A DNA stretch of 55,752 bases from a candidate division WOR-1 bacterium RIFOXYB2_FULL_36_35 (GTDB taxonomy: Bacteria > Margulisbacteria > WOR-1 > XYC2-FULL-46-14 > XYC2-FULL-37-10): NCBI GenBank assembly GCA_001771505.1, contig MEUA01000016.1, forward strand, positions 1 to 55,752, read 5' to 3'. Both the position numbers and the translations under genes were made by a program. Shown piece after piece: positions 1 to 55,752 of the stretch (positions within the stretch are counted from its first letter, which is position 1; the number at the start of each line of letters is the position of its first letter). The notes under the pieces were generated by a model. The model saw nothing but the letters and a program-made list of their open reading frames with translations, was not told the DNA's origin and ran no database searches.

Positions 1-57
1 ATAACACAATATTGAGAAGTTCAGTTGAAGTTGGTATGTGAGAAAATTTGTTAAAAC

Positions 58-87
58 TTAACACAAATTTATAAAATAGTTTATAAT
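58..87 (+). promoter_or_regulatory. Sigma-70-type promoter for the first DUF167-like gene
   Basis: TTAACA at 58-63 and TATAAT at 82-87 are separated by 18 bases. A purine-rich AAAGGAG site follows 7 bases before the ATG at 112, so this transcript should have a short leader with a normal ribosome binding site. This contrasts with the leaderless arrangement of several other genes in the window. Confidence 0.5.
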
Positions 88-111
88 ATAAAAAAACAAA
101 AGGAGACTTAC

Positions 112-324
112 ATGACAGAAATATTGCTTGAAATTAGAGTCGTTCTTAACGCAGACCACAATGAATTAAAGGGGAACAGGCTTTATGTTGCCGCATCGGA
201 GCTGAATAATCAAATAAATGAAATAATGCTGGATCTTTTGGCGGAAGAATATAATGTCAAAAAAAATAAAATAAAAATTATGAAAGGCCAAAATTCAATA
301 CAAAAAACTATTAAAATTATTTAA
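112..324 (+). CDS. Divergent DUF167 (YggU-like) protein
   Basis: A 70-residue protein of the small DUF167/YggU fold, whose cellular role is not established. The family pattern is visible at both ends: LEIRVVLNADHNELKGNRLY at the start and a Lys-rich KKNKIKIMKGQNSIQKTIKI at the end. The central family signature (PPVDGKAN followed by a hydrophobic stretch) is lost here and replaced by SELNNQINEIM. The window holds a canonical paralogue at 41631-41870, so this looks like a degenerate or specialised copy. The start is supported by an AAAGGAG site 7 bases upstream and a promoter. The gene ends tail to tail with the mscS-like gene, overlapping it by 4 bases. The family call is fairly secure; the function is unknown. 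Confidence 0.7.
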   Translation: MTEILLEIRVVLNADHNELKGNRLYVAASELNNQINEIMLDLLAEEYNVKKNKIKIMKGQNSIQKTIKII

Positions 325-860
325 ATAACAGTTCCTTCAGGCGGCGCAATAGTAATAATCCCTGAAATTATCTTAGAGTTAGGTATGATTTTACGCTTAT
401 TATCAGAAGTTATTAAGGTGGTAGAAAATATTTTAATTTCTTCAACTTTACCTATTATTTTGACAGTGTCATTAATATCTCCAATTTCAACATTGTCTCC
501 AAGCTCAAAAGGCTGAGATATTATTATCATCAAACCAGCTGCAAAATTAGCCAGTGCTCCTTGAAGCGCTAAAGCCATTGCCAAACCAGCGGCACCAATT
601 AGAGCAATAAAAGACGTTGTTTTAATCCCTAATTTTTCCAGAAAAGATAAAATCACAAAAATAATTATGACATAATAAATAAGGTTGCCAATAAAAACAA
701 CTAGTGTCTTATTTGTTTTTGATTTTAGCATGGCTTTTTGTGCAATATTGGAAACTAAGCGAGCAAACCAAACGCCAAAAACAAGAATAAATATAGCTAC
801 CAATATTTCCAGCCCATTAGTAGTAAAATATAATTTTATTGTATTAATTAAATCAAACAT
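321..860 (-). CDS. Small MscS-type mechanosensitive channel
   Basis: A 179-residue inner-membrane protein of the small-conductance mechanosensitive channel family, which opens under membrane tension to release osmolytes after osmotic downshock. About three hydrophobic segments occupy residues 15-110. The last is the Gly/Ala-rich pore helix (IGAAGLAMALALQGALANFAAG), followed by the family beta domain with the MIIISQPFELGDNVEIG motif and an IPNSKI element typical of MscS. It is shorter than E. coli MscS (286 residues) because the C-terminal alpha/beta domain is missing, as in other minimal channels. The ATG at 860 has no Shine-Dalgarno sequence but lies 8 bases after a TATAAT box, so translation may be leaderless. 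Confidence 0.85.
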   Translation of the reverse strand: MFDLINTIKLYFTTNGLEILVAIFILVFGVWFARLVSNIAQKAMLKSKTNKTLVVFIGNLIYYVIIIFVILSFLEKLGIKTTSFIALIGAAGLAMALALQGALANFAAGLMIIISQPFELGDNVEIGDINDTVKIIGKVEEIKIFSTTLITSDNKRKIIPNSKIISGIITIAPPEGTVI

Positions 861-868
861 ATAGTCAA

Positions 869-874
869 ATTATA
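869..874 (-). promoter_or_regulatory. -10 box of the mscS-like gene, leaderless arrangement
   Basis: A perfect TATAAT on the minus strand ends 8 bases before the ATG of the mscS-like gene. Transcription normally starts about 7 bases after the -10 box, so the mRNA would begin at or next to the start codon. No good -35 box was seen. Confidence 0.4.
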
Positions 875-998
875 CACTATATGGAGATACAAATAAAATG
901 ATGGCGGTTACAACATGTAGCATTGACAAAATAAATAAAATGAGTTTTTTACCGAAGATTTAATTACAGGCGATGCAAAAGATACGGGATTTATACCT

Positions 999-1778
999 AT
1001 GGGATCTAAAGCTGTTGGTTCTGGAATGACTCCTTACATGCGGATGAAAACAAGAGGTGGGGATTTAGTCGCAGAAGCTTTGCTTACGGGGAAAAAGATT
1101 GCAGTGCTTGGAACAGTTGAAGTAAGCGATTTTATGCAAACTTCGGGACAAAGTCCAGCAGGGCTTGATGCAGGCGTTCAACAATTTATAAGTATTTGGA
1201 ATGCCCTCGGAGGATCTCCTGAAGCTTATGATGATTCAACCTGCTTTAAGCAGCAAGTAAGGACAATGGCAGAATACATGGGATGGGCTTTTATGTATGG
1301 AATGGTTCAGCAAGGATATGAAGCATCAATGCCTAGTTGGCCGGCAGGTGCAACGCTTACTTATCCTCTTGCAGACTCTAATGATTTGATAGGTTCTATG
1401 GAATGCAAACTTGTATTTAGCGGCACACCATCAGGTGAAATATCAATAACAATGACCGCAAGTGAAGATGGCTATGGGGCGCCTAAATCAGGAAGTTATT
1501 CAGGTACATCAACACTTATAATCCCTGAAGGAACAATGCTTGCAACTGCTACAATGCTACTTGAAGACACAGGAAATGGACCAGATCTTACATCAATAAC
1601 GATTACTGGAACTACTTCTCCTGACGGTAATATTGTTTCTACTGTAATGCTTCCCGGCGGCACAGGCACAGGGACATTAAAAAATAGCGCAGGGACACAG
1701 ATAGGCACTATCGAATTTACATCAACTGGCGGGACTTTGTATATGGATACCGGAACATCTGAAGCCTTTACTTATTAA
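999..1778 (+). CDS. Gly/Thr/Ser-rich protein of unknown function, apparently frameshifted at its 5' end
   Basis: The longest ATG-initiated open frame encodes 259 residues. The N-terminal half has short helical stretches (SDFMQTSGQSPAGLDAGVQQ). The C-terminal half is rich in Gly, Thr, Ser and alternating hydrophobics, suggesting a beta-rich, perhaps exported, domain. The family is not recognised. The annotated ATG has no ribosome binding site, and the same frame stays open back to 939 with no start codon. In another frame, an ATG at 898 with GGAG 12 bases upstream encodes about 15 residues up to a run of six T at 945-950. Adding one T there joins the two frames into one protein of about 293 residues (MSFFTEDLITGDAKDTGF across the join). 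The gene is therefore probably 898-1778 with a frameshift, slippage site or sequencing error. Confidence 0.5.
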   Translation: MGSKAVGSGMTPYMRMKTRGGDLVAEALLTGKKIAVLGTVEVSDFMQTSGQSPAGLDAGVQQFISIWNALGGSPEAYDDSTCFKQQVRTMAEYMGWAFMYGMVQQGYEASMPSWPAGATLTYPLADSNDLIGSMECKLVFSGTPSGEISITMTASEDGYGAPKSGSYSGTSTLIIPEGTMLATATMLLEDTGNGPDLTSITITGTTSPDGNIVSTVMLPGGTGTGTLKNSAGTQIGTIEFTSTGGTLYMDTGTSEAFTY

Positions 1779-1803
1779 AGTTAAAAAGCAGAAAAACAGA
1801 TAG

Positions 1804-3132
1804 TTACTTTGAACGATTTAATTTATCTAGAATTTCGGTAATTGTTAAAAACTCTTCAGGCCTTCTAGGTTTTTTAAAGAATTGGCTTTCAAAAAGACCT
1901 TCCAGATCACCATAATTATATCCTGTAGGAAAAACAACTCCTTCCTCTAAATTGTTAACAAGCTCTTCAAAAGAAGATGCCCTATTTTGAGCTAAATCAT
2001 CCTCCAACAACAAAAATCCTTCCATAGGATCAATAAAATATTTTAAAGTAACTATAGTAAAACCGATAATAATACATCTCAAATCCTGTTCCCTTTCTAA
2101 AACCAAGGGCAACAATCTAAAAGCAGCCTCTTTCGCAAGTTTTTCCTTGCTTTGGCGTAGAGTATCAATACGAAAAGAGCTTCTTCGAGTGGCTAATTGT
2201 AAAGGCCTTATACCTCCAAATACAACACAAGCATTAAGATCACCCCAATAAGAAAAAACATTTGGAACCAATAAATCTAAACCTTTAACAGTGGGAATCC
2301 ACTCCTTATGATGAATATACGATCCTCTATCCAAATTATAAAGAAACGCAACAATCTTAGGAGCAGGAATCTTTGCCTTCAAAAGCGCAGGCAAGGGAAT
2401 AAAATATAATCCTTCTCCGCTATTATCAAAATGGAGTAATCTTTTAACTAATTCAGCAAATTCATCGGGAGTATAATCATTATTGCGCGCAGCGTCAACA
2501 GAAAATCTTAAAAGTTCAAAAATATTTCGTGACTTTTCATACTCTTTTTCCAGGGAACGATACTTTTTAATCTTTCTAAGATTCCCTGCAAAATGACCTT
2601 TAAACTTGGAATTGCTCAAAACATCTGGCATAATTCCAAAACTTGAGCCATATGGCAGCCTTCTATCGTTTTCAACATCCCTGTGAGCCTGCTCTCTCAT
2701 ACAAATAGAGTTTAAGATCTCTACAGTATTTTTTCTGGGAATACCATACCTTATAAACACAACAGCAACCTTTACAGCTTCAAAAATTAAAGAATCACAT
2801 ATTTTTAAAGGAAGATGAGTTTCAAATCCTGATGTACGATCCCTTGAAATATCATTTATTAAATCGAGATAAAAAATCATGTCTTCACGAGTAGGCAAGC
2901 CTTCCACATGATACAAATGTTTTATAACCATTGAGAAAGAAGGGTTGAGTCCAAACTCTCTTTGTAATTTCGAAATTTCTCTTGCTAAACCTGTTCTATA
3001 TCCATATCCTCTCAAAGCAAATAACAATCTATCTACAGGTGTTTTTTTGATAAAGGGCCCTACCCTGTCAAGCGCTCTATTTATCTTTGGACTAGCATAC
3101 ACCCTTTTTTCAACAGTCCTAAAGAAATTCAT
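1804..3132 (-). CDS. Unknown helical protein, 442 residues
   Basis: A soluble, mostly alpha-helical protein that I do not recognise. It has many charged residues, no signal peptide and no clear membrane helix; the hydrophobic stretches near residues 115-125 and 350-365 are short. Features that can be seen are a basic N-terminus, a Glu/Lys-rich segment around residues 185-205 and an acidic C-terminal third. The start is well supported by an AGGAGG site 6 bases before the ATG. It lies downstream of ligA on the same strand after a 142-base gap, with no sign of coupling. Several other large unknown proteins in this window (5456-7783, 19484-22413, 43281-45521) are likewise soluble, so it may belong to lineage-specific gene content. 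Confidence 0.6.
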   Translation of the reverse strand: MNFFRTVEKRVYASPKINRALDRVGPFIKKTPVDRLLFALRGYGYRTGLAREISKLQREFGLNPSFSMVIKHLYHVEGLPTREDMIFYLDLINDISRDRTSGFETHLPLKICDSLIFEAVKVAVVFIRYGIPRKNTVEILNSICMREQAHRDVENDRRLPYGSSFGIMPDVLSNSKFKGHFAGNLRKIKKYRSLEKEYEKSRNIFELLRFSVDAARNNDYTPDEFAELVKRLLHFDNSGEGLYFIPLPALLKAKIPAPKIVAFLYNLDRGSYIHHKEWIPTVKGLDLLVPNVFSYWGDLNACVVFGGIRPLQLATRRSSFRIDTLRQSKEKLAKEAAFRLLPLVLEREQDLRCIIIGFTIVTLKYFIDPMEGFLLLEDDLAQNRASSFEELVNNLEEGVVFPTGYNYGDLEGLFESQFFKKPRRPEEFLTITEILDKLNRSK

Positions 3133-3274
3133 TTTAATTTCCTCCTTATTTCCTTATCAGTACTAGCTCTGTCTTCATGGTTTTACATCGAACAAAACCA
3201 GCTAGAATTGCAAGGTTCTTTATAAAAATGGGACTGTTGCGAAAACCTTAAAATTACGCGTGGAGGTACCGTGC

Positions 3275-5304
<2,030 letters not shown>

Positions 5305-5455
5305 TGGTTTATTCTTGCAGATGACAAAAAATCTTCAAAAAAATCATACCTGTAGTGCCTTTGAAATAAAAACAAAACACTGGAAAATAAATTGAAATCG
5401 AAGCGAGAGTTTGTTCGACAAAAAAACATACATAATACTTTTTAAGGAGAAATAG

Positions 5456-7783
5456 ATGTCAATAAACAGTTTATATTCTACGTTTTTCATGCAAACAGAT
5501 CATGTGCCGGATTTTTTGGAATTAAAAAACACAATACAATCTTTATCTGAACAAAAAAACAATGCAAAGACAAGGAAATCAAGACGCGTGATAAAAAGGC
5601 TGCTTAGGGACGAAAAAGAAAAACTAAAGAGAGCCTTATATCAAAAAGAGTTGATGTACAAACATCTCTATAAAGAGATTTCCAGAAAAACCTCTTATAT
5701 AAGTAAATATGCAGAAAGAGCTGAGATAGAATCAATTATTTCAAGCAATGGGAATAAGCCTTTAGTCATTATATTTTATGATGAAAATGCCTTTTACGAA
5801 CCTGCGTTAGACGTCCCCAATAATCAACAAATAGATGCCGATTTACAAGCATATTTGATTTACAGAGATATGGGAGAGACTATAAAATCATTAAATGATA
5901 GCAGGCTCCTCGATTTTGCCATATTTAACATGACAACATTAAATAATCTATGGCCCGAAAGCAGAAAATACGGCGCAAAAAACCGGTTTTCAACTGCTCT
6001 CTTTTTAAACGGGGAAATGGTTTTTATCTGCAAAGGAGTCCCAAAAACAGAAGAGATGCGAGGAATAATAGCTGATGTTGAAAAAAAAATCCATGAGGAC
6101 AAAAAGACTGTAAGCGCTGTTGATGAATTAAAAAGAGAGTCTTTATCCCGTAAAACTACTTTGGACATAAATAATCGGGGTTCATCCTTATATCAATTTT
6201 CAGATGCTTCAAAAGGGGCTTCCCCTGATGTAGTAAATAACAATTCATCTGCTTTGTATGAAGCTTCTGACCTTATTATGGATTTAAAAACATTTTCTTC
6301 TGAAAGATTTTTTCACTCGGCTTTCAATTTTGAAATTAATGGCGAAGGGTTCTACGCAGTTTCTTCTGCTTATTATCCCCACAGTTTAGAGGGACTGTTT
6401 GCCCAAACAAATATACAATCTCTTTCTTATGGAAGTACAATTTGCAAAGAAGCTTACATGCCCACAGATGACCCAAGATATAACAGAAAATATGATTTGT
6501 ACAATTCAGATGGCGTTATAGTGGGAAAGTTGATTCCAAAAGAAAATAATTTAGGCTTATTTGATGTATACTTTTTTGAAGAGCATGACTATGGGTTTCA
6601 CATTTTACAGTTGGGACATTTTTCACTGCCGCGCCACAAACTGTATTTATCAAAAGGTTTCAAACAAACTTCTTCCCAGTTTATAGAATATAATCCAACT
6701 ATTGGGAAATACGAGCCCAAAACTTTTTACGGAATGTTTGTTAAAATCCCCGGAACCAACAAAGCAACTATTTATCTTAAAGGGATTGAGCCTGAATCTT
6801 CTGTCGTAATAAAAGTAACTGATTTAAAAGGTAATATAAAAAAATATGAATATTCAGCGGATGAAGCATCTTATCCTTTAAGAATTGAACTATTCCCAGG
6901 ATTCAATAATAAGGTGGAAATAACAATGTCTGATTCCTTAAGGAATTTAGCAGTCAGCAGGGAAAGTATATCCGATATATTTAGAAGTTCTTTTTTCGTA
7001 AGAAAATTACAACCAGGGGACAAAAGAGAAATGAGGCTTTATGATCTTATCAAAACATTTGCTGAGCCTGTCGCAGAAGATGCAGAAAAGATAGAATTTA
7101 AGTTCAAGGCGGGGTTTGACCCTCAATCTTTACAAACATTATCTGAAAGCATCAACTTCGACTTGAAAATTATGGAAGGCGCTATTAAAGAAGAAGAGCT
7201 TGTCTTTATGAACATTTTTAATTTTTTGATGCAGTCAGCACGTGAAGGAGTGTCTTTCAGAAATATACGTGAAGGAGTGGAAAAACTTTTACCAAAACAT
7301 GAAATATTTTTTTCGGACAATGATAATACGCAAGAAAGTGAACCCCGATTTCCTAATCGGGGTGAAGTCTTTTATACCAACCAAGATATTGCTTTTATTA
7401 TGAACATATTTTTCAGGCAGGATAAAAACGGCAAAGTTACTAGACGAAATGTTAACCTGGGAAAAATAGAGAGAAGACTTAACTTATTGAGGGAATCTCG
7501 CAAAAAAAGGTTGAGAGATGCTTATTTAAAAACCATAGGCAAAAAACAAAAAGCTTATAAACTCTTAACTGACGCATGGAAGGACTCAATAGATTATATG
7601 AATTGGGGATGTCTTGTTTTTAATGGTGAAGAAATAATGCTTAACAGAAGAAATGTTGAGGCTGCATTAGAGTCTGATTTTGTGCCAAATGAAATAAAAA
7701 ACAAACTAAGAAAGTTATTAAATCTTACCAATCCGGAAGATAGCAATAAATCTGTTATAACTTTTGAAATAAACACCGATTAG
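5456..7783 (+). CDS. Large protein of unknown function, 775 residues
   Basis: I do not recognise a family. Residues 25-100 are very rich in Lys, Arg and Glu and probably form a coiled coil. The middle (about 290-530) looks beta-rich, and the end (about 660-770) is again basic and helical. There is no signal peptide or membrane helix. The start has a clear AAGGAG site 8 bases upstream of the ATG. Two stretches of the coding sequence match a palindromic repeat found outside genes at 54497-54599: 28 identical bases at 7339-7366, encoding E629 to E637 (EPRFPNRGE), and 13 bases at 6170-6182, encoding NNRG. Both are read in frame. A weak promoter lies between this gene and ligA. Confidence 0.7.
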   Translation: MSINSLYSTFFMQTDHVPDFLELKNTIQSLSEQKNNAKTRKSRRVIKRLLRDEKEKLKRALYQKELMYKHLYKEISRKTSYISKYAERAEIESIISSNGNKPLVIIFYDENAFYEPALDVPNNQQIDADLQAYLIYRDMGETIKSLNDSRLLDFAIFNMTTLNNLWPESRKYGAKNRFSTALFLNGEMVFICKGVPKTEEMRGIIADVEKKIHEDKKTVSAVDELKRESLSRKTTLDINNRGSSLYQFSDASKGASPDVVNNNSSALYEASDLIMDLKTFSSERFFHSAFNFEINGEGFYAVSSAYYPHSLEGLFAQTNIQSLSYGSTICKEAYMPTDDPRYNRKYDLYNSDGVIVGKLIPKENNLGLFDVYFFEEHDYGFHILQLGHFSLPRHKLYLSKGFKQTSSQFIEYNPTIGKYEPKTFYGMFVKIPGTNKATIYLKGIEPESSVVIKVTDLKGNIKKYEYSADEASYPLRIELFPGFNNKVEITMSDSLRNLAVSRESISDIFRSSFFVRKLQPGDKREMRLYDLIKTFAEPVAEDAEKIEFKFKAGFDPQSLQTLSESINFDLKIMEGAIKEEELVFMNIFNFLMQSAREGVSFRNIREGVEKLLPKHEIFFSDNDNTQESEPRFPNRGEVFYTNQDIAFIMNIFFRQDKNGKVTRRNVNLGKIERRLNLLRESRKKRLRDAYLKTIGKKQKAYKLLTDAWKDSIDYMNWGCLVFNGEEIMLNRRNVEAALESDFVPNEIKNKLRKLLNLTNPEDSNKSVITFEINTD
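6170..6182 (+). repeat. Partial copy of the AATCGGGG palindromic element inside a CDS
   Basis: AATAATCGGGGTT is identical to 54585-54597, the right arm of the intergenic element at 54497-54599. It lies in frame in the 775-residue gene. A chance match of 13 bases in 56 kb is unlikely but possible. Confidence 0.4.
7339..7366 (+). repeat. Palindromic repeat inserted in frame in a coding sequence
   Basis: These 28 bases are identical to 54559-54586. The core is an inverted repeat, ACCCCGAT with arms around TTCCTA and back to ATCGGGGT, able to form an 8-bp hairpin. It is read through in frame and contributes about nine residues. This resembles the in-frame palindromic elements described in Rickettsia, although it is much shorter. 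Confidence 0.75.
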
Positions 7784-7795
7784 CTAGTCGACAAA

Positions 7796-8554
7796 TCAGC
7801 CTTGAGCGGTTCTATCATGAATAATCTTTCCAAAGTCCTCGGGAGAAAACAAAACAGATTCCAATTTTCCTATTTTGGCCAAATCAACTAAATGTTTTAT
7901 AGTTAAAGTCTGAGAGATATCAAAGGGATGACTATAGAATCTCTCAAGCTTTGACAGATGTGCTCCACACCCCAAATCATCCCCTATATCAGAAGCTAAA
8001 ACTCTAATATATGTCCCCTTAGAACATATTACCTCAAAAACTATTTTATCAGGCGCTATCATTTCTAAAAGTTTTAATGAATAGATGGTTACTTCTTTCT
8101 CATCCCTTTCTATTTCGATCCCCTTTCGAGCAAGTTCATACAATTTTTTGCCATTAACTTTTTTTGCCGAAAACATGGGAGGCTTTTGTTTTATTTTGCC
8201 TGTGTATTTTTTTAATATTTCTTCTATTACGTTGGTCATTGAGGTATGGGGCGACAGGCAAGGTAATTGTCGTGCCTGACCACTAGCAGGAAGAGATATT
8301 GGAGTTCCCGTTAAGTCGAGGGTATTGGTCACAACCCCCAACGTCATCTCTGCAGTATATCCCTTATCTCCCTCAAGAAAATATTTAATAAACTTTGTAG
8401 CTTTTCCAAAAAAGACAGGCAGCACCCCTGTTGCAAATGGATCGAGAGTCCCCGAGTGCCCAACTTTTGCGGTTTTTGAAATATTTCTTAGTTTTGCGCA
8501 AACATCAAAAGAAGTCCAATCTGGCGGTTTGTTGACTAATATTATTCCATCCAT
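7796..8554 (-). CDS. truB: tRNA pseudouridine(55) synthase TruB
   Basis: Converts U55 in the T-arm of tRNAs to pseudouridine. The 252-residue protein has the family N-terminus (DGIILVNKPPDWTSFDV), the catalytic-aspartate motif SGTLDPFATGVLPV and the substrate-binding KPPMFSAKK and GTYIRVLASDIG motifs. I place the start at the ATG at 8554. A TTG 18 bases further upstream is open in the same frame, but a GGAG site sits 9 bases before the ATG and inside that extension. It is the last gene of the nusA-infB-rbfA-nrnA-truB operon, 49 bases after nrnA, and converges on the 775-residue gene. Confidence 0.96.
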   Translation of the reverse strand: MDGIILVNKPPDWTSFDVCAKLRNISKTAKVGHSGTLDPFATGVLPVFFGKATKFIKYFLEGDKGYTAEMTLGVVTNTLDLTGTPISLPASGQARQLPCLSPHTSMTNVIEEILKKYTGKIKQKPPMFSAKKVNGKKLYELARKGIEIERDEKEVTIYSLKLLEMIAPDKIVFEVICSKGTYIRVLASDIGDDLGCGAHLSKLERFYSHPFDISQTLTIKHLVDLAKIGKLESVLFSPEDFGKIIHDRTAQG

Positions 8555-8603
8555 ATGTTTAGTCTCCAGCAATCAGAAAAGTACTATTTATAAGCATAAC
8601 TAG

Positions 8604-9557
8604 TTATTTTTCTAATGCACTTTTTACTAAATTAAGGACTTTAGTCTGAGCTTCTTCCATAGACATGTCAAGTTCACACCCCGCAGCCAAAATATGCCCA
8701 CCCCCACCACATTCATGCGCAATTTCAGAAACATTGACCTTTCCTTTTGACCTAAAATTTACTTTTATCTTTCCGTTTTTATCTTCCCTAAAAAGAAGAG
8801 CTACCTCTATTCCCTTTATGGTTCTTAAATGATCAATTATTCCCGTGAAATCATCTGCCTTTGCTCCGGAATCAATTATCATTTCCCTTGTAATATTTGT
8901 CCATACAACTTTTCTGTCATCGGTATGCTTTAAACGCGAAAAAGCAGCATTGCATACTCTTATAGCTTCAATGGTTTTTGTATTATAAATATTATCAGCA
9001 AGATAAGAAGGATTAGCGCCGTTTTCTACAAGTTCCTTGGCAACAAGAAAAGTTGTAGGTTTTGTATTGGGGAACCTAAAGCTGCCCGTATCAGTCATAA
9101 TTCCAACATAAAGAGGAATTGCTATTTGAGGAGTTATTTTAATAAAAAATTCTTTTGCTATTTTATAAACAATTTCAGCGGTAGAAGAAAGCTGCTCAAC
9201 ACAGTTAACATCGCCAAAGTTTGTATTATCAGGGTGATGGTCTATGTTTAAAATTTTATGGGCTATAATTTTTGATTGTCCGATTCGGTCAATTCCGGAA
9301 GCGTCAACTGTTACCATCAAATCGAATTCCTTTTTAGGGGCATGCGTCATAATATTTTCAGATCCAGGCATAAACAAATAAGAAGGAGGAACCCCATCGG
9401 GAGAATACATTAAAACATCCAATCCCATATCACCTAAAATTCTCCCCATAGCAAGCATACTCCCTAGAGTATCACCATCAGGGTCGACATGACAGACAAT
9501 TATTACACTTTTTGACTGGGAGATAATACTTTTCATCGCTTGAAAAGTTTTTTTCAT
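8604..9557 (-). CDS. nrnA: DHH/DHHA1 phosphoesterase, NrnA-type oligoribonuclease/pAp phosphatase
   Basis: A 317-residue DHH-family enzyme that in relatives degrades nano-RNAs and dephosphorylates 3'-phosphoadenosine 5'-phosphate. The metal-binding motifs are intact: HVDPDGDTLGS near residue 23, VDASGIDRIG, and the name-giving DHHPDN. The C-terminal DHHA1 domain carries GGGGHILAAG. The gene overlaps rbfA by 4 bases and sits between rbfA and truB, a position NrnA/RecJ-like genes often take in translation operons. Its role here is inferred from the family. Confidence 0.93.
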   Translation of the reverse strand: MKKTFQAMKSIISQSKSVIIVCHVDPDGDTLGSMLAMGRILGDMGLDVLMYSPDGVPPSYLFMPGSENIMTHAPKKEFDLMVTVDASGIDRIGQSKIIAHKILNIDHHPDNTNFGDVNCVEQLSSTAEIVYKIAKEFFIKITPQIAIPLYVGIMTDTGSFRFPNTKPTTFLVAKELVENGANPSYLADNIYNTKTIEAIRVCNAAFSRLKHTDDRKVVWTNITREMIIDSGAKADDFTGIIDHLRTIKGIEVALLFREDKNGKIKVNFRSKGKVNVSEIAHECGGGGHILAAGCELDMSMEEAQTKVLNLVKSALEK

Positions 9558-9901
9558 AATTCTTTTTGATCCTTTACTTTATTCATTAAAGATAAAACCC
9601 TGCTGCCTCGCTCCAAACTTTTATCATAAACAAATAATATTTCAGGAACAAATTTAAGTTTAAGAACATGACCAAGTTCGCATCTAATATAAGAGGTCGC
9701 GCTTTTTAAGCCTGCCAGAGAATCTTTTTTAGCTTTTTCATCTCCTAAAACACTAAAAAATATTTTGGCGATTTTCAAGTCGGGTAAAATTTCCACATCT
9801 GTGAGACTTACAAAACCAATTCTTGGATCAGAAACTTTTTCTCTTAATATCGAGCTAACCTCTTTTTTGATAAGTTCCGCAACTCTTTCAATTCGACTCA
9901 C
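9554..9901 (-). CDS. rbfA: Ribosome-binding factor A
   Basis: A 115-residue KH-like protein that binds the 30S subunit and assists maturation of the 16S rRNA 5' end. The typical pattern is present: an N-terminal RIERVAELIKKEVSSIL helix, the DPRIGFVSLTDVEILPDL segment, AKIFFSVLGDE and the late basic region RGSRVLSLM. Its ATG overlaps the infB stop and its own stop overlaps the nrnA start, each by 4 bases, so the three genes are likely translationally coupled. Confidence 0.96.
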   Translation of the reverse strand: MSRIERVAELIKKEVSSILREKVSDPRIGFVSLTDVEILPDLKIAKIFFSVLGDEKAKKDSLAGLKSATSYIRCELGHVLKLKFVPEILFVYDKSLERGSRVLSLMNKVKDQKEL

Positions 9902-11985
9902 TTTTTAGACTTCTCCCTAATTTCAAAAGTTTCTATAATATCGCCAGGCTCAAAATCCTGATATCCTACAATAGCGATGCCACATTCATAGCCTTCACTT
10001 ACCTCTTTAATATCTTCTTTGAATCTTTTCAAAGATTCAAGCTTTCCCTCATAAATTTTTTCGCCATTGCGGAAAATCCTCAAACCATGGCCTCTCACCA
10101 TTTTTCCGGATTTTACAAAACATCCTGCTATAGCGCCAACTTTTGAAAATCTAAAAGTCTGCCTAACTTCGGCGCTCCCTGTTTTAACCTCTTCATATTC
10201 AGGCTTCAACATTCCTTCCATAGCTTTTTTGACATCGTCTAAAAGTTTGTAAATAACATCATATATTTTTATATCTACGCCCTCTTCTTCTGAAATTTCG
10301 CGCGCGCGAGGAGAAATAGTAACGCTAAATCCTATAACAAAGGCATTTGAAGCCTCCGCCAGCAAGACATCAGATTCAAGGATATTTCCAACTGCGGCAT
10401 GAACAATTCTTACTCTACGATCAGAAACGTATATATCTTTTAATGATGCCAGCAATGCTTCAAGTGAACCCTGTACATCAGCTTTTACAATAAGGTTAAG
10501 ATCTCTCACTTCACCCTCTTCAACTTCTTTTGAAAAGTCCTCTAAGGTATGGTGATGACGCGCAGCAATAACTCCTTTAGATAATTTATTCTTTTCCGCC
10601 ATCATTTTTGCTTCTTTATCACTATCTGTAACATGCAATATATCTCCTGGAGAAGGAACAACAGATGAGCCCAAAACTTCTACAGGAGTAGAAGGTCCCG
10701 CGCTTGTAATCCTCTTTCCAGTATCAGAAATAAGAGCTCTCACCTTTCCATAGGTTGAACCAATTACAAAAAAATCTCCTATTTTTATCTTCCCTTTCTT
10801 AATAAGAACAGAAGCAACAGGCCCCCTCCCTTTTTCCAGCTTGGCTTCAACCACAATACCAATTGCTTTTCCTTCAGGATTGGCTTTAAGTTCTTGCATA
10901 TCAGCTACAAGAATAATCATTTCCAATAAATCATCTATACCTGTTTTTTCTTTTGCGGAAATTGGAACCGTAACTGTACTCCCTCCCCAATCCTCAGGTT
11001 GCAACCCATGCTCAGAAAGCTGTTGTTTTACTTTATCCTGATTCACTCCAGGCTTATCTATTTTATTTATTGCAACAATTATAGGAACTCCTGCCGCCCT
11101 GGCATGATCTATCGCCTCTATGGTTTGAGGCATAACTCCATCATCTGCAGCAACAACCAAAACAGCTATATCTGTAACCTTTGCTCCCCTTGCACGAAGA
11201 GCAGTAAATGCCTCATGTCCGGGAGTATCTAAAAAAGTTATCTTTCTATTATTTACCACAACCTGATAGGCCCCTATATGTTGAGTAATACCCCCTGCTT
11301 CTGATTCTGCAACTTTCGTGGAACGAATTGCATCCAAAAGTTTTGTTTTTCCGTGATCAACATGCCCCATGATTGTAACTACAGGAGGTCTATTCTGAAG
11401 TTTATTCAAATCTTCTTCCAATATCTCTGATTCTATCCCCTTTTTTGCTTCTGAAATAGGAATTTCAACTTCCACATTACAAGAAAACTTGGCTCCAAGT
11501 TCAACTGCAATATCAGAAGAAATTTTCTGGTTTAATGTTACCAATACCCCTTTGATCATCAATTCTTTAATAATATCAGAAGATTTAAGCTTTAACTTTT
11601 CCGCAAAATCTTTTAATATAATGCCGTCAAAGGGAATTTTAATTGAGGTTTTAAATTGAGAGGTTACCTCTCTCTCTTGATTTTTTTCTTCATCAACACT
11701 AGGTTCTTCTGCTTTTTCTATCGTTACAACTTCCTCTTTAAGAACCTCTTTTTTAACTTGGTCTTCCTTATGCTCAACAATTTTCTCTTTAATTTCTTCT
11801 TTTATGGGAAGAGCTTCCTTTTTTCCAGAAGGGGTTAATAATTCTCTAATAACTTTTACAGCTTCCTCGTCAATGGATGAAGCCGCGGTTTTTGCATCAA
11901 TCCCCATATCTTTTAAAATTAACAAAACTTCTTTTGTTGTCTTTCCAAATTCTTTAGCTAATGCTCCAACTTTTATTTTTTTCAC
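9898..11985 (-). CDS. infB: Translation initiation factor IF-2
   Basis: A 695-residue GTPase that brings initiator fMet-tRNA to the 30S subunit. It starts with an IF2-N domain ([20 protein letters not shown]), followed by a short acidic and basic linker (residues 55-110) and a second IF2-N domain. The G domain begins near residue 200 with GHVDHGKT (G1), then [10 protein letters not shown] (G2), DTPGHEAF (G3), NKID (G4) and SAK (G5). Domains II-IV follow, with the IF-2 core motif [12 protein letters not shown]. The gene begins 3 bases after the nusA stop and overlaps rbfA by 4 bases. Confidence 0.98.
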
Positions 11986-11988
11986 TTA

Positions 11989-13071
11989 TTATTCCTTCTC
12001 TTTTTTTTCCGGTTTATTATCAACCTTCTTTTTCTCTTCCTCTTTTTTTTCGTCGGAAACTATGTCTATCTTATAACCTGTAAGCTTTGCAGCCAATCTC
12101 ACATTTTGGCCTTCTTTTCCTATTGCCAAAGATAATTCTTTTTCAGGAAGGATAACCTTTGCGCTTCTATCCTCTTTATTGATTTTGACATCAGAAACTT
12201 TTGCGGGTGAAAGAGCATTGGAGATAAAAGCCGAATCATCCTTAGACCATTCTATAATATCAACCCTTTCCGTGTCCAACTCTTTTGTAATATTTTGAAT
12301 TCTAGAGCCCATCGGGCCAACACAGGTGCCAACCGCCCCAACATTTTCATCATTAGACAAGACCGCAACCTTAGTTCTTTTTCCCGCCTCACGCGCTATA
12401 GCTTTTATCTCAAGGATCCCTTGAGTTATTTCAGGTATCTCTGATTCAAATAATTTTCTAATAATATCAGGATGTGATCTGCTAACTACTATAACAGGAC
12501 CTTTTGGGGTCTTCTTTACATCTACAATCAATACCTTAACCCTATCCTTAGGCCTGAAATTTTCAGAAGGTATACTCTCAGAAAAAGTAAGAAAAGTCTC
12601 AGCGCGTCCCAAATTAATTAAATAACCACCAGGCTCCTTATTTTGTATCGTACCATTTACTATAGTTCCTACCTTACCAATATATTCCTCGTAAACACCC
12701 TCTTTTTCCGCCTCACGAATTCTTTGAATAATAACCTGTTTGGCCGTTTGCGCAGCCATACGCCCAAAATCCTTAGGGGTTACATCAAACTGAATTATAT
12801 CACCAAGATTAGCGCCCTTCATGTTTTTTTTGGCTTCTTTAAGAGAAATTTCCAAATCTTCATTTACAACTTCCTCAACTACAATCCTACCCCTGTATAT
12901 CCTAGCCTCTCCATCATCATCTATTTTTGTTTCCAAGTGCTCAGCTAAAGGAAATCGTTTCTTATATGCGGACAATAAAGCATCTTTTATTGCATTGATT
13001 AAGCTCTCTTCAGTAATACCCCTACTCTCCTCAATTTCAACCAGCATAGCTTTAAAATTTGTTATTTTCAC
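11989..13071 (-). CDS. nusA: Transcription termination/antitermination factor NusA
   Basis: Binds RNA polymerase and modulates pausing, termination and antitermination. Visible in order are the N-terminal polymerase-binding domain (ESRGITEESLINAIKDAL), an S1 domain (GTIVNGTIQNKEPGGYLINL) and two KH domains (VGTCVGPMGSRIQNI and LAIGKEGQNVRLAAKLTGY). The Lys/Glu-rich tail ends without the acidic repeats of E. coli NusA, as in many non-proteobacterial homologues. I choose the GTG at 13071 (360 residues). An ATG 15 bases upstream is in frame, but the GGAGGT ribosome site lies inside that extension, 8 bases before the GTG. It leads the translation operon; rimP, its usual upstream partner, is absent. 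Confidence 0.96.
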   Translation of the reverse strand: MKITNFKAMLVEIEESRGITEESLINAIKDALLSAYKKRFPLAEHLETKIDDDGEARIYRGRIVVEEVVNEDLEISLKEAKKNMKGANLGDIIQFDVTPKDFGRMAAQTAKQVIIQRIREAEKEGVYEEYIGKVGTIVNGTIQNKEPGGYLINLGRAETFLTFSESIPSENFRPKDRVKVLIVDVKKTPKGPVIVVSRSHPDIIRKLFESEIPEITQGILEIKAIAREAGKRTKVAVLSNDENVGAVGTCVGPMGSRIQNITKELDTERVDIIEWSKDDSAFISNALSPAKVSDVKINKEDRSAKVILPEKELSLAIGKEGQNVRLAAKLTGYKIDIVSDEKKEEEKKKVDNKPEKKEKE

Positions 13072-13096
13072 AACAAAAACCTCCATTTAAAACGAA

Positions 13097-13117
13097 AAGT
13101 GGGCGAAAATCCCACTT
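13097..13117 (-). promoter_or_regulatory. Leader hairpin before nusA
   Basis: AAGTGGG and CCCACTT form a 7-bp stem with a 7-base loop in the nusA leader, followed on the minus strand by a T-rich run. A comparable GTGGG/CCCAC hairpin precedes the rimP-nusA operon in many Firmicutes. It could be an attenuator through which NusA adjusts its own level; this is inference. Confidence 0.5.
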
Positions 13118-13146
13118 CTATAATTAAGTACTATAGCTTTTGATTA

Positions 13147-13175
13147 ATTATAGCACTGTACAAAAATGTGTGCAA
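13147..13175 (-). promoter_or_regulatory. nusA operon promoter
   Basis: On the minus strand TTGCAC (13170-13175) and TATAAT (13147-13152) are separated by 17 bases. The expected transcription start is about 70 bases upstream of the nusA GTG, leaving room for the leader hairpin. Confidence 0.65.
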
Positions 13176-13200
13176 GAAGATTTTAATAAATTCAATTTTC

Positions 13201-13228
13201 TTGACACTTTCTTTTTGATCGATATAAT
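13201..13228 (+). promoter_or_regulatory. Promoter of the radical SAM/GH3 operon
   Basis: TTGACA at 13201-13206 and TATAAT at 13223-13228 are both perfect matches, 16 bases apart. The start would fall near 13235, about 33 bases before the first ATG. It is one of the strongest promoters in the window, so the operon is likely expressed without a dedicated activator. Confidence 0.75.
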
Positions 13229-13267
13229 AAAAGTGTGGAATATTGATAATAACGCTCAAACCTGATA

Positions 13268-14614
13268 ATGACAAAAAATAAATCAATAAAAATCACCCTT
13301 ATCTCTCCGCGAACGGGATTATATCGTTATAGAACAGGTGTATTTTCATTTTTTTTAAGATATGCCCCCATGAATTTAGTTACATTATCCTCTTTGATTC
13401 CAGAGGAAATTAATGCGACAGTCGAAATTCTCGATGAAAGCGTTGAAATAATCAAGAAGGAATCAATAATTGCGGATATCGTTGGATTAACCGGCATTAC
13501 TGGAGTATCAAAACGGGCTTATTCCTATGCTGATTACTTCCGTTCCAATGGTATTACTGTTGTAATGGGGGGACCGCATGCTACACTTATGCCCCAAGAA
13601 GCAAAAGAGCATGTAGATTCGGTAGTGGTAGGACATGCCTATGAAACATGGCCACAATTACTAAAGGATTTTATAAAAGGGGAATTAAAGGATTTTTATT
13701 ATCCCCCCCAGAAAATTGACTTTTCAAAAGTACCATCTCCTGACAAAAAATGCTTTTCCAACAAACCATTTATTACATTAAACAGTACTCAAGCCGTATT
13801 TGGCTGCCCTAATAATTGTGAATTTTGCGTTACGCCGGTTATTTGCAAGGGGAAATACGAACATCGCCCAATCGCAGATGTTGTTTATGAAGTATCTCAC
13901 ATGAAGGGGAAGTATATTACATTTCTTGACCCAAGCCCTGTTGAAAATCCCTTATATTCAATAAACCTCTATAAAGCGCTCAAACCATTAAAAAAACGAT
14001 GGGGAGGTTTAGCGACAACGCGCATCGTCGATAATAAGGAGTTACTAGACGCAATGGCAGAAAGCGGATGCTTCGGTTTGCTGATCGGCTTTGAAACATT
14101 ATCACAAGACAGCAATGTTGCCATGGGCAAGGGGTTTAATAGTGTAGATAAATATTATAAACTGGTTAAAGAACTTCATTCGCGAGGTATTGCTATAATG
14201 GGCTGTTTTGTGCATGGCTTGGAAACAGATAACAAAGATTGTTTTAAAAGAACCATGGACTTTGTATACAAAGCCAACATTGATCTTCCTCGTTTTACTA
14301 TATGCACTCCATTCCCGGGAACCCCTTTTTTCAACAGATTAAAAAAAGAAGCTAGGATTCTTACGGAAAACTGGACTCTTTATGATGCCCAACATGTGGT
14401 ATTCAAGCCGAAGGGGATGGCAGTTGAAGAGCTTGAAAACGGCCATCTATGGTGTTGGGAAAATGCTTATTCCTTAAAAAATATTTTAAAAAGATTGTCC
14501 TGTTCAAGGGCCTTTTTGGAATATACTTTACTGGCAAATTTAGGATATAGATTTTATGCAAGGGGACATCATCGTTTTAATTCAGCTTATATGGAAAATG
14601 ATTGGAAAACATGA
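13268..14614 (+). CDS. B12-binding-domain radical SAM protein (first copy)
   Basis: A 448-residue enzyme of the cobalamin-binding radical SAM class that includes BchE, HpnR and many methyltransferases. An N-terminal Rossmann-like B12 domain (about residues 8-145) shows VMGGPHATLMPQEAKEHVD and VVGHAYETW, though without the DxHxxG cobalamin ligand, as in many class members. The radical SAM core has C180-x3-C184-x2-C187 (CPNNCEFC) for the 4Fe-4S cluster, followed by HRPIADVVYEV. The C-terminus (after about residue 350) matches the tail seen in DUF4070-type relatives. It lacks a clear Shine-Dalgarno site. It leads a five-gene operon and is paralogous to the next gene. The substrate is unknown. 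Confidence 0.88.
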   Translation: MTKNKSIKITLISPRTGLYRYRTGVFSFFLRYAPMNLVTLSSLIPEEINATVEILDESVEIIKKESIIADIVGLTGITGVSKRAYSYADYFRSNGITVVMGGPHATLMPQEAKEHVDSVVVGHAYETWPQLLKDFIKGELKDFYYPPQKIDFSKVPSPDKKCFSNKPFITLNSTQAVFGCPNNCEFCVTPVICKGKYEHRPIADVVYEVSHMKGKYITFLDPSPVENPLYSINLYKALKPLKKRWGGLATTRIVDNKELLDAMAESGCFGLLIGFETLSQDSNVAMGKGFNSVDKYYKLVKELHSRGIAIMGCFVHGLETDNKDCFKRTMDFVYKANIDLPRFTICTPFPGTPFFNRLKKEARILTENWTLYDAQHVVFKPKGMAVEELENGHLWCWENAYSLKNILKRLSCSRAFLEYTLLANLGYRFYARGHHRFNSAYMENDWKT

Positions 14615-15939
14615 AAATCACATTTATTATGCCAGCTGTAGGCAAAAAAAAATCAGAAAGTTATGTCCGTTCATGGATAATGGAGCCATTAGGACTTGCA
14701 ATTTTATCTTCTTTAACCCCACCTGAAATAGAAAAGAAATTTTATGATGATCGGCTTGAAGAGATACCTTATGATGAATCGACAGATCTTGTAGCAATTA
14801 ATGCTGAAACTTATACGGCTAAAAGAGCCTATCAAATTGCTGCAAAATATAAACAAAGAAATGTGCCTGTTGTAATGGGAGGATATCATCCCACTCTTAT
14901 GCCGGAAGAGGCGGCAGAACATGTAGATGCCATAGTCATTGGAGAAGCTGAACAAATATGGGAAATACTGTTAAATGATTTTAAAAATAAACAACTTAAG
15001 AAATTTTATAAATCCTCTACAAAAACGAGTTTAAACAATATTTTTCCTGACCGAAGTTTATTTAAGGATAAAAAGTATTTCCCTGTCACCCTGATTGAAA
15101 CAGGACGAGGATGCAAGTTTAATTGTGAGTTCTGTTCAATAAATGCTTTTTACAAACGTACCTACTCAACTCGGCCAATTGATAATATTATTGATGAAAT
15201 AAAACGCACCAGGGCAAAAAGGATTTTTTTTGTGGACGATAACATAGTCAATGATAGAAATTTTGCTTTTGAACTGTTTAAGAGGCTAATTCCATTGAAA
15301 ATCAATTGGATAAGTCAAGCGTCAATGCATATCCACAATGATGACCAACTACTTGCCCTGATGAAAAAAAGCGGCTGTCGCGGAGTATTAATTGGGTTTG
15401 AATCATTAAATAAAGAAAATTTGGAAGTAATGGGAAAACATGTCAATAATGTCCAAAACGGTTATGAAAAAGTTGTAGCCCAATTTCATAAGCACAAAAT
15501 GGCGATCTACGGAACTTTTATATTCGGATATAATGACACTCCCGATTCTTTTAAGAAAGCATATGATTTCGCTTTAAAAAACAAACTTTTTTATGCCGCT
15601 TTTAATCACTTGGTCCCCTTCCCCGGAACAAGCCTTTATGAAAAATTAAAGAGAGAAGGCAAATTATTGTTTAATAAATGGTGGCTTGATTCCGGTTGCT
15701 ATTTTGGCAATATCTATTTTAAACCAAAAAATCTTACTCCAGAAAAACTTGAACAATTATGTTATAAATACCGTTACAAGTTTTTCAGTTTAGCATCAAT
15801 TATTAAAAGAAGTTTTAATTTTAGGGTTTACTGGCAAGATATAATTTTCCTTTTCATTTATTTTGCTAACAATTTATTTGCTAACCGAGAGACAGATAGC
15901 AGGCATTTTTTGCCTTTTGGAGACGCTAATGACCAATAA
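14611..15939 (+). CDS. B12-binding-domain radical SAM protein (second copy)
   Basis: A 442-residue paralogue of the preceding gene with the same layout: an N-terminal B12-type domain (VVMGGYHPTLMPEEAAEHVD, IVIGEAEQIWE) and a radical SAM core with C168-x3-C172-x2-C175 (CKFNCEFC), followed by YSTRPIDNIIDEI and FFVDDNIV. The FFVDDN strand is typical of the BchE/HpnR-like group. I start at the ATG at 14611, which overlaps the previous stop as ATGA; a TTG 9 bases upstream is an alternative. Two adjacent B12 radical SAM enzymes suggest two successive radical steps (C-methylation, ring formation or rearrangement) on one product. Confidence 0.88.
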   Translation: MKITFIMPAVGKKKSESYVRSWIMEPLGLAILSSLTPPEIEKKFYDDRLEEIPYDESTDLVAINAETYTAKRAYQIAAKYKQRNVPVVMGGYHPTLMPEEAAEHVDAIVIGEAEQIWEILLNDFKNKQLKKFYKSSTKTSLNNIFPDRSLFKDKKYFPVTLIETGRGCKFNCEFCSINAFYKRTYSTRPIDNIIDEIKRTRAKRIFFVDDNIVNDRNFAFELFKRLIPLKINWISQASMHIHNDDQLLALMKKSGCRGVLIGFESLNKENLEVMGKHVNNVQNGYEKVVAQFHKHKMAIYGTFIFGYNDTPDSFKKAYDFALKNKLFYAAFNHLVPFPGTSLYEKLKREGKLLFNKWWLDSGCYFGNIYFKPKNLTPEKLEQLCYKYRYKFFSLASIIKRSFNFRVYWQDIIFLFIYFANNLFANRETDSRHFLPFGDANDQ

Positions 15940-16669
15940 TAAAACAATAATAACCATAAAAAAATGTGCAAATATATCATTTCAAAAAAAAGATGAGATA
16001 TTTGCTCTCCATTTGCAATATTTTGACAATACTACATTCGAAAAGTTCAATAAAGATTTTACGGAAAAACAATGGTGCATTATTATCCAAGATATTTACA
16101 ATAAAATTGTAGGATACTCAACCATTCAACTTATTTTTGATAAGATTTTATCTCTTCCCGTTCTGGTTCTATTTAGCGGGGATACATTGGTTTCGAAAGA
16201 ATATTGGAATACAAATGCTTTAGTCATAGGATTTTCTAATTTTATAGAATACATAAGCCAACTATTTCCAGATCATAAAAAATACTGGCTATTAATTACC
16301 AAAGGATACAGAACATACCGCTTTCTGCCTCTATATTTCAAACAATACTATCCGGCTTATAACATAGAAACACCAAAAGAAATTAGTATTTTAATGAATA
16401 GTATATGCACAAAAAAATTTGGTGATAGATACGATTCTCAGAAAGGATTGGTTTTGTCCAATGATAAAAATGATTTTTTAAGGCCGGAGATGGCAGTTGT
16501 CCCTCCGGGCAAGAAAAAGGATCCCAATGTTTGCTACTTTTTAAGACGCAATCCCAACTATCACAAAGGTGATGAATTAGTTTGTCTAACAAGTATCGAA
16601 AAAGAAAATATTATTAATCGATTATTTTATAGATACATAAAAAAATATCCCGTCAGCATAGATAAGTAA
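15929..16669 (+). CDS. Acyltransferase-like protein of unknown specificity
   Basis: A 246-residue protein with a pattern reminiscent of the GNAT fold: an N-terminal FQKKDEIFALHLQYFDN segment, a central strand with IVGYSTIQLIF and the helix-rich end with YRTYRFLPLYFKQYYP. I cannot identify an acetyl-CoA-binding signature with confidence. The ATG at 15929 is preferred because GGAG lies 6 bases upstream; an in-frame ATG at 15863 would place 22 residues inside the previous gene. It overlaps that gene by 11 bases and is followed after 1 base by the GH3-like gene, so it is part of the same translationally coupled operon. Confidence 0.6.
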   Translation: MTNNKTIITIKKCANISFQKKDEIFALHLQYFDNTTFEKFNKDFTEKQWCIIIQDIYNKIVGYSTIQLIFDKILSLPVLVLFSGDTLVSKEYWNTNALVIGFSNFIEYISQLFPDHKKYWLLITKGYRTYRFLPLYFKQYYPAYNIETPKEISILMNSICTKKFGDRYDSQKGLVLSNDKNDFLRPEMAVVPPGKKKDPNVCYFLRRNPNYHKGDELVCLTSIEKENIINRLFYRYIKKYPVSIDK

Positions 16670-16670
16670 C

Positions 16671-18314
16671 ATGGCTGTTTATTATTTCTTTGTAAATATT
16701 ATTATCTTACTCTCCTGTCTATATGAATGGAGCCTGTTTTTTTTATTTAGCAGATCAGCAAAACAAGTCCAACAGAAATTATTAAAAAACATCTTAAGCA
16801 CAAACACCAAAACAATTTATGGGCAAAAATACAATTTCAGTAAAATAAAGTCATATAAAGAATTTACAATGCTCCCTTTAACGGAATACCAGGATTATTT
16901 CGAATACATTTCTAAAATACGTCAAGGAGATGGTTTTGTTTTAACTTCAAACCCAATTCAAACGTTAATACCAACAAGCGGAACAACACAAGGAAGCAAA
17001 CTTATTCCATTTAACAAAAAAATAAAAAACCGATTTCAAAAAGGACTTAATGTCTGGCTGTTTAATTCATATTTGAGATGTCCAGCTATTTTAACAGGTC
17101 AACAGTATTGGTCAATGAGTCCTATAACAAAAGCTTCAAATGCTAAAAGCGAAAAAATATCTGTCGGGTTTACTGAAGATTCTTCATATTTTGGAGCTGT
17201 CAAGAAATACTTCATACAAAAGCTTTTTGCAACTCCCGTTATGCTGCAAAAAATTAGCGATCCTATTGCGCATGAATATCTTACCTTGCTTTTTATGATT
17301 TGTGCGAAGGACTTGTCTTTGATATCAATTTGGAGCCCGACTTTTCTTATAGTAAAGCTAGAAAAACTGTTATTTTATTATGATCAAATTATAAAAGACA
17401 TTGCGCAAGGAACCATAAGCCACAAAATTAAGATTGATCCTGTAATCCGTAAACTACTATTTTCCAAGCTCAAACCAAACCCGAAAAGAGCTAAGGAGCT
17501 GTCTGCAATAAATATTTCAGATAAAAATAACTGGCAAAAAATTTGGCCAAAACTCAAAATTATAAGTTGCTGGACAGATGGCAGTTCAGCCACATTTGCT
17601 TATAAATTAAAGGGCTTGTTTCCAAAAGTCAAAATCGAGGAAAAAGGGCTTATCTCAACTGAAGGAATAGTAACAATTCCATGGTTTACAAAACAATTAA
17701 AACCAGTTGCTTATCGTTCCCATTTTTTTGAATTTCAAGATATTGAAAACAAAAAAATCTATCCATTATGGGAAATTGTAAGAAACAAAAGATATACAGT
17801 TATTTTAACAACAGATGGCGGGCTATATCGATACAAATTACACGATACGGTAGAGGTGACTGATTTTATAGGGAGAATTCCATCTCTTAAGTTTATTGGT
17901 CGTGAAACAGCCATTGTTGATATGGTTGGAGAAAAAGTTTGTGAGGAACATATTCAGGAAATTTTCAACCGTTTAACTCACTATGATTTTATTTTTAAGC
18001 TGGTTAGCCCATCTATAAAAGAAGGCAAACTTGCCTATACTTTGTTTCTTGAGCCTAAAAACTACCACAATTATAATTTTGCCCATTTAAAGCAGGTTTT
18101 TGAAAATGAAATGAGATCTAATTTTTATTATTTACATGCTCAAAACATGTCACAACTTGAGCCTCTTCGCATATTTTTAATTAATCATGGGTCAGGACTT
18201 ACTACATACATAAAAAATCACCTTAGTCGAGGGAAAAAAGAAGGTGATATAAAATATCAATTATTGACCAGCGACTTATCATGGGATAAGATTTTTAAAG
18301 GCCAATATGTTTGA
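16671..18314 (+). CDS. GH3-family acyl-adenylate ligase
   Basis: A 547-residue member of the GH3 family, best known from plants, where it adenylates carboxylic acids such as auxin or jasmonate and joins them to amino acids. The P-loop-like motif TSGTTQGSKLIPF is at about residues 102-114. A middle motif STEGIVTIPW follows, then YRYKLHDTVEVTDF and LKFIGRE, matching the plant GDVVKV and FIRR region. An N-terminal hydrophobic segment (residues 4-27) could anchor it to the membrane. It starts 1 base after the preceding stop and has no Shine-Dalgarno site. In this operon it probably activates a carboxylate made or modified by the radical SAM enzymes, for amide or ester formation. Substrate and acceptor are unknown. 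Confidence 0.85.
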   Translation: MAVYYFFVNIIILLSCLYEWSLFFLFSRSAKQVQQKLLKNILSTNTKTIYGQKYNFSKIKSYKEFTMLPLTEYQDYFEYISKIRQGDGFVLTSNPIQTLIPTSGTTQGSKLIPFNKKIKNRFQKGLNVWLFNSYLRCPAILTGQQYWSMSPITKASNAKSEKISVGFTEDSSYFGAVKKYFIQKLFATPVMLQKISDPIAHEYLTLLFMICAKDLSLISIWSPTFLIVKLEKLLFYYDQIIKDIAQGTISHKIKIDPVIRKLLFSKLKPNPKRAKELSAINISDKNNWQKIWPKLKIISCWTDGSSATFAYKLKGLFPKVKIEEKGLISTEGIVTIPWFTKQLKPVAYRSHFFEFQDIENKKIYPLWEIVRNKRYTVILTTDGGLYRYKLHDTVEVTDFIGRIPSLKFIGRETAIVDMVGEKVCEEHIQEIFNRLTHYDFIFKLVSPSIKEGKLAYTLFLEPKNYHNYNFAHLKQVFENEMRSNFYYLHAQNMSQLEPLRIFLINHGSGLTTYIKNHLSRGKKEGDIKYQLLTSDLSWDKIFKGQYV

Positions 18315-19425
18315 AAATAATGACAAAACAGATCATTACATAATTGAACCAGCAAAAGAAAGTGATGGGTTTGAACTTTGCAATATATATGAAGAAGAAT
18401 CAGCTCCAGGCAACTTAGAAATAACTTTTACTAGACGAGATAACGCATATCTTTCGATGATGCAGGAAGGAAAGATTGTTGAAGTCATCGTCTGCCGCAG
18501 GCGAAACAGTTTGGAGATTGTCGGATTTGGCGCCTATGCTATAAATGAATATTTTTTACACGGAACAAAAGAACAAGTAGCTTATCTTTTTGGAATGAGA
18601 TGTCGCAAAAAATACCGCAATAAAGCAGGGAAAGCAATTCCTTTAATCTATAGCTATATAAAAAAATCTCTGATGACTCACAAAGTTAAATTTATATTTA
18701 CATCTATACTTGATGATAATATTAAGGCTCAAAAATTTTTAACAAGGTCACATAAAGGCCTGCCAAATTACAAGTTATTAGAGAAATTTGAAGTATATTC
18801 AATCAAGACTACTAAAAAAATATTGAATGTCCCAAAAAATATTGTCTTGGTATCTGCCCTTGATTTTGATGAAAATAAATTTTATGAGTTTGCAAATGAA
18901 GTTGGCAGAAAATACCAATTATTCCCTGACATAGAAGAAGTCGCCCCAACTCTAAAAAACTTTCTAAATGATTGTTATTTATTAATAGATAAAACTACGG
19001 GTGAACTATTAGCTTGTGGTTTTTGTTGGGATCAACGTTCATTTAAACAATATATTTTACAAGGATACAAGGGCCTTTATAAAGGGTTTTATTTCTTCTC
19101 TAAAATTCTAACATTACTTGGCTATCCAAACCTTCCCGTGCCAGGATCTATATTAAATTATTTCACATTATCTTTTTGGCTTGTAAAAGACAATAATTCA
19201 AATTATTTGAAATGGTTTATTGATTTGCTTTCCAAGGAAAAGAACTCTTATGATTTTTTTGCCTTGGGTATTGGAAGTTCCCACCCATTAAAAAATACAA
19301 TTAAAAAACTGCCTCATTGGATATATAAAAGTAATATTTATTCGGTTTCCTGGAAAGATTATCCCAAAGAATCTATTTTGCTAAATAACCCCAACCAAAT
19401 ATATATTGAATGCGGGAGACTCTAA
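18307..19425 (+). CDS. GNAT-like N-acyltransferase
   Basis: A 372-residue protein whose first half fits a GNAT fold. YIIEPAKESDGFELCNIYEE at the start is typical of GNAT N-termini, GFGAYAI is a beta-4-like strand, and YLFGMRCRKKYRNKAGKAIPLI matches the acetyl-CoA-binding V-x-x-x-x-R-x-x-G region. The second half (residues 190-372) may be a second, divergent GNAT-like domain. It overlaps the GH3-like gene by 8 bases, with AAAGG upstream as a ribosome site. As the last gene of the operon it may transfer an acyl or amino-acyl group to the product. The role is inferred. Confidence 0.7.
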   Translation: MFENNDKTDHYIIEPAKESDGFELCNIYEEESAPGNLEITFTRRDNAYLSMMQEGKIVEVIVCRRRNSLEIVGFGAYAINEYFLHGTKEQVAYLFGMRCRKKYRNKAGKAIPLIYSYIKKSLMTHKVKFIFTSILDDNIKAQKFLTRSHKGLPNYKLLEKFEVYSIKTTKKILNVPKNIVLVSALDFDENKFYEFANEVGRKYQLFPDIEEVAPTLKNFLNDCYLLIDKTTGELLACGFCWDQRSFKQYILQGYKGLYKGFYFFSKILTLLGYPNLPVPGSILNYFTLSFWLVKDNNSNYLKWFIDLLSKEKNSYDFFALGIGSSHPLKNTIKKLPHWIYKSNIYSVSWKDYPKESILLNNPNQIYIECGRL

Positions 19426-19483
19426 TTGATAAAAATATTATTGATATTACCATCGGAATTTAAATATCTGCTTGCGAGGCAAA

Positions 19484-20848
19484 TCAGAAAGCAGCAAGCT
19501 CCATTTCATAAAAATCAAAAACAGAATCTCCGGTTAATTGAGCATACAGTTTAAGCCTTAAGTCAGAATCCAATAATTGAAAAAACATACCACGATCAGT
19601 ATCAGGCAAAAATCTAAACATTAGCCCCAATATACGATTATTTTCACCTGCAAACAACTCATTAAAAACTGCTTTATCTGTTTTATACGATACAGGAATA
19701 GATTCCCAAAAACATTGGAAATCTTCTAAATCCAAAACCGCGATTAAATCAATTATGCGGTTCTCTTCAAACAAAGGCCTCATCAAAAGCCATTGCATTC
19801 CTCCCTGTCCCCCTCTAAAAAGTTGCATACGCTCCAGTTTGGATAATAAGTTAAACAATCTTATACAATCCTTATTACTTCTGGTATTTGAAAGTAATTT
19901 CCCCCGTTGCTCAAAAGACATAAGATGATATACCCGTTTTAATCTATTATCATCTCTTATATCCCAGACATCTAAAAACTCAGTACTGTCCAAAGCAAAT
20001 TCAGAATATTTTAAAAAAGACTTACAGTTAATACCCATTCTTTGAATGCGAACCAAATCTCTTTTCAAAGAAAAAAAACCTTCTTTGCCCAACTGTTCCA
20101 GTTGTTCATAAGACAAGGATACAAAAAGCTTTTTAAGGTTATCATCCCCCAAACCCCACACTCTATCCAATAAATTCATTGAATGTAGTCTTTCCACAAA
20201 AAGACTAATATCCTCGTCATTTAAAACTTCAACTATATTTTTTATTATACGAACATCCTCTATAGCAGCTAAACCCTTTTCGACAACAAACATTGAGTCG
20301 ATCAATTCACGCTTCTCCATATCAGTCAACAAAGAATACAACAATCTACGCCCTTCGGTTTCAATAGATAAAAAGAGATTTCTCTTTGCCAATATATGCT
20401 CGCCTAAAAATAAATAGAGCTTTAATAAATCTTGGCCTGAGAGAATAATTTCCTCATTTTCAAAATATATTCCGGCATCTTCACATATTACATCAAAGGA
20501 GATATCAACTGAATCAGGCAACTTATCATTCCTCATTCGAAACCTCTTTAGCAGCAATACATCCGCAGCCTCTCTTTCTTTTTCCAGGAAATCAAGATCT
20601 TCCTTTCTTATGCGATTTGCATAAATTGCCGTAGGAAGGTGTTCCCCCTGCAATAAATTAGATATACCAAACAAATCAATTCCTTTTCTTCTCTTTAATA
20701 TTTCCCCACCCTGCCCCTTCACCAACTTTGTACTTCTATTTGTTAATACAATATCCTCAGAAAAACGTTTTCTAACCTTAACAACAAATGAGCTTGTAAA
20801 ATCTAATACATTAAATTTTATTGTTTTTATTCCTTGTAGGCTATTCAT
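19484..20848 (-). CDS. Unknown helical-repeat protein, 454 residues
   Basis: I do not recognise the family. From about residue 170 onward it shows a run of regularly spaced amphipathic helices (for example LKKLFVSLSYEQLEQL and RVYHLMSFEQRGKLLS), with a spacing like MgtE-N or FliG-type superhelical repeats. It has no signal peptide or membrane helix. It overlaps the upstream 522-residue gene by 4 bases (ATGA), so the two are expected to be translated together and to act together. The 3' end converges on the GNAT-like gene after 58 bases with no strong terminator. Confidence 0.6.
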   Translation of the reverse strand: MNSLQGIKTIKFNVLDFTSSFVVKVRKRFSEDIVLTNRSTKLVKGQGGEILKRRKGIDLFGISNLLQGEHLPTAIYANRIRKEDLDFLEKEREAADVLLLKRFRMRNDKLPDSVDISFDVICEDAGIYFENEEIILSGQDLLKLYLFLGEHILAKRNLFLSIETEGRRLLYSLLTDMEKRELIDSMFVVEKGLAAIEDVRIIKNIVEVLNDEDISLFVERLHSMNLLDRVWGLGDDNLKKLFVSLSYEQLEQLGKEGFFSLKRDLVRIQRMGINCKSFLKYSEFALDSTEFLDVWDIRDDNRLKRVYHLMSFEQRGKLLSNTRSNKDCIRLFNLLSKLERMQLFRGGQGGMQWLLMRPLFEENRIIDLIAVLDLEDFQCFWESIPVSYKTDKAVFNELFAGENNRILGLMFRFLPDTDRGMFFQLLDSDLRLKLYAQLTGDSVFDFYEMELAAF

Positions 20849-22413
20849 CTGTTCCTCCTATGCAATAAAGGAATATATAAAATATGCCCGGGCGTTATAA
20901 GGGCAGGAATGCCAAGTATATCATTATCATCTAATCCATAAACAGGTAAATGCTCTCTATCCTTATAAAAAGACCATCCGGAATCATAAGCTTCAACAAA
21001 ACATCCTTTCCCTCGTAAAGAAAGAGAATGCAAATAATTATAATATGATACCATATGGAATCTTTCTTCTCCAAAAAGATATGTAGGGAGGTTGGGATAT
21101 CCATAATTATGAACAAAACCATATCCTCCAACTTTTGTCCTATCCCAAATCGATTTAAATAAACGCGTTGAATCTGGATATAAACAAAGAAGATCATGAC
21201 ACACTACAACAGAAGCTTGAGGAACTTTTGAACTAGTAAAAACATCCTCTTTAGAAAAACTGACGCCCGGCGGCACAGCCGAAAGATCCAAACTTATATC
21301 AACAGCCCATAATCTATTTACATCTTCATCTTTTAAAAACTTAAACTTTTTTCCCATCTTAATAATATCTTTTATCATCTGAACTCTTCCACTTGGAATA
21401 TCAAGAAGAAGAGGAGATTTATCTTCTTTTGCCAAAAAAAACCTTACATAATCAAGAAAATTCTTCCCATTATATTTAGGGACTTTACTTAAGTAGACAT
21501 CCAAATCACAATTCGCAGGCCACCTATTATGTTCGTCTAAAACTTTTGCCAAGGCATAAGAGGCAAGATAAGCATTAGCGTCAATCCCTTTCTGAATATC
21601 TATTTGCTTATCACAACTTAAAGCCTTTAGAAAACTTTCAAGATCTTCAAACAGACACTGCTTATCAGGATCAGAAAAACCCGTAATTTCATTTGAAGAT
21701 GAATTTACAAGAAAAGTATAAGCCTGAAACCTAAAATGCTCCAAAGAATAGCAAAAAACAATTACTGTTCCGCTTTGAGGGTTTGACAACAAAAAACTGA
21801 AGTTCTGTTTTTTTGTAAAAAAGTCCTCCCCTCCTATCAAATAAAAATGATTTGCCCCTTTCAAAACCTTGCCATTAAAATTTTTGAGCAAATGTATATT
21901 ACCATAAGAAGCCATAAACCCCTCAAGCTCATCTTCCACCCCAAATTGCCTTATAAAAAATTCAACATCTTTTTTTAGTATATTTTTTGTAAACCTTCCC
22001 AATGATTCATTCCCCACCAAAAACGGCGGAATTTGATGTTCGGAATTACTAACTGACGCCAAAACCGAGGGCGTATCTATTTTTAAAACATCCTTTTGAG
22101 AAAAAAGAATGTTAGAATCTAAGGATTCAGCTTCGTATAAATGAGTATCCCTTTTTCCGTAAAAAATATCATCTAAAATGGCTTTCTCATGAACAGTAAC
22201 AATCATCTCTTTTTTACTGTCTGGAAATTCATATTTTAAAAGCTGTAAACTTTCGGATACATTAGAAACCATGCTAACACCTCTTGAAACAGGGAGATTG
22301 CCAGATCTCTGTTTTCTATCCAAAGAAGAAAGCCTTTTTAATGGAATAGTGTAGCTACATAAATATCCGGAGTTGATATATTCTGCAAGCTGAAATGATG
22401 ATGAGATTCTCAT
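20845..22413 (-). CDS. Unknown protein with a methyltransferase-like C-terminal domain, 522 residues
   Basis: The N-terminal two thirds are unrecognised. From about residue 330 the pattern resembles a Rossmann-fold SAM-dependent methyltransferase: a strand followed by a Gly-containing turn (PLLLDIPSGRVQMIKDII), then LWAVDISLDLSAV with an acidic residue ending strand 2, SKEDVF, and a motif-IV-like strand ASVVVCHDLLCLYPDS followed by GGYGFVHNYG. The classical GxGxG loop is not intact, so it may be a degenerate or pseudo-enzyme. GAGGAAGG lies 14 bases upstream of the ATG. It is divergent from the glcD-like gene and overlaps the next gene by 4 bases. Confidence 0.6.
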   Translation of the reverse strand: MRISSSFQLAEYINSGYLCSYTIPLKRLSSLDRKQRSGNLPVSRGVSMVSNVSESLQLLKYEFPDSKKEMIVTVHEKAILDDIFYGKRDTHLYEAESLDSNILFSQKDVLKIDTPSVLASVSNSEHQIPPFLVGNESLGRFTKNILKKDVEFFIRQFGVEDELEGFMASYGNIHLLKNFNGKVLKGANHFYLIGGEDFFTKKQNFSFLLSNPQSGTVIVFCYSLEHFRFQAYTFLVNSSSNEITGFSDPDKQCLFEDLESFLKALSCDKQIDIQKGIDANAYLASYALAKVLDEHNRWPANCDLDVYLSKVPKYNGKNFLDYVRFFLAKEDKSPLLLDIPSGRVQMIKDIIKMGKKFKFLKDEDVNRLWAVDISLDLSAVPPGVSFSKEDVFTSSKVPQASVVVCHDLLCLYPDSTRLFKSIWDRTKVGGYGFVHNYGYPNLPTYLFGEERFHMVSYYNYLHSLSLRGKGCFVEAYDSGWSFYKDREHLPVYGLDDNDILGIPALITPGHILYIPLLHRRNR

Positions 22414-22475
22414 ATATATGATATCGGCCTTCCTCTAAAAAAATTTCTTATAAAAACTACATACAAAAGTCATGC

Positions 22476-22481
22476 TATAAT
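22476..22481 (+). promoter_or_regulatory. -10 box of the glcD-like gene, leaderless arrangement
   Basis: TATAAT ends only 6 bases before the ATG at 22488. No Shine-Dalgarno site is present. Transcription would start at or within one or two bases of the start codon. Confidence 0.45.
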
Positions 22482-22487
22482 TTTTAA

Positions 22488-23900
22488 ATGATAAAGAAAA
22501 CCGATCAAGCAGAAATTCAATCATATCTTGAAGATAGCTCCAACCTGCAAGGAGGATATGCGGAAGGTTTGTTTTTGCCTGAAAATGAAAAAGAGATAGC
22601 CTCCCTTCTGCAAGAAGCAAATTCAAAAAAAATGCCGCTGACAGTTTCTGCAGGAACAACAGGAACGACAGGCGGATGTATCCCTTTTGGCGGATGGATA
22701 TTAGGCACCGAAAAACTTGATAAAATAATAAACATTGACCCAACCAAAAAGACTGCTTTATTACAACCGGCTGTAACATTAGAAAAACTTGAAAGTGAAA
22801 CAAAAAAACTGGGACTCCTTTACCCCCCTGATCCTACGGAACAGACTGCCTTTATTGGAGGAACCCTGGCTACAAACGCTTCAGGGGCAAGGAGTTTCAG
22901 ATTTGGAGCAACCCGAAATTGGATAAAAAGAATAAAAGTCACTTTAACCTCAGGAAAAACTCTTGACATAAAAAGAGGATATAAAATACAAGAGTATGGC
23001 ATTAAAACTCCTAATTATAAAATGCCAAATACCAAAACTTCTGCCGGTTATTTTTCCACCCCCGAAATGGAGATGATAGACCTGTTTATCGGATCAGAAG
23101 GGACTCTTGGAGTTATAACAGAAATTGAAATTAAGCTTATTCCGAACTTTCATGATACTTTTGACATCATTGTATTCTTCCTAAATGAGGAAACAGCCAT
23201 TACTTTTGTTGAAAAGGCAAGAATTGAAACTGATGTTTTAAAATTGGAATACTTTGACAATAAGGCTCTTAACCTCCTTAGGCCTTCTTATCCAAAACTT
23301 CCTTCTCATGCCGCGACAGCCGTTTATATGGAAACAGAAATTACGGAATCGATACAAAATACCTATCTTGATAAGTGGGCCAGGCTTTTAGAAAATTTGG
23401 GAGCTGATATGGAAAAATCATGGCTTGGTGTAACCAACAAACAAAAAGAAGAACTTAAAGAATTTCGTCACAGTATGGCAGAGCACATCAATGAAAAGTT
23501 TAAAAAACACCACTCAATTAAGTTCGCAAGCGACATCGCAGTCCCCGACGGCAAATTAATGGAGATGATCAATTTTTACAACGACAAGCTATCAGCCATA
23601 AGCCATAAGCTATTTCATGTAAAGTTCGGACATATTGGACAAAATCATCTGCATGTTAATTTGGTCCCCAATACTCCAAATGATATTCCTCTGGCAAAAG
23701 AGATTATTGCCGATTTTGTAAGAAAAGGGGTATCGCTTGGCGGGACATGTTCCGCGGAACACGGAATTGGCAAAATAAAACACGACTATTTAAAAATGAT
23801 GTATGGAGACAAAGGAATTGAAGAAATGATAAAGATTAAAAAAACATTCGATCCGCAAGATATTTTAAACAGAGGGAATATTTTCCCCGCCAATCCCTAA
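22488..23900 (+). CDS. FAD-linked oxidase, GlcD/D-lactate dehydrogenase type
   Basis: A 470-residue flavoprotein that oxidises a 2-hydroxy acid such as glycolate or D-lactate. The FAD-binding PCMH domain (residues 25-215) has AGTTGTTGGCIPFGG, ATNASGARSFRFGATRNWI and LFIGSEGTLGVITEIEIKL. The C-terminal FAD-oxidase domain ends with GTCSAEHGIGKIKHDYLKMM, which holds the family's conserved His. It lies alone on the plus strand, without the GlcE/GlcF subunits or an Fe-S domain, so the electron acceptor is not evident. The TATAAT box 6 bases upstream points to a leaderless mRNA. Exact substrate unknown. Confidence 0.88.
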   Translation: MIKKTDQAEIQSYLEDSSNLQGGYAEGLFLPENEKEIASLLQEANSKKMPLTVSAGTTGTTGGCIPFGGWILGTEKLDKIINIDPTKKTALLQPAVTLEKLESETKKLGLLYPPDPTEQTAFIGGTLATNASGARSFRFGATRNWIKRIKVTLTSGKTLDIKRGYKIQEYGIKTPNYKMPNTKTSAGYFSTPEMEMIDLFIGSEGTLGVITEIEIKLIPNFHDTFDIIVFFLNEETAITFVEKARIETDVLKLEYFDNKALNLLRPSYPKLPSHAATAVYMETEITESIQNTYLDKWARLLENLGADMEKSWLGVTNKQKEELKEFRHSMAEHINEKFKKHHSIKFASDIAVPDGKLMEMINFYNDKLSAISHKLFHVKFGHIGQNHLHVNLVPNTPNDIPLAKEIIADFVRKGVSLGGTCSAEHGIGKIKHDYLKMMYGDKGIEEMIKIKKTFDPQDILNRGNIFPANP

Positions 23901-23972
23901 GCTTTATTCCAACCACAACCTAATTTCCCGGCAATTTCAAGCTCTTTTTAACGATATATATGTAGGAAAACA

Positions 23973-26900
23973 ATGGATATAAACAAACCTCGAGGAATAA
24001 ATGGTAGTCTTTGGGATTCTTCTCCTTACAAAGGAAGTACTTCTTTTAAGCTTAACTTCGACAGAAAACCACCTTTAAATCCTGAGATAAGGGGAAAAAT
24101 TTTAGCTTTCACTGATAAGGCAATTTCTATGTTTAATCCTGTCTTTGACATAGATCTCACTATTATCAATTTTGCTTTGGGGTTTGAATCGGCAGAAAAA
24201 GCGCTCGCCAAAATTGGAAATTTTCTTAATAATAATGATTATTTTGTAAGATCAAGAGCATTAGAAGGGATAAAAAGAATAACCAGAAGAGAGGGAATAT
24301 TAATTGGAGCACAACCAATTATTACTTCACTGTCATGTTTATCAGAACATCATTCAGAACCATTCATAAAATTTGCAGCAACAGAACTTCTTGCGGAAAA
24401 TGGCATTATTTATATAGACAATTTAACTCCCCCCGGATATAGGCACTCCTTATCAACCTCGCATGAAATAGAACTTGCAAAAATCTTATGCAAATTTGGG
24501 AAGTTGGTTCTTGCAAAAGAATTATTATATGAACTCTTTTTCAGCTCATTAGCTATCCATCAATTAGATGCTGCATTAGCCTTGGCAGAAATAGGAGAAA
24601 TAGGTACAAAGGAAATAAGAAAAACTATCCAATTACACAAAGAAGATCCTGATCATTTTTGCAAAATAAAAATAGCTGAGCTTTTAGCTTTAAGCCAAGA
24701 AAAAGAACAGGCTGAAGATATCCTTTTAAAAATTATTAATACCCCTAATCGTCAATCTGTTCATAGACTTGGCGCACTAGAAGCTTTATCCAAAATAGGG
24801 AGTGAAAAAATATTTAGTTATCTATTTGATCATGAAGAATTGTTTGCCCTTAATGAATCACTTGCAGGAAGCTTAATAAGTAATTTCATAGAAAACTATG
24901 ATTGCCGCGCATTTGTAACCCCCACCTTACAGCATCATTTTATGCCAGCTAATATAGGACAGGCAGCTAAAATAGCAGGCGTAATTCAAACTATTGTTCC
25001 AAGCAGGCAATCTAGAAAACCAAAAGTCAGTAGAAGTTTTACAAACAGAGGAATACATCTAGGGCTAAGAGGCGGGGGCTCACAGGGAGGAGGTGATTTT
25101 GATCGGATTGAAACTCTACCTATTACTGTATTAAGGGGAGAAAGGGTCAATCAAACAGCCACTGCAAAAATAGCAAGTAGAGGAGAAGTTGCAATAAATA
25201 AATCAACTTCACATCAAAGCAGGAATGTTGTAATAGTTCTTGATCCAAGGCTTTTAAAAGAGACGACCAGGGAAAATTTATCGGTTTTAGTGGGAATGTT
25301 AGCTCAAAAAGCCCTTGTGCAAAAAGACAGAGTTATGCTTGTTATAGGAGACCATACTTATATTCCCCTATCCGCAAACCCCAGCCATTTAAATAAAATA
25401 ATAGGCTCAATTTTATCTTTTCAAGAAAAAGAAGGGAATATTCCGCTTGTTTCCATGGCAAGACAAAATCTTGTCAGAAAAAATCTTTCTCCAGGATCAA
25501 AATTAGTGCTAGTTTCCAGGTTTAATAACACAACCCAAAAAGATTTAGCTTTAATGGCAAGTATCCCGGGAAGTGAATTTGAACCTATAGTTGTTGATTC
25601 TTCTGAAAGGAGAAAACACCAAAATCTAAAATTATCTACGGGGAAATATTGCTTGAAACTTTCTGATGAAGCACGCATGCTTTGGGATCTTCATTATTTC
25701 AGATTATTTTTAGGAAATTTGTCATATCGGATGCTACAAAGAGTCTATCTGCCGGATAAAATTATTGACGAAAAATTACTGGCATGTAATGTTGACAAAC
25801 AATTAAAATCACCAATAACAGACAAAACAGCTGAAACAATCCAAGAACTTTCAGGAAAAGGGAGAATAGTAGAAGAGGAGGCTTCCGTAAGAAAAACACC
25901 TCCTCATTTTATAAATGAATTATTGAAAATAACTCTTGCCATAACAGATGATGAAGCCAGAAAAGAATCCTTTAAAGCTCTGGTAATACTAGCAAAATTA
26001 AATGGATGGAAAGAGGTTTTTGATTTTATAAATGATAGAATAAAACAGGCGTTAAACTCAGATAGTTTGCATGAGAGAGAGAAAAAAAGCCTGGAAAAAG
26101 CAAGCGTCGAATTGGAAAGAAAAGATATGCCGGAAGCTTTATTGATAACCGAAGAAGAGAGAGGCCAAATACTAGAAGACTATTCTTCCCTTTTATCCGC
26201 AAAGTTTGAACCTCATACAGTTGCCTATGTATTGTTATCAAAAATGCTATCAGATAAAACAAATATATACCAAAGAGATATAAATAAATTCCTTTGTAGC
26301 ACATTAGATAAGCATGGTGTTGTTTTGATGGGAAAGGGAAGCATGTACATCAAACTTAGATCTTACGGACCTCTTGATACATCAATAGAAGAAATATGTT
26401 TTCTTGCATTTGGCCCATCAAATAAAACATTAGAAGAGCTGGCAGAGATAGAGGCTTTTACAGGTTATCCTAAAATCAAAGAATATAGACCGACACTTCA
26501 ACCATCTTTGCTGCAAAGAATAAAAAGAAAGCTAACTTCCTTCAGAACTTTAATCTGGGGCGGATTAATTGCTTCATTAATGTTCATTTTTGGATATTTT
26601 ATTCAAGAATCAAGTCACAAGTCAGAAGAGCTAGGAAATAATGACACCTCTGATTTAAATTCAGGGGCCGCAGACAGTAACGCAGAAAAACAGAATCTTT
26701 TAACTTTAAACCCACCACCTGCAGGTAGAAATGCCTATTTAATGGGAAGTATAGGAGGCAAAGTCAATCCTTCAACGTGCGGTTATTCCCCAATTCCTGA
26801 AATTACGGCAAAATCCCTTGAAGAAGAAGGGGAAAGCTTTATATCAGCAAGAGCCACAAATGGTATAAAGTTAGGTTCCCCACTTCATATAACAGGAGGA

Positions 26901-28079
26901 AGAATTATTTCTTCAACCAAAGAGACAATCACATATCAAGTTTCAGATACCCCTCCCCCTGCAATCGCACATATTAAACTTTCTGATTTTAGAAAAGAAG
27001 CCCCTTACATATATGGGAAAGAATTATATGACACTTTAACTCAGCCTGTCTTAACTTTAGATGAATTAGAAGAAAGTTTTCCAGAAGTAGCAAGAGACTG
27101 GAAAGAATTAAGCCCTAAGTTAGAAGAAATGCCTCTTTTAACTGCTATTGAAACGATACGACAAAACATAGGAAAGATGTTTAGCTATCATCATTATAAA
27201 TCTTTTCAGCAAAAACTTAAGTTAGGTTTTATTCAAACGCTCTCCCATTATGGTTATTGCGGAGGGGGGGCATTATACCTAAAAACAGCTATTGATTATA
27301 GGGGAGGCGTCTGCGCAGAAATGGCAGAGATAGGAAACAATTCTTTAAGAATAGAAAAGATCCCTACCATTAAGATAAACGGTTTTTATGTCCCCGAAGA
27401 TGGGGTTGTAACAAGTTTAGGTTCACACGCCTATATAGCAATCCCATTGCCACTTGAAATGGGAAAATTCTATGGGTTGCCGGTTGAATTTTCTGTGGCT
27501 GCTTTTACCGATCCTAATCCTTCGCAGCAACATTTTATCTCTTCAAATAGTAGAAATAAATTATCAAAAACTCTTCGAGGTACTGCTCTATCACTTGCGT
27601 TTTTGGTCTCTGCAGCATATATTTACAGATTCCTGGCAGCTAAGTTGATTCCATATAAAAAAAGCAAAATTGGAGCATCAGAAAAACCATCCCCCAAAGA
27701 CACTAAAGATGATAAAACATCACAAAAAAGAAAAGAGGAACTCGAAGTGCCGGAAATTATGCGTCCTGTGGTAAAAGCTTGGCAGCGGGCCACTCCCGGC
27801 AAGCGAAGGGAAATAGCATATTCTTTGGAAACTCTTTACATGATGCTCGGGAATAACCAAACAATAAGGAATCGCATACTTCAAAACCCTCAAAGAGTAG
27901 TTGACGGGAGTAAATATTTTGCCGGTTCAAGTATTGATTATAATAGTGATATTCCACCATATATGGATCAAATATTATATAGATATACTACCGTCAAACA
28001 AGGACATTACACAACTTTAAAATGGAGGAAACTTTTTTCTCTTAACCCTACTACGAGTGAAAAGGGATCTCTTTTTTAA
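23973..28079 (+). CDS. Multidomain membrane protein: HEAT-like, DUF58/VWA-like and transglutaminase-like
   Basis: A 1368-residue protein. Residues 60-330 form HEAT-like helical repeats (DYFVRSRALEGIKRI, RLGALEALSKIG). About 365-560 resemble DUF58/VWA: a Gly-rich loop, then RGERVNQTATAKIASRGEVA and NVVIVLDPRLL. The metal-binding DxSxS motif is absent. A membrane helix at about 859-879 (WGGLIASLMFIFGYF) is followed by a transglutaminase-like domain with catalytic Cys1114 (GGVCAEMA) and His1152 (GSHAYIA). A second membrane helix lies near 1203-1225, then a basic tail. Separate DUF58 and transglutaminase genes usually occur together with a MoxR ATPase; here they look fused and MoxR is not nearby. 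AGGA lies 6 bases upstream of the ATG. Its 3' end overlaps the PflX-like gene by 29 bases, tail to tail. Confidence 0.75.
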   Translation: MDINKPRGINGSLWDSSPYKGSTSFKLNFDRKPPLNPEIRGKILAFTDKAISMFNPVFDIDLTIINFALGFESAEKALAKIGNFLNNNDYFVRSRALEGIKRITRREGILIGAQPIITSLSCLSEHHSEPFIKFAATELLAENGIIYIDNLTPPGYRHSLSTSHEIELAKILCKFGKLVLAKELLYELFFSSLAIHQLDAALALAEIGEIGTKEIRKTIQLHKEDPDHFCKIKIAELLALSQEKEQAEDILLKIINTPNRQSVHRLGALEALSKIGSEKIFSYLFDHEELFALNESLAGSLISNFIENYDCRAFVTPTLQHHFMPANIGQAAKIAGVIQTIVPSRQSRKPKVSRSFTNRGIHLGLRGGGSQGGGDFDRIETLPITVLRGERVNQTATAKIASRGEVAINKSTSHQSRNVVIVLDPRLLKETTRENLSVLVGMLAQKALVQKDRVMLVIGDHTYIPLSANPSHLNKIIGSILSFQEKEGNIPLVSMARQNLVRKNLSPGSKLVLVSRFNNTTQKDLALMASIPGSEFEPIVVDSSERRKHQNLKLSTGKYCLKLSDEARMLWDLHYFRLFLGNLSYRMLQRVYLPDKIIDEKLLACNVDKQLKSPITDKTAETIQELSGKGRIVEEEASVRKTPPHFINELLKITLAITDDEARKESFKALVILAKLNGWKEVFDFINDRIKQALNSDSLHEREKKSLEKASVELERKDMPEALLITEEERGQILEDYSSLLSAKFEPHTVAYVLLSKMLSDKTNIYQRDINKFLCSTLDKHGVVLMGKGSMYIKLRSYGPLDTSIEEICFLAFGPSNKTLEELAEIEAFTGYPKIKEYRPTLQPSLLQRIKRKLTSFRTLIWGGLIASLMFIFGYFIQESSHKSEELGNNDTSDLNSGAADSNAEKQNLLTLNPPPAGRNAYLMGSIGGKVNPSTCGYSPIPEITAKSLEEEGESFISARATNGIKLGSPLHITGGRIISSTKETITYQVSDTPPPAIAHIKLSDFRKEAPYIYGKELYDTLTQPVLTLDELEESFPEVARDWKELSPKLEEMPLLTAIETIRQNIGKMFSYHHYKSFQQKLKLGFIQTLSHYGYCGGGALYLKTAIDYRGGVCAEMAEIGNNSLRIEKIPTIKINGFYVPEDGVVTSLGSHAYIAIPLPLEMGKFYGLPVEFSVAAFTDPNPSQQHFISSNSRNKLSKTLRGTALSLAFLVSAAYIYRFLAAKLIPYKKSKIGASEKPSPKDTKDDKTSQKRKEELEVPEIMRPVVKAWQRATPGKRREIAYSLETLYMMLGNNQTIRNRILQNPQRVVDGSKYFAGSSIDYNSDIPPYMDQILYRYTTVKQGHYTTLKWRKLFSLNPTTSEKGSLF

Positions 28080-28875
28080 AATTAGGCAGAAAAACATCTG
28101 CACTCTCAAGCTCTTGAGCCAAGATGTTTTCAACCCCCAATTCATCGGCCCATTTTAGAACTTTTTGGTATTCTTCTAATGTTATCCTTCTATCCAAAGG
28201 AGGAAGATCTTTTGCTTTATAACATGGACTATATTGCGCCATGATAGAGAGCCAGATTTCTTTGGATATTGAGGCGAGAAATTTCAAAGAATCGTAACTC
28301 CCTGCCAAATCTGCCGGTAAAACAAGATGCCGCACTATTAATCCTTTAATTGCAATCCCTTTATCATCAAGTTTTAGATTTCCAACCTGTTTATACATTT
28401 CATAAATGGCTTCACGATTCCGTTTAACATAGTCTTTTATCCCTGAAAATTTATAAGCCGCAGTATCATCTGAATATTTCATATCAGGGAGATAAATATC
28501 AACTATTCCTTCGAGCCTTTTTATTGTCTCCGCAGAATCATATCCATTGGTATTATAGACAATGGGTATACAAAGCCCGTTTTTTTTTGCGATTTTCACC
28601 GCGTTTATAATCTGGTTTACATATTGAGTCGGAGAAACCAGATTTACATTGTGGCATCCTTCATTTTGAAGGAGAATCATTTTATCTGAAAGAATCTCTT
28701 TTGAAATTTCATTTCCCATCTTCTCCCAACTTATCTGCCAATTTTGACAATAAAGGCAACGCATTGTACAGTTTGAAAAAAAGATGGTTCCCGACCCTTG
28801 TCTTCCGGAAATCGGCGGTTCTTCGCCAAAATGAGGAGAGATAGCAGCTACTTTAACAGTTATTGCAAACTCCAT
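28051..28875 (-). CDS. PflX-like radical SAM protein (short form)
   Basis: A 274-residue radical SAM protein of the PflX/COG1313 group, related to pyruvate formate-lyase activases; its true target is unknown. The conserved lead-in HFGEEPPISGRQGSGTIFFS is followed by the cluster motif CTMRCLYCQN and IS, then NLVSPTQYV and the late motif LSIMAQYSPCYKA. Typical members have an additional N-terminal cysteine-rich segment (C-x2-C-P-R-x-C) before HFGEEP, which is missing here because the gene starts inside the 3' end of glgA (16-base overlap). It is the last gene of the alpha-glucan operon and could depend on translational coupling. Confidence 0.8.
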   Translation of the reverse strand: MEFAITVKVAAISPHFGEEPPISGRQGSGTIFFSNCTMRCLYCQNWQISWEKMGNEISKEILSDKMILLQNEGCHNVNLVSPTQYVNQIINAVKIAKKNGLCIPIVYNTNGYDSAETIKRLEGIVDIYLPDMKYSDDTAAYKFSGIKDYVKRNREAIYEMYKQVGNLKLDDKGIAIKGLIVRHLVLPADLAGSYDSLKFLASISKEIWLSIMAQYSPCYKAKDLPPLDRRITLEEYQKVLKWADELGVENILAQELESADVFLPNFKKEIPFHS

Positions 28876-30302
28876 TTTTTGCCATAAATTTCAACATATT
28901 TTTTGGCGGATACTTCCCATGAATAATCTGAAAGCATTATTTTCTTCATCAAATACGTCCAATCTTTTCTTTTATTAAAAGTTAATACCGCGCGTTTAAC
29001 CGCATCAAACAAAGCTTCGGCCGTATATTCTTCAAAAACAAATCCGTCTCCTGTCGCTTTTTTGATGTCATAATTATGGACAGTATCAGCAAGACCCCCT
29101 GTCTTTCTAACTATTGGCACCGTCCCATATTTAAAAGCAATCAACTGCCCCAACCCGCAAGGTTCATATTTAGAGGGCATAAGAAACATATCCGATCCAG
29201 CATAAATTAATTCCGCAAGCGCGGCATCAAACCCCAAATTCACTCCTATTTTTTTAGGATTTTTTTTCTTTGCATCCTCAAATAATTTATGATATTTTTG
29301 TTCCCCCGTTCCAAGCAAAACCAACTGACAATTTAACTTCATAATTTCATCTAACGCCTCAACTAATATATCAAACCCTTTTTGATCCGCAAGACGGCTT
29401 ACTATTCCTATTAAGGGAGTAGTCTTTTTTAAAGCAAGTCCATTTTTCTTTTGTAATGCCTGTTTGTTTTCATACTTTAGTTCTATAGAATTGCCAGAAA
29501 AGTTTTTAGGGATTAATTTATCGGTCGCAGGATTCCATATTTCATAATCTATCCCATTTAATATTCCAAAAACCCTCTCTTTTCTACTATCAAGAAGTTC
29601 ATGAAGACCAAATCCAAATTCCTTAGTTTGTATCTCCTTGGCATAAGTCGGAGAGACCGTTGTTATAATATCTGCAAATACAAGCCCGGCCTTTGAAAAA
29701 GACAGTTGATCCCAAAATTCAAGTTTATCAAACTTAAACATTTCCCAGCCAAAACCGGTCAGAAGTATATCTTCTTTTGGGAAAAGACCTAAATATCCCA
29801 TATTATGGATAGAATAGACTGTAGTTGTTTTTCTGAAATCATACTTAAATTTAAAATATGGAACGATAATGGCCGTTTGCCAATCATTACAATGCAAAAC
29901 ATTAGGAACCCATCCAAGTTGTTTTATAAACTCACAAACCGCCCTGCAAAAGAAAGAAAACCTTTCACAATTATCTTTATAATCTATTCCATCCTCTTGA
30001 TATAATCCCTTTCTTTTAAAATATTTATCATTTGACACAAAGTATACCGTAATATTACTGCCCGGCAATTTGGTTTCATAAACAGAAGCAAATTCGAAAT
30101 GATCTCCTACAGGAATAGATATTTTTGAGTAAATTTTTTTAAGATCATATTTTTTTTCATCAATCATGCCGTATTTAGGCATTATAATTCTGATATCATG
30201 GCCAAGCGCTCCTATAGCTTTAGGAAGCGCCCCTGCTACATCTGCTAAACCACCTGTCTTAGCAAATGGAACAACTTCAGAAGAAACATACAAAATTTTC
30301 AT
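28860..30302 (-). CDS. glgA: Glycogen synthase, GT5 family
   Basis: Transfers glucose from ADP-glucose (or UDP-glucose) to the non-reducing end of an alpha-1,4-glucan. At 480 residues it has the usual bacterial length. It has the N-terminal substrate motif KTGGLADVAGALPKA at residues 15-29, VLHCNDWQTAI, SIHNMGYLG, and the C-terminal GT-B motif SKYEPCGLGQLIAFKYG with RKTGGLADTV. The ATG lies 9 bases after a TATAAT box, so an internal leaderless promoter may supplement the operon. No glgC gene is present in the window; the preceding nucleotidyltransferase fusion is a possible alternative NDP-sugar source, which is speculation. Confidence 0.97.
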   Translation of the reverse strand: MKILYVSSEVVPFAKTGGLADVAGALPKAIGALGHDIRIIMPKYGMIDEKKYDLKKIYSKISIPVGDHFEFASVYETKLPGSNITVYFVSNDKYFKRKGLYQEDGIDYKDNCERFSFFCRAVCEFIKQLGWVPNVLHCNDWQTAIIVPYFKFKYDFRKTTTVYSIHNMGYLGLFPKEDILLTGFGWEMFKFDKLEFWDQLSFSKAGLVFADIITTVSPTYAKEIQTKEFGFGLHELLDSRKERVFGILNGIDYEIWNPATDKLIPKNFSGNSIELKYENKQALQKKNGLALKKTTPLIGIVSRLADQKGFDILVEALDEIMKLNCQLVLLGTGEQKYHKLFEDAKKKNPKKIGVNLGFDAALAELIYAGSDMFLMPSKYEPCGLGQLIAFKYGTVPIVRKTGGLADTVHNYDIKKATGDGFVFEEYTAEALFDAVKRAVLTFNKRKDWTYLMKKIMLSDYSWEVSAKKYVEIYGKKWSLQ

Positions 30303-30311
30303 AGTGTAATT

Positions 30312-30317
30312 ATTATA
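30312..30317 (-). promoter_or_regulatory. Possible internal promoter for glgA
   Basis: TATAAT on the minus strand ends 9 bases before the glgA ATG, in the 53-base gap after the upstream gene. No convincing -35 box and no Shine-Dalgarno site are present, which fits a leaderless internal start. Confidence 0.35.
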
Positions 30318-30355
30318 TTATATATTTTTTACCGAGTCGAGTTTTAAAGAGTGAT

Positions 30356-32821
30356 TTAAAGAGTGATAATCTTTTTTATTTTTTTAGAATAATCATCAAT
30401 CAATCTTTGAGCAAGGTTGCTAGACTTAGCTTCCGCATATATTTCAATTGTAGGATTGGAAGGATGAGGGAGAATTAGTATCCATTCACTTTTATCCTTA
30501 AAATACACTTTGAGGCCATCCACCAATTCGATCTCTTTTTCCTTTATGGTTTCCGTTAGTGTTCTAATAACCCTCCCCTTCAATTCAGATTGGCATACTA
30601 TATCCATCCTTAAAATGTTACTTTTCGGTATTTTGGAAGCTATTTTAGAAAGAGAGATATCCATTTTACTTAAAAGTTCCAAAATTTTACATGTTGCAAA
30701 CATTGCATCAAAGGAAGGTTGAAATTCAGGAAAAATAAAGCCCCCCACCCGCTCACCCACAAAACCGGCTTTCCCGAGAGAAGCTACCTCCATCATATCT
30801 CTAAAAGATACCTTTGTTTTTAAAACCTTTCCCCCAAACTCTTCTGCGATTTTTAAAATCGCAAGGCTTGTATTTACAGGCACAGCAATAGTAGATTTTG
30901 GATATATCGATAAAACAAGATAAATAATCATAGCCAAAGCATCATCTCCAGAAAAAACATTCCCTTTTTCATCACATATAAAAAGTTTTTCAGCTCCAGC
31001 ATCAAACATAATCCCCGCAGAAGCGTCTACCGATTTTACTATCTGTGAAAGTGTCTTTAGGGATCTGTCAAAAACTTCTTTCGTTTTGGTTATATTAATT
31101 TCATCTACATGAGCATTTAAAGTAATAACCTCACAACCCAATTCACCAAGAATATGAGGGAAAATCTCAGAGGCAGCTCCGTGAGCATAGTCAATAACAA
31201 CTCGACACTTTTTCTTCTTTAATGATCCAAGCTCAAGTTTTGAAAGGACGCCTTCATGATACTGTTCTGCCACTCGATGAAAAGGAAATGATAGTTCTCC
31301 CACATCCGAAGTAGAAATTTTTTTAAACTCTTCGCCAAAAAACAAGCGCTCTATTTTCTTCTCTTTTGTAGAAGAAAGATTCATTCCGTCTTCATCAAAA
31401 AACTTAATATCAATAACTTCCTGATCAAAAGGTGATTTTCTGACATGAAGCCCGCCAAAACTTTTAGAGCTTTTCAAATCATAACGGGTTACAGGTATTG
31501 GCACATTTTCCAAGTTAAAGATATTAACGCCAGCAGACAATATTCCAGAAATTAATGCACGATAAATCATCCTAGAGGCTTTGTGGGCATCGCGGGAAGC
31601 TGTAATATGAGTCCCTTTGCCAAGAAAATTACCATACGCAACTCCCAAGTTAGTCACAAATTCAGGAGTTAAATCAACATTAACCGTACCTGTAACGCCA
31701 AACGGTCCAAAAATAGTTTTGGGATAACGTCCTCTTAAAACCATAGTCCTCGAAACAATGGAATTTTCCTCAATAATCTTCCCAGGCCAAATTTTGACCC
31801 TCGGTTTTATGACAGCATATTTCCCTATTTTGATATCATCAGAAAGAATATCTCCCTCATCAACAATTACTCCATCATCAACTTTACATCTGGATCCTAT
31901 AGTCGCTTTATCTATTTTGACTTGAGTTCCAATTTCAACATCATCCCACAAAATACTATCTCTTATTATTGACCCCTGGCCAACAACAGAATTGCTTCCT
32001 ATGACAGAATTTATAATAACAACATTATCTGAAATGACAACATCTTTGCCTATGACAGCAAAACCTTCTATCCTCGCACTCTGTGAAACGGAAGCGGTGT
32101 TGTCCACGACAGGCCCTGTATCTCTAAAAATATCGGAAGGAACTTTAACATATTCATCAAGACTTCCTATGTCCTTCCAAAAACCTTCCATGACAAGTCC
32201 ATAAAGCTTTTTTTTCTGCTCCATAAGTATTGGAAAAAGATCATGACTAAAGTCAAAAGATTTTTTATCCGGTATTTGGTCTAAAACCTTTGGATCTAAG
32301 ATGTATACACCTGTGTTTATGGTGTCAGAAAAAACCTCACTCCATGAAGGTTTTTCCAGAAATCTTTTTATTCTGCCGTCTCTGCTTGTTATAACAATGC
32401 CATATTGTAGAGGATTTTCCGATCTGGTAAGAAGAATCGTGGCAGAAGATTTTTTTTCTTTATGATATTTTATAGCATAAGCTAAATCAAAATCTGTTAT
32501 AAGATCAGCGCTAATAACAAGAAACGGTTCTTTAAATTTTCCAGCGGCAAGTTTTACAGCCCCTGCCGTCCCGTAATCTTCTTGAGCTTCTATATAAGAC
32601 ATTTTAACGCCAAAATATTTGCCATCGCCAAAATATTTTTTTATAATATGAGGTTGATGGAAAAGAAGGGCAGTAATATCCCTTATGCCATGTTTAGCCA
32701 AAAGCTCCACAACATACTCCATAAGAGGACGGTTAGCAATCGGCACCATAGGTTTTGGCGTATTTATTGTGAGAGGATGAAGCCTTGTCCCCAACCCCCC
32801 CGCTAAAATTATTGCTTTCAT
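30356..32821 (-). CDS. Sugar-1-phosphate nucleotidyltransferase / LbH / phosphohexomutase fusion
   Basis: An 821-residue fusion. Residues 1-235 are a mannose/glucose-1-phosphate nucleotidyltransferase (ILAGGLGTRLHPLT, PMVPIANRPLMEYV, VISADLITDFD). Residues 250-350 are left-handed beta-helix hexapeptide repeats. Residues 380-821 are an alpha-D-phosphohexomutase-like domain, similar to fusions in cyanobacteria and actinobacteria. The mutase domain is degenerate: the phosphoserine loop TASHNP is TASRDAHKASR (Ser409 retained), the metal loop DGDGDR is replaced by FDAGAEK, and the sugar-binding GEHSGH is GERVGG. A regulatory or binding role for that half is likely. AGGAA lies 8 bases upstream of the ATG, with a TATAAT 17 bases upstream. 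The gene sits between the branching enzyme and glgA. Confidence 0.88.
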   Translation of the reverse strand: MKAIILAGGLGTRLHPLTINTPKPMVPIANRPLMEYVVELLAKHGIRDITALLFHQPHIIKKYFGDGKYFGVKMSYIEAQEDYGTAGAVKLAAGKFKEPFLVISADLITDFDLAYAIKYHKEKKSSATILLTRSENPLQYGIVITSRDGRIKRFLEKPSWSEVFSDTINTGVYILDPKVLDQIPDKKSFDFSHDLFPILMEQKKKLYGLVMEGFWKDIGSLDEYVKVPSDIFRDTGPVVDNTASVSQSARIEGFAVIGKDVVISDNVVIINSVIGSNSVVGQGSIIRDSILWDDVEIGTQVKIDKATIGSRCKVDDGVIVDEGDILSDDIKIGKYAVIKPRVKIWPGKIIEENSIVSRTMVLRGRYPKTIFGPFGVTGTVNVDLTPEFVTNLGVAYGNFLGKGTHITASRDAHKASRMIYRALISGILSAGVNIFNLENVPIPVTRYDLKSSKSFGGLHVRKSPFDQEVIDIKFFDEDGMNLSSTKEKKIERLFFGEEFKKISTSDVGELSFPFHRVAEQYHEGVLSKLELGSLKKKKCRVVIDYAHGAASEIFPHILGELGCEVITLNAHVDEINITKTKEVFDRSLKTLSQIVKSVDASAGIMFDAGAEKLFICDEKGNVFSGDDALAMIIYLVLSIYPKSTIAVPVNTSLAILKIAEEFGGKVLKTKVSFRDMMEVASLGKAGFVGERVGGFIFPEFQPSFDAMFATCKILELLSKMDISLSKIASKIPKSNILRMDIVCQSELKGRVIRTLTETIKEKEIELVDGLKVYFKDKSEWILILPHPSNPTIEIYAEAKSSNLAQRLIDDYSKKIKKIITL

Positions 32822-32897
32822 GTTGTATTTCCTAAATGATTATACACCCCAACAACTTTTAAAATCCAGTGAAATTAAAGGTTATAATGCAATAACT

Positions 32898-34478
32898 CTA
32901 TAAATAAGCTCTATAATCAAGTCCCATGAAAAGATTGTCTTTCCATTCGAGGTCTTTTACATAAGATTCATCAATGGAATTTGATCTTATCTGATCGTAT
33001 AATTTTGTAAACCTGCCAATGTGATCCTTAAACCTCTTTACAGCATATTCAACCATCGTACCCATTTTCATTATAAATCCCCAGTCGGAAGATTGAGCCA
33101 AAAGAAGTTCCCGCGCCGCCTGGTTTAACGCCCGACATAAAATACCATCCGCATTTGGATAACTCTGCGCAAGTTCAACCATCCTGTCCGCCGCCTTGTG
33201 AAGATGCCTGTACATCCAATCGTTACAGCCCGAAAGCCAGACCTCAGCATATCCCTTGTATCCCCATGAAGAAAGGGATGGAGTTGAAACCTGGTTTTTT
33301 GGATTCTCCTTTAAATATTCAAAAGGGGTAGTAAGTTTAAAAATATTTTGATCACAAGCTATTTTTCTTATTAAAAAGTTGAGCCATTCCGGCCCTTCAT
33401 ACCACCAATGGCCAAAAAGTTCTGCATCATAAGGAGATAAAATAATCGGTTTCTTGCCCAAAAAATCATATAGATATTCTATTTGTTGCCCCCTGTTAAA
33501 CATAAAATTACCTGCATGATCCGCGGCTTTATAAAGCGCTGATTTCCTGTCATAAAGTTCTTTGTAATCGGTGTTTCCGGTAATCTTATGATATTTAATC
33601 CCAGTGTTTATTCTTATACCATCAGGAGATATATAAGGTTTTACATAATCAAAATCAAGGTCAAAGCCTATATCACGATAAAACTCCCTGTAAACATAAT
33701 CGCCGGGATAACCTTCTTCCGCACTCCACACAGCCTTTCCCGATTCTACATCTCTTCCAAAAGCGGCAACGCCACTTTTGCAGTAAACCGGAGCAAATAC
33801 ACCATATTTTGGTCTGGGAGACCCATGGAGGATACCGTGAGTATCTGTTATAAAAAACTTTATCCCTGCATCTTTTAAAATTTGATCATCGGAAGGATTA
33901 TACCCGCATTCCGGAAGCCATATCCCGTTGGGGCGTCTGCCAAAATGCTTCTCATATTCAATAGCGGCAATTTTTATTTGAGCCTCAACCGCCTTCTTGT
34001 TTACCTCCATAAGAGGCAAGAAACCATGGGTCGCGCCGCAAGTTATAATTTCAAGTTTTCCCGCGTCCTGGATTTTTTTAAACCCATTAAGCAGGTTCCT
34101 GTGGTACCGCTCAACAAAAGCAATCCTCGACTGGATGAAAATGCGATTGTACATGTGTGCCAACTCATTTAAAGGGCCATCCCACTTTGTCCTTTCAATT
34201 TCCTTATACGATAACTCTATGAGATTATCCAAATGTTTTATATAACGGTTTTGCAAAAGCTCATCTGCAAGCATTGCAACAAGGGTCGGGGTAATTGACA
34301 TTGTAATCCTAAAGTCTATCCCATCGGAAATAAGGTTTTCAAAAACATTTAAAAGGGGTATATAAGTTTCGGTTATGGCTTCATAAAGCCAATCTTCCTC
34401 AAGAAAGTCTTCATATTCCGGATGCCGCACATATGGAAGATGAGCATGTAATACTAATGCCAGATAGCCTTTTGTCAT
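32898..34478 (-). CDS. 1,4-alpha-glucan branching enzyme, GH57 family
   Basis: Introduces alpha-1,6 branches into glycogen. The 526-residue protein shows the GH57 conserved regions: HAHLPYVRHPE at the N-terminus, ITCGATHGFLPLM, the nucleophile Glu in GIWLPECGYNP, the acid/base Asp in SPYDAELFGHWWYEGPEWL, and the last region with EVWLSGCNDWMYRHLHKAADRM, followed by a DUF1957 helical domain. This matches the TK1436/TTHA1902 type rather than the GH13 GlgB type. It begins 21 bases after the DUF4912 gene in the alpha-glucan operon and is a natural partner of GlgA two genes downstream. Confidence 0.93.
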   Translation of the reverse strand: MTKGYLALVLHAHLPYVRHPEYEDFLEEDWLYEAITETYIPLLNVFENLISDGIDFRITMSITPTLVAMLADELLQNRYIKHLDNLIELSYKEIERTKWDGPLNELAHMYNRIFIQSRIAFVERYHRNLLNGFKKIQDAGKLEIITCGATHGFLPLMEVNKKAVEAQIKIAAIEYEKHFGRRPNGIWLPECGYNPSDDQILKDAGIKFFITDTHGILHGSPRPKYGVFAPVYCKSGVAAFGRDVESGKAVWSAEEGYPGDYVYREFYRDIGFDLDFDYVKPYISPDGIRINTGIKYHKITGNTDYKELYDRKSALYKAADHAGNFMFNRGQQIEYLYDFLGKKPIILSPYDAELFGHWWYEGPEWLNFLIRKIACDQNIFKLTTPFEYLKENPKNQVSTPSLSSWGYKGYAEVWLSGCNDWMYRHLHKAADRMVELAQSYPNADGILCRALNQAARELLLAQSSDWGFIMKMGTMVEYAVKRFKDHIGRFTKLYDQIRSNSIDESYVKDLEWKDNLFMGLDYRAYL

Positions 34479-34499
34479 TTTGAAGTTTCCATTTCCAAT

Positions 34500-35501
34500 T
34501 TATTTTGTTTTCCGGTTGATTATAGGAGTTATGTTGCGGCGCTCTCCCCCATCATCCCTTATAGCTTCTATTGGTATTTCATAATTCCCGTCAGGAAGGA
34601 GAAAACGAAATGAAAATGTTCCGTCAGAGCGAAGTTTAATTTTTTTCCCCATAACTGTTACGGACGCGGTAGGTTCTGTCGCCCCATAAACAATCAGTTC
34701 ACAATTAGCAACAAGCCAAAATGGGCGTTTTCCCTCTTTTTTAACGGGAGATCCGGAAAACATCCATGAAGAAGGAAATTGCATCTTTTTAAAGAGCTCT
34801 TTTACTTCCATGGAACTTTTTCCAAAACCAAAGCCGCCCGAAAGAGCATACATCATTTCCCAATCGGGAATCATCCACTCTTCATCAATTACATCCGACA
34901 TGGAATCTCTTGGAGTTGTAACAACATTGCTTCTTGCCGCACAAATAAAAACTCCATCTGTAGTAAGATATCCTATGTCTACACAATAAGAAGTATTAGG
35001 CCTCCCAACGTTTATATACCAGTTTCCAATATGGGAGCCCACTGCTATATCAAAAAAATTCCAGTCGGAAGTATTATATATTCTTAATATAAGCGAAGCC
35101 CCTCCTAAATTCTCCCCTAACTCTCTTTTTATCTCTCTTATCTTATTTTCGTTAATCTCCCAATAAGTGTAAAGCCAATACGGGTCTCTCACCATAAGAA
35201 CAATCCTATTGTCAGAGTAACTATAAGGAGGATCAAAAGCCTCCTTTCTTTCTACGTAAGAAGTATAAAATTTTGTCTCTTCTACCTGCTCTTTTATTTT
35301 TTGCATCCGATTGATAGTTTCATCAACGGAGTTAGAAGTTAAAACTTTTTTCGGTAGTTTTCTTTTTAAAGGCTTTGAAGAAATATTTTTTTGATCAGAC
35401 TTTTTCTTTTTGGAAACAACTTTTTTTAAAGTCTTTTTTGTTTTTAAAATAACAGCCTTTTTTTTAAGGAGAGGTTTTTCAACCTTTTTTCTCGGCGACA
35501 T
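34500..35501 (-). CDS. DUF4912-domain protein
   Basis: A 333-residue protein with a very Lys-rich N-terminus (residues 1-55) and a DUF4912 core recognisable from IVLMVRDPYWLYTYWEI and IGNWYINVG. The C-terminal part ends with a beta-rich segment (EPTASVTVMGKKIKLRSDG), like a small Ig-like or carbohydrate-associated domain. DUF4912 has no proven function but commonly sits beside GH57 glucan enzymes, suggesting a glycogen-binding or accessory role. A strong GGAGG site lies 8 bases before the ATG. The gene is 45 bases after galT and 21 bases before the branching enzyme. Confidence 0.85.
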   Translation of the reverse strand: MSPRKKVEKPLLKKKAVILKTKKTLKKVVSKKKKSDQKNISSKPLKRKLPKKVLTSNSVDETINRMQKIKEQVEETKFYTSYVERKEAFDPPYSYSDNRIVLMVRDPYWLYTYWEINENKIREIKRELGENLGGASLILRIYNTSDWNFFDIAVGSHIGNWYINVGRPNTSYCVDIGYLTTDGVFICAARSNVVTTPRDSMSDVIDEEWMIPDWEMMYALSGGFGFGKSSMEVKELFKKMQFPSSWMFSGSPVKKEGKRPFWLVANCELIVYGATEPTASVTVMGKKIKLRSDGTFSFRFLLPDGNYEIPIEAIRDDGGERRNITPIINRKTK

Positions 35502-35546
35502 ATATTTCTCCCTCCTTTGTTATCCTCGCTCTATCTTTTAACTCAA

Positions 35547-36581
35547 CTATATGATTTCCCTTAAATACTTTGCGGCTTCTTCCGGAGAAGTAGGATTTAT
35601 ATAAAGACCTGATCCCCATTCAAATCCTGCGGTTTTTGTCAATCGAGGGATTATTTCAATGTGCCAATGAAAATCATAATCGATTGTCCCCCAATAATCC
35701 GGTTTTCCCGGTCTTATTACGGGGTTCGGAGCTGTATGAACTACATAATTATAAGGAGGATCGTTAAGTGTTTTCTTAAGCCTCATCATAATATCTTTCA
35801 TGCAACTAGCAAGTTGTAATCTTTCTTCATCAGATATTTCCTGATATTTTGCATAATGCCGTCTCGGCAAAATCCATGTTTCAAAAGGAAATCTTGACGC
35901 AAAAGGTTCAAATGCAACAAAGTATTCATTTTCATAAACAAGACGTTCACCTGAACCCAACTCTTGTCTTACTAAATCACAAAACAAACACCGTTCTTTC
36001 CCCTGGAAATATTGCCTAGCTCCTGTAAGCTCTAATTTTATATATCTAGGGGTTATTGGCGTCGCAATTAATTGAGAATGAGGATGAGATAGTGATGCGC
36101 CAGCTGCTTTCCCATAATTTTTAAAAACAAGAATGTAACGAAATCTCTGATCCTTGGACAAATCCGTAATACGCTGTTTATATGCCCATAAGACTTTGTC
36201 AATCTGTTCTTCCTTCATATCAGCAATAGTCAAATCATGTTTTGGTGTTTCAACTATAACTTCATGAGCGCCAATACCAGACATCATGTCGAAAATTCCT
36301 ATTCCAGACCGATTTACATCCCCTTCTATGACAAGAGCGGGAAATTTATTGGCAACAACTCGAACAGACCAACCCGGTGTATTTGGGGGTGTGCCGGATT
36401 TTCTTGAAGAGATTATTTCCGGTGGTGTTTTGTCTTCATTCCCTTCACATAAAGGGCATTTTGAGGCATCATCCTTTTCTTCCTGCGCTGAAGCTCCGCC
36501 AAAATCCGATGGACGTCTTCCTCTCTCTGTTGAAATAATTACCCATCTGTCTGATATTGGATCCTTGCGTAATTCCGGCAT
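35547..36581 (-). CDS. galT: Galactose-1-phosphate uridylyltransferase family protein
   Basis: A 344-residue HIT-superfamily enzyme exchanging UMP between UDP-glucose and galactose-1-phosphate (or a related sugar phosphate). It carries the N-terminal zinc site CPLCEGNEDKTPPE, a second CxxC (CLFCD), the active-site histidine triad HPHSQLIATP and the C-terminal DFHWHIEIIPRL. It lies 16 bases after the second GH57 gene, with AAGGAG 8 bases before the ATG. No galK or galE is nearby, so it may act on glucan-derived sugar phosphates rather than in a Leloir pathway. Confidence 0.92.
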   Translation of the reverse strand: MPELRKDPISDRWVIISTERGRRPSDFGGASAQEEKDDASKCPLCEGNEDKTPPEIISSRKSGTPPNTPGWSVRVVANKFPALVIEGDVNRSGIGIFDMMSGIGAHEVIVETPKHDLTIADMKEEQIDKVLWAYKQRITDLSKDQRFRYILVFKNYGKAAGASLSHPHSQLIATPITPRYIKLELTGARQYFQGKERCLFCDLVRQELGSGERLVYENEYFVAFEPFASRFPFETWILPRRHYAKYQEISDEERLQLASCMKDIMMRLKKTLNDPPYNYVVHTAPNPVIRPGKPDYWGTIDYDFHWHIEIIPRLTKTAGFEWGSGLYINPTSPEEAAKYLREII

Positions 36582-36597
36582 TTTTATTGCTCCTTAG

Positions 36598-38736
36598 CTA
36601 ACTTTCTATTTTTAAAATCAGTCTATTTGTCCAAACCTCTTTTGGCGCTATATTAATTTCCCAAGAAAAAAACAAACATGACCCCTGATAAGTTTTTTCC
36701 AATCCCCCCTCCGACTGAGAAACCGTTTCTATGGGATAACGGACAAAATTACATTCATAATTCAGCTCAAATGATACACTAAAACCTTTCCACTCGTCAA
36801 CAAGTTGTACAGATTTAACTTCATCCAAAACGCCTTCGCTTGCAAGATAAGAATTTTCAAGTTTTTCCCAGTTAATTTTATAATATCTGTCTGGAGAATT
36901 CCCCCCTAAAAGCGTTAAATTAAATTCAATGCCAAAAATACATTTTATATTTTCTTCGCCATTATTTACAATTTCATAATCAACACTTACTATGCTCTGG
37001 CCGGACATAAGCGATATTGTTTTAGTCAATTTAACTTCCTGACCATTAACCTTCCCAATCCTTGACAAATTCAACTGCACTTCATCGTTTTTTCTGACAG
37101 GGAAAAAGGCATATGGTTTTCCCGCAAAATCTCCCAAGTCTAAAACCTTTGCAAACTTTAATTCATTTAAATCCGCATCAGCACTTAAAAAATGATCGAC
37201 AAAAGAAGCTCTTCTTAATGAATCATATACAAGATACTTTTCTATTCCTTCTTCTTTTAAATGAATCGCATCATGAATGCTATGCGTCTCTTTCGGTGGA
37301 GCATTTCCTGTCTCCCCGTTTAAGATGCTTTCATGATAAGCCTCTTTTCTTCTTGTTAATACATTCATACAATTAAATTCTTTAGGTTTATAATCCATTT
37401 CAAAAAGAGCTCCACCCTCTTGCGGGGAAAAATACATATTTAAATACGGATTAGAAAGAAGGATCTCTTCATTTCCTTCTTTATCAAAGTCTGTAATTAA
37501 AAGTTCTGTATATTTCTTGTCTCCTCGTTGTAATCTTTGCAATATATTTTCAGCTCTGATCAAATGTTCGTAAATAGCATTCCTCAAATTTGACAAATAC
37601 AACCCACCAAAAATGCCATGCCAATAAGCGCAATTGCATTGGCCTTTATAAAGATTTTTCTCTGCCTCTTTAATTAATTTTTTTCTATCGCTCGATGGAT
37701 TTGAATCTCTTACTGCCCCTAATTTCTTGCTTACAAGAAGCATCTTTTTGTGCATATTGTTGCTCTCGGGATATTTCACAAAAAAGTTTCTAAAAAATCC
37801 TCCCCTCAAAAACTTGTTGTATTCATCATATTTTCCAGATTGCTTCATTTCTTCTTTTATTTTTTTAAGTTTTATCTGCTGATCAGATGGTAGAGACCAT
37901 TCCATCATTTCAAAATAAGAAGCCGTAGGAAGATACGTCCTTCCGCTGGAAGGATAGTCTTCCACATAATCAGAAAATTTCATTGGTATAATCCAATCAA
38001 GATTTTCATCCAGACAGGACAACAATTTTTCTAAATAACCATCTTCATAAACCCATTTATATGTTCCCGGCCAAACACCAAATTTTTCTCCGTCATCCGC
38101 CAAAATCGCGGCCCTATCTCCTTTCTCTGTGGCAATACTCCTTAAATAATTTATCGTCTCTTCAGGCATCTTAAAAGGTATTAAATATCTAAGTTCTTTA
38201 TTTATGGGAAAGACTTTTAATTTATCTCCTTCTTCTTCGGTTAAATAATAACCAAACAATTTATCTCCTTCTATCCCCGCAGATAAAAAATGATAATCAT
38301 CAACTGTAATATAGTCGATTCCCGCCTGTGCAAGTATCTTAGGAAGTGTCGGCTCCCAGATTCTTTCCGTAAGCCAAAGCCCCGAAGGGCTTATTTTGAA
38401 TTTTTCTTTTATAAACTCATTCATCATCTCTATCTGACCAAGTTTATCCTCATCCGGAATTATAGGAAGAATCGGTTCATAATAACCACCAGTTAGTATC
38501 TCCACCTGTCCCCGTTGTACCAAATTCAGTAAAAGATCCATTATTTCCGGTCTGTTTTTTATAAACCAATCATAAAGTATCCCGCTGTAATGAACAGAAA
38601 ATTTTATGCGCGGATGTTTTTCCATCGCTTTTAAAAACGGGAGATAACAACTGTCATATGCCCATTTAAAAACATCTTCAAAGTTCCCAACTGGCTGGTG
38701 GCAGTGAATTCCAAATAAAAAATTTATTTTTTTCAT
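36598..38736 (-). CDS. GH57 4-alpha-glucanotransferase/alpha-amylase type
   Basis: A 712-residue GH57 protein resembling the Thermococcus litoralis 4-alpha-glucanotransferase. It has the N-terminal FGIHCHQPVGNFEDVF, EILTGGYYEPILPIIP, the nucleophile Glu in GLWLTERIWEP, ITVDDYHF and the acid/base Asp in ADDGEKFGVWPGTYKWVYE. The central helical DUF1925 (CAYWHGIFGGLYLSNLRNAIY) and a C-terminal beta-sandwich DUF1926 follow. It would move alpha-1,4-glucan segments between chains. It starts 3 bases after the preceding GH57 gene, with GGAAG upstream, so the two are probably made together. Confidence 0.92.
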   Translation of the reverse strand: MKKINFLFGIHCHQPVGNFEDVFKWAYDSCYLPFLKAMEKHPRIKFSVHYSGILYDWFIKNRPEIMDLLLNLVQRGQVEILTGGYYEPILPIIPDEDKLGQIEMMNEFIKEKFKISPSGLWLTERIWEPTLPKILAQAGIDYITVDDYHFLSAGIEGDKLFGYYLTEEEGDKLKVFPINKELRYLIPFKMPEETINYLRSIATEKGDRAAILADDGEKFGVWPGTYKWVYEDGYLEKLLSCLDENLDWIIPMKFSDYVEDYPSSGRTYLPTASYFEMMEWSLPSDQQIKLKKIKEEMKQSGKYDEYNKFLRGGFFRNFFVKYPESNNMHKKMLLVSKKLGAVRDSNPSSDRKKLIKEAEKNLYKGQCNCAYWHGIFGGLYLSNLRNAIYEHLIRAENILQRLQRGDKKYTELLITDFDKEGNEEILLSNPYLNMYFSPQEGGALFEMDYKPKEFNCMNVLTRRKEAYHESILNGETGNAPPKETHSIHDAIHLKEEGIEKYLVYDSLRRASFVDHFLSADADLNELKFAKVLDLGDFAGKPYAFFPVRKNDEVQLNLSRIGKVNGQEVKLTKTISLMSGQSIVSVDYEIVNNGEENIKCIFGIEFNLTLLGGNSPDRYYKINWEKLENSYLASEGVLDEVKSVQLVDEWKGFSVSFELNYECNFVRYPIETVSQSEGGLEKTYQGSCLFFSWEINIAPKEVWTNRLILKIES

Positions 38737-38739
38737 TTC

Positions 38740-40890
38740 TTATATCTTCCAATTATTAAGTTCAAACGAATCATCGGGGACTTTAAATGATAACATCCCT
38801 CCTCGGGGCCAATGCTCAAGTTCATTGCCGTCTTTTATAATAACAACTGAAAACTGTACTTCATCTCCAGGATTTGCCCCCAACTCGAAGAAAGATATCC
38901 CCATCTCTATTATTTTGCTTATTCCAAAACTAGAAAGTTCTTTTGTCTTTTCCCAATTATCATTATCGTTTAATTTGTATAAACTTAAAACAGGGGGAGG
39001 CGATTCGCAATACAATTCCAGTTTGCACTGTTTCGGATGATGGATAAGTATATTAAATTTATATCCTTTGCATTCTCTTTTTTGAAAATTAAGCTGGCAG
39101 TCAAGCCTGAAAAAAACCGAAGATTTGCTAAATCCATAGTAAACAGCGCTTACCACCGTATCTATTTGGTGCATTGCTCCTTTTGTCTTGTTTACATCAA
39201 AACATCCGGCAGAAAGCCATTCATAATAACTTGTTATAAGTCCGTCCATAACAGGTTCAATATAATACGCCGGTTCGCGTGTCGGTTTTAATGTCCTTAA
39301 TTGTTTAATAGGTTTCTTTAAGTATGTAGGGATCGGCTTCCCTAAAAGCTGATAAATATTAGACAAATGTTTTCTAAATAATGTGTCAAAAGCAGGATCG
39401 TTTTCCGAAGAGTGGTCATCGCCAAACCACCAGCACCAGTCAGAGCCTTCGGCGACATATAGTTCTTTCCACGCGGTTTCATTTTCCTGTCCTTCCAATA
39501 TATTTCTTGCTTTGCCAAGATAATCCCAAGCTAGGTTATCTTCATCGTGCCCTATCCATATTCTAAAGTTGTTGTTTATCCATGAAGCAGGGAATAATCT
39601 TTCAATCTTACTTTCCGGAGGAAATTCTTGTATAAAATCTTTTGGCAGGACAGGTTTTATATTCGGATCTTTTGAAAGCTCGTCATACAAAGTCCTTAAA
39701 AATTCTTCTCCTCCGTCCTTAAAATATTCCCACGCGTTTTCACCGTCTAAAATTACGCTTATTAGATATTGCTTTCCGTTATCAGGAAGCGAAGCTTTTA
39801 TATTGTGCAAATGATGTTTAAAATCTGCGACTGCGTCTTTGGCTCTCCACCTTTGGTAGACAAAACCTATTTGGTCGGACAAAAAGTGGTTTCTAAATAT
39901 TACATGGATATTGTTCCCATCTTTTGAAATTGTATAGGGCTTATAAAGTTCTTCCGGCGATAGTTTTTTCCTGAATGAATTCGAAAGAACCCCTTCATCG
40001 GTTGCAATCCATTTAATACCATTTTGGGCGGCAATGCCTGCAACATCGGGACTTACACTCCCTTCGGACGGCCACATGCCGGCAGGTTTTGACCCAAAAT
40101 GTTCTTCGTGAAATTTTACCGCTCTTTTTATTTGTTCCATAGCATCTTCCGGGTGCCTAAATCTTGTGCAAGGGAGTTTTATTTCGGGCATAGATTCTTT
40201 TGCTATGCTTGTATCGCATAATAAAGGAAGAATAGGATGATAAAAAGGTGAAGTTGTTACTTCTATCTGATTTTTTTCCATAAGCTCTTTGTGTTTCGGT
40301 ATGATTTTTGAAAGGAGCTCTTTTTGTTTTGCCAACAAGCTTAGCTTCTCTTCTGTTGTAAAATTTGTCTCTTTTTTTATAAGTTCTGAGACTACTGGAT
40401 CTATTTTTCTGTATATGAAACCGAACCAGGTAAGGTTAAACCAAACTTGGAGATCTAAAATCTCCTGTCGTGTAAATCTTTTCGCGGCATCGGCTATTTC
40501 ATGATCAGATACAAACCTTCCTCTTTTAAGAAGCATCGCATGATATCTATTGTAAGGTTTTATCATTGTCTCCCAATTTGCCATAAAGAAATTTTTCAGG
40601 AGATAGACAAGTTCCTCATCTGAAAGCGATTTTGGATCCTTTTCTGATATTTTCAGACTTATGTCTTTTGCATTATTAAAAACATAATCGTCTATTTGTT
40701 CAACAAGCGAAGGAACAAGGTTAAAAGTTGCTTTCATGTTGGGGTAATCTTCAAGGATCGCGACCATATCGTAATAATCTTTTATGCCATGCATGCGAAC
40801 CCAGGGAAGAAAGTACTCTCCTGTAATTAAATCCTTGTAATAAGGCTGGTGCATGTGCCAAATGAGAGCCAAATATATCGGTTGATGCAT
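38740..40890 (-). CDS. GH57 amylopullulanase-like glycosidase
   Basis: A 716-residue GH57 protein of the amylopullulanase/COG1449 type, acting on alpha-1,4 and possibly alpha-1,6 linkages. The five GH57 regions are clear: WHMHQPYY, TSPFYHPILPLL, catalytic Glu in GMWPSEGSVSP, catalytic Asp in ILDGENAWEYF, and EGSDWCWWFGDDHS. A beta-rich C-terminal domain follows. I use the ATG at 40890 (MHQPIYLALI). An open frame continues upstream to 41049, but those residues would lie within the divergent SIMPL gene and promoter and are unlike the family. There is no signal peptide, so the enzyme is probably cytoplasmic. It heads the alpha-glucan operon; the -10 box ends 10 bases before this ATG. Confidence 0.92.
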   Translation of the reverse strand: MHQPIYLALIWHMHQPYYKDLITGEYFLPWVRMHGIKDYYDMVAILEDYPNMKATFNLVPSLVEQIDDYVFNNAKDISLKISEKDPKSLSDEELVYLLKNFFMANWETMIKPYNRYHAMLLKRGRFVSDHEIADAAKRFTRQEILDLQVWFNLTWFGFIYRKIDPVVSELIKKETNFTTEEKLSLLAKQKELLSKIIPKHKELMEKNQIEVTTSPFYHPILPLLCDTSIAKESMPEIKLPCTRFRHPEDAMEQIKRAVKFHEEHFGSKPAGMWPSEGSVSPDVAGIAAQNGIKWIATDEGVLSNSFRKKLSPEELYKPYTISKDGNNIHVIFRNHFLSDQIGFVYQRWRAKDAVADFKHHLHNIKASLPDNGKQYLISVILDGENAWEYFKDGGEEFLRTLYDELSKDPNIKPVLPKDFIQEFPPESKIERLFPASWINNNFRIWIGHDEDNLAWDYLGKARNILEGQENETAWKELYVAEGSDWCWWFGDDHSSENDPAFDTLFRKHLSNIYQLLGKPIPTYLKKPIKQLRTLKPTREPAYYIEPVMDGLITSYYEWLSAGCFDVNKTKGAMHQIDTVVSAVYYGFSKSSVFFRLDCQLNFQKRECKGYKFNILIHHPKQCKLELYCESPPPVLSLYKLNDNDNWEKTKELSSFGISKIIEMGISFFELGANPGDEVQFSVVIIKDGNELEHWPRGGMLSFKVPDDSFELNNWKI

Positions 40891-40900
40891 GACGAAAGTT

Positions 40901-40929
40901 ATTATACTATTTACAGTGTACACTGTACA
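40901..40929 (-). promoter_or_regulatory. Promoter of the alpha-glucan operon
   Basis: On the minus strand TGTACA (40924-40929) and TATAAT (40901-40906) are separated by 17 bases. The start would fall about 3 bases before the GH57 ATG, giving an almost leaderless mRNA. The spacer and -35 region are occupied by a perfect palindrome. Confidence 0.5.
40912..40927. promoter_or_regulatory. 16-base perfect palindrome, candidate operator
   Basis: TACAGTGTACACTGTA is a perfect palindrome in the space between the divergent GH57 operon and the SIMPL gene. It overlaps the spacer and -35 box of the GH57 promoter. Such symmetry is typical of a dimeric repressor site. No regulator gene was identified in the window. 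Confidence 0.5.
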
Positions 40930-40948
40930 GTAAAGAGGATGGTGTTTT

Positions 40949-41650
40949 ATGAAAATAGTAAAAAGTTTTCTTGTTTTTCTTTTCGTTTCTCTTTTCCTGT
41001 CCCCTTGTTTTGCCAATAGCCAAACCCTTATTGTCACCGGGGTCGGCAATGTTAATGTAGAGCCTGATACCGCGACGATTACGCTTGGTGTTCAGACAGA
41101 TGAAAAGACAGCGTCAAAAGCGCAGTCTAAAAATGCAGAGATAATGCAAAAAGTCATCGATTCCATAAAGAGCTTTAACATACCAAAAGATAAAATAAAG
41201 ACTTCTAGATTTAGTATTGGCCCAAAGATGAAATATGAAAGCGGAAGTTCTTATCTTATCGGTTACACCTGCAACAATCAGGTTTCCGTTACAATAAGCG
41301 ACGATCTAAAAAAAGTTTCAAAAATAATAGACAAAGGAACCTCTGCAGGCGCCAATCAAGTGTTAAGCGTCAATTTTTCAAGAAAAGATATTTTGCCTTA
41401 TAGGAAAGAGGCTTTAAAACTCGCAGTTGAATCTGCAAAGTCAAAAGCACGCGCTATTGCGGATGCGGCTGGGCTTACTCTTGTCAGGATAGAAAAAATA
41501 GAAGGACAGGAGATAAATAATTGGGGAATAATTTCACCGCAAACAAATATTTCCGTAGAAAGGGCTTTTGGCGGTGAATCCGCAACTCCAATTTACGGCG
41601 GAGATATTAATGTTACGATGAGCGTTAATGTTACTTATGTTGTGAAATAG
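40949..41650 (+). CDS. SIMPL (DUF541) domain exported protein
   Basis: A 233-residue protein with a clear N-terminal signal peptide (hydrophobic residues 5-22, cleavage near CFANSQT). The mature part carries the SIMPL/DUF541 fold: LIVTGVGNVNVEPDTATITLGVQT, then IKTSRFSIGPKM and the late A-x-x-KA-x-AIADAAGL motif. Family members are periplasmic or outer-membrane proteins of unclear function, some linked to stress. The start is supported by GAGGA 9 bases upstream. It is divergent from the GH57 operon and overlaps the 3' end of the second DUF167 gene by 20 bases. Confidence 0.88.
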   Translation: MKIVKSFLVFLFVSLFLSPCFANSQTLIVTGVGNVNVEPDTATITLGVQTDEKTASKAQSKNAEIMQKVIDSIKSFNIPKDKIKTSRFSIGPKMKYESGSSYLIGYTCNNQVSVTISDDLKKVSKIIDKGTSAGANQVLSVNFSRKDILPYRKEALKLAVESAKSKARAIADAAGLTLVRIEKIEGQEINNWGIISPQTNISVERAFGGESATPIYGGDINVTMSVNVTYVVK

Positions 41651-41870
41651 CAACAACCTTATTGCGTGACTTTTCCCCGCGAACGATTGATATTTGGCGT
41701 TTTTTGATTTTAAAATGTTCCGAGAGAAATTCAATAAGCGCTTTATTCGCTTTCCCGTCGACAGGAGGAGCCGTCAAATAAACTTTATCCCCTTTTAGCT
41801 CGTTTCGTTTGGCGTTAGGAATTATTTTTAATTTTAATACTTTCTCTCTCATTTTTTTATCATTAGACAT
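41631..41870 (-). CDS. DUF167 (YggU family) protein
   Basis: A 79-residue canonical DUF167 protein with the signature LKLKIIPNAKRNELKG, TAPPVDGKANKALIEFLSEHF and SIVRGEKSRNKVV. Function unknown. The first ATG (41870) lies inside a heptad tandem repeat, so residues MSNDKK are probably repeat-derived. The ATG at 41852 gives a start closer to the family consensus. Neither has a Shine-Dalgarno site. It overlaps the SIMPL gene tail to tail by 20 bases. A degenerate paralogue is at 112-324. Confidence 0.85.
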   Translation of the reverse strand: MSNDKKMREKVLKLKIIPNAKRNELKGDKVYLTAPPVDGKANKALIEFLSEHFKIKKRQISIVRGEKSRNKVVAISQHK

Positions 41871-41908
41871 TAGTCATTAGATATTAGTCATTAATCATTA
41901 GTTATTGG
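41862..41908. repeat. Heptad tandem repeat (ATTAGTC-type)
   Basis: Six and a half 7-base units: ATTAGAC, ATTAGTC, ATTAGAT, ATTAGTC, ATTAATC, ATTAGTT and a partial ATTGG. It lies between the FAH-family and DUF167 genes and reaches the first DUF167 ATG. There are no spacers, so it is not CRISPR. Replication slippage is the likely origin. Confidence 0.8.
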
Positions 41909-41915
41909 AAATTTA

Positions 41916-42527
41916 TTATCCCACTTTGTTAGTTAATCGTCCAATCCCCTCAATTTCCACCACAACCTCATCCCCCCTATCCATCGGTCCCACCCCGGGA
42001 GGTGTTCCTGTCAATATCACATCTCCAGGAAGTAGCGTCATTATCTCTGAAATAAATTTTACAAGATAAAGAGGCTTAAATATCATTTGTGAAGTATTTG
42101 AATTCTGCTTAATTTCTCCATTTAAATAAAGCTTGATATTTAGATTGTCAGAGTCAATGCCGGATACAATTTTTGGACCTAGTGGGCAAAAAGTGTTAAA
42201 CGATTTTGCGCGCGTCCATTGGCCGTCTATTTTTTGCAAATCCCTTGCCGTCACATCATTTGCGCATGTATAGCCTAACGATCTATCTTCTAAAATAACA
42301 ATCGCAAGCTCGGCTTCATAATGGAGGTTTGATGTTTGCGCGGGATAAATTATTTTATCGCCATTCCCTATCACAGCTGTCGGCGGTTTTAAAAATAGAA
42401 CGGGAGATTTTGGTATCTCCATACCAAGCTCTTTCGCGTGATCGTAATAATTTAATCCGACACAGATGATTTTTGAAGGGCTAAATGGCATCATTTTATT
42501 TTTTGCTTTGTGAATATTTGATGCCAT
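41916..42527 (-). CDS. Fumarylacetoacetate hydrolase (FAH) family protein
   Basis: A 203-residue member of the FAH/YcgM superfamily, metal-dependent enzymes that hydrolyse or decarboxylate beta-keto acids such as acylpyruvates or oxaloacetate. The start of the fold (ICVGLNYYDHAKELG) and the metal-binding acidic residues in LHYEAELAIVI are visible, then YTCANDVTARDLQ and the highly conserved LPGDVILTGTPPGVG. No ribosome site is present, but a TAGAAT box ends 6 bases before the ATG, consistent with leaderless translation. Exact substrate unknown. Confidence 0.9.
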   Translation of the reverse strand: MASNIHKAKNKMMPFSPSKIICVGLNYYDHAKELGMEIPKSPVLFLKPPTAVIGNGDKIIYPAQTSNLHYEAELAIVILEDRSLGYTCANDVTARDLQKIDGQWTRAKSFNTFCPLGPKIVSGIDSDNLNIKLYLNGEIKQNSNTSQMIFKPLYLVKFISEIMTLLPGDVILTGTPPGVGPMDRGDEVVVEIEGIGRLTNKVG

Positions 42528-42533
42528 AAATCT

Positions 42534-42539
42534 ATTCTA
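42534..42539 (-). promoter_or_regulatory. -10 box of the FAH-family gene, leaderless arrangement
   Basis: TAGAAT on the minus strand ends 6 bases before the ATG at 42527. It overlaps the end of the DUF2283 gene and there is no Shine-Dalgarno site. Confidence 0.35.
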
Positions 42540-42773
42540 TTTTGAAACAAAACTGAAATTGGCTGTTAAAGGAACTTCTTTTTCTTCATTTTTTCCTTTG
42601 AACCATTTTTCAAAATTGAGAATAGTAAACCCTGTTATTTTACCTGTTTTGAGATTTTTTCTTATAAAAAAATCGTCCGCAATTTCAGTAGAAACCGATT
42701 TTTTAGGTTTCCCAACAGATATATCCAACAGATCATCATCCTTATCGTAATAAAAAATCATTTTTTTATCCAT
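42537..42773 (-). CDS. DUF2283 protein, possible antitoxin
   Basis: A 78-residue DUF2283 protein: IFYYDKDDDLLDISVGKP and the TGKITGFTILNFEKW strand match the family. DUF2283 proteins often accompany small toxin-like genes. Here the gene overlaps the preceding nuclease-like gene by 16 bases, with a GGGGGAAA ribosome site inside it. The arrangement is typical of toxin-antitoxin modules with the antitoxin second, but activity has not been shown for this pair. Confidence 0.8.
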   Translation of the reverse strand: MDKKMIFYYDKDDDLLDISVGKPKKSVSTEIADDFFIRKNLKTGKITGFTILNFEKWFKGKNEEKEVPLTANFSFVSK

Positions 42774-43066
42774 ATTGTTTCCCCCAATTTTATTTTATCT
42801 GTTATAAAAATAGTTGATATATATTTTTTTGAATTATTTACAACAACTAAAATATATTTCCCTTTATAAACTTCATGATAAAATTTATAATACAAATGCA
42901 CAGACGAGTCTCGCCTACTTAGTTTGACAAAATCAGGAAGTTTTAAGACTTCTTCAATCTTTGATAAATAAGTTTCAACCTCCGGATGTCTTTCTACTAC
43001 ATGTCGCCAATTATCGTCTGTCAAATATATTTTTTCACCAAAAACTGTTTTATAATGTTTTACCAT
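42758..43066 (-). CDS. Small nuclease-like protein (PBECR/BECR-fold type), possible toxin
   Basis: A 102-residue protein whose sequence (NWRHVVERHPEVETYLSKI, VLKLPDFVKLSRRD, LYYKFYHEVYKGKYILVVV, ISTIFITDKIKLG) resembles BECR-fold nucleases of the Barnase-EndoU-ColicinE5-RelE class. The His and Arg in the RHPE motif and late polar residues are candidate catalytic groups. The assignment is by pattern only. It precedes the DUF2283 gene with a 16-base overlap, so the two form a toxin-antitoxin-like pair. Its ATG lies 8 bases after a TATAAT box with no Shine-Dalgarno site. Confidence 0.6.
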   Translation of the reverse strand: MVKHYKTVFGEKIYLTDDNWRHVVERHPEVETYLSKIEEVLKLPDFVKLSRRDSSVHLYYKFYHEVYKGKYILVVVNNSKKYISTIFITDKIKLGETIWIKK

Positions 43067-43074
43067 CCAAACAA

Positions 43075-43080
43075 ATTATA
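43075..43080 (-). promoter_or_regulatory. -10 box of the toxin-antitoxin-like pair, leaderless arrangement
   Basis: TATAAT on the minus strand ends 8 bases before the ATG at 43066. Confidence 0.4.
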
Positions 43081-43220
43081 TAATAAAAACTAATGAAATT
43101 ATAGTGAAAGTTTTGTGAAGTTTTGAGTATTTTTTGGCTTTGTTGCTCAAAGAGCAGAGAAAAACCGGATCAGGGCATACATTGTTGACCCCCAAAATTA
43201 AATTGAAATTTTCCGTTTTA

Positions 43221-43271
43221 ACCTCCGAAGAAGCTGTGTATATAAAAGGCTTTTAAACAAATAACGGAGGT
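43221..43271 (+). promoter_or_regulatory. Possible RBS-sequestering hairpin before the 746-residue gene
   Basis: ACCTCCG (43221-43227) is complementary to CGGAGGT (43265-43271), which contains the Shine-Dalgarno site of the gene starting at 43281. The loop is 37 bases. With flanking TTTA/TAAA pairs the helix could reach about 10 bp with one bulge. It could limit translation until something opens it. Confidence 0.4.
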
Positions 43272-43280
43272 AAATAAAAA

Positions 43281-45521
43281 ATGAGTAATCTGACAATTTA
43301 TGGTTTAGGAAATATGTGTCAAAGTAGTATGGTGGAGTGCAAGGCAGAAATAAAAGATAAGTCAGAAGCACAAGATATATATAATGAAGTAACAGACAAT
43401 TCTCTCCTCAGAGATCAAGAGGCTCTTGACAGCGCATTTGTTAATATGGCAAATTCAGATGGAGATGAAACCCTTTCTCCCTATGAGGCTCAAATTGTTG
43501 CAAATGCAGTTGAATATTATGGCGGAAACGTTGGAAAGGTTCTTATCCTTACAAAATGTTTGGCCAATCCTGTTATACGCAGCATTGATATAGATGAACA
43601 AGTAAAGATAAATGCGATAGGTGCCCTTCTTGATTGGGGGATGGCTGAAGATGCTATATGTGACATATTTGCCAACAGTGTAAAAATGTACAACCCAACG
43701 TATAACTCAACAATCACTGAAAAATTTTGGACACATCTGCCTGAATATCTAAAACTCCTTGACCACCCTGAAAAATTTCAACGTTATACTCTGTCAATAA
43801 AAGATTTTGATAAGTTTGGAAGATCAAATTTTTATGCTATTGATTTAACTCAAGTTTTAAACGAAAACACAGGGGAAATAGACCTGAGTAATGACCCTTT
43901 TATTAAATTTGATAGAAAAAATGAAGACGCTATATGTTCAATCATTGAAAAAAAGGCTATTATCATAGAGGATGCTAACAGATATTTTGTTGATATGTTG
44001 ATATTATTTGCCAGTTTAGACCTTCTTTCAAATAAAAGAATAGAAGGCCTTCTAATCTCTAAGGATGTGCCAGAAAGGTTTAAAACTGTTTTAAGATACA
44101 TCAAGCAAAAAGGAGCTCCTGTCAATTTCGAAAGAGTTATTATTGCACAAGATGGGCGCCTTGATATTGAAAATAATTCACAATCTACAATTCTTCCAAA
44201 CAACCATGAGTTGGAAGAAGGTATAATTTCATGGAAAGACGGTTTTTGGTTTTTATCTCTTTATGACAGATATAACAATAAAAGATATACCAGTTTTTTA
44301 AAAATAGACGGACTAAAAATATATTTAGAGAGAGGCAATACCTTTAAGTTATTTATATTTTTTGATCAAAATGGGGCCCCTAAAAAACCTATCGCATTAA
44401 AAGCCAAAGAATCTTTTAATTATATCAATTTTTCAAGTGACAAGATTTCTGCGGAAGGTGAAGAATTGCCGGTTTTTTCCTTTGATTATTATTCTATAGA
44501 GAAACAAGGGTCTAATCCCGCGAAATTAACTATAGAAGGAGTAAGAAGCTGTAATCCAAAAGTCGCATTATACGCATATCCAGAAACCCGCTTTACATTA
44601 AGAAATGATAATCTTAGTTTTAGTATGGTTTTTAACGGCGAACACGGATTTGTTGATTTAAAAGAGGCTGAAAATTTTTTTACTAATCATTCAAAAATTC
44701 CATTAACCATTTCAGCATACAATCTACTCGACGAGAAGCCAAGAGAGTTCTCTTTTTCCGGTTATAGCTTTAGCCATAAAGGAAAAACTTTGGTTATAAC
44801 CCCTTTCAGCGAGATAGCCATATTTGGAGATGCTGAGGAAACAACCCTCATCAGTCCTTTTTATACCAGTCCGTATAATTTTCCTTACGATGACTTTAAA
44901 TTAAGAACATCAATAAATACTGTCTCAATAATAGAAGAGGCAGAGGTTCCTACACGCCCATATGGAATACAAATAAGAAAGCCAGCCTATGAGTCTATTA
45001 ATTATACTGTTTTAAGGAACCTCTATTATGCGCTTAGCCTCTTAACCCCAAACTTAAGGAGAGCAATTTCTTCAATTGAATTTTCAGATGATGATCGTGG
45101 AGAGATGAAATGCAACTTCACCTCAAAGAGAATAATTTTAAACTCAGGCTATCCAAAATTCCCTTATTCTTATAGGATTATAAGAAATACTGATGATCCT
45201 GAAATATCAACTGATGAAACCGTTTATGTAGGCTTATTAGAATTATATTTGACAGCCGCAAAAATGTTAGCTTATCAATTAAAAGCGACCAATTTTGGAA
45301 GGCAATGGAAATTTATACCTGAAATTGGGGATACTAAAGATATTGCTACCAGTGTTGGCCAATTTGTTTACCTTGTAATTTCATCTCCAAAAAAGATAGC
45401 TGAGCACTGCCGAAAAACAAGTAATAACTTTAACAAAGACTATTCAGATAATATGAAATTATTACTCCAATACGGTTATATAACAAATGAACAATATAAT
45501 AGGGCAACAATAATGTGGTGA
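43281..45521 (+). CDS. Unknown protein with an EF-hand-like loop, 746 residues
   Basis: I do not recognise a family. Residues 58-69 (NSDGDETLSPYE) match a calcium-binding EF-hand/dockerin-type loop: N58, D60, D62, T64, S66 and E69 at the six ligand positions. The rest alternates helical and beta-rich parts. There is no signal peptide or membrane helix. A CGGAGG site lies 10 bases before the ATG and may be masked by an upstream complementary element. It is similar in size and context to the 775-residue protein at 5456-7783, although no shared motif was seen. It converges on the FmdB-like gene after 11 bases. Confidence 0.65.
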   Translation: MSNLTIYGLGNMCQSSMVECKAEIKDKSEAQDIYNEVTDNSLLRDQEALDSAFVNMANSDGDETLSPYEAQIVANAVEYYGGNVGKVLILTKCLANPVIRSIDIDEQVKINAIGALLDWGMAEDAICDIFANSVKMYNPTYNSTITEKFWTHLPEYLKLLDHPEKFQRYTLSIKDFDKFGRSNFYAIDLTQVLNENTGEIDLSNDPFIKFDRKNEDAICSIIEKKAIIIEDANRYFVDMLILFASLDLLSNKRIEGLLISKDVPERFKTVLRYIKQKGAPVNFERVIIAQDGRLDIENNSQSTILPNNHELEEGIISWKDGFWFLSLYDRYNNKRYTSFLKIDGLKIYLERGNTFKLFIFFDQNGAPKKPIALKAKESFNYINFSSDKISAEGEELPVFSFDYYSIEKQGSNPAKLTIEGVRSCNPKVALYAYPETRFTLRNDNLSFSMVFNGEHGFVDLKEAENFFTNHSKIPLTISAYNLLDEKPREFSFSGYSFSHKGKTLVITPFSEIAIFGDAEETTLISPFYTSPYNFPYDDFKLRTSINTVSIIEEAEVPTRPYGIQIRKPAYESINYTVLRNLYYALSLLTPNLRRAISSIEFSDDDRGEMKCNFTSKRIILNSGYPKFPYSYRIIRNTDDPEISTDETVYVGLLELYLTAAKMLAYQLKATNFGRQWKFIPEIGDTKDIATSVGQFVYLVISSPKKIAEHCRKTSNNFNKDYSDNMKLLLQYGYITNEQYNRATIMW

Positions 45522-45532
45522 ATTTTTAGAGC

Positions 45533-45796
45533 CTATTTTTTCTCTGTACTATTTTTGGCAGGTTCAGACTTGTGATGATGGTGTTCCCTGTTTTTATCGT
45601 GTTCTGTTCTATGAGTATTTTTACCGTAATCAGTCACATGAAATCCAGAACCTTTAAAAACTACACTTGCCGCAGAAATTAAACGCTTTATTTTTGAGCC
45701 GCCGCACTTTATGCACTTTTTAAGAGGCTTCTCCACCATTTTTTGATGGTGTTCATAAACACCGCACTCTTCACACCTATACTCATAAGCTGGCAT
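45533..45796 (-). CDS. FmdB-type zinc ribbon protein
   Basis: An 87-residue protein of the FmdB regulatory family: YEYRCEECGVYEHHQKM and KKCIKCGGSKIKRLISAASVVFKGSGFHVTDY. The two CxxC pairs bind zinc. The C-terminus is rich in His, Glu and Lys. The molecular role is not proven; homologues are commonly proposed regulators. A TACTAT box ends 6 bases before the ATG, so translation may be leaderless. Confidence 0.88.
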   Translation of the reverse strand: MPAYEYRCEECGVYEHHQKMVEKPLKKCIKCGGSKIKRLISAASVVFKGSGFHVTDYGKNTHRTEHDKNREHHHHKSEPAKNSTEKK

Positions 45797-45828
45797 ATTA
45801 ATATAGTAGCAAAAAAATCATAGAATAG

Positions 45829-46041
45829 TCAAACAGTAAAATCAAGTTTAGCGCCAATCGATTCAATTTTCCCGGGACTAACATAAATCCCATCGCTAAT
45901 CTTGGCAAAATTAGCAAGAGAACTGTTCATATTGTGGTTAATCTCTTTCAAGACATTTGAAAAATCATCAATACTCTTTGACGGTTTTTTAGCGCCGGAA
46001 CTTGGAATAGATAAAAAATTAGGGTCACTTATCAATGTCAT
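45829..46041 (-). CDS. Small unknown protein, 70 residues
   Basis: A short protein rich in Ser, Asn and Lys, with one amphipathic helix (FSNVLKEINHNMNSSLANF). No family recognised. A GAGGG site 7 bases before the ATG supports translation. It lies between serS and the FmdB-like gene on the same strand. Confidence 0.5.
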   Translation of the reverse strand: MTLISDPNFLSIPSSGAKKPSKSIDDFSNVLKEINHNMNSSLANFAKISDGIYVSPGKIESIGAKLDFTV

Positions 46042-46145
46042 TATTTTCCCTCTTTATTTTGAGTATTCATCCCGACGTAATAACCGGAATTTTCTGACAA
46101 TTCACATAATTATAATCGAAACAAGAAAAGAAGTTCTTGCGCCTT

Positions 46146-48516
<2,371 letters not shown>

Positions 48517-48542
48517 AATAAAATCAGGAGATTTTTTTAGTT

Positions 48543-49871
48543 TTAAAGGTTTTTGACCAGAGATTTAAACACATCTCCTCTCTCTTCAAAATTTGAAAAC
48601 ATATCAAAACTGGCGCAGGCAGGAGATAGCAAAACAATATCTCCAGGTTTAGATAAATTAAAAGATGTAATTACCGCAGATTTAAAATCAGAAGCAATTT
48701 CTATGTTTTCAAAATCACTCTGCTTAAGAGCTTTTTCAAATCTCTCTGTTGCCTCCCCTAAAAGAATAACTTTTTTTACACTCTTTTTTATTAAATTAAT
48801 CATCGCCGTTAAATCCGTTCCTTTATCCCTTCCTCCAAGAAGTAAAATAATAGATTTTTTTCCGGTATCCAAAGTTTTAATAGCTACAATAGTAGAATCA
48901 GGATTTGTCGCTTTAGAGTCATTATAAAAATCAACTCCGTTTTTTCTTATAACAAATTCAATGCGATGAGAAACTCCAGAAAAACTTTTTAACACTTTTG
49001 GAATTGTATCTTTAGAAACCCCGGCAATTTTAGCCGCAGTAACAGCCGCCGCAATATTCTCTAGGTTATGGTCGCCTCTAAGCTTAATATCCGCAATATT
49101 CATCCCCAAAAACAACTCCATCTCTTTTATTATAAACGGGACCAATCTAGCTTCAGAAGCTTGGACTAATTTACAAACCCCCTTATCCTGAGAATTGTAA
49201 ACAACGTAATCCGTCTTCTTTTGGTTCATAAAAATACGAGCTTTAAAAGTTCCATAGGCTTCCATAGAGCCGTGGCGTTCTATATGATCTTCGGTTAAAT
49301 TTAAAATTATACTAATCCATGGTCTAAAAGAGACTATTGTTTCTAACTGATAACTGCTGATTTCAACAACAACAAAATCAAGATTCCTATCATCTATTGA
49401 AACAAGCGGCAAACCTACATTTCCCGCAACAACAACTGATTTCCCTTCGGCTTTTAAAAGTTCCCCGATTAAAATAGCCGTCGTTGTCTTTCCGTTGGTT
49501 CCGGTGACAGCAATTATCGGCTTAGTCAAAAACCTATATGCCAACTCTATCTCAGAAACAATGGGGATATTAAGCTCTTTTGCTTTTTGAAGTACAGGAA
49601 TATCGGTTCTAACGCCAGGACTTAAAACAATAAGATCAGATTGATCAATACATTTTTGAGTATGCCCCCCCACCTCTAATTGCAAACGGGAATTCAGGTC
49701 ACCTATGGCAATATTTTTAAATTCTTCAAGTACAGTTTTGTCGATAGATTCTTCTTTCTTGCTATCTGTCACAAAAAGATAAGAACCTAAAGGATAAAGT
49801 TTTTTTACGATTGCCAAACCCGATTTTCCAAGGCCAAAAACAGTTATCTTTTTTTCTTCCCATTTTGTCAT
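48543..49871 (-). CDS. murD: UDP-N-acetylmuramoylalanine--D-glutamate ligase
   Basis: Adds D-glutamate to UDP-MurNAc-L-Ala in the cytoplasm using ATP. The 442-residue protein has the N-terminal Rossmann motif FGLGKSGLA, the ATP-binding GTNGKTTTAILIGELL, the Mur-ligase central region ILNLTEDHIERHGS and C-terminal DSKATNPDSTIVAI. It overlaps mraY by 4 bases (ATGA) and is followed 26 bases later by ftsW. Confidence 0.97.
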   Translation of the reverse strand: MTKWEEKKITVFGLGKSGLAIVKKLYPLGSYLFVTDSKKEESIDKTVLEEFKNIAIGDLNSRLQLEVGGHTQKCIDQSDLIVLSPGVRTDIPVLQKAKELNIPIVSEIELAYRFLTKPIIAVTGTNGKTTTAILIGELLKAEGKSVVVAGNVGLPLVSIDDRNLDFVVVEISSYQLETIVSFRPWISIILNLTEDHIERHGSMEAYGTFKARIFMNQKKTDYVVYNSQDKGVCKLVQASEARLVPFIIKEMELFLGMNIADIKLRGDHNLENIAAAVTAAKIAGVSKDTIPKVLKSFSGVSHRIEFVIRKNGVDFYNDSKATNPDSTIVAIKTLDTGKKSIILLLGGRDKGTDLTAMINLIKKSVKKVILLGEATERFEKALKQSDFENIEIASDFKSAVITSFNLSKPGDIVLLSPACASFDMFSNFEERGDVFKSLVKNL

Positions 49872-50794
49872 GCTAAAAACACTCCTATAATACTAAGTAA
49901 AAACTGAACTGCCCAAAACATTAAAGTCACATAAACTTCACTCCATCCTAACAATTCAAAATGATGATGAAGAGGTGACATTTTAAAAACCCGTTTTTTA
50001 AACAATTTATAACTTAAGACCTGAATTATAACAGATAAAGCCTCTACCAGAAACACTCCGCCTATTATAACAAGCAAAAGTTCCTTATTTAAAATAATTG
50101 CCATGCCTGCAAGAATTGCCCCTATCCCAAGAGATCCTGTATCTCCCATAAATATTTTAGCTTTAGGAAAATTAAAAAACAAAAAGGCTAAAAGCCCCCC
50201 TATTAAAACAATAGCCAACACGGAAAAAGGCAAAAGATGCCTATGTAAAGCTATCACAAAAAAAGAGGCAAATGCCAAAATTGAAGTTCCTGCAAGTAAC
50301 CCGTCAATTCCATCTGTAAGATTTGTCGCGTTGCCACATCCAAATATCAGAAAAGTAGAAAATAAAATATACAAAGGGATTCCCAGTATTTTCAACAAAT
50401 AAGATGATGTTAAATAAGGGGTGCAAAATAAAACAAAGAAAGAAAAGAGACTTGAAAGTAATAATTGAGAAAAAACTTTTTGCCAAAAAGTAAGCCCTAA
50501 ATTTCTTTTTTTATAAACTTTTATAAAGTCATCAAAGAATCCTATCAATGAATATCCCAAAAAAAGAAAAAGAAGCGGTCTTACTTCAGAAAAAGAAAAA
50601 CTAAGAACAATAGATATTATGACAAAACCAACACCTCCCATAGTAGGAGTTCCGCTTTTCTTTTTATGACTTTCAGGTCCTTCTTCTCTTTCAAACTGTC
50701 CGATATGAATTTTTGAAAAAAATAAAAGTATTAACCATGTTAAGACAGACGTAAAAACAAAAGAGAGAAAAAACAAAAAAAATAACAGCCACAT
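49868..50794 (-). CDS. mraY: Phospho-N-acetylmuramoyl-pentapeptide transferase MraY
   Basis: An integral membrane enzyme that transfers phospho-MurNAc-pentapeptide to undecaprenyl phosphate, making lipid I. At 308 residues it is slightly short. About ten hydrophobic helices alternate with the family motifs KKSGTPTMGGVGF, the catalytic NLTDGIDGLLAG, FFNFPKAKIFMGDTGSLGIGA and FKMSPLHHHFELLGW. Its ATG has no clear Shine-Dalgarno site. It starts the mraY-murD-ftsW operon just after a terminator from the upstream gene. Confidence 0.96.
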   Translation of the reverse strand: MWLLFFLFFLSFVFTSVLTWLILLFFSKIHIGQFEREEGPESHKKKSGTPTMGGVGFVIISIVLSFSFSEVRPLLFLFLGYSLIGFFDDFIKVYKKRNLGLTFWQKVFSQLLLSSLFSFFVLFCTPYLTSSYLLKILGIPLYILFSTFLIFGCGNATNLTDGIDGLLAGTSILAFASFFVIALHRHLLPFSVLAIVLIGGLLAFLFFNFPKAKIFMGDTGSLGIGAILAGMAIILNKELLLVIIGGVFLVEALSVIIQVLSYKLFKKRVFKMSPLHHHFELLGWSEVYVTLMFWAVQFLLSIIGVFLA

Positions 50795-50823
50795 ATTATC
50801 AATATGATATCATAAAAACCAAA

Positions 50824-50856
50824 AAAAAAGCCCCCCACTTGCGTGAGAGGCTTTTT
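50824..50856 (-). terminator. Intrinsic terminator after the small exported-protein gene
   Basis: Reading the minus strand, AAAAAGCC pairs with GGCTTTTT, and the inner segment extends the stem to about 14 bp when G-U pairs are counted. A run of T follows at 50829-50821. The wobble pairs only work in minus-strand RNA, which fits termination of the gene ending at 50870, upstream of mraY. Confidence 0.8.
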
Positions 50857-50869
50857 AAAGCTTGTAAGC

Positions 50870-51355
50870 TTATAAATAAAGGACTATTCCAAGTGTTGCA
50901 ATGGTAGAAGCTGTAAGTAAAGAATATGTGCTTGTGCTTGTTCCTCCAGCGCTTGTTGATGTAAAGTTAATCAAGTTAAGATCGCCAAAAACACCGACAT
51001 TAGAGCTAAGCATAGATTCTGCTCCAAGAAACCCACTGACAGTAATAGGTGTAGTTGTTACTCCAGCATTATTTCTAGAAGTAATATTTGCTGACAACCC
51101 CCAATAAACATCGACTGAATTTCCTACAGGCATAAACACTGAAGAGAATCTAACTAATGCTCCAAGAGTAGTATTTGCAGCGCCTCCTGCAGTATTATCT
51201 GTATATGTTGCTCCAAGATCTAGCGCCTTGCCTGAACCAAATTCCAACCTTAAAAATGGAGTTCCTCCCAATGAACCAATACCACTAATTGCAGCAAATG
51301 AAGAAGAAGCCATTAATAAACCTAACATCAAAACTAAAGCTACTAATCTTTTCAT
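50870..51355 (-). CDS. Small exported beta-rich protein (possible outer-membrane protein)
   Basis: A 161-residue protein with a clear signal peptide (hydrophobic residues 4-19, predicted cleavage after SSFAA). The mature part is rich in Gly, Ser, Thr and Asn with alternating strands (LRLEFGSGKALDLGATY, VDVYWGLSANI, STIATLGIVLYL), ending in a hydrophobic C-terminus as in small beta-barrel proteins. AAGGAGG lies 8 bases before the ATG. It shares its layout with the next gene upstream on the same strand, and the two may be paralogues. The function is unknown. Confidence 0.7.
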   Translation of the reverse strand: MKRLVALVLMLGLLMASSSFAAISGIGSLGGTPFLRLEFGSGKALDLGATYTDNTAGGAANTTLGALVRFSSVFMPVGNSVDVYWGLSANITSRNNAGVTTTPITVSGFLGAESMLSSNVGVFGDLNLINFTSTSAGGTSTSTYSLLTASTIATLGIVLYL

Positions 51356-51433
51356 TTTATTCCTCCTTAAAAATTTAAAAAAACACTAACTTTTATAGGC
51401 AAGATCACCTCCTTTTTATTTCAACTCAACTAA

Positions 51434-52000
51434 TTAAAATATATAACCGGCATAAACAGCGGCAGAACCCACTCCTATAGATGTAGTTGTCGCGTTATTC
51501 TGCGATGTAGAAGAAAAAGATACAGGAATTAAATCAAACCCAAGTAAAAGATTTCCTGTAACAACAGCTTCCGCACCATATATCAAATTTACAGTAAACA
51601 AAGATCCTGAAGGAATGCTGTTGTAAGAAAGAGAAGCGCCTAAATGAATAGGGACAGTTCCCCCTGTCAGATGAAAAGCAAATAAACCAGTAGCGCCAAA
51701 AACAGAGGTATTAGCGTTATTAGCGCTAATACTCAAATAATTCACTCCAATCCCACTGGTATAAGTCTCTCCTATAAATTTAAGCATCAGGACGCTAGCC
51801 CCGCCAAGATTTACACCGGCAACATTGGTTCCGCCCATTAAATAAGAAGCAAGCCCCATCTTCATGTTACTCCCGCTTGATGTAATAGCCTTTGCAACAG
51901 GCAAACTCTTAGTTTTTTGAGTTTTTGTTGGCGCAGTAGCAGCTAAAGAAAAAGAACTTACTAAAAAAAACATTAAAACAAAAACAGTTAAAATTCTCAT
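51434..52000 (-). CDS. Exported beta-rich protein (possible outer-membrane protein)
   Basis: A 188-residue protein with a signal peptide (residues 1-21, cleavage near SLAATA), a basic Thr/Lys-rich linker and a beta-rich domain with LGGASVLMLKFIGETYTSGIGVNYLSI and AAVYAGYIF at the end. The C-terminal Phe fits an outer-membrane beta-barrel. AAGGGGG lies 9 bases before the ATG. It is similar in style to the 161-residue protein downstream. Function unknown. Confidence 0.65.
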   Translation of the reverse strand: MRILTVFVLMFFLVSSFSLAATAPTKTQKTKSLPVAKAITSSGSNMKMGLASYLMGGTNVAGVNLGGASVLMLKFIGETYTSGIGVNYLSISANNANTSVFGATGLFAFHLTGGTVPIHLGASLSYNSIPSGSLFTVNLIYGAEAVVTGNLLLGFDLIPVSFSSTSQNNATTTSIGVGSAAVYAGYIF

Positions 52001-52031
52001 TATAAAAACCCCCTTTAAATTTAAAATCTTT

Positions 52032-52685
52032 CTATTTTCCTTTTATCAAGTTTGAAACAAAATCTGCCATTATATCCTTACACCCCAAACCAAAGGCAAT
52101 CGCAACAGCCAAGCCCAAAGATCCTATTATAACACCAATGCTTGGGATAAGAAGATCTGGCCCTATTCCAAGCTGTTCAATTGCAAGGAGAAAAGCCATA
52201 ACAACAGCAGCATATTGAGTAAGACGGGAAATTGTCTTTGCTCCAGGCAATCTAAAATTTGCCCCTATTAAATAGACCAAACCGCCCAAAAACAAGCCAA
52301 TAAAAGTACCAATAGCAAGAACAACAGTCGCAAGTAAAACAACCGTCAAATAGGAAAATAGTTTTGCTAAAACGATTTTAATCGGAAGTCCAACCAAAAA
52401 TGCCACACTAATTATAAAAAAGAACATTAGTATCCAATACAATGTAGCTCCTAAAAGCTTTGAAGGAGAGCTAAGAATATTCCCTTTGCGTAAAAACTGA
52501 TCGAACTTCAAAAAATTTAAAATATTATCAAAAGAAATCAATTCCAAAAGAAAAACAAGAAATTTTTCCAGAAGGCGCGCCAAGAAAAACCCTATCAATA
52601 AAACTAATATGCCGTAAAAAACAACCGATAATTGCTCAAACGTCTGTTGCAAAAAATCTTTAAGCAACACAATAGTAAATTGCAC
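52032..52685 (-). CDS. MscS-related membrane protein (TM-helix repeat type)
   Basis: A 217-residue inner-membrane protein with about five hydrophobic segments. The late segment LIPSIGVIIGSLGLAVAIAFGLGCKDIMADFVSNLIKGK matches the conserved TM-helix region of MscS-related proteins. It lacks the cytoplasmic beta domain, so channel function is uncertain. GGAGG lies 10 bases before the ATG. It follows secG by 12 bases and is likely co-transcribed with it. Confidence 0.8.
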   Translation of the reverse strand: MQFTIVLLKDFLQQTFEQLSVVFYGILVLLIGFFLARLLEKFLVFLLELISFDNILNFLKFDQFLRKGNILSSPSKLLGATLYWILMFFFIISVAFLVGLPIKIVLAKLFSYLTVVLLATVVLAIGTFIGLFLGGLVYLIGANFRLPGAKTISRLTQYAAVVMAFLLAIEQLGIGPDLLIPSIGVIIGSLGLAVAIAFGLGCKDIMADFVSNLIKGK

Positions 52686-52697
52686 AAAAACCTCCGT

Positions 52698-52919
52698 TCA
52701 AAGTTTAATAACACCTAAGACTAAAGAGACTACTAGAAAAATAATAACTGCTGATGTTGTAATCTTATCCAATCCTTGCTCTAGCCCTTTTGGCGTTCCA
52801 AACAATTTAGCAGCCCCTCCGATACCTCCCAACCCCTCCCCTTTCGCTGAATGCATCAAAACAGTGACAACAACCACTATCGCCGATATAATTTGAATTC
52901 CTATTAATAAAACCTTCAT
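52698..52919 (-). CDS. secG: Protein-export membrane protein SecG
   Basis: A 73-residue auxiliary subunit of the SecYEG translocon with two membrane helices (residues 3-22 and 52-71) and the conserved loop GEGLGGIGGAAKLFGTPKGLE. AGGAG lies 9 bases upstream of the ATG. Position near pgk and gap matches a common bacterial gap-pgk-(tpi)-secG arrangement, but tpiA is missing and a tRNA gene lies between. Confidence 0.95.
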   Translation of the reverse strand: MKVLLIGIQIISAIVVVVTVLMHSAKGEGLGGIGGAAKLFGTPKGLEQGLDKITTSAVIIFLVVSLVLGVIKL

Positions 52920-52949
52920 TCACATGTCTCCTAACTTTAAATTTACAAT

Positions 52950-52977
52950 ATCTTAACACAAGCCACAACCTTGTCAA
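52950..52977 (-). promoter_or_regulatory. secG promoter
   Basis: On the minus strand TTGACA (52972-52977, perfect) and TAAGAT (52950-52955) are separated by 16 bases. The start falls about 25 bases before the secG ATG. It lies between the tRNA gene and secG. Confidence 0.65.
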
Positions 52978-52996
52978 TACTGGTTTTTTGCCTTAC

Positions 52997-53036
52997 TACA
53001 ATCAAAGACCTTTGTTTGTCTTGAAAATAGGCAAAT
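52997..53036. repeat. Direct repeat, copy downstream of the tRNA gene
   Basis: TACAATCAAAGACCTTT (52997-53013) is identical to 53201-53217, at the 3' end of pgk. A further 23 bases are diverged but alignable with the pgk C-terminus (14 of 23 identical, mostly transitions). It looks like a decayed second copy of the pgk 3' end. Confidence 0.7.
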
Positions 53037-53051
53037 ATAACCATCAAAGAA

Positions 53052-53124
53052 TGGAGCTGATCGGGATCGAACCGACGGCCTCGTCGTTGCGAACGACGCG
53101 CTCTCCCAACTGAGCTACAGCCCC
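53052..53124 (-). tRNA. tRNA-Ala (anticodon CGC)
   Basis: The minus strand folds as a standard cloverleaf: acceptor GGGGCTG/CAGCTCC, D-arm GCTC/GAGC, anticodon stem CGTCG/CGACG with loop TTCGCAA, a five-base variable loop and T-arm GTCGG/CCGAT with TTCGATC. The anticodon is CGC, decoding the Ala codon GCG. Position 73 is A and the CCA end is not encoded. The gene lies between pgk and secG, in the same orientation. Confidence 0.95.
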
Positions 53125-53138
53125 AGCTATAGTCTATT

Positions 53139-53168
53139 GTAAGGGGCGGTTCGCGAACCGCCCCTTAC
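53139..53168. repeat. 30-base perfect palindrome near the tRNA
   Basis: GTAAGGGGCGGTTCG and its exact reverse complement form a 30-base palindrome centred at 53153/53154. It is much more GC-rich than its surroundings. It could act as a terminator-like hairpin between pgk and the tRNA, or be a mobile palindromic element of the kind that spreads through intergenic regions. Confidence 0.85.
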
Positions 53169-53206
53169 ACGCGAACCACCCCTTACACGCGAACCGCAAT
53201 TACAAT
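53153..53206. repeat. Three tandem 18-base units
   Basis: Units at 53153-53170, 53171-53188 and 53189-53206 all begin GCGAACC. The first two differ at one base (GCGAACCGCCCCTTACAC and GCGAACCACCCCTTACAC); the third diverges after GCGAACCGC. They overlap the palindrome and abut the direct repeat at 53201. Confidence 0.75.
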
Positions 53207-53240
53207 CAAAGACCTTTACTTATCCTGCAAACAAGCAATC
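53201..53240. repeat. Direct repeat, copy at the pgk 3' end
   Basis: Partner of 52997-53036. It contains the last codons of pgk, its stop codon and 15 bases beyond it. The two copies enclose the tRNA gene and the palindromic repeats. Confidence 0.7.
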
Positions 53241-54412
53241 CCCGGCAAAACCTTACCCTCCACAAACTCAAGGGATGCTCCCCCACCTGTTGATATGTGG
53301 GAGATTTTACCGGCAAGTCCTGCTTTTTCTATTGCTGCAACAGAATCGCCTCCACCAATAACAGAAATAGCCCCTTTTTCTGTTGCTTCGGCAATCATTT
53401 CGGCTATCGCAAATGTCCCATGTTCAAACTTGTCAAATTCAAAAACTCCCATAGGCCCATTCCAGAAAATCGTTTTAGCTTTCTTTATAGCATGTGAAAA
53501 CTTTGTAATAGTATCAGGGCCTATATCCATACCCTGCCAGCCATCAGGAATTCCGCCTCTTGTTACTAACTGCGTATTAGCATTAGGATCAAACTTATCG
53601 GCAACAATATGATCAATAGGAAGCATTACAGTCTTATTCAAATCTATAGCTGTCTTTAAAACTTCTTTTGCGACAGGAATCTTATCCTCTTCAACTAAAG
53701 AATTGCCAACACTGACATTCCTGGCTTTGAAAAAAGTATAAGACATGCCTCCTCCTACAATTAATGTATCAACACGAGGAAGGAGATTTTTTATAACATC
53801 AATCTTGCCCGATATTTTGGCTCCACCTAAAATTGCAACAAACGGATGATCAGGGTTATTTATAAGCTTCCCCAAAAATTTGATCTCTTTTTCCATAAGA
53901 AATCCTGCATAACCTTTTAAATACTTCGTAACCCCTTCCGTTGAAGCATGAGCGCGATGAGCCGTACCAAAAGCATCATCAACATAAACTTCGGCAAGTG
54001 AAGCTAATTTCTTCGCAAATTCAGGATCGTTTTTTTCTTCTTCTTTATAAAATCTGACATTTTCCAAAAGGAGAACATCTCCTTCTTTTAAAGAAGCAAC
54101 AGCTTTCTCAACTTCAGTTCCTATGGAATCTTTTACATATTGAACCTGTTTTCCAAATAATTCAGATAATCTTTTTGCCACAGGTTCCATGCGGAATTTA
54201 TCTTCCGGCCCGTTTTTTGGGCGTCCCAAATGAGACACAAGAATTACCTTAGCCCCTTTATCTGATAAATATTTTATTGTAGGAATTGCCGCTTTAATAC
54301 GGGTATCGTCCGTAATATTTAATTTATCATCCTGAGGAACATTAAAATCAACGCGAACCAAAACTCTTTTCCCCTTCAAATCCTTTATATCTTCAACTGT
54401 TTGCTTTGCCAT
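53216..54412 (-). CDS. pgk: Phosphoglycerate kinase
   Basis: Converts 1,3-bisphosphoglycerate and ADP to 3-phosphoglycerate and ATP. The 398-residue protein has the family motifs [75 protein letters not shown] and [20 protein letters not shown] lies 8 bases before the ATG. It lies downstream of gap on the same strand, as is usual, with an unknown membrane gene and a repeat element in between. Confidence 0.98.
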
Positions 54413-54496
54413 GTAAACATCCCCTTTCTTTGATTCATTTTAAAACAAAAAGGAATAATTTACAATTGAAGTTTGAAAAATATAAGAAAAACCGCT

Positions 54497-54599
54497 TTAA
54501 CCCCGATTATTCATAGACTAACAAAATTTTAACAGTCTATTGGAAAATTCCTTAGGTATGAACCCCGATTTCCTAATCGGGGTGAATAATCGGGGTTAA
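54497..54599. repeat. Composite palindromic element upstream of pgk
   Basis: The ends are a 17-base perfect inverted repeat: TTAACCCCGATTATTCA (54497-54513) and its complement (54583-54599). Inside is a second, 28-base block (54559-54586) with its own 8-bp hairpin and an identical copy in the coding sequence at 7339-7366. A short inner pair (ATAGACT and AGTCTAT) could extend the structure. It has no coding capacity, so it resembles a MITE or REP-like element. Confidence 0.8.
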
Positions 54600-54627
54600 C
54601 TTGAGCAAAGGCATGTCGTCAGGTGGT

Positions 54628-55068
54628 TTATTCGTTTTTCATCTGTTTCAAATTAAAGTCTAATTCAGCAATTCTATTTTTAGTAATTATAGAGGCGACC
54701 TCAAAAAATAAATAGACTGTCGCACTGGTTAAAAATATAAATCCAAACATCTTTTTATCAAACCAATCAATATTATTGTAAAACTTATAAATTCCTACCA
54801 ATATTAAGCCAGCTAATACGCGAGGGCCTTTCCCTTCTTTTGTTTTCATGGCCTCTAAAAAATGTAATGCCAAGTTATATCTCTGCAAAGATACGGACAT
54901 TCCAACAGAGGGATCTTTTCTAAGTGTAGCATTCCAGCTGTATGCTGTAGAAAGATAAGAATTTCGCGTGGCTATTTTTGTTGCAAGCTTGGTATCTGAT
55001 AATGGAGTATGCCGTATTGCGCCTGCCAATAATCTTGTTTTTAAGGGAGGTATTTGCATTGTCATCAT
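54628..55068 (-). CDS. Unknown membrane protein, 146 residues
   Basis: No family recognised. The N-terminal 80 residues are polar and basic (TRLLAGAIRHTPLSDTKLATKI). Two hydrophobic segments at about residues 83-96 and 104-125 (FGFIFLTSATVYLFFEVASII) probably cross the membrane, followed by a charged tail. Three ATGs lie at the start (ATGATGACAATG), so the exact start is uncertain. It lies between gap and pgk in the same orientation, after the gap terminator. Confidence 0.55.
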   Translation of the reverse strand: MMTMQIPPLKTRLLAGAIRHTPLSDTKLATKIATRNSYLSTAYSWNATLRKDPSVGMSVSLQRYNLALHFLEAMKTKEGKGPRVLAGLILVGIYKFYNNIDWFDKKMFGFIFLTSATVYLFFEVASIITKNRIAELDFNLKQMKNE

Positions 55069-55125
55069 GTCATTCCATCGTTATTTGTTGAAGAAAATTT
55101 CAGGTTGTATTGTTATTTGAAGTAA

Positions 55126-55159
55126 AAAAGGAGCTGAAGAAAAAACTCCAGCTCCTTTT
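55126..55159 (-). terminator. Intrinsic terminator of gap
   Basis: In the minus-strand direction AAAAGGAGCTG pairs with CAGCTCCTTTT to form an 11-bp stem with a 12-base loop, ending in a run of T. It begins 15 bases after the gap stop codon and separates gap from the unknown membrane gene. Confidence 0.85.
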
Positions 55160-55174
55160 AATTGATAAAACTAC

Positions 55175-55752
<578 letters not shown>

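Follow-up and report, generated by a model that had tools for sequence, protein, structure and literature searches.

The five plus-strand genes (g1-g5) located at positions 13201-19425 of the 55.7-kb stretch of DNA analysed in this work (the window) belong to a conserved cassette of linked genes, which was acquired horizontally by the window lineage as part of an insertion. We assign a probability of about 0.55 to the reading that the product of this horizontally acquired operon is a small molecule or lipid of the acyl-amide type, with acid activation by a GH3-family ligase, elaboration by GNAT-fold proteins and redox tailoring that is specific to the lineage. No account of this gene set was found in the open-access literature searched, in agreement with the original prediction, in which no described pathway with this set was known. 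The enzyme families are known, their combination is new, and the mobile, recurrent cassette is apparently undescribed.

Organization of the operon and the insertion

The five genes lie downstream of a single putative promoter. Exact TTGACA-N16-TATAAT matches occur once in the window, against 0.01 expected from shuffled sequences, and the distance between this element and the ATG of g1 (13268) is 39 bases. The genes are tightly packed: g1 and g2 overlap by 4 bases, g2 and g3 by 11 and g4 and g5 by 8, and the gap between g3 and g4 is a single base. The first two overlaps were counted from the ATG starts of g2 (14611) and g3 (15929); the list of open reading frames also holds alternative TTG starts at 14602 (g2) and 15863 (g3). 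The promoter, the five genes and their overlaps and gap had all been described in the original prediction, and all were confirmed. The family assignments made there were upheld by Pfam for the two B12 radical SAM proteins and the GH3 ligase, whereas the description of the other two as acyltransferase-like is insecure from sequence, because the GNAT match of g5 is below threshold and g3 has no match in Pfam. A summary of the features is in Table 1.

Table 1. Features of the operon and of the insertion that carries it
Feature	Positions	Strand	Basis or remark
Putative sigma-70-type promoter, TTGACA-N16-TATAAT	13201-13228	+	Exact 12/12 consensus match
g1, B12-binding-domain radical SAM (rSAM) protein, 448 aa	13268-14614	+	Pfam
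g2, B12-binding-domain radical SAM protein, 442 aa	14611-15939	+	Pfam
g3, likely GNAT-fold protein of an unnamed family, 246 aa	15929-16669	+	Predicted fold
g4, GH3-family ligase (acyl-adenylate-forming amide synthetase type), 547 aa	16671-18314	+	Pfam
g5, likely tandem-GNAT protein, 372 aa	18307-19425	+	Weak Pfam match, predicted fold
Insertion between nusA and a glcD-like gene, 9.4 kb	13087-22487		Comparison with relatives
Two extra genes of the insertion	19484-20848, 20845-22413	-	In none of the other genomes among 57 searched

The host is a member of the Saganbacteria/Margulisbacteria group, which includes predicted anaerobes and also some organisms possibly using O2 (PMC6349859). In four relatives (G003, G005, G006 and G007) nusA and the glcD-like gene are direct divergent neighbours, 127-219 bp apart. 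At 33.1%, the GC content of the insertion that separates them in the window is lower than the 35.8% of the remaining window sequence. As judged by eye, promoter-like boxes found in the relatives on the nusA and glcD sides (e.g. GTGCAGTGGTATAAT and ATGCTATAATT) are apparently retained at the edges of the insertion. No repeat longer than 10 bases was detected at these edges and no integrase among the genes of the island.

Within the phylum, GH3 was detected in two of 74 genomes and g3 and g5 each in two of 57; these were the same two genomes, with a single locus in each. The second of them, G007 (Candidatus Saganbacteria, JABMQY01, contig JABMQY010000125), belongs to the same order as the window genome and is the only genome of the phylum set in which relatives of all five genes were found in one operon. 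Its genes are arranged as g3, a 219-aa membrane protein, rSAM C, rSAM D, g5, rSAM A, rSAM B and GH3, so that it has two extra rSAMs. Both genomes from the same family as the window host (96-100% complete) lack the operon genes. A genome-wide scan with g4 alone gave no related sequence, and one with the g3 alignment retrieved the Saganbacteria contig and nothing else; such patterns are over-specific, so that these genes should in reality be more widely distributed than these results show.

The GH3 ligase

Membership of g4 in the GH3 superfamily was evident from the Pfam N-terminal domain (PF03321, 196.9 bits against a cut-off of 23.6) and the central domain (62.5 against 23.6), with the C-terminal domain falling just under its cut-off (20.6 against 23.6 bits). 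Three nucleotide-binding motifs, TSGTTQGSK, STEG and GLYRYKLHD, were recognized in g4 by reference to the motifs listed in PMC12493201, and they are conserved or nearly so across the five operon GH3 copies. The g4 profile matched the plant enzyme JAR1 over nearly its full length (E=4e-34). On the strength of the three motifs and this almost end-to-end match, g4 is expected to adenylate an acid and then to form an amide.

In phylogenetic trees, which were small both for GH3 and for the rSAMs, the five operon GH3s formed one clade (support 95/96) apart from the GH3s of Streptomyces and Bacteroidota. Identity of g4 with OlsH was rejected by the equivalog model NF052613 (33.9 bits against a cut-off of 620), and an OlsH-type operon by the absence of an OlsI alpha/beta-hydrolase among the five genes of the window.

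The radical SAM proteins

Both radical SAM proteins scored above the Pfam cut-offs for PF04055 (55.0 bits for g1, 60.5 for g2) and PF02310 (32.7 and 44.0 bits, respectively). The cluster motif of g1 is C-x3-C-x2-C, and g1 and g2 alike have the arrangement that defines class B B12-dependent rSAMs, a B12-binding domain followed by an rSAM domain with CxxxCxxC, in which the cysteines are invariant. Each of the two is 49% identical to its orthologue in the G007 operon, rSAM A in the case of g1 and rSAM B in that of g2. In the rSAM tree, g1 grouped with Sagan_a, Cit_1 and Cit_5 (group A, support 99/95), and g2 fell within group B/C/D (100/100), which also contained the cross-phylum orthologous pairs C (Sagan_c and Cit_3, 96/98) and D (Sagan_d and Cit_4, 100/100). 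The operon copies scored 650-730 bits, whereas no other rSAM of eight related genomes exceeded 154 bits; thus, in those genomes these rSAMs are specific to the operon.

Several known families were tried and rejected for g1 and g2: HpnJ (79.4 and 97.1 bits against a cut-off of 577.6), BchE (49.0 and 84.2 against 481.35) and the ladderane-associated rSAM TIGR04072 (44.4 and 80.8 against 360). The best PDB profile match was AprD4, an enzyme with a different reaction. In a comparison with the PADLOC defence models the operon had no defence match, the rSAMs matching only the candidate PDC-M51A, and weakly. Solitary rSAM homologues were found on plasmids of Paraclostridium, Treponema, Synechocystis and Aureibacter, with no GH3 or other partner from the g3-GH3-g5 trio in the surrounding annotations, and at an Acetoanaerobium locus the rSAM was likewise alone.

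The probable GNAT-fold proteins

No Pfam or NCBIfam model matched g3 above cut-off, and its profile comparison with AAC(2') gave E=0.0025. A low-confidence model of g3 (pLDDT 63) was matched by Foldseek with probability 1.00 to the AAC(2')/NatD GNATs over about half of the protein. For g5, PF00583 (Acetyltransf_1) reached 16.0 bits against a cut-off of 20.7; this match was weak in all four g5 members scanned (best E=4e-4), and the best Foldseek matches of the low-confidence g5 model (pLDDT 59) were tandem or two-domain GNATs (E about 1e-9). The AlphaFold models of g3 and g5 were built from two-sequence alignments and their Foldseek TM-scores were low (0.3-0.4), so at the level of fold class g3 is likely a GNAT and g5 a tandem GNAT, and the details of the models are unusable.

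The motifs SGDT, YW-x-L and G-x-E-L-x-C are invariant in the five operon copies of g3, and KG-x2-TY is also kept in the five-way alignment. The g5 motif WDQ-x3-KQ is kept in four of the five copies, and the alignment also shows a conserved C-terminal acidic residue. The g3-like genes of Azospirillum (about 24% identity) have an ABC transporter gene and a reductase-like gene as neighbours; a GH3 was not seen near them.

Related operons in Citrobacter, Acinetobacter and Burkholderia

Protein searches were run on a set of plasmid records, including chromosome-sized entries that are probably chromosomes labelled wrongly. They detected g3 together with GH3 on a 159-kb plasmid of Citrobacter portucalensis, in two Acinetobacter baumannii records and in Burkholderia arboris. 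On the Citrobacter plasmid the gene order is g3, GH3, rSAM A, rSAM B, g5, rSAM C, rSAM D, a PAP2 phosphatase and a hypothetical gene, followed on the opposite strand by another A-type rSAM and a fatty-acid desaturase. All four Saganbacteria rSAMs have orthologues there, with strong support for the C and D pairs; the hypothetical gene of Citrobacter is not a counterpart of the Saganbacteria membrane protein (TM219). In Acinetobacter the order is EmrA-like, EmrB-like, g3, GH3, TolC-like, g5 and then a SurE-like gene, with overlaps of 4, 4 and 8 bases from g3 to g5; the EmrA, EmrB and TolC labels are our reading of the translated sequences. The Burkholderia neighbourhood comprises a minus-strand PAP2-desaturase fusion, g3, g5 (371 aa, g5 profile match 4.5e-29), two minus-strand genes, a desaturase, GH3, a Rieske oxygenase and a further desaturase, in total three fatty-acid desaturases and one Rieske oxygenase. 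No rSAM is near the Acinetobacter and Burkholderia trios.

The homology of g3, GH3 and g5 is significant across all five operons, which were found in limited collections. Core junctions are tight and often overlapping in Citrobacter and Acinetobacter, and in Burkholderia the core shares one neighbourhood. Viral contigs contained no relative, and E. coli genomes no match to the Citrobacter cluster in either near or distant mode. The original prediction depended on the genes being linked in relatives, and g3, GH3 and g5 are indeed linked in the same two genomes of the phylum and in three proteobacterial lineages. Since the orthologous rSAM pairs cross phyla and the operon GH3s form one clade, the cassette appears to have moved, at least in part, as a set.

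Proposed pathway and alternative explanations

In the mechanism that we favour, g4 would adenylate a carboxylic acid, probably fatty or lipid-like, and transfer the activated acid to an amine or amino acid, much as OlsH forms N-acyl-ornithine. At a guess, the role of g3 and g5 might be to attach or transfer one more acyl group on the conjugate, or else to make the amine ready for coupling. In low-oxygen hosts g1 and g2 could modify an unactivated carbon of the chain by methylation, ring formation or dehydrogenation; in Burkholderia, O2-dependent desaturases and the Rieske oxygenase may stand in place of the rSAMs, and Acinetobacter, with neither rSAM nor desaturase/Rieske enzyme, would have an exporter instead. 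We infer the adenylation and amide chemistry from sequence and by analogy. Because they are absent near the Acinetobacter and Burkholderia trios, the rSAMs are best regarded as lineage-specific tailoring enzymes outside the predicted core, and the five operons suggest that rSAM and desaturase/Rieske modules are exchanged for one another. The original prediction of two radical steps followed by acid activation and conjugation is therefore retained in part: the role given to GH3 fits, given the intact nucleotide motifs and the OlsH precedent, whereas radical steps as the core were not borne out, and their coming before the others would be a guess.

A retained membrane aminolipid pathway of the ornithine-lipid kind, in which GH3 N-acylates an amino acid and a GNAT carries out O-acylation, would yield a structural lipid that is not secreted. 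OlsH with its O-acyltransferase is the sole characterised bacterial GH3 pathway found, PAP2 and desaturases occur in two of the clusters, and the window and Saganbacteria operons have no exporter. Taking into account that the OlsH score of g4 is 33.9 bits, with a cut-off of 620, that the window operon has no OlsI-type alpha/beta-hydrolase, and that the EmrA/EmrB-type genes upstream of the Acinetobacter run and the TolC-type gene inside it point to export, we regard such a pathway as unlikely, though a serious candidate. It is also quite unlikely that the product is a non-lipid natural product, made from an aromatic or polyketide-like acid that GH3 joins to an amine, with methylation of the scaffold by the rSAMs. 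Plant GH3 substrates include jasmonate, auxins and benzoates, and in Streptomyces a GH3 is found next to a polyketide synthase in a polyketide-type cluster; both observations count against a lipid substrate. Methylation of natural products is a common role of class B rSAMs, in line with NCBIfam names. Nevertheless, no polyketide, NRPS, aromatic or terpene synthase was seen in the five clusters, and the redox neighbours are mostly fatty-acid desaturases. The desaturases and PAP2 domains of the Citrobacter and Burkholderia clusters suggest a lipid-type acid; in the window operon itself, desaturase, phosphatase and carrier protein are all lacking.

That the operon is a known cluster for the modification of hopanoids, bacteriochlorophyll or ladderanes is very improbable. 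HpnJ, BchE and the ladderane rSAM are among the best, though distant, models of g1 and g2, but the scores of 44-97 bits stand against cut-offs of 360-578, a squalene-cyclase or porphyrin gene was noticed neither in the operon nor in any of its four relatives, and to our knowledge GH3 and GNATs are not part of these pathways. The match to a known hopanoid or bacteriochlorophyll pathway that would have spoken against the original prediction did not appear, the HpnJ, HpnR and BchE models all being far under cut-off. Chance adjacency of unrelated metabolic genes might be considered for a small operon seen in few genomes of this phylum, but it is hardly credible when five operons, drawn from four deep lineages, link the same families and have overlapping gene ends as well as orthologous rSAMs.

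Beyond our preferred reading of an acyl-amide operon, we give somewhat less than even odds to the broader proposal that the trio of g3, GH3 and tandem GNAT constitutes an unrecognised, horizontally mobile, cross-phylum acyl-amide class, in which O2-dependent and rSAM modules are exchangeable and matched to the oxygen regime of the host. The hosts span an uncultivated lineage that is a sibling of the Cyanobacteria, an Enterobacteriaceae plasmid and Acinetobacter baumannii. As Acinetobacter is a tractable genus in which the small trio is accompanied by exporter-type genes, the product is open to direct search. The desaturase/Rieske and rSAM versions would be a natural test of O2-dependent versus O2-independent lipid C-H chemistry.

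Comparison with known systems

HpnJ, BchE, TIGR04072 and PhpK share with g1 and g2 the order of B12-binding and rSAM domains and the CxxxCxxC motif; in contrast to them, g1 and g2 fall in clades of their own, restricted to these operons in the genomes searched, and reach none of the cut-offs of these families. The tandem GNATs 2WPX (clavulanic acid pathway) and MAB_4324, found in the fold search, have two GNAT-like halves as g5 is predicted to have, but their identity to g5 is 8-14% and the CoA-binding loop is poorly conserved in the g5 alignment. The EmrAB-like pair of Acinetobacter may conceivably be the same as AmfAB or AmfCD; the AmfAB and AmfCD operons lack an outer-membrane gene (PMC10812440), whereas the EmrAB-like operon has one of TolC type.

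The plant GH3 amido synthetases (JAR1/AtGH3.11 and GH3.12) have in common with g4 the three nucleotide motifs and a near full-length profile match, but g4 is distant from them in sequence and is encoded in a bacterial biosynthetic operon, without hormone context. That GH3s are rarely studied in bacteria, as the original prediction stated, agrees with the single case of demonstrated function found, OlsH (2025), an enzyme that uses ATP to join free fatty acid and ornithine into N-acyl ornithine (PMC12493201). The operon GH3s form a separate clade, tied to two unnamed families of likely GNAT fold and an rSAM set. In OlsH/OlsI of Singulisphaera acidiphila motif I (TSGTTQG) is the same as in g4, and OlsH, like g4, is a bacterial GH3 encoded beside an acyltransferase-type enzyme (PMC12493201), a putative one in the case of g4; the partners differ, being OlsI and OlsG for OlsH, and the likely GNAT-fold proteins and rSAMs for g4.

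Genes accompanying the operon and the trio

The insertion between nusA and the glcD-like gene holds, besides the operon, both minus-strand genes listed in the table. No counterpart of either was found in the other genomes of the phylum (57 searched), and the 522-aa product gave no match in Pfam.

In Acinetobacter baumannii a TolC-type gene sits between the GH3 gene and g5 of the trio. Downstream of the second copy of the operon, in the Saganbacteria genome, genes for an FAD oxidoreductase, a GNAT, an LPG_synthase_C protein and UDP-sugar dehydrogenase-like, epimerase-like and glycosyltransferase-like products were seen; these genes are possibly a surface-polymer locus linked to the Saganbacteria operon.

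Features in the window and at related loci
Feature	Location	Strand	Remarks
454-aa gene	window 19484-20848	-	weak MgtE_N match
522-aa gene	window 20845-22413	-	C-terminal half methyltransferase-like, by eye
1368-aa protein	window 23973-28079	+	weak HEAT-repeat match; central transmembrane segment, by eye
Trio, Acinetobacter baumannii	L013 9022-17799		EmrA/EmrB-type genes upstream, in line with the trio
Genes downstream of Saganbacteria operon	L003 10416-15733
GH3 gene, Streptomyces plasmid	L072 5917-7587		polyketide-synthase-type gene neighbourhood

GH3 and g3 relatives in other settings

The GH3 proteins of two Bacteroidota genera, Parabacteroides and Bacteroides (loci L074 and L075), form a separate GH3 clade, for which a link to fatty acids is possible. 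Their genes adjoin pfkA, with rnc and fabF close by, and at one of the two loci a PAP2 gene adjoins the GH3 gene. The neighbourhood on the Streptomyces plasmid also includes P450, aminotransferase and F420 oxidoreductase genes.

Distant g3 homologues (about 24% identity) are carried by several Azospirillum records, among them A. brasilense (L010). At the one such locus viewed, an ABC transporter gene and a reductase-like gene lie near the homologue, so the g3 family is in use beyond the GH3 cassette too.
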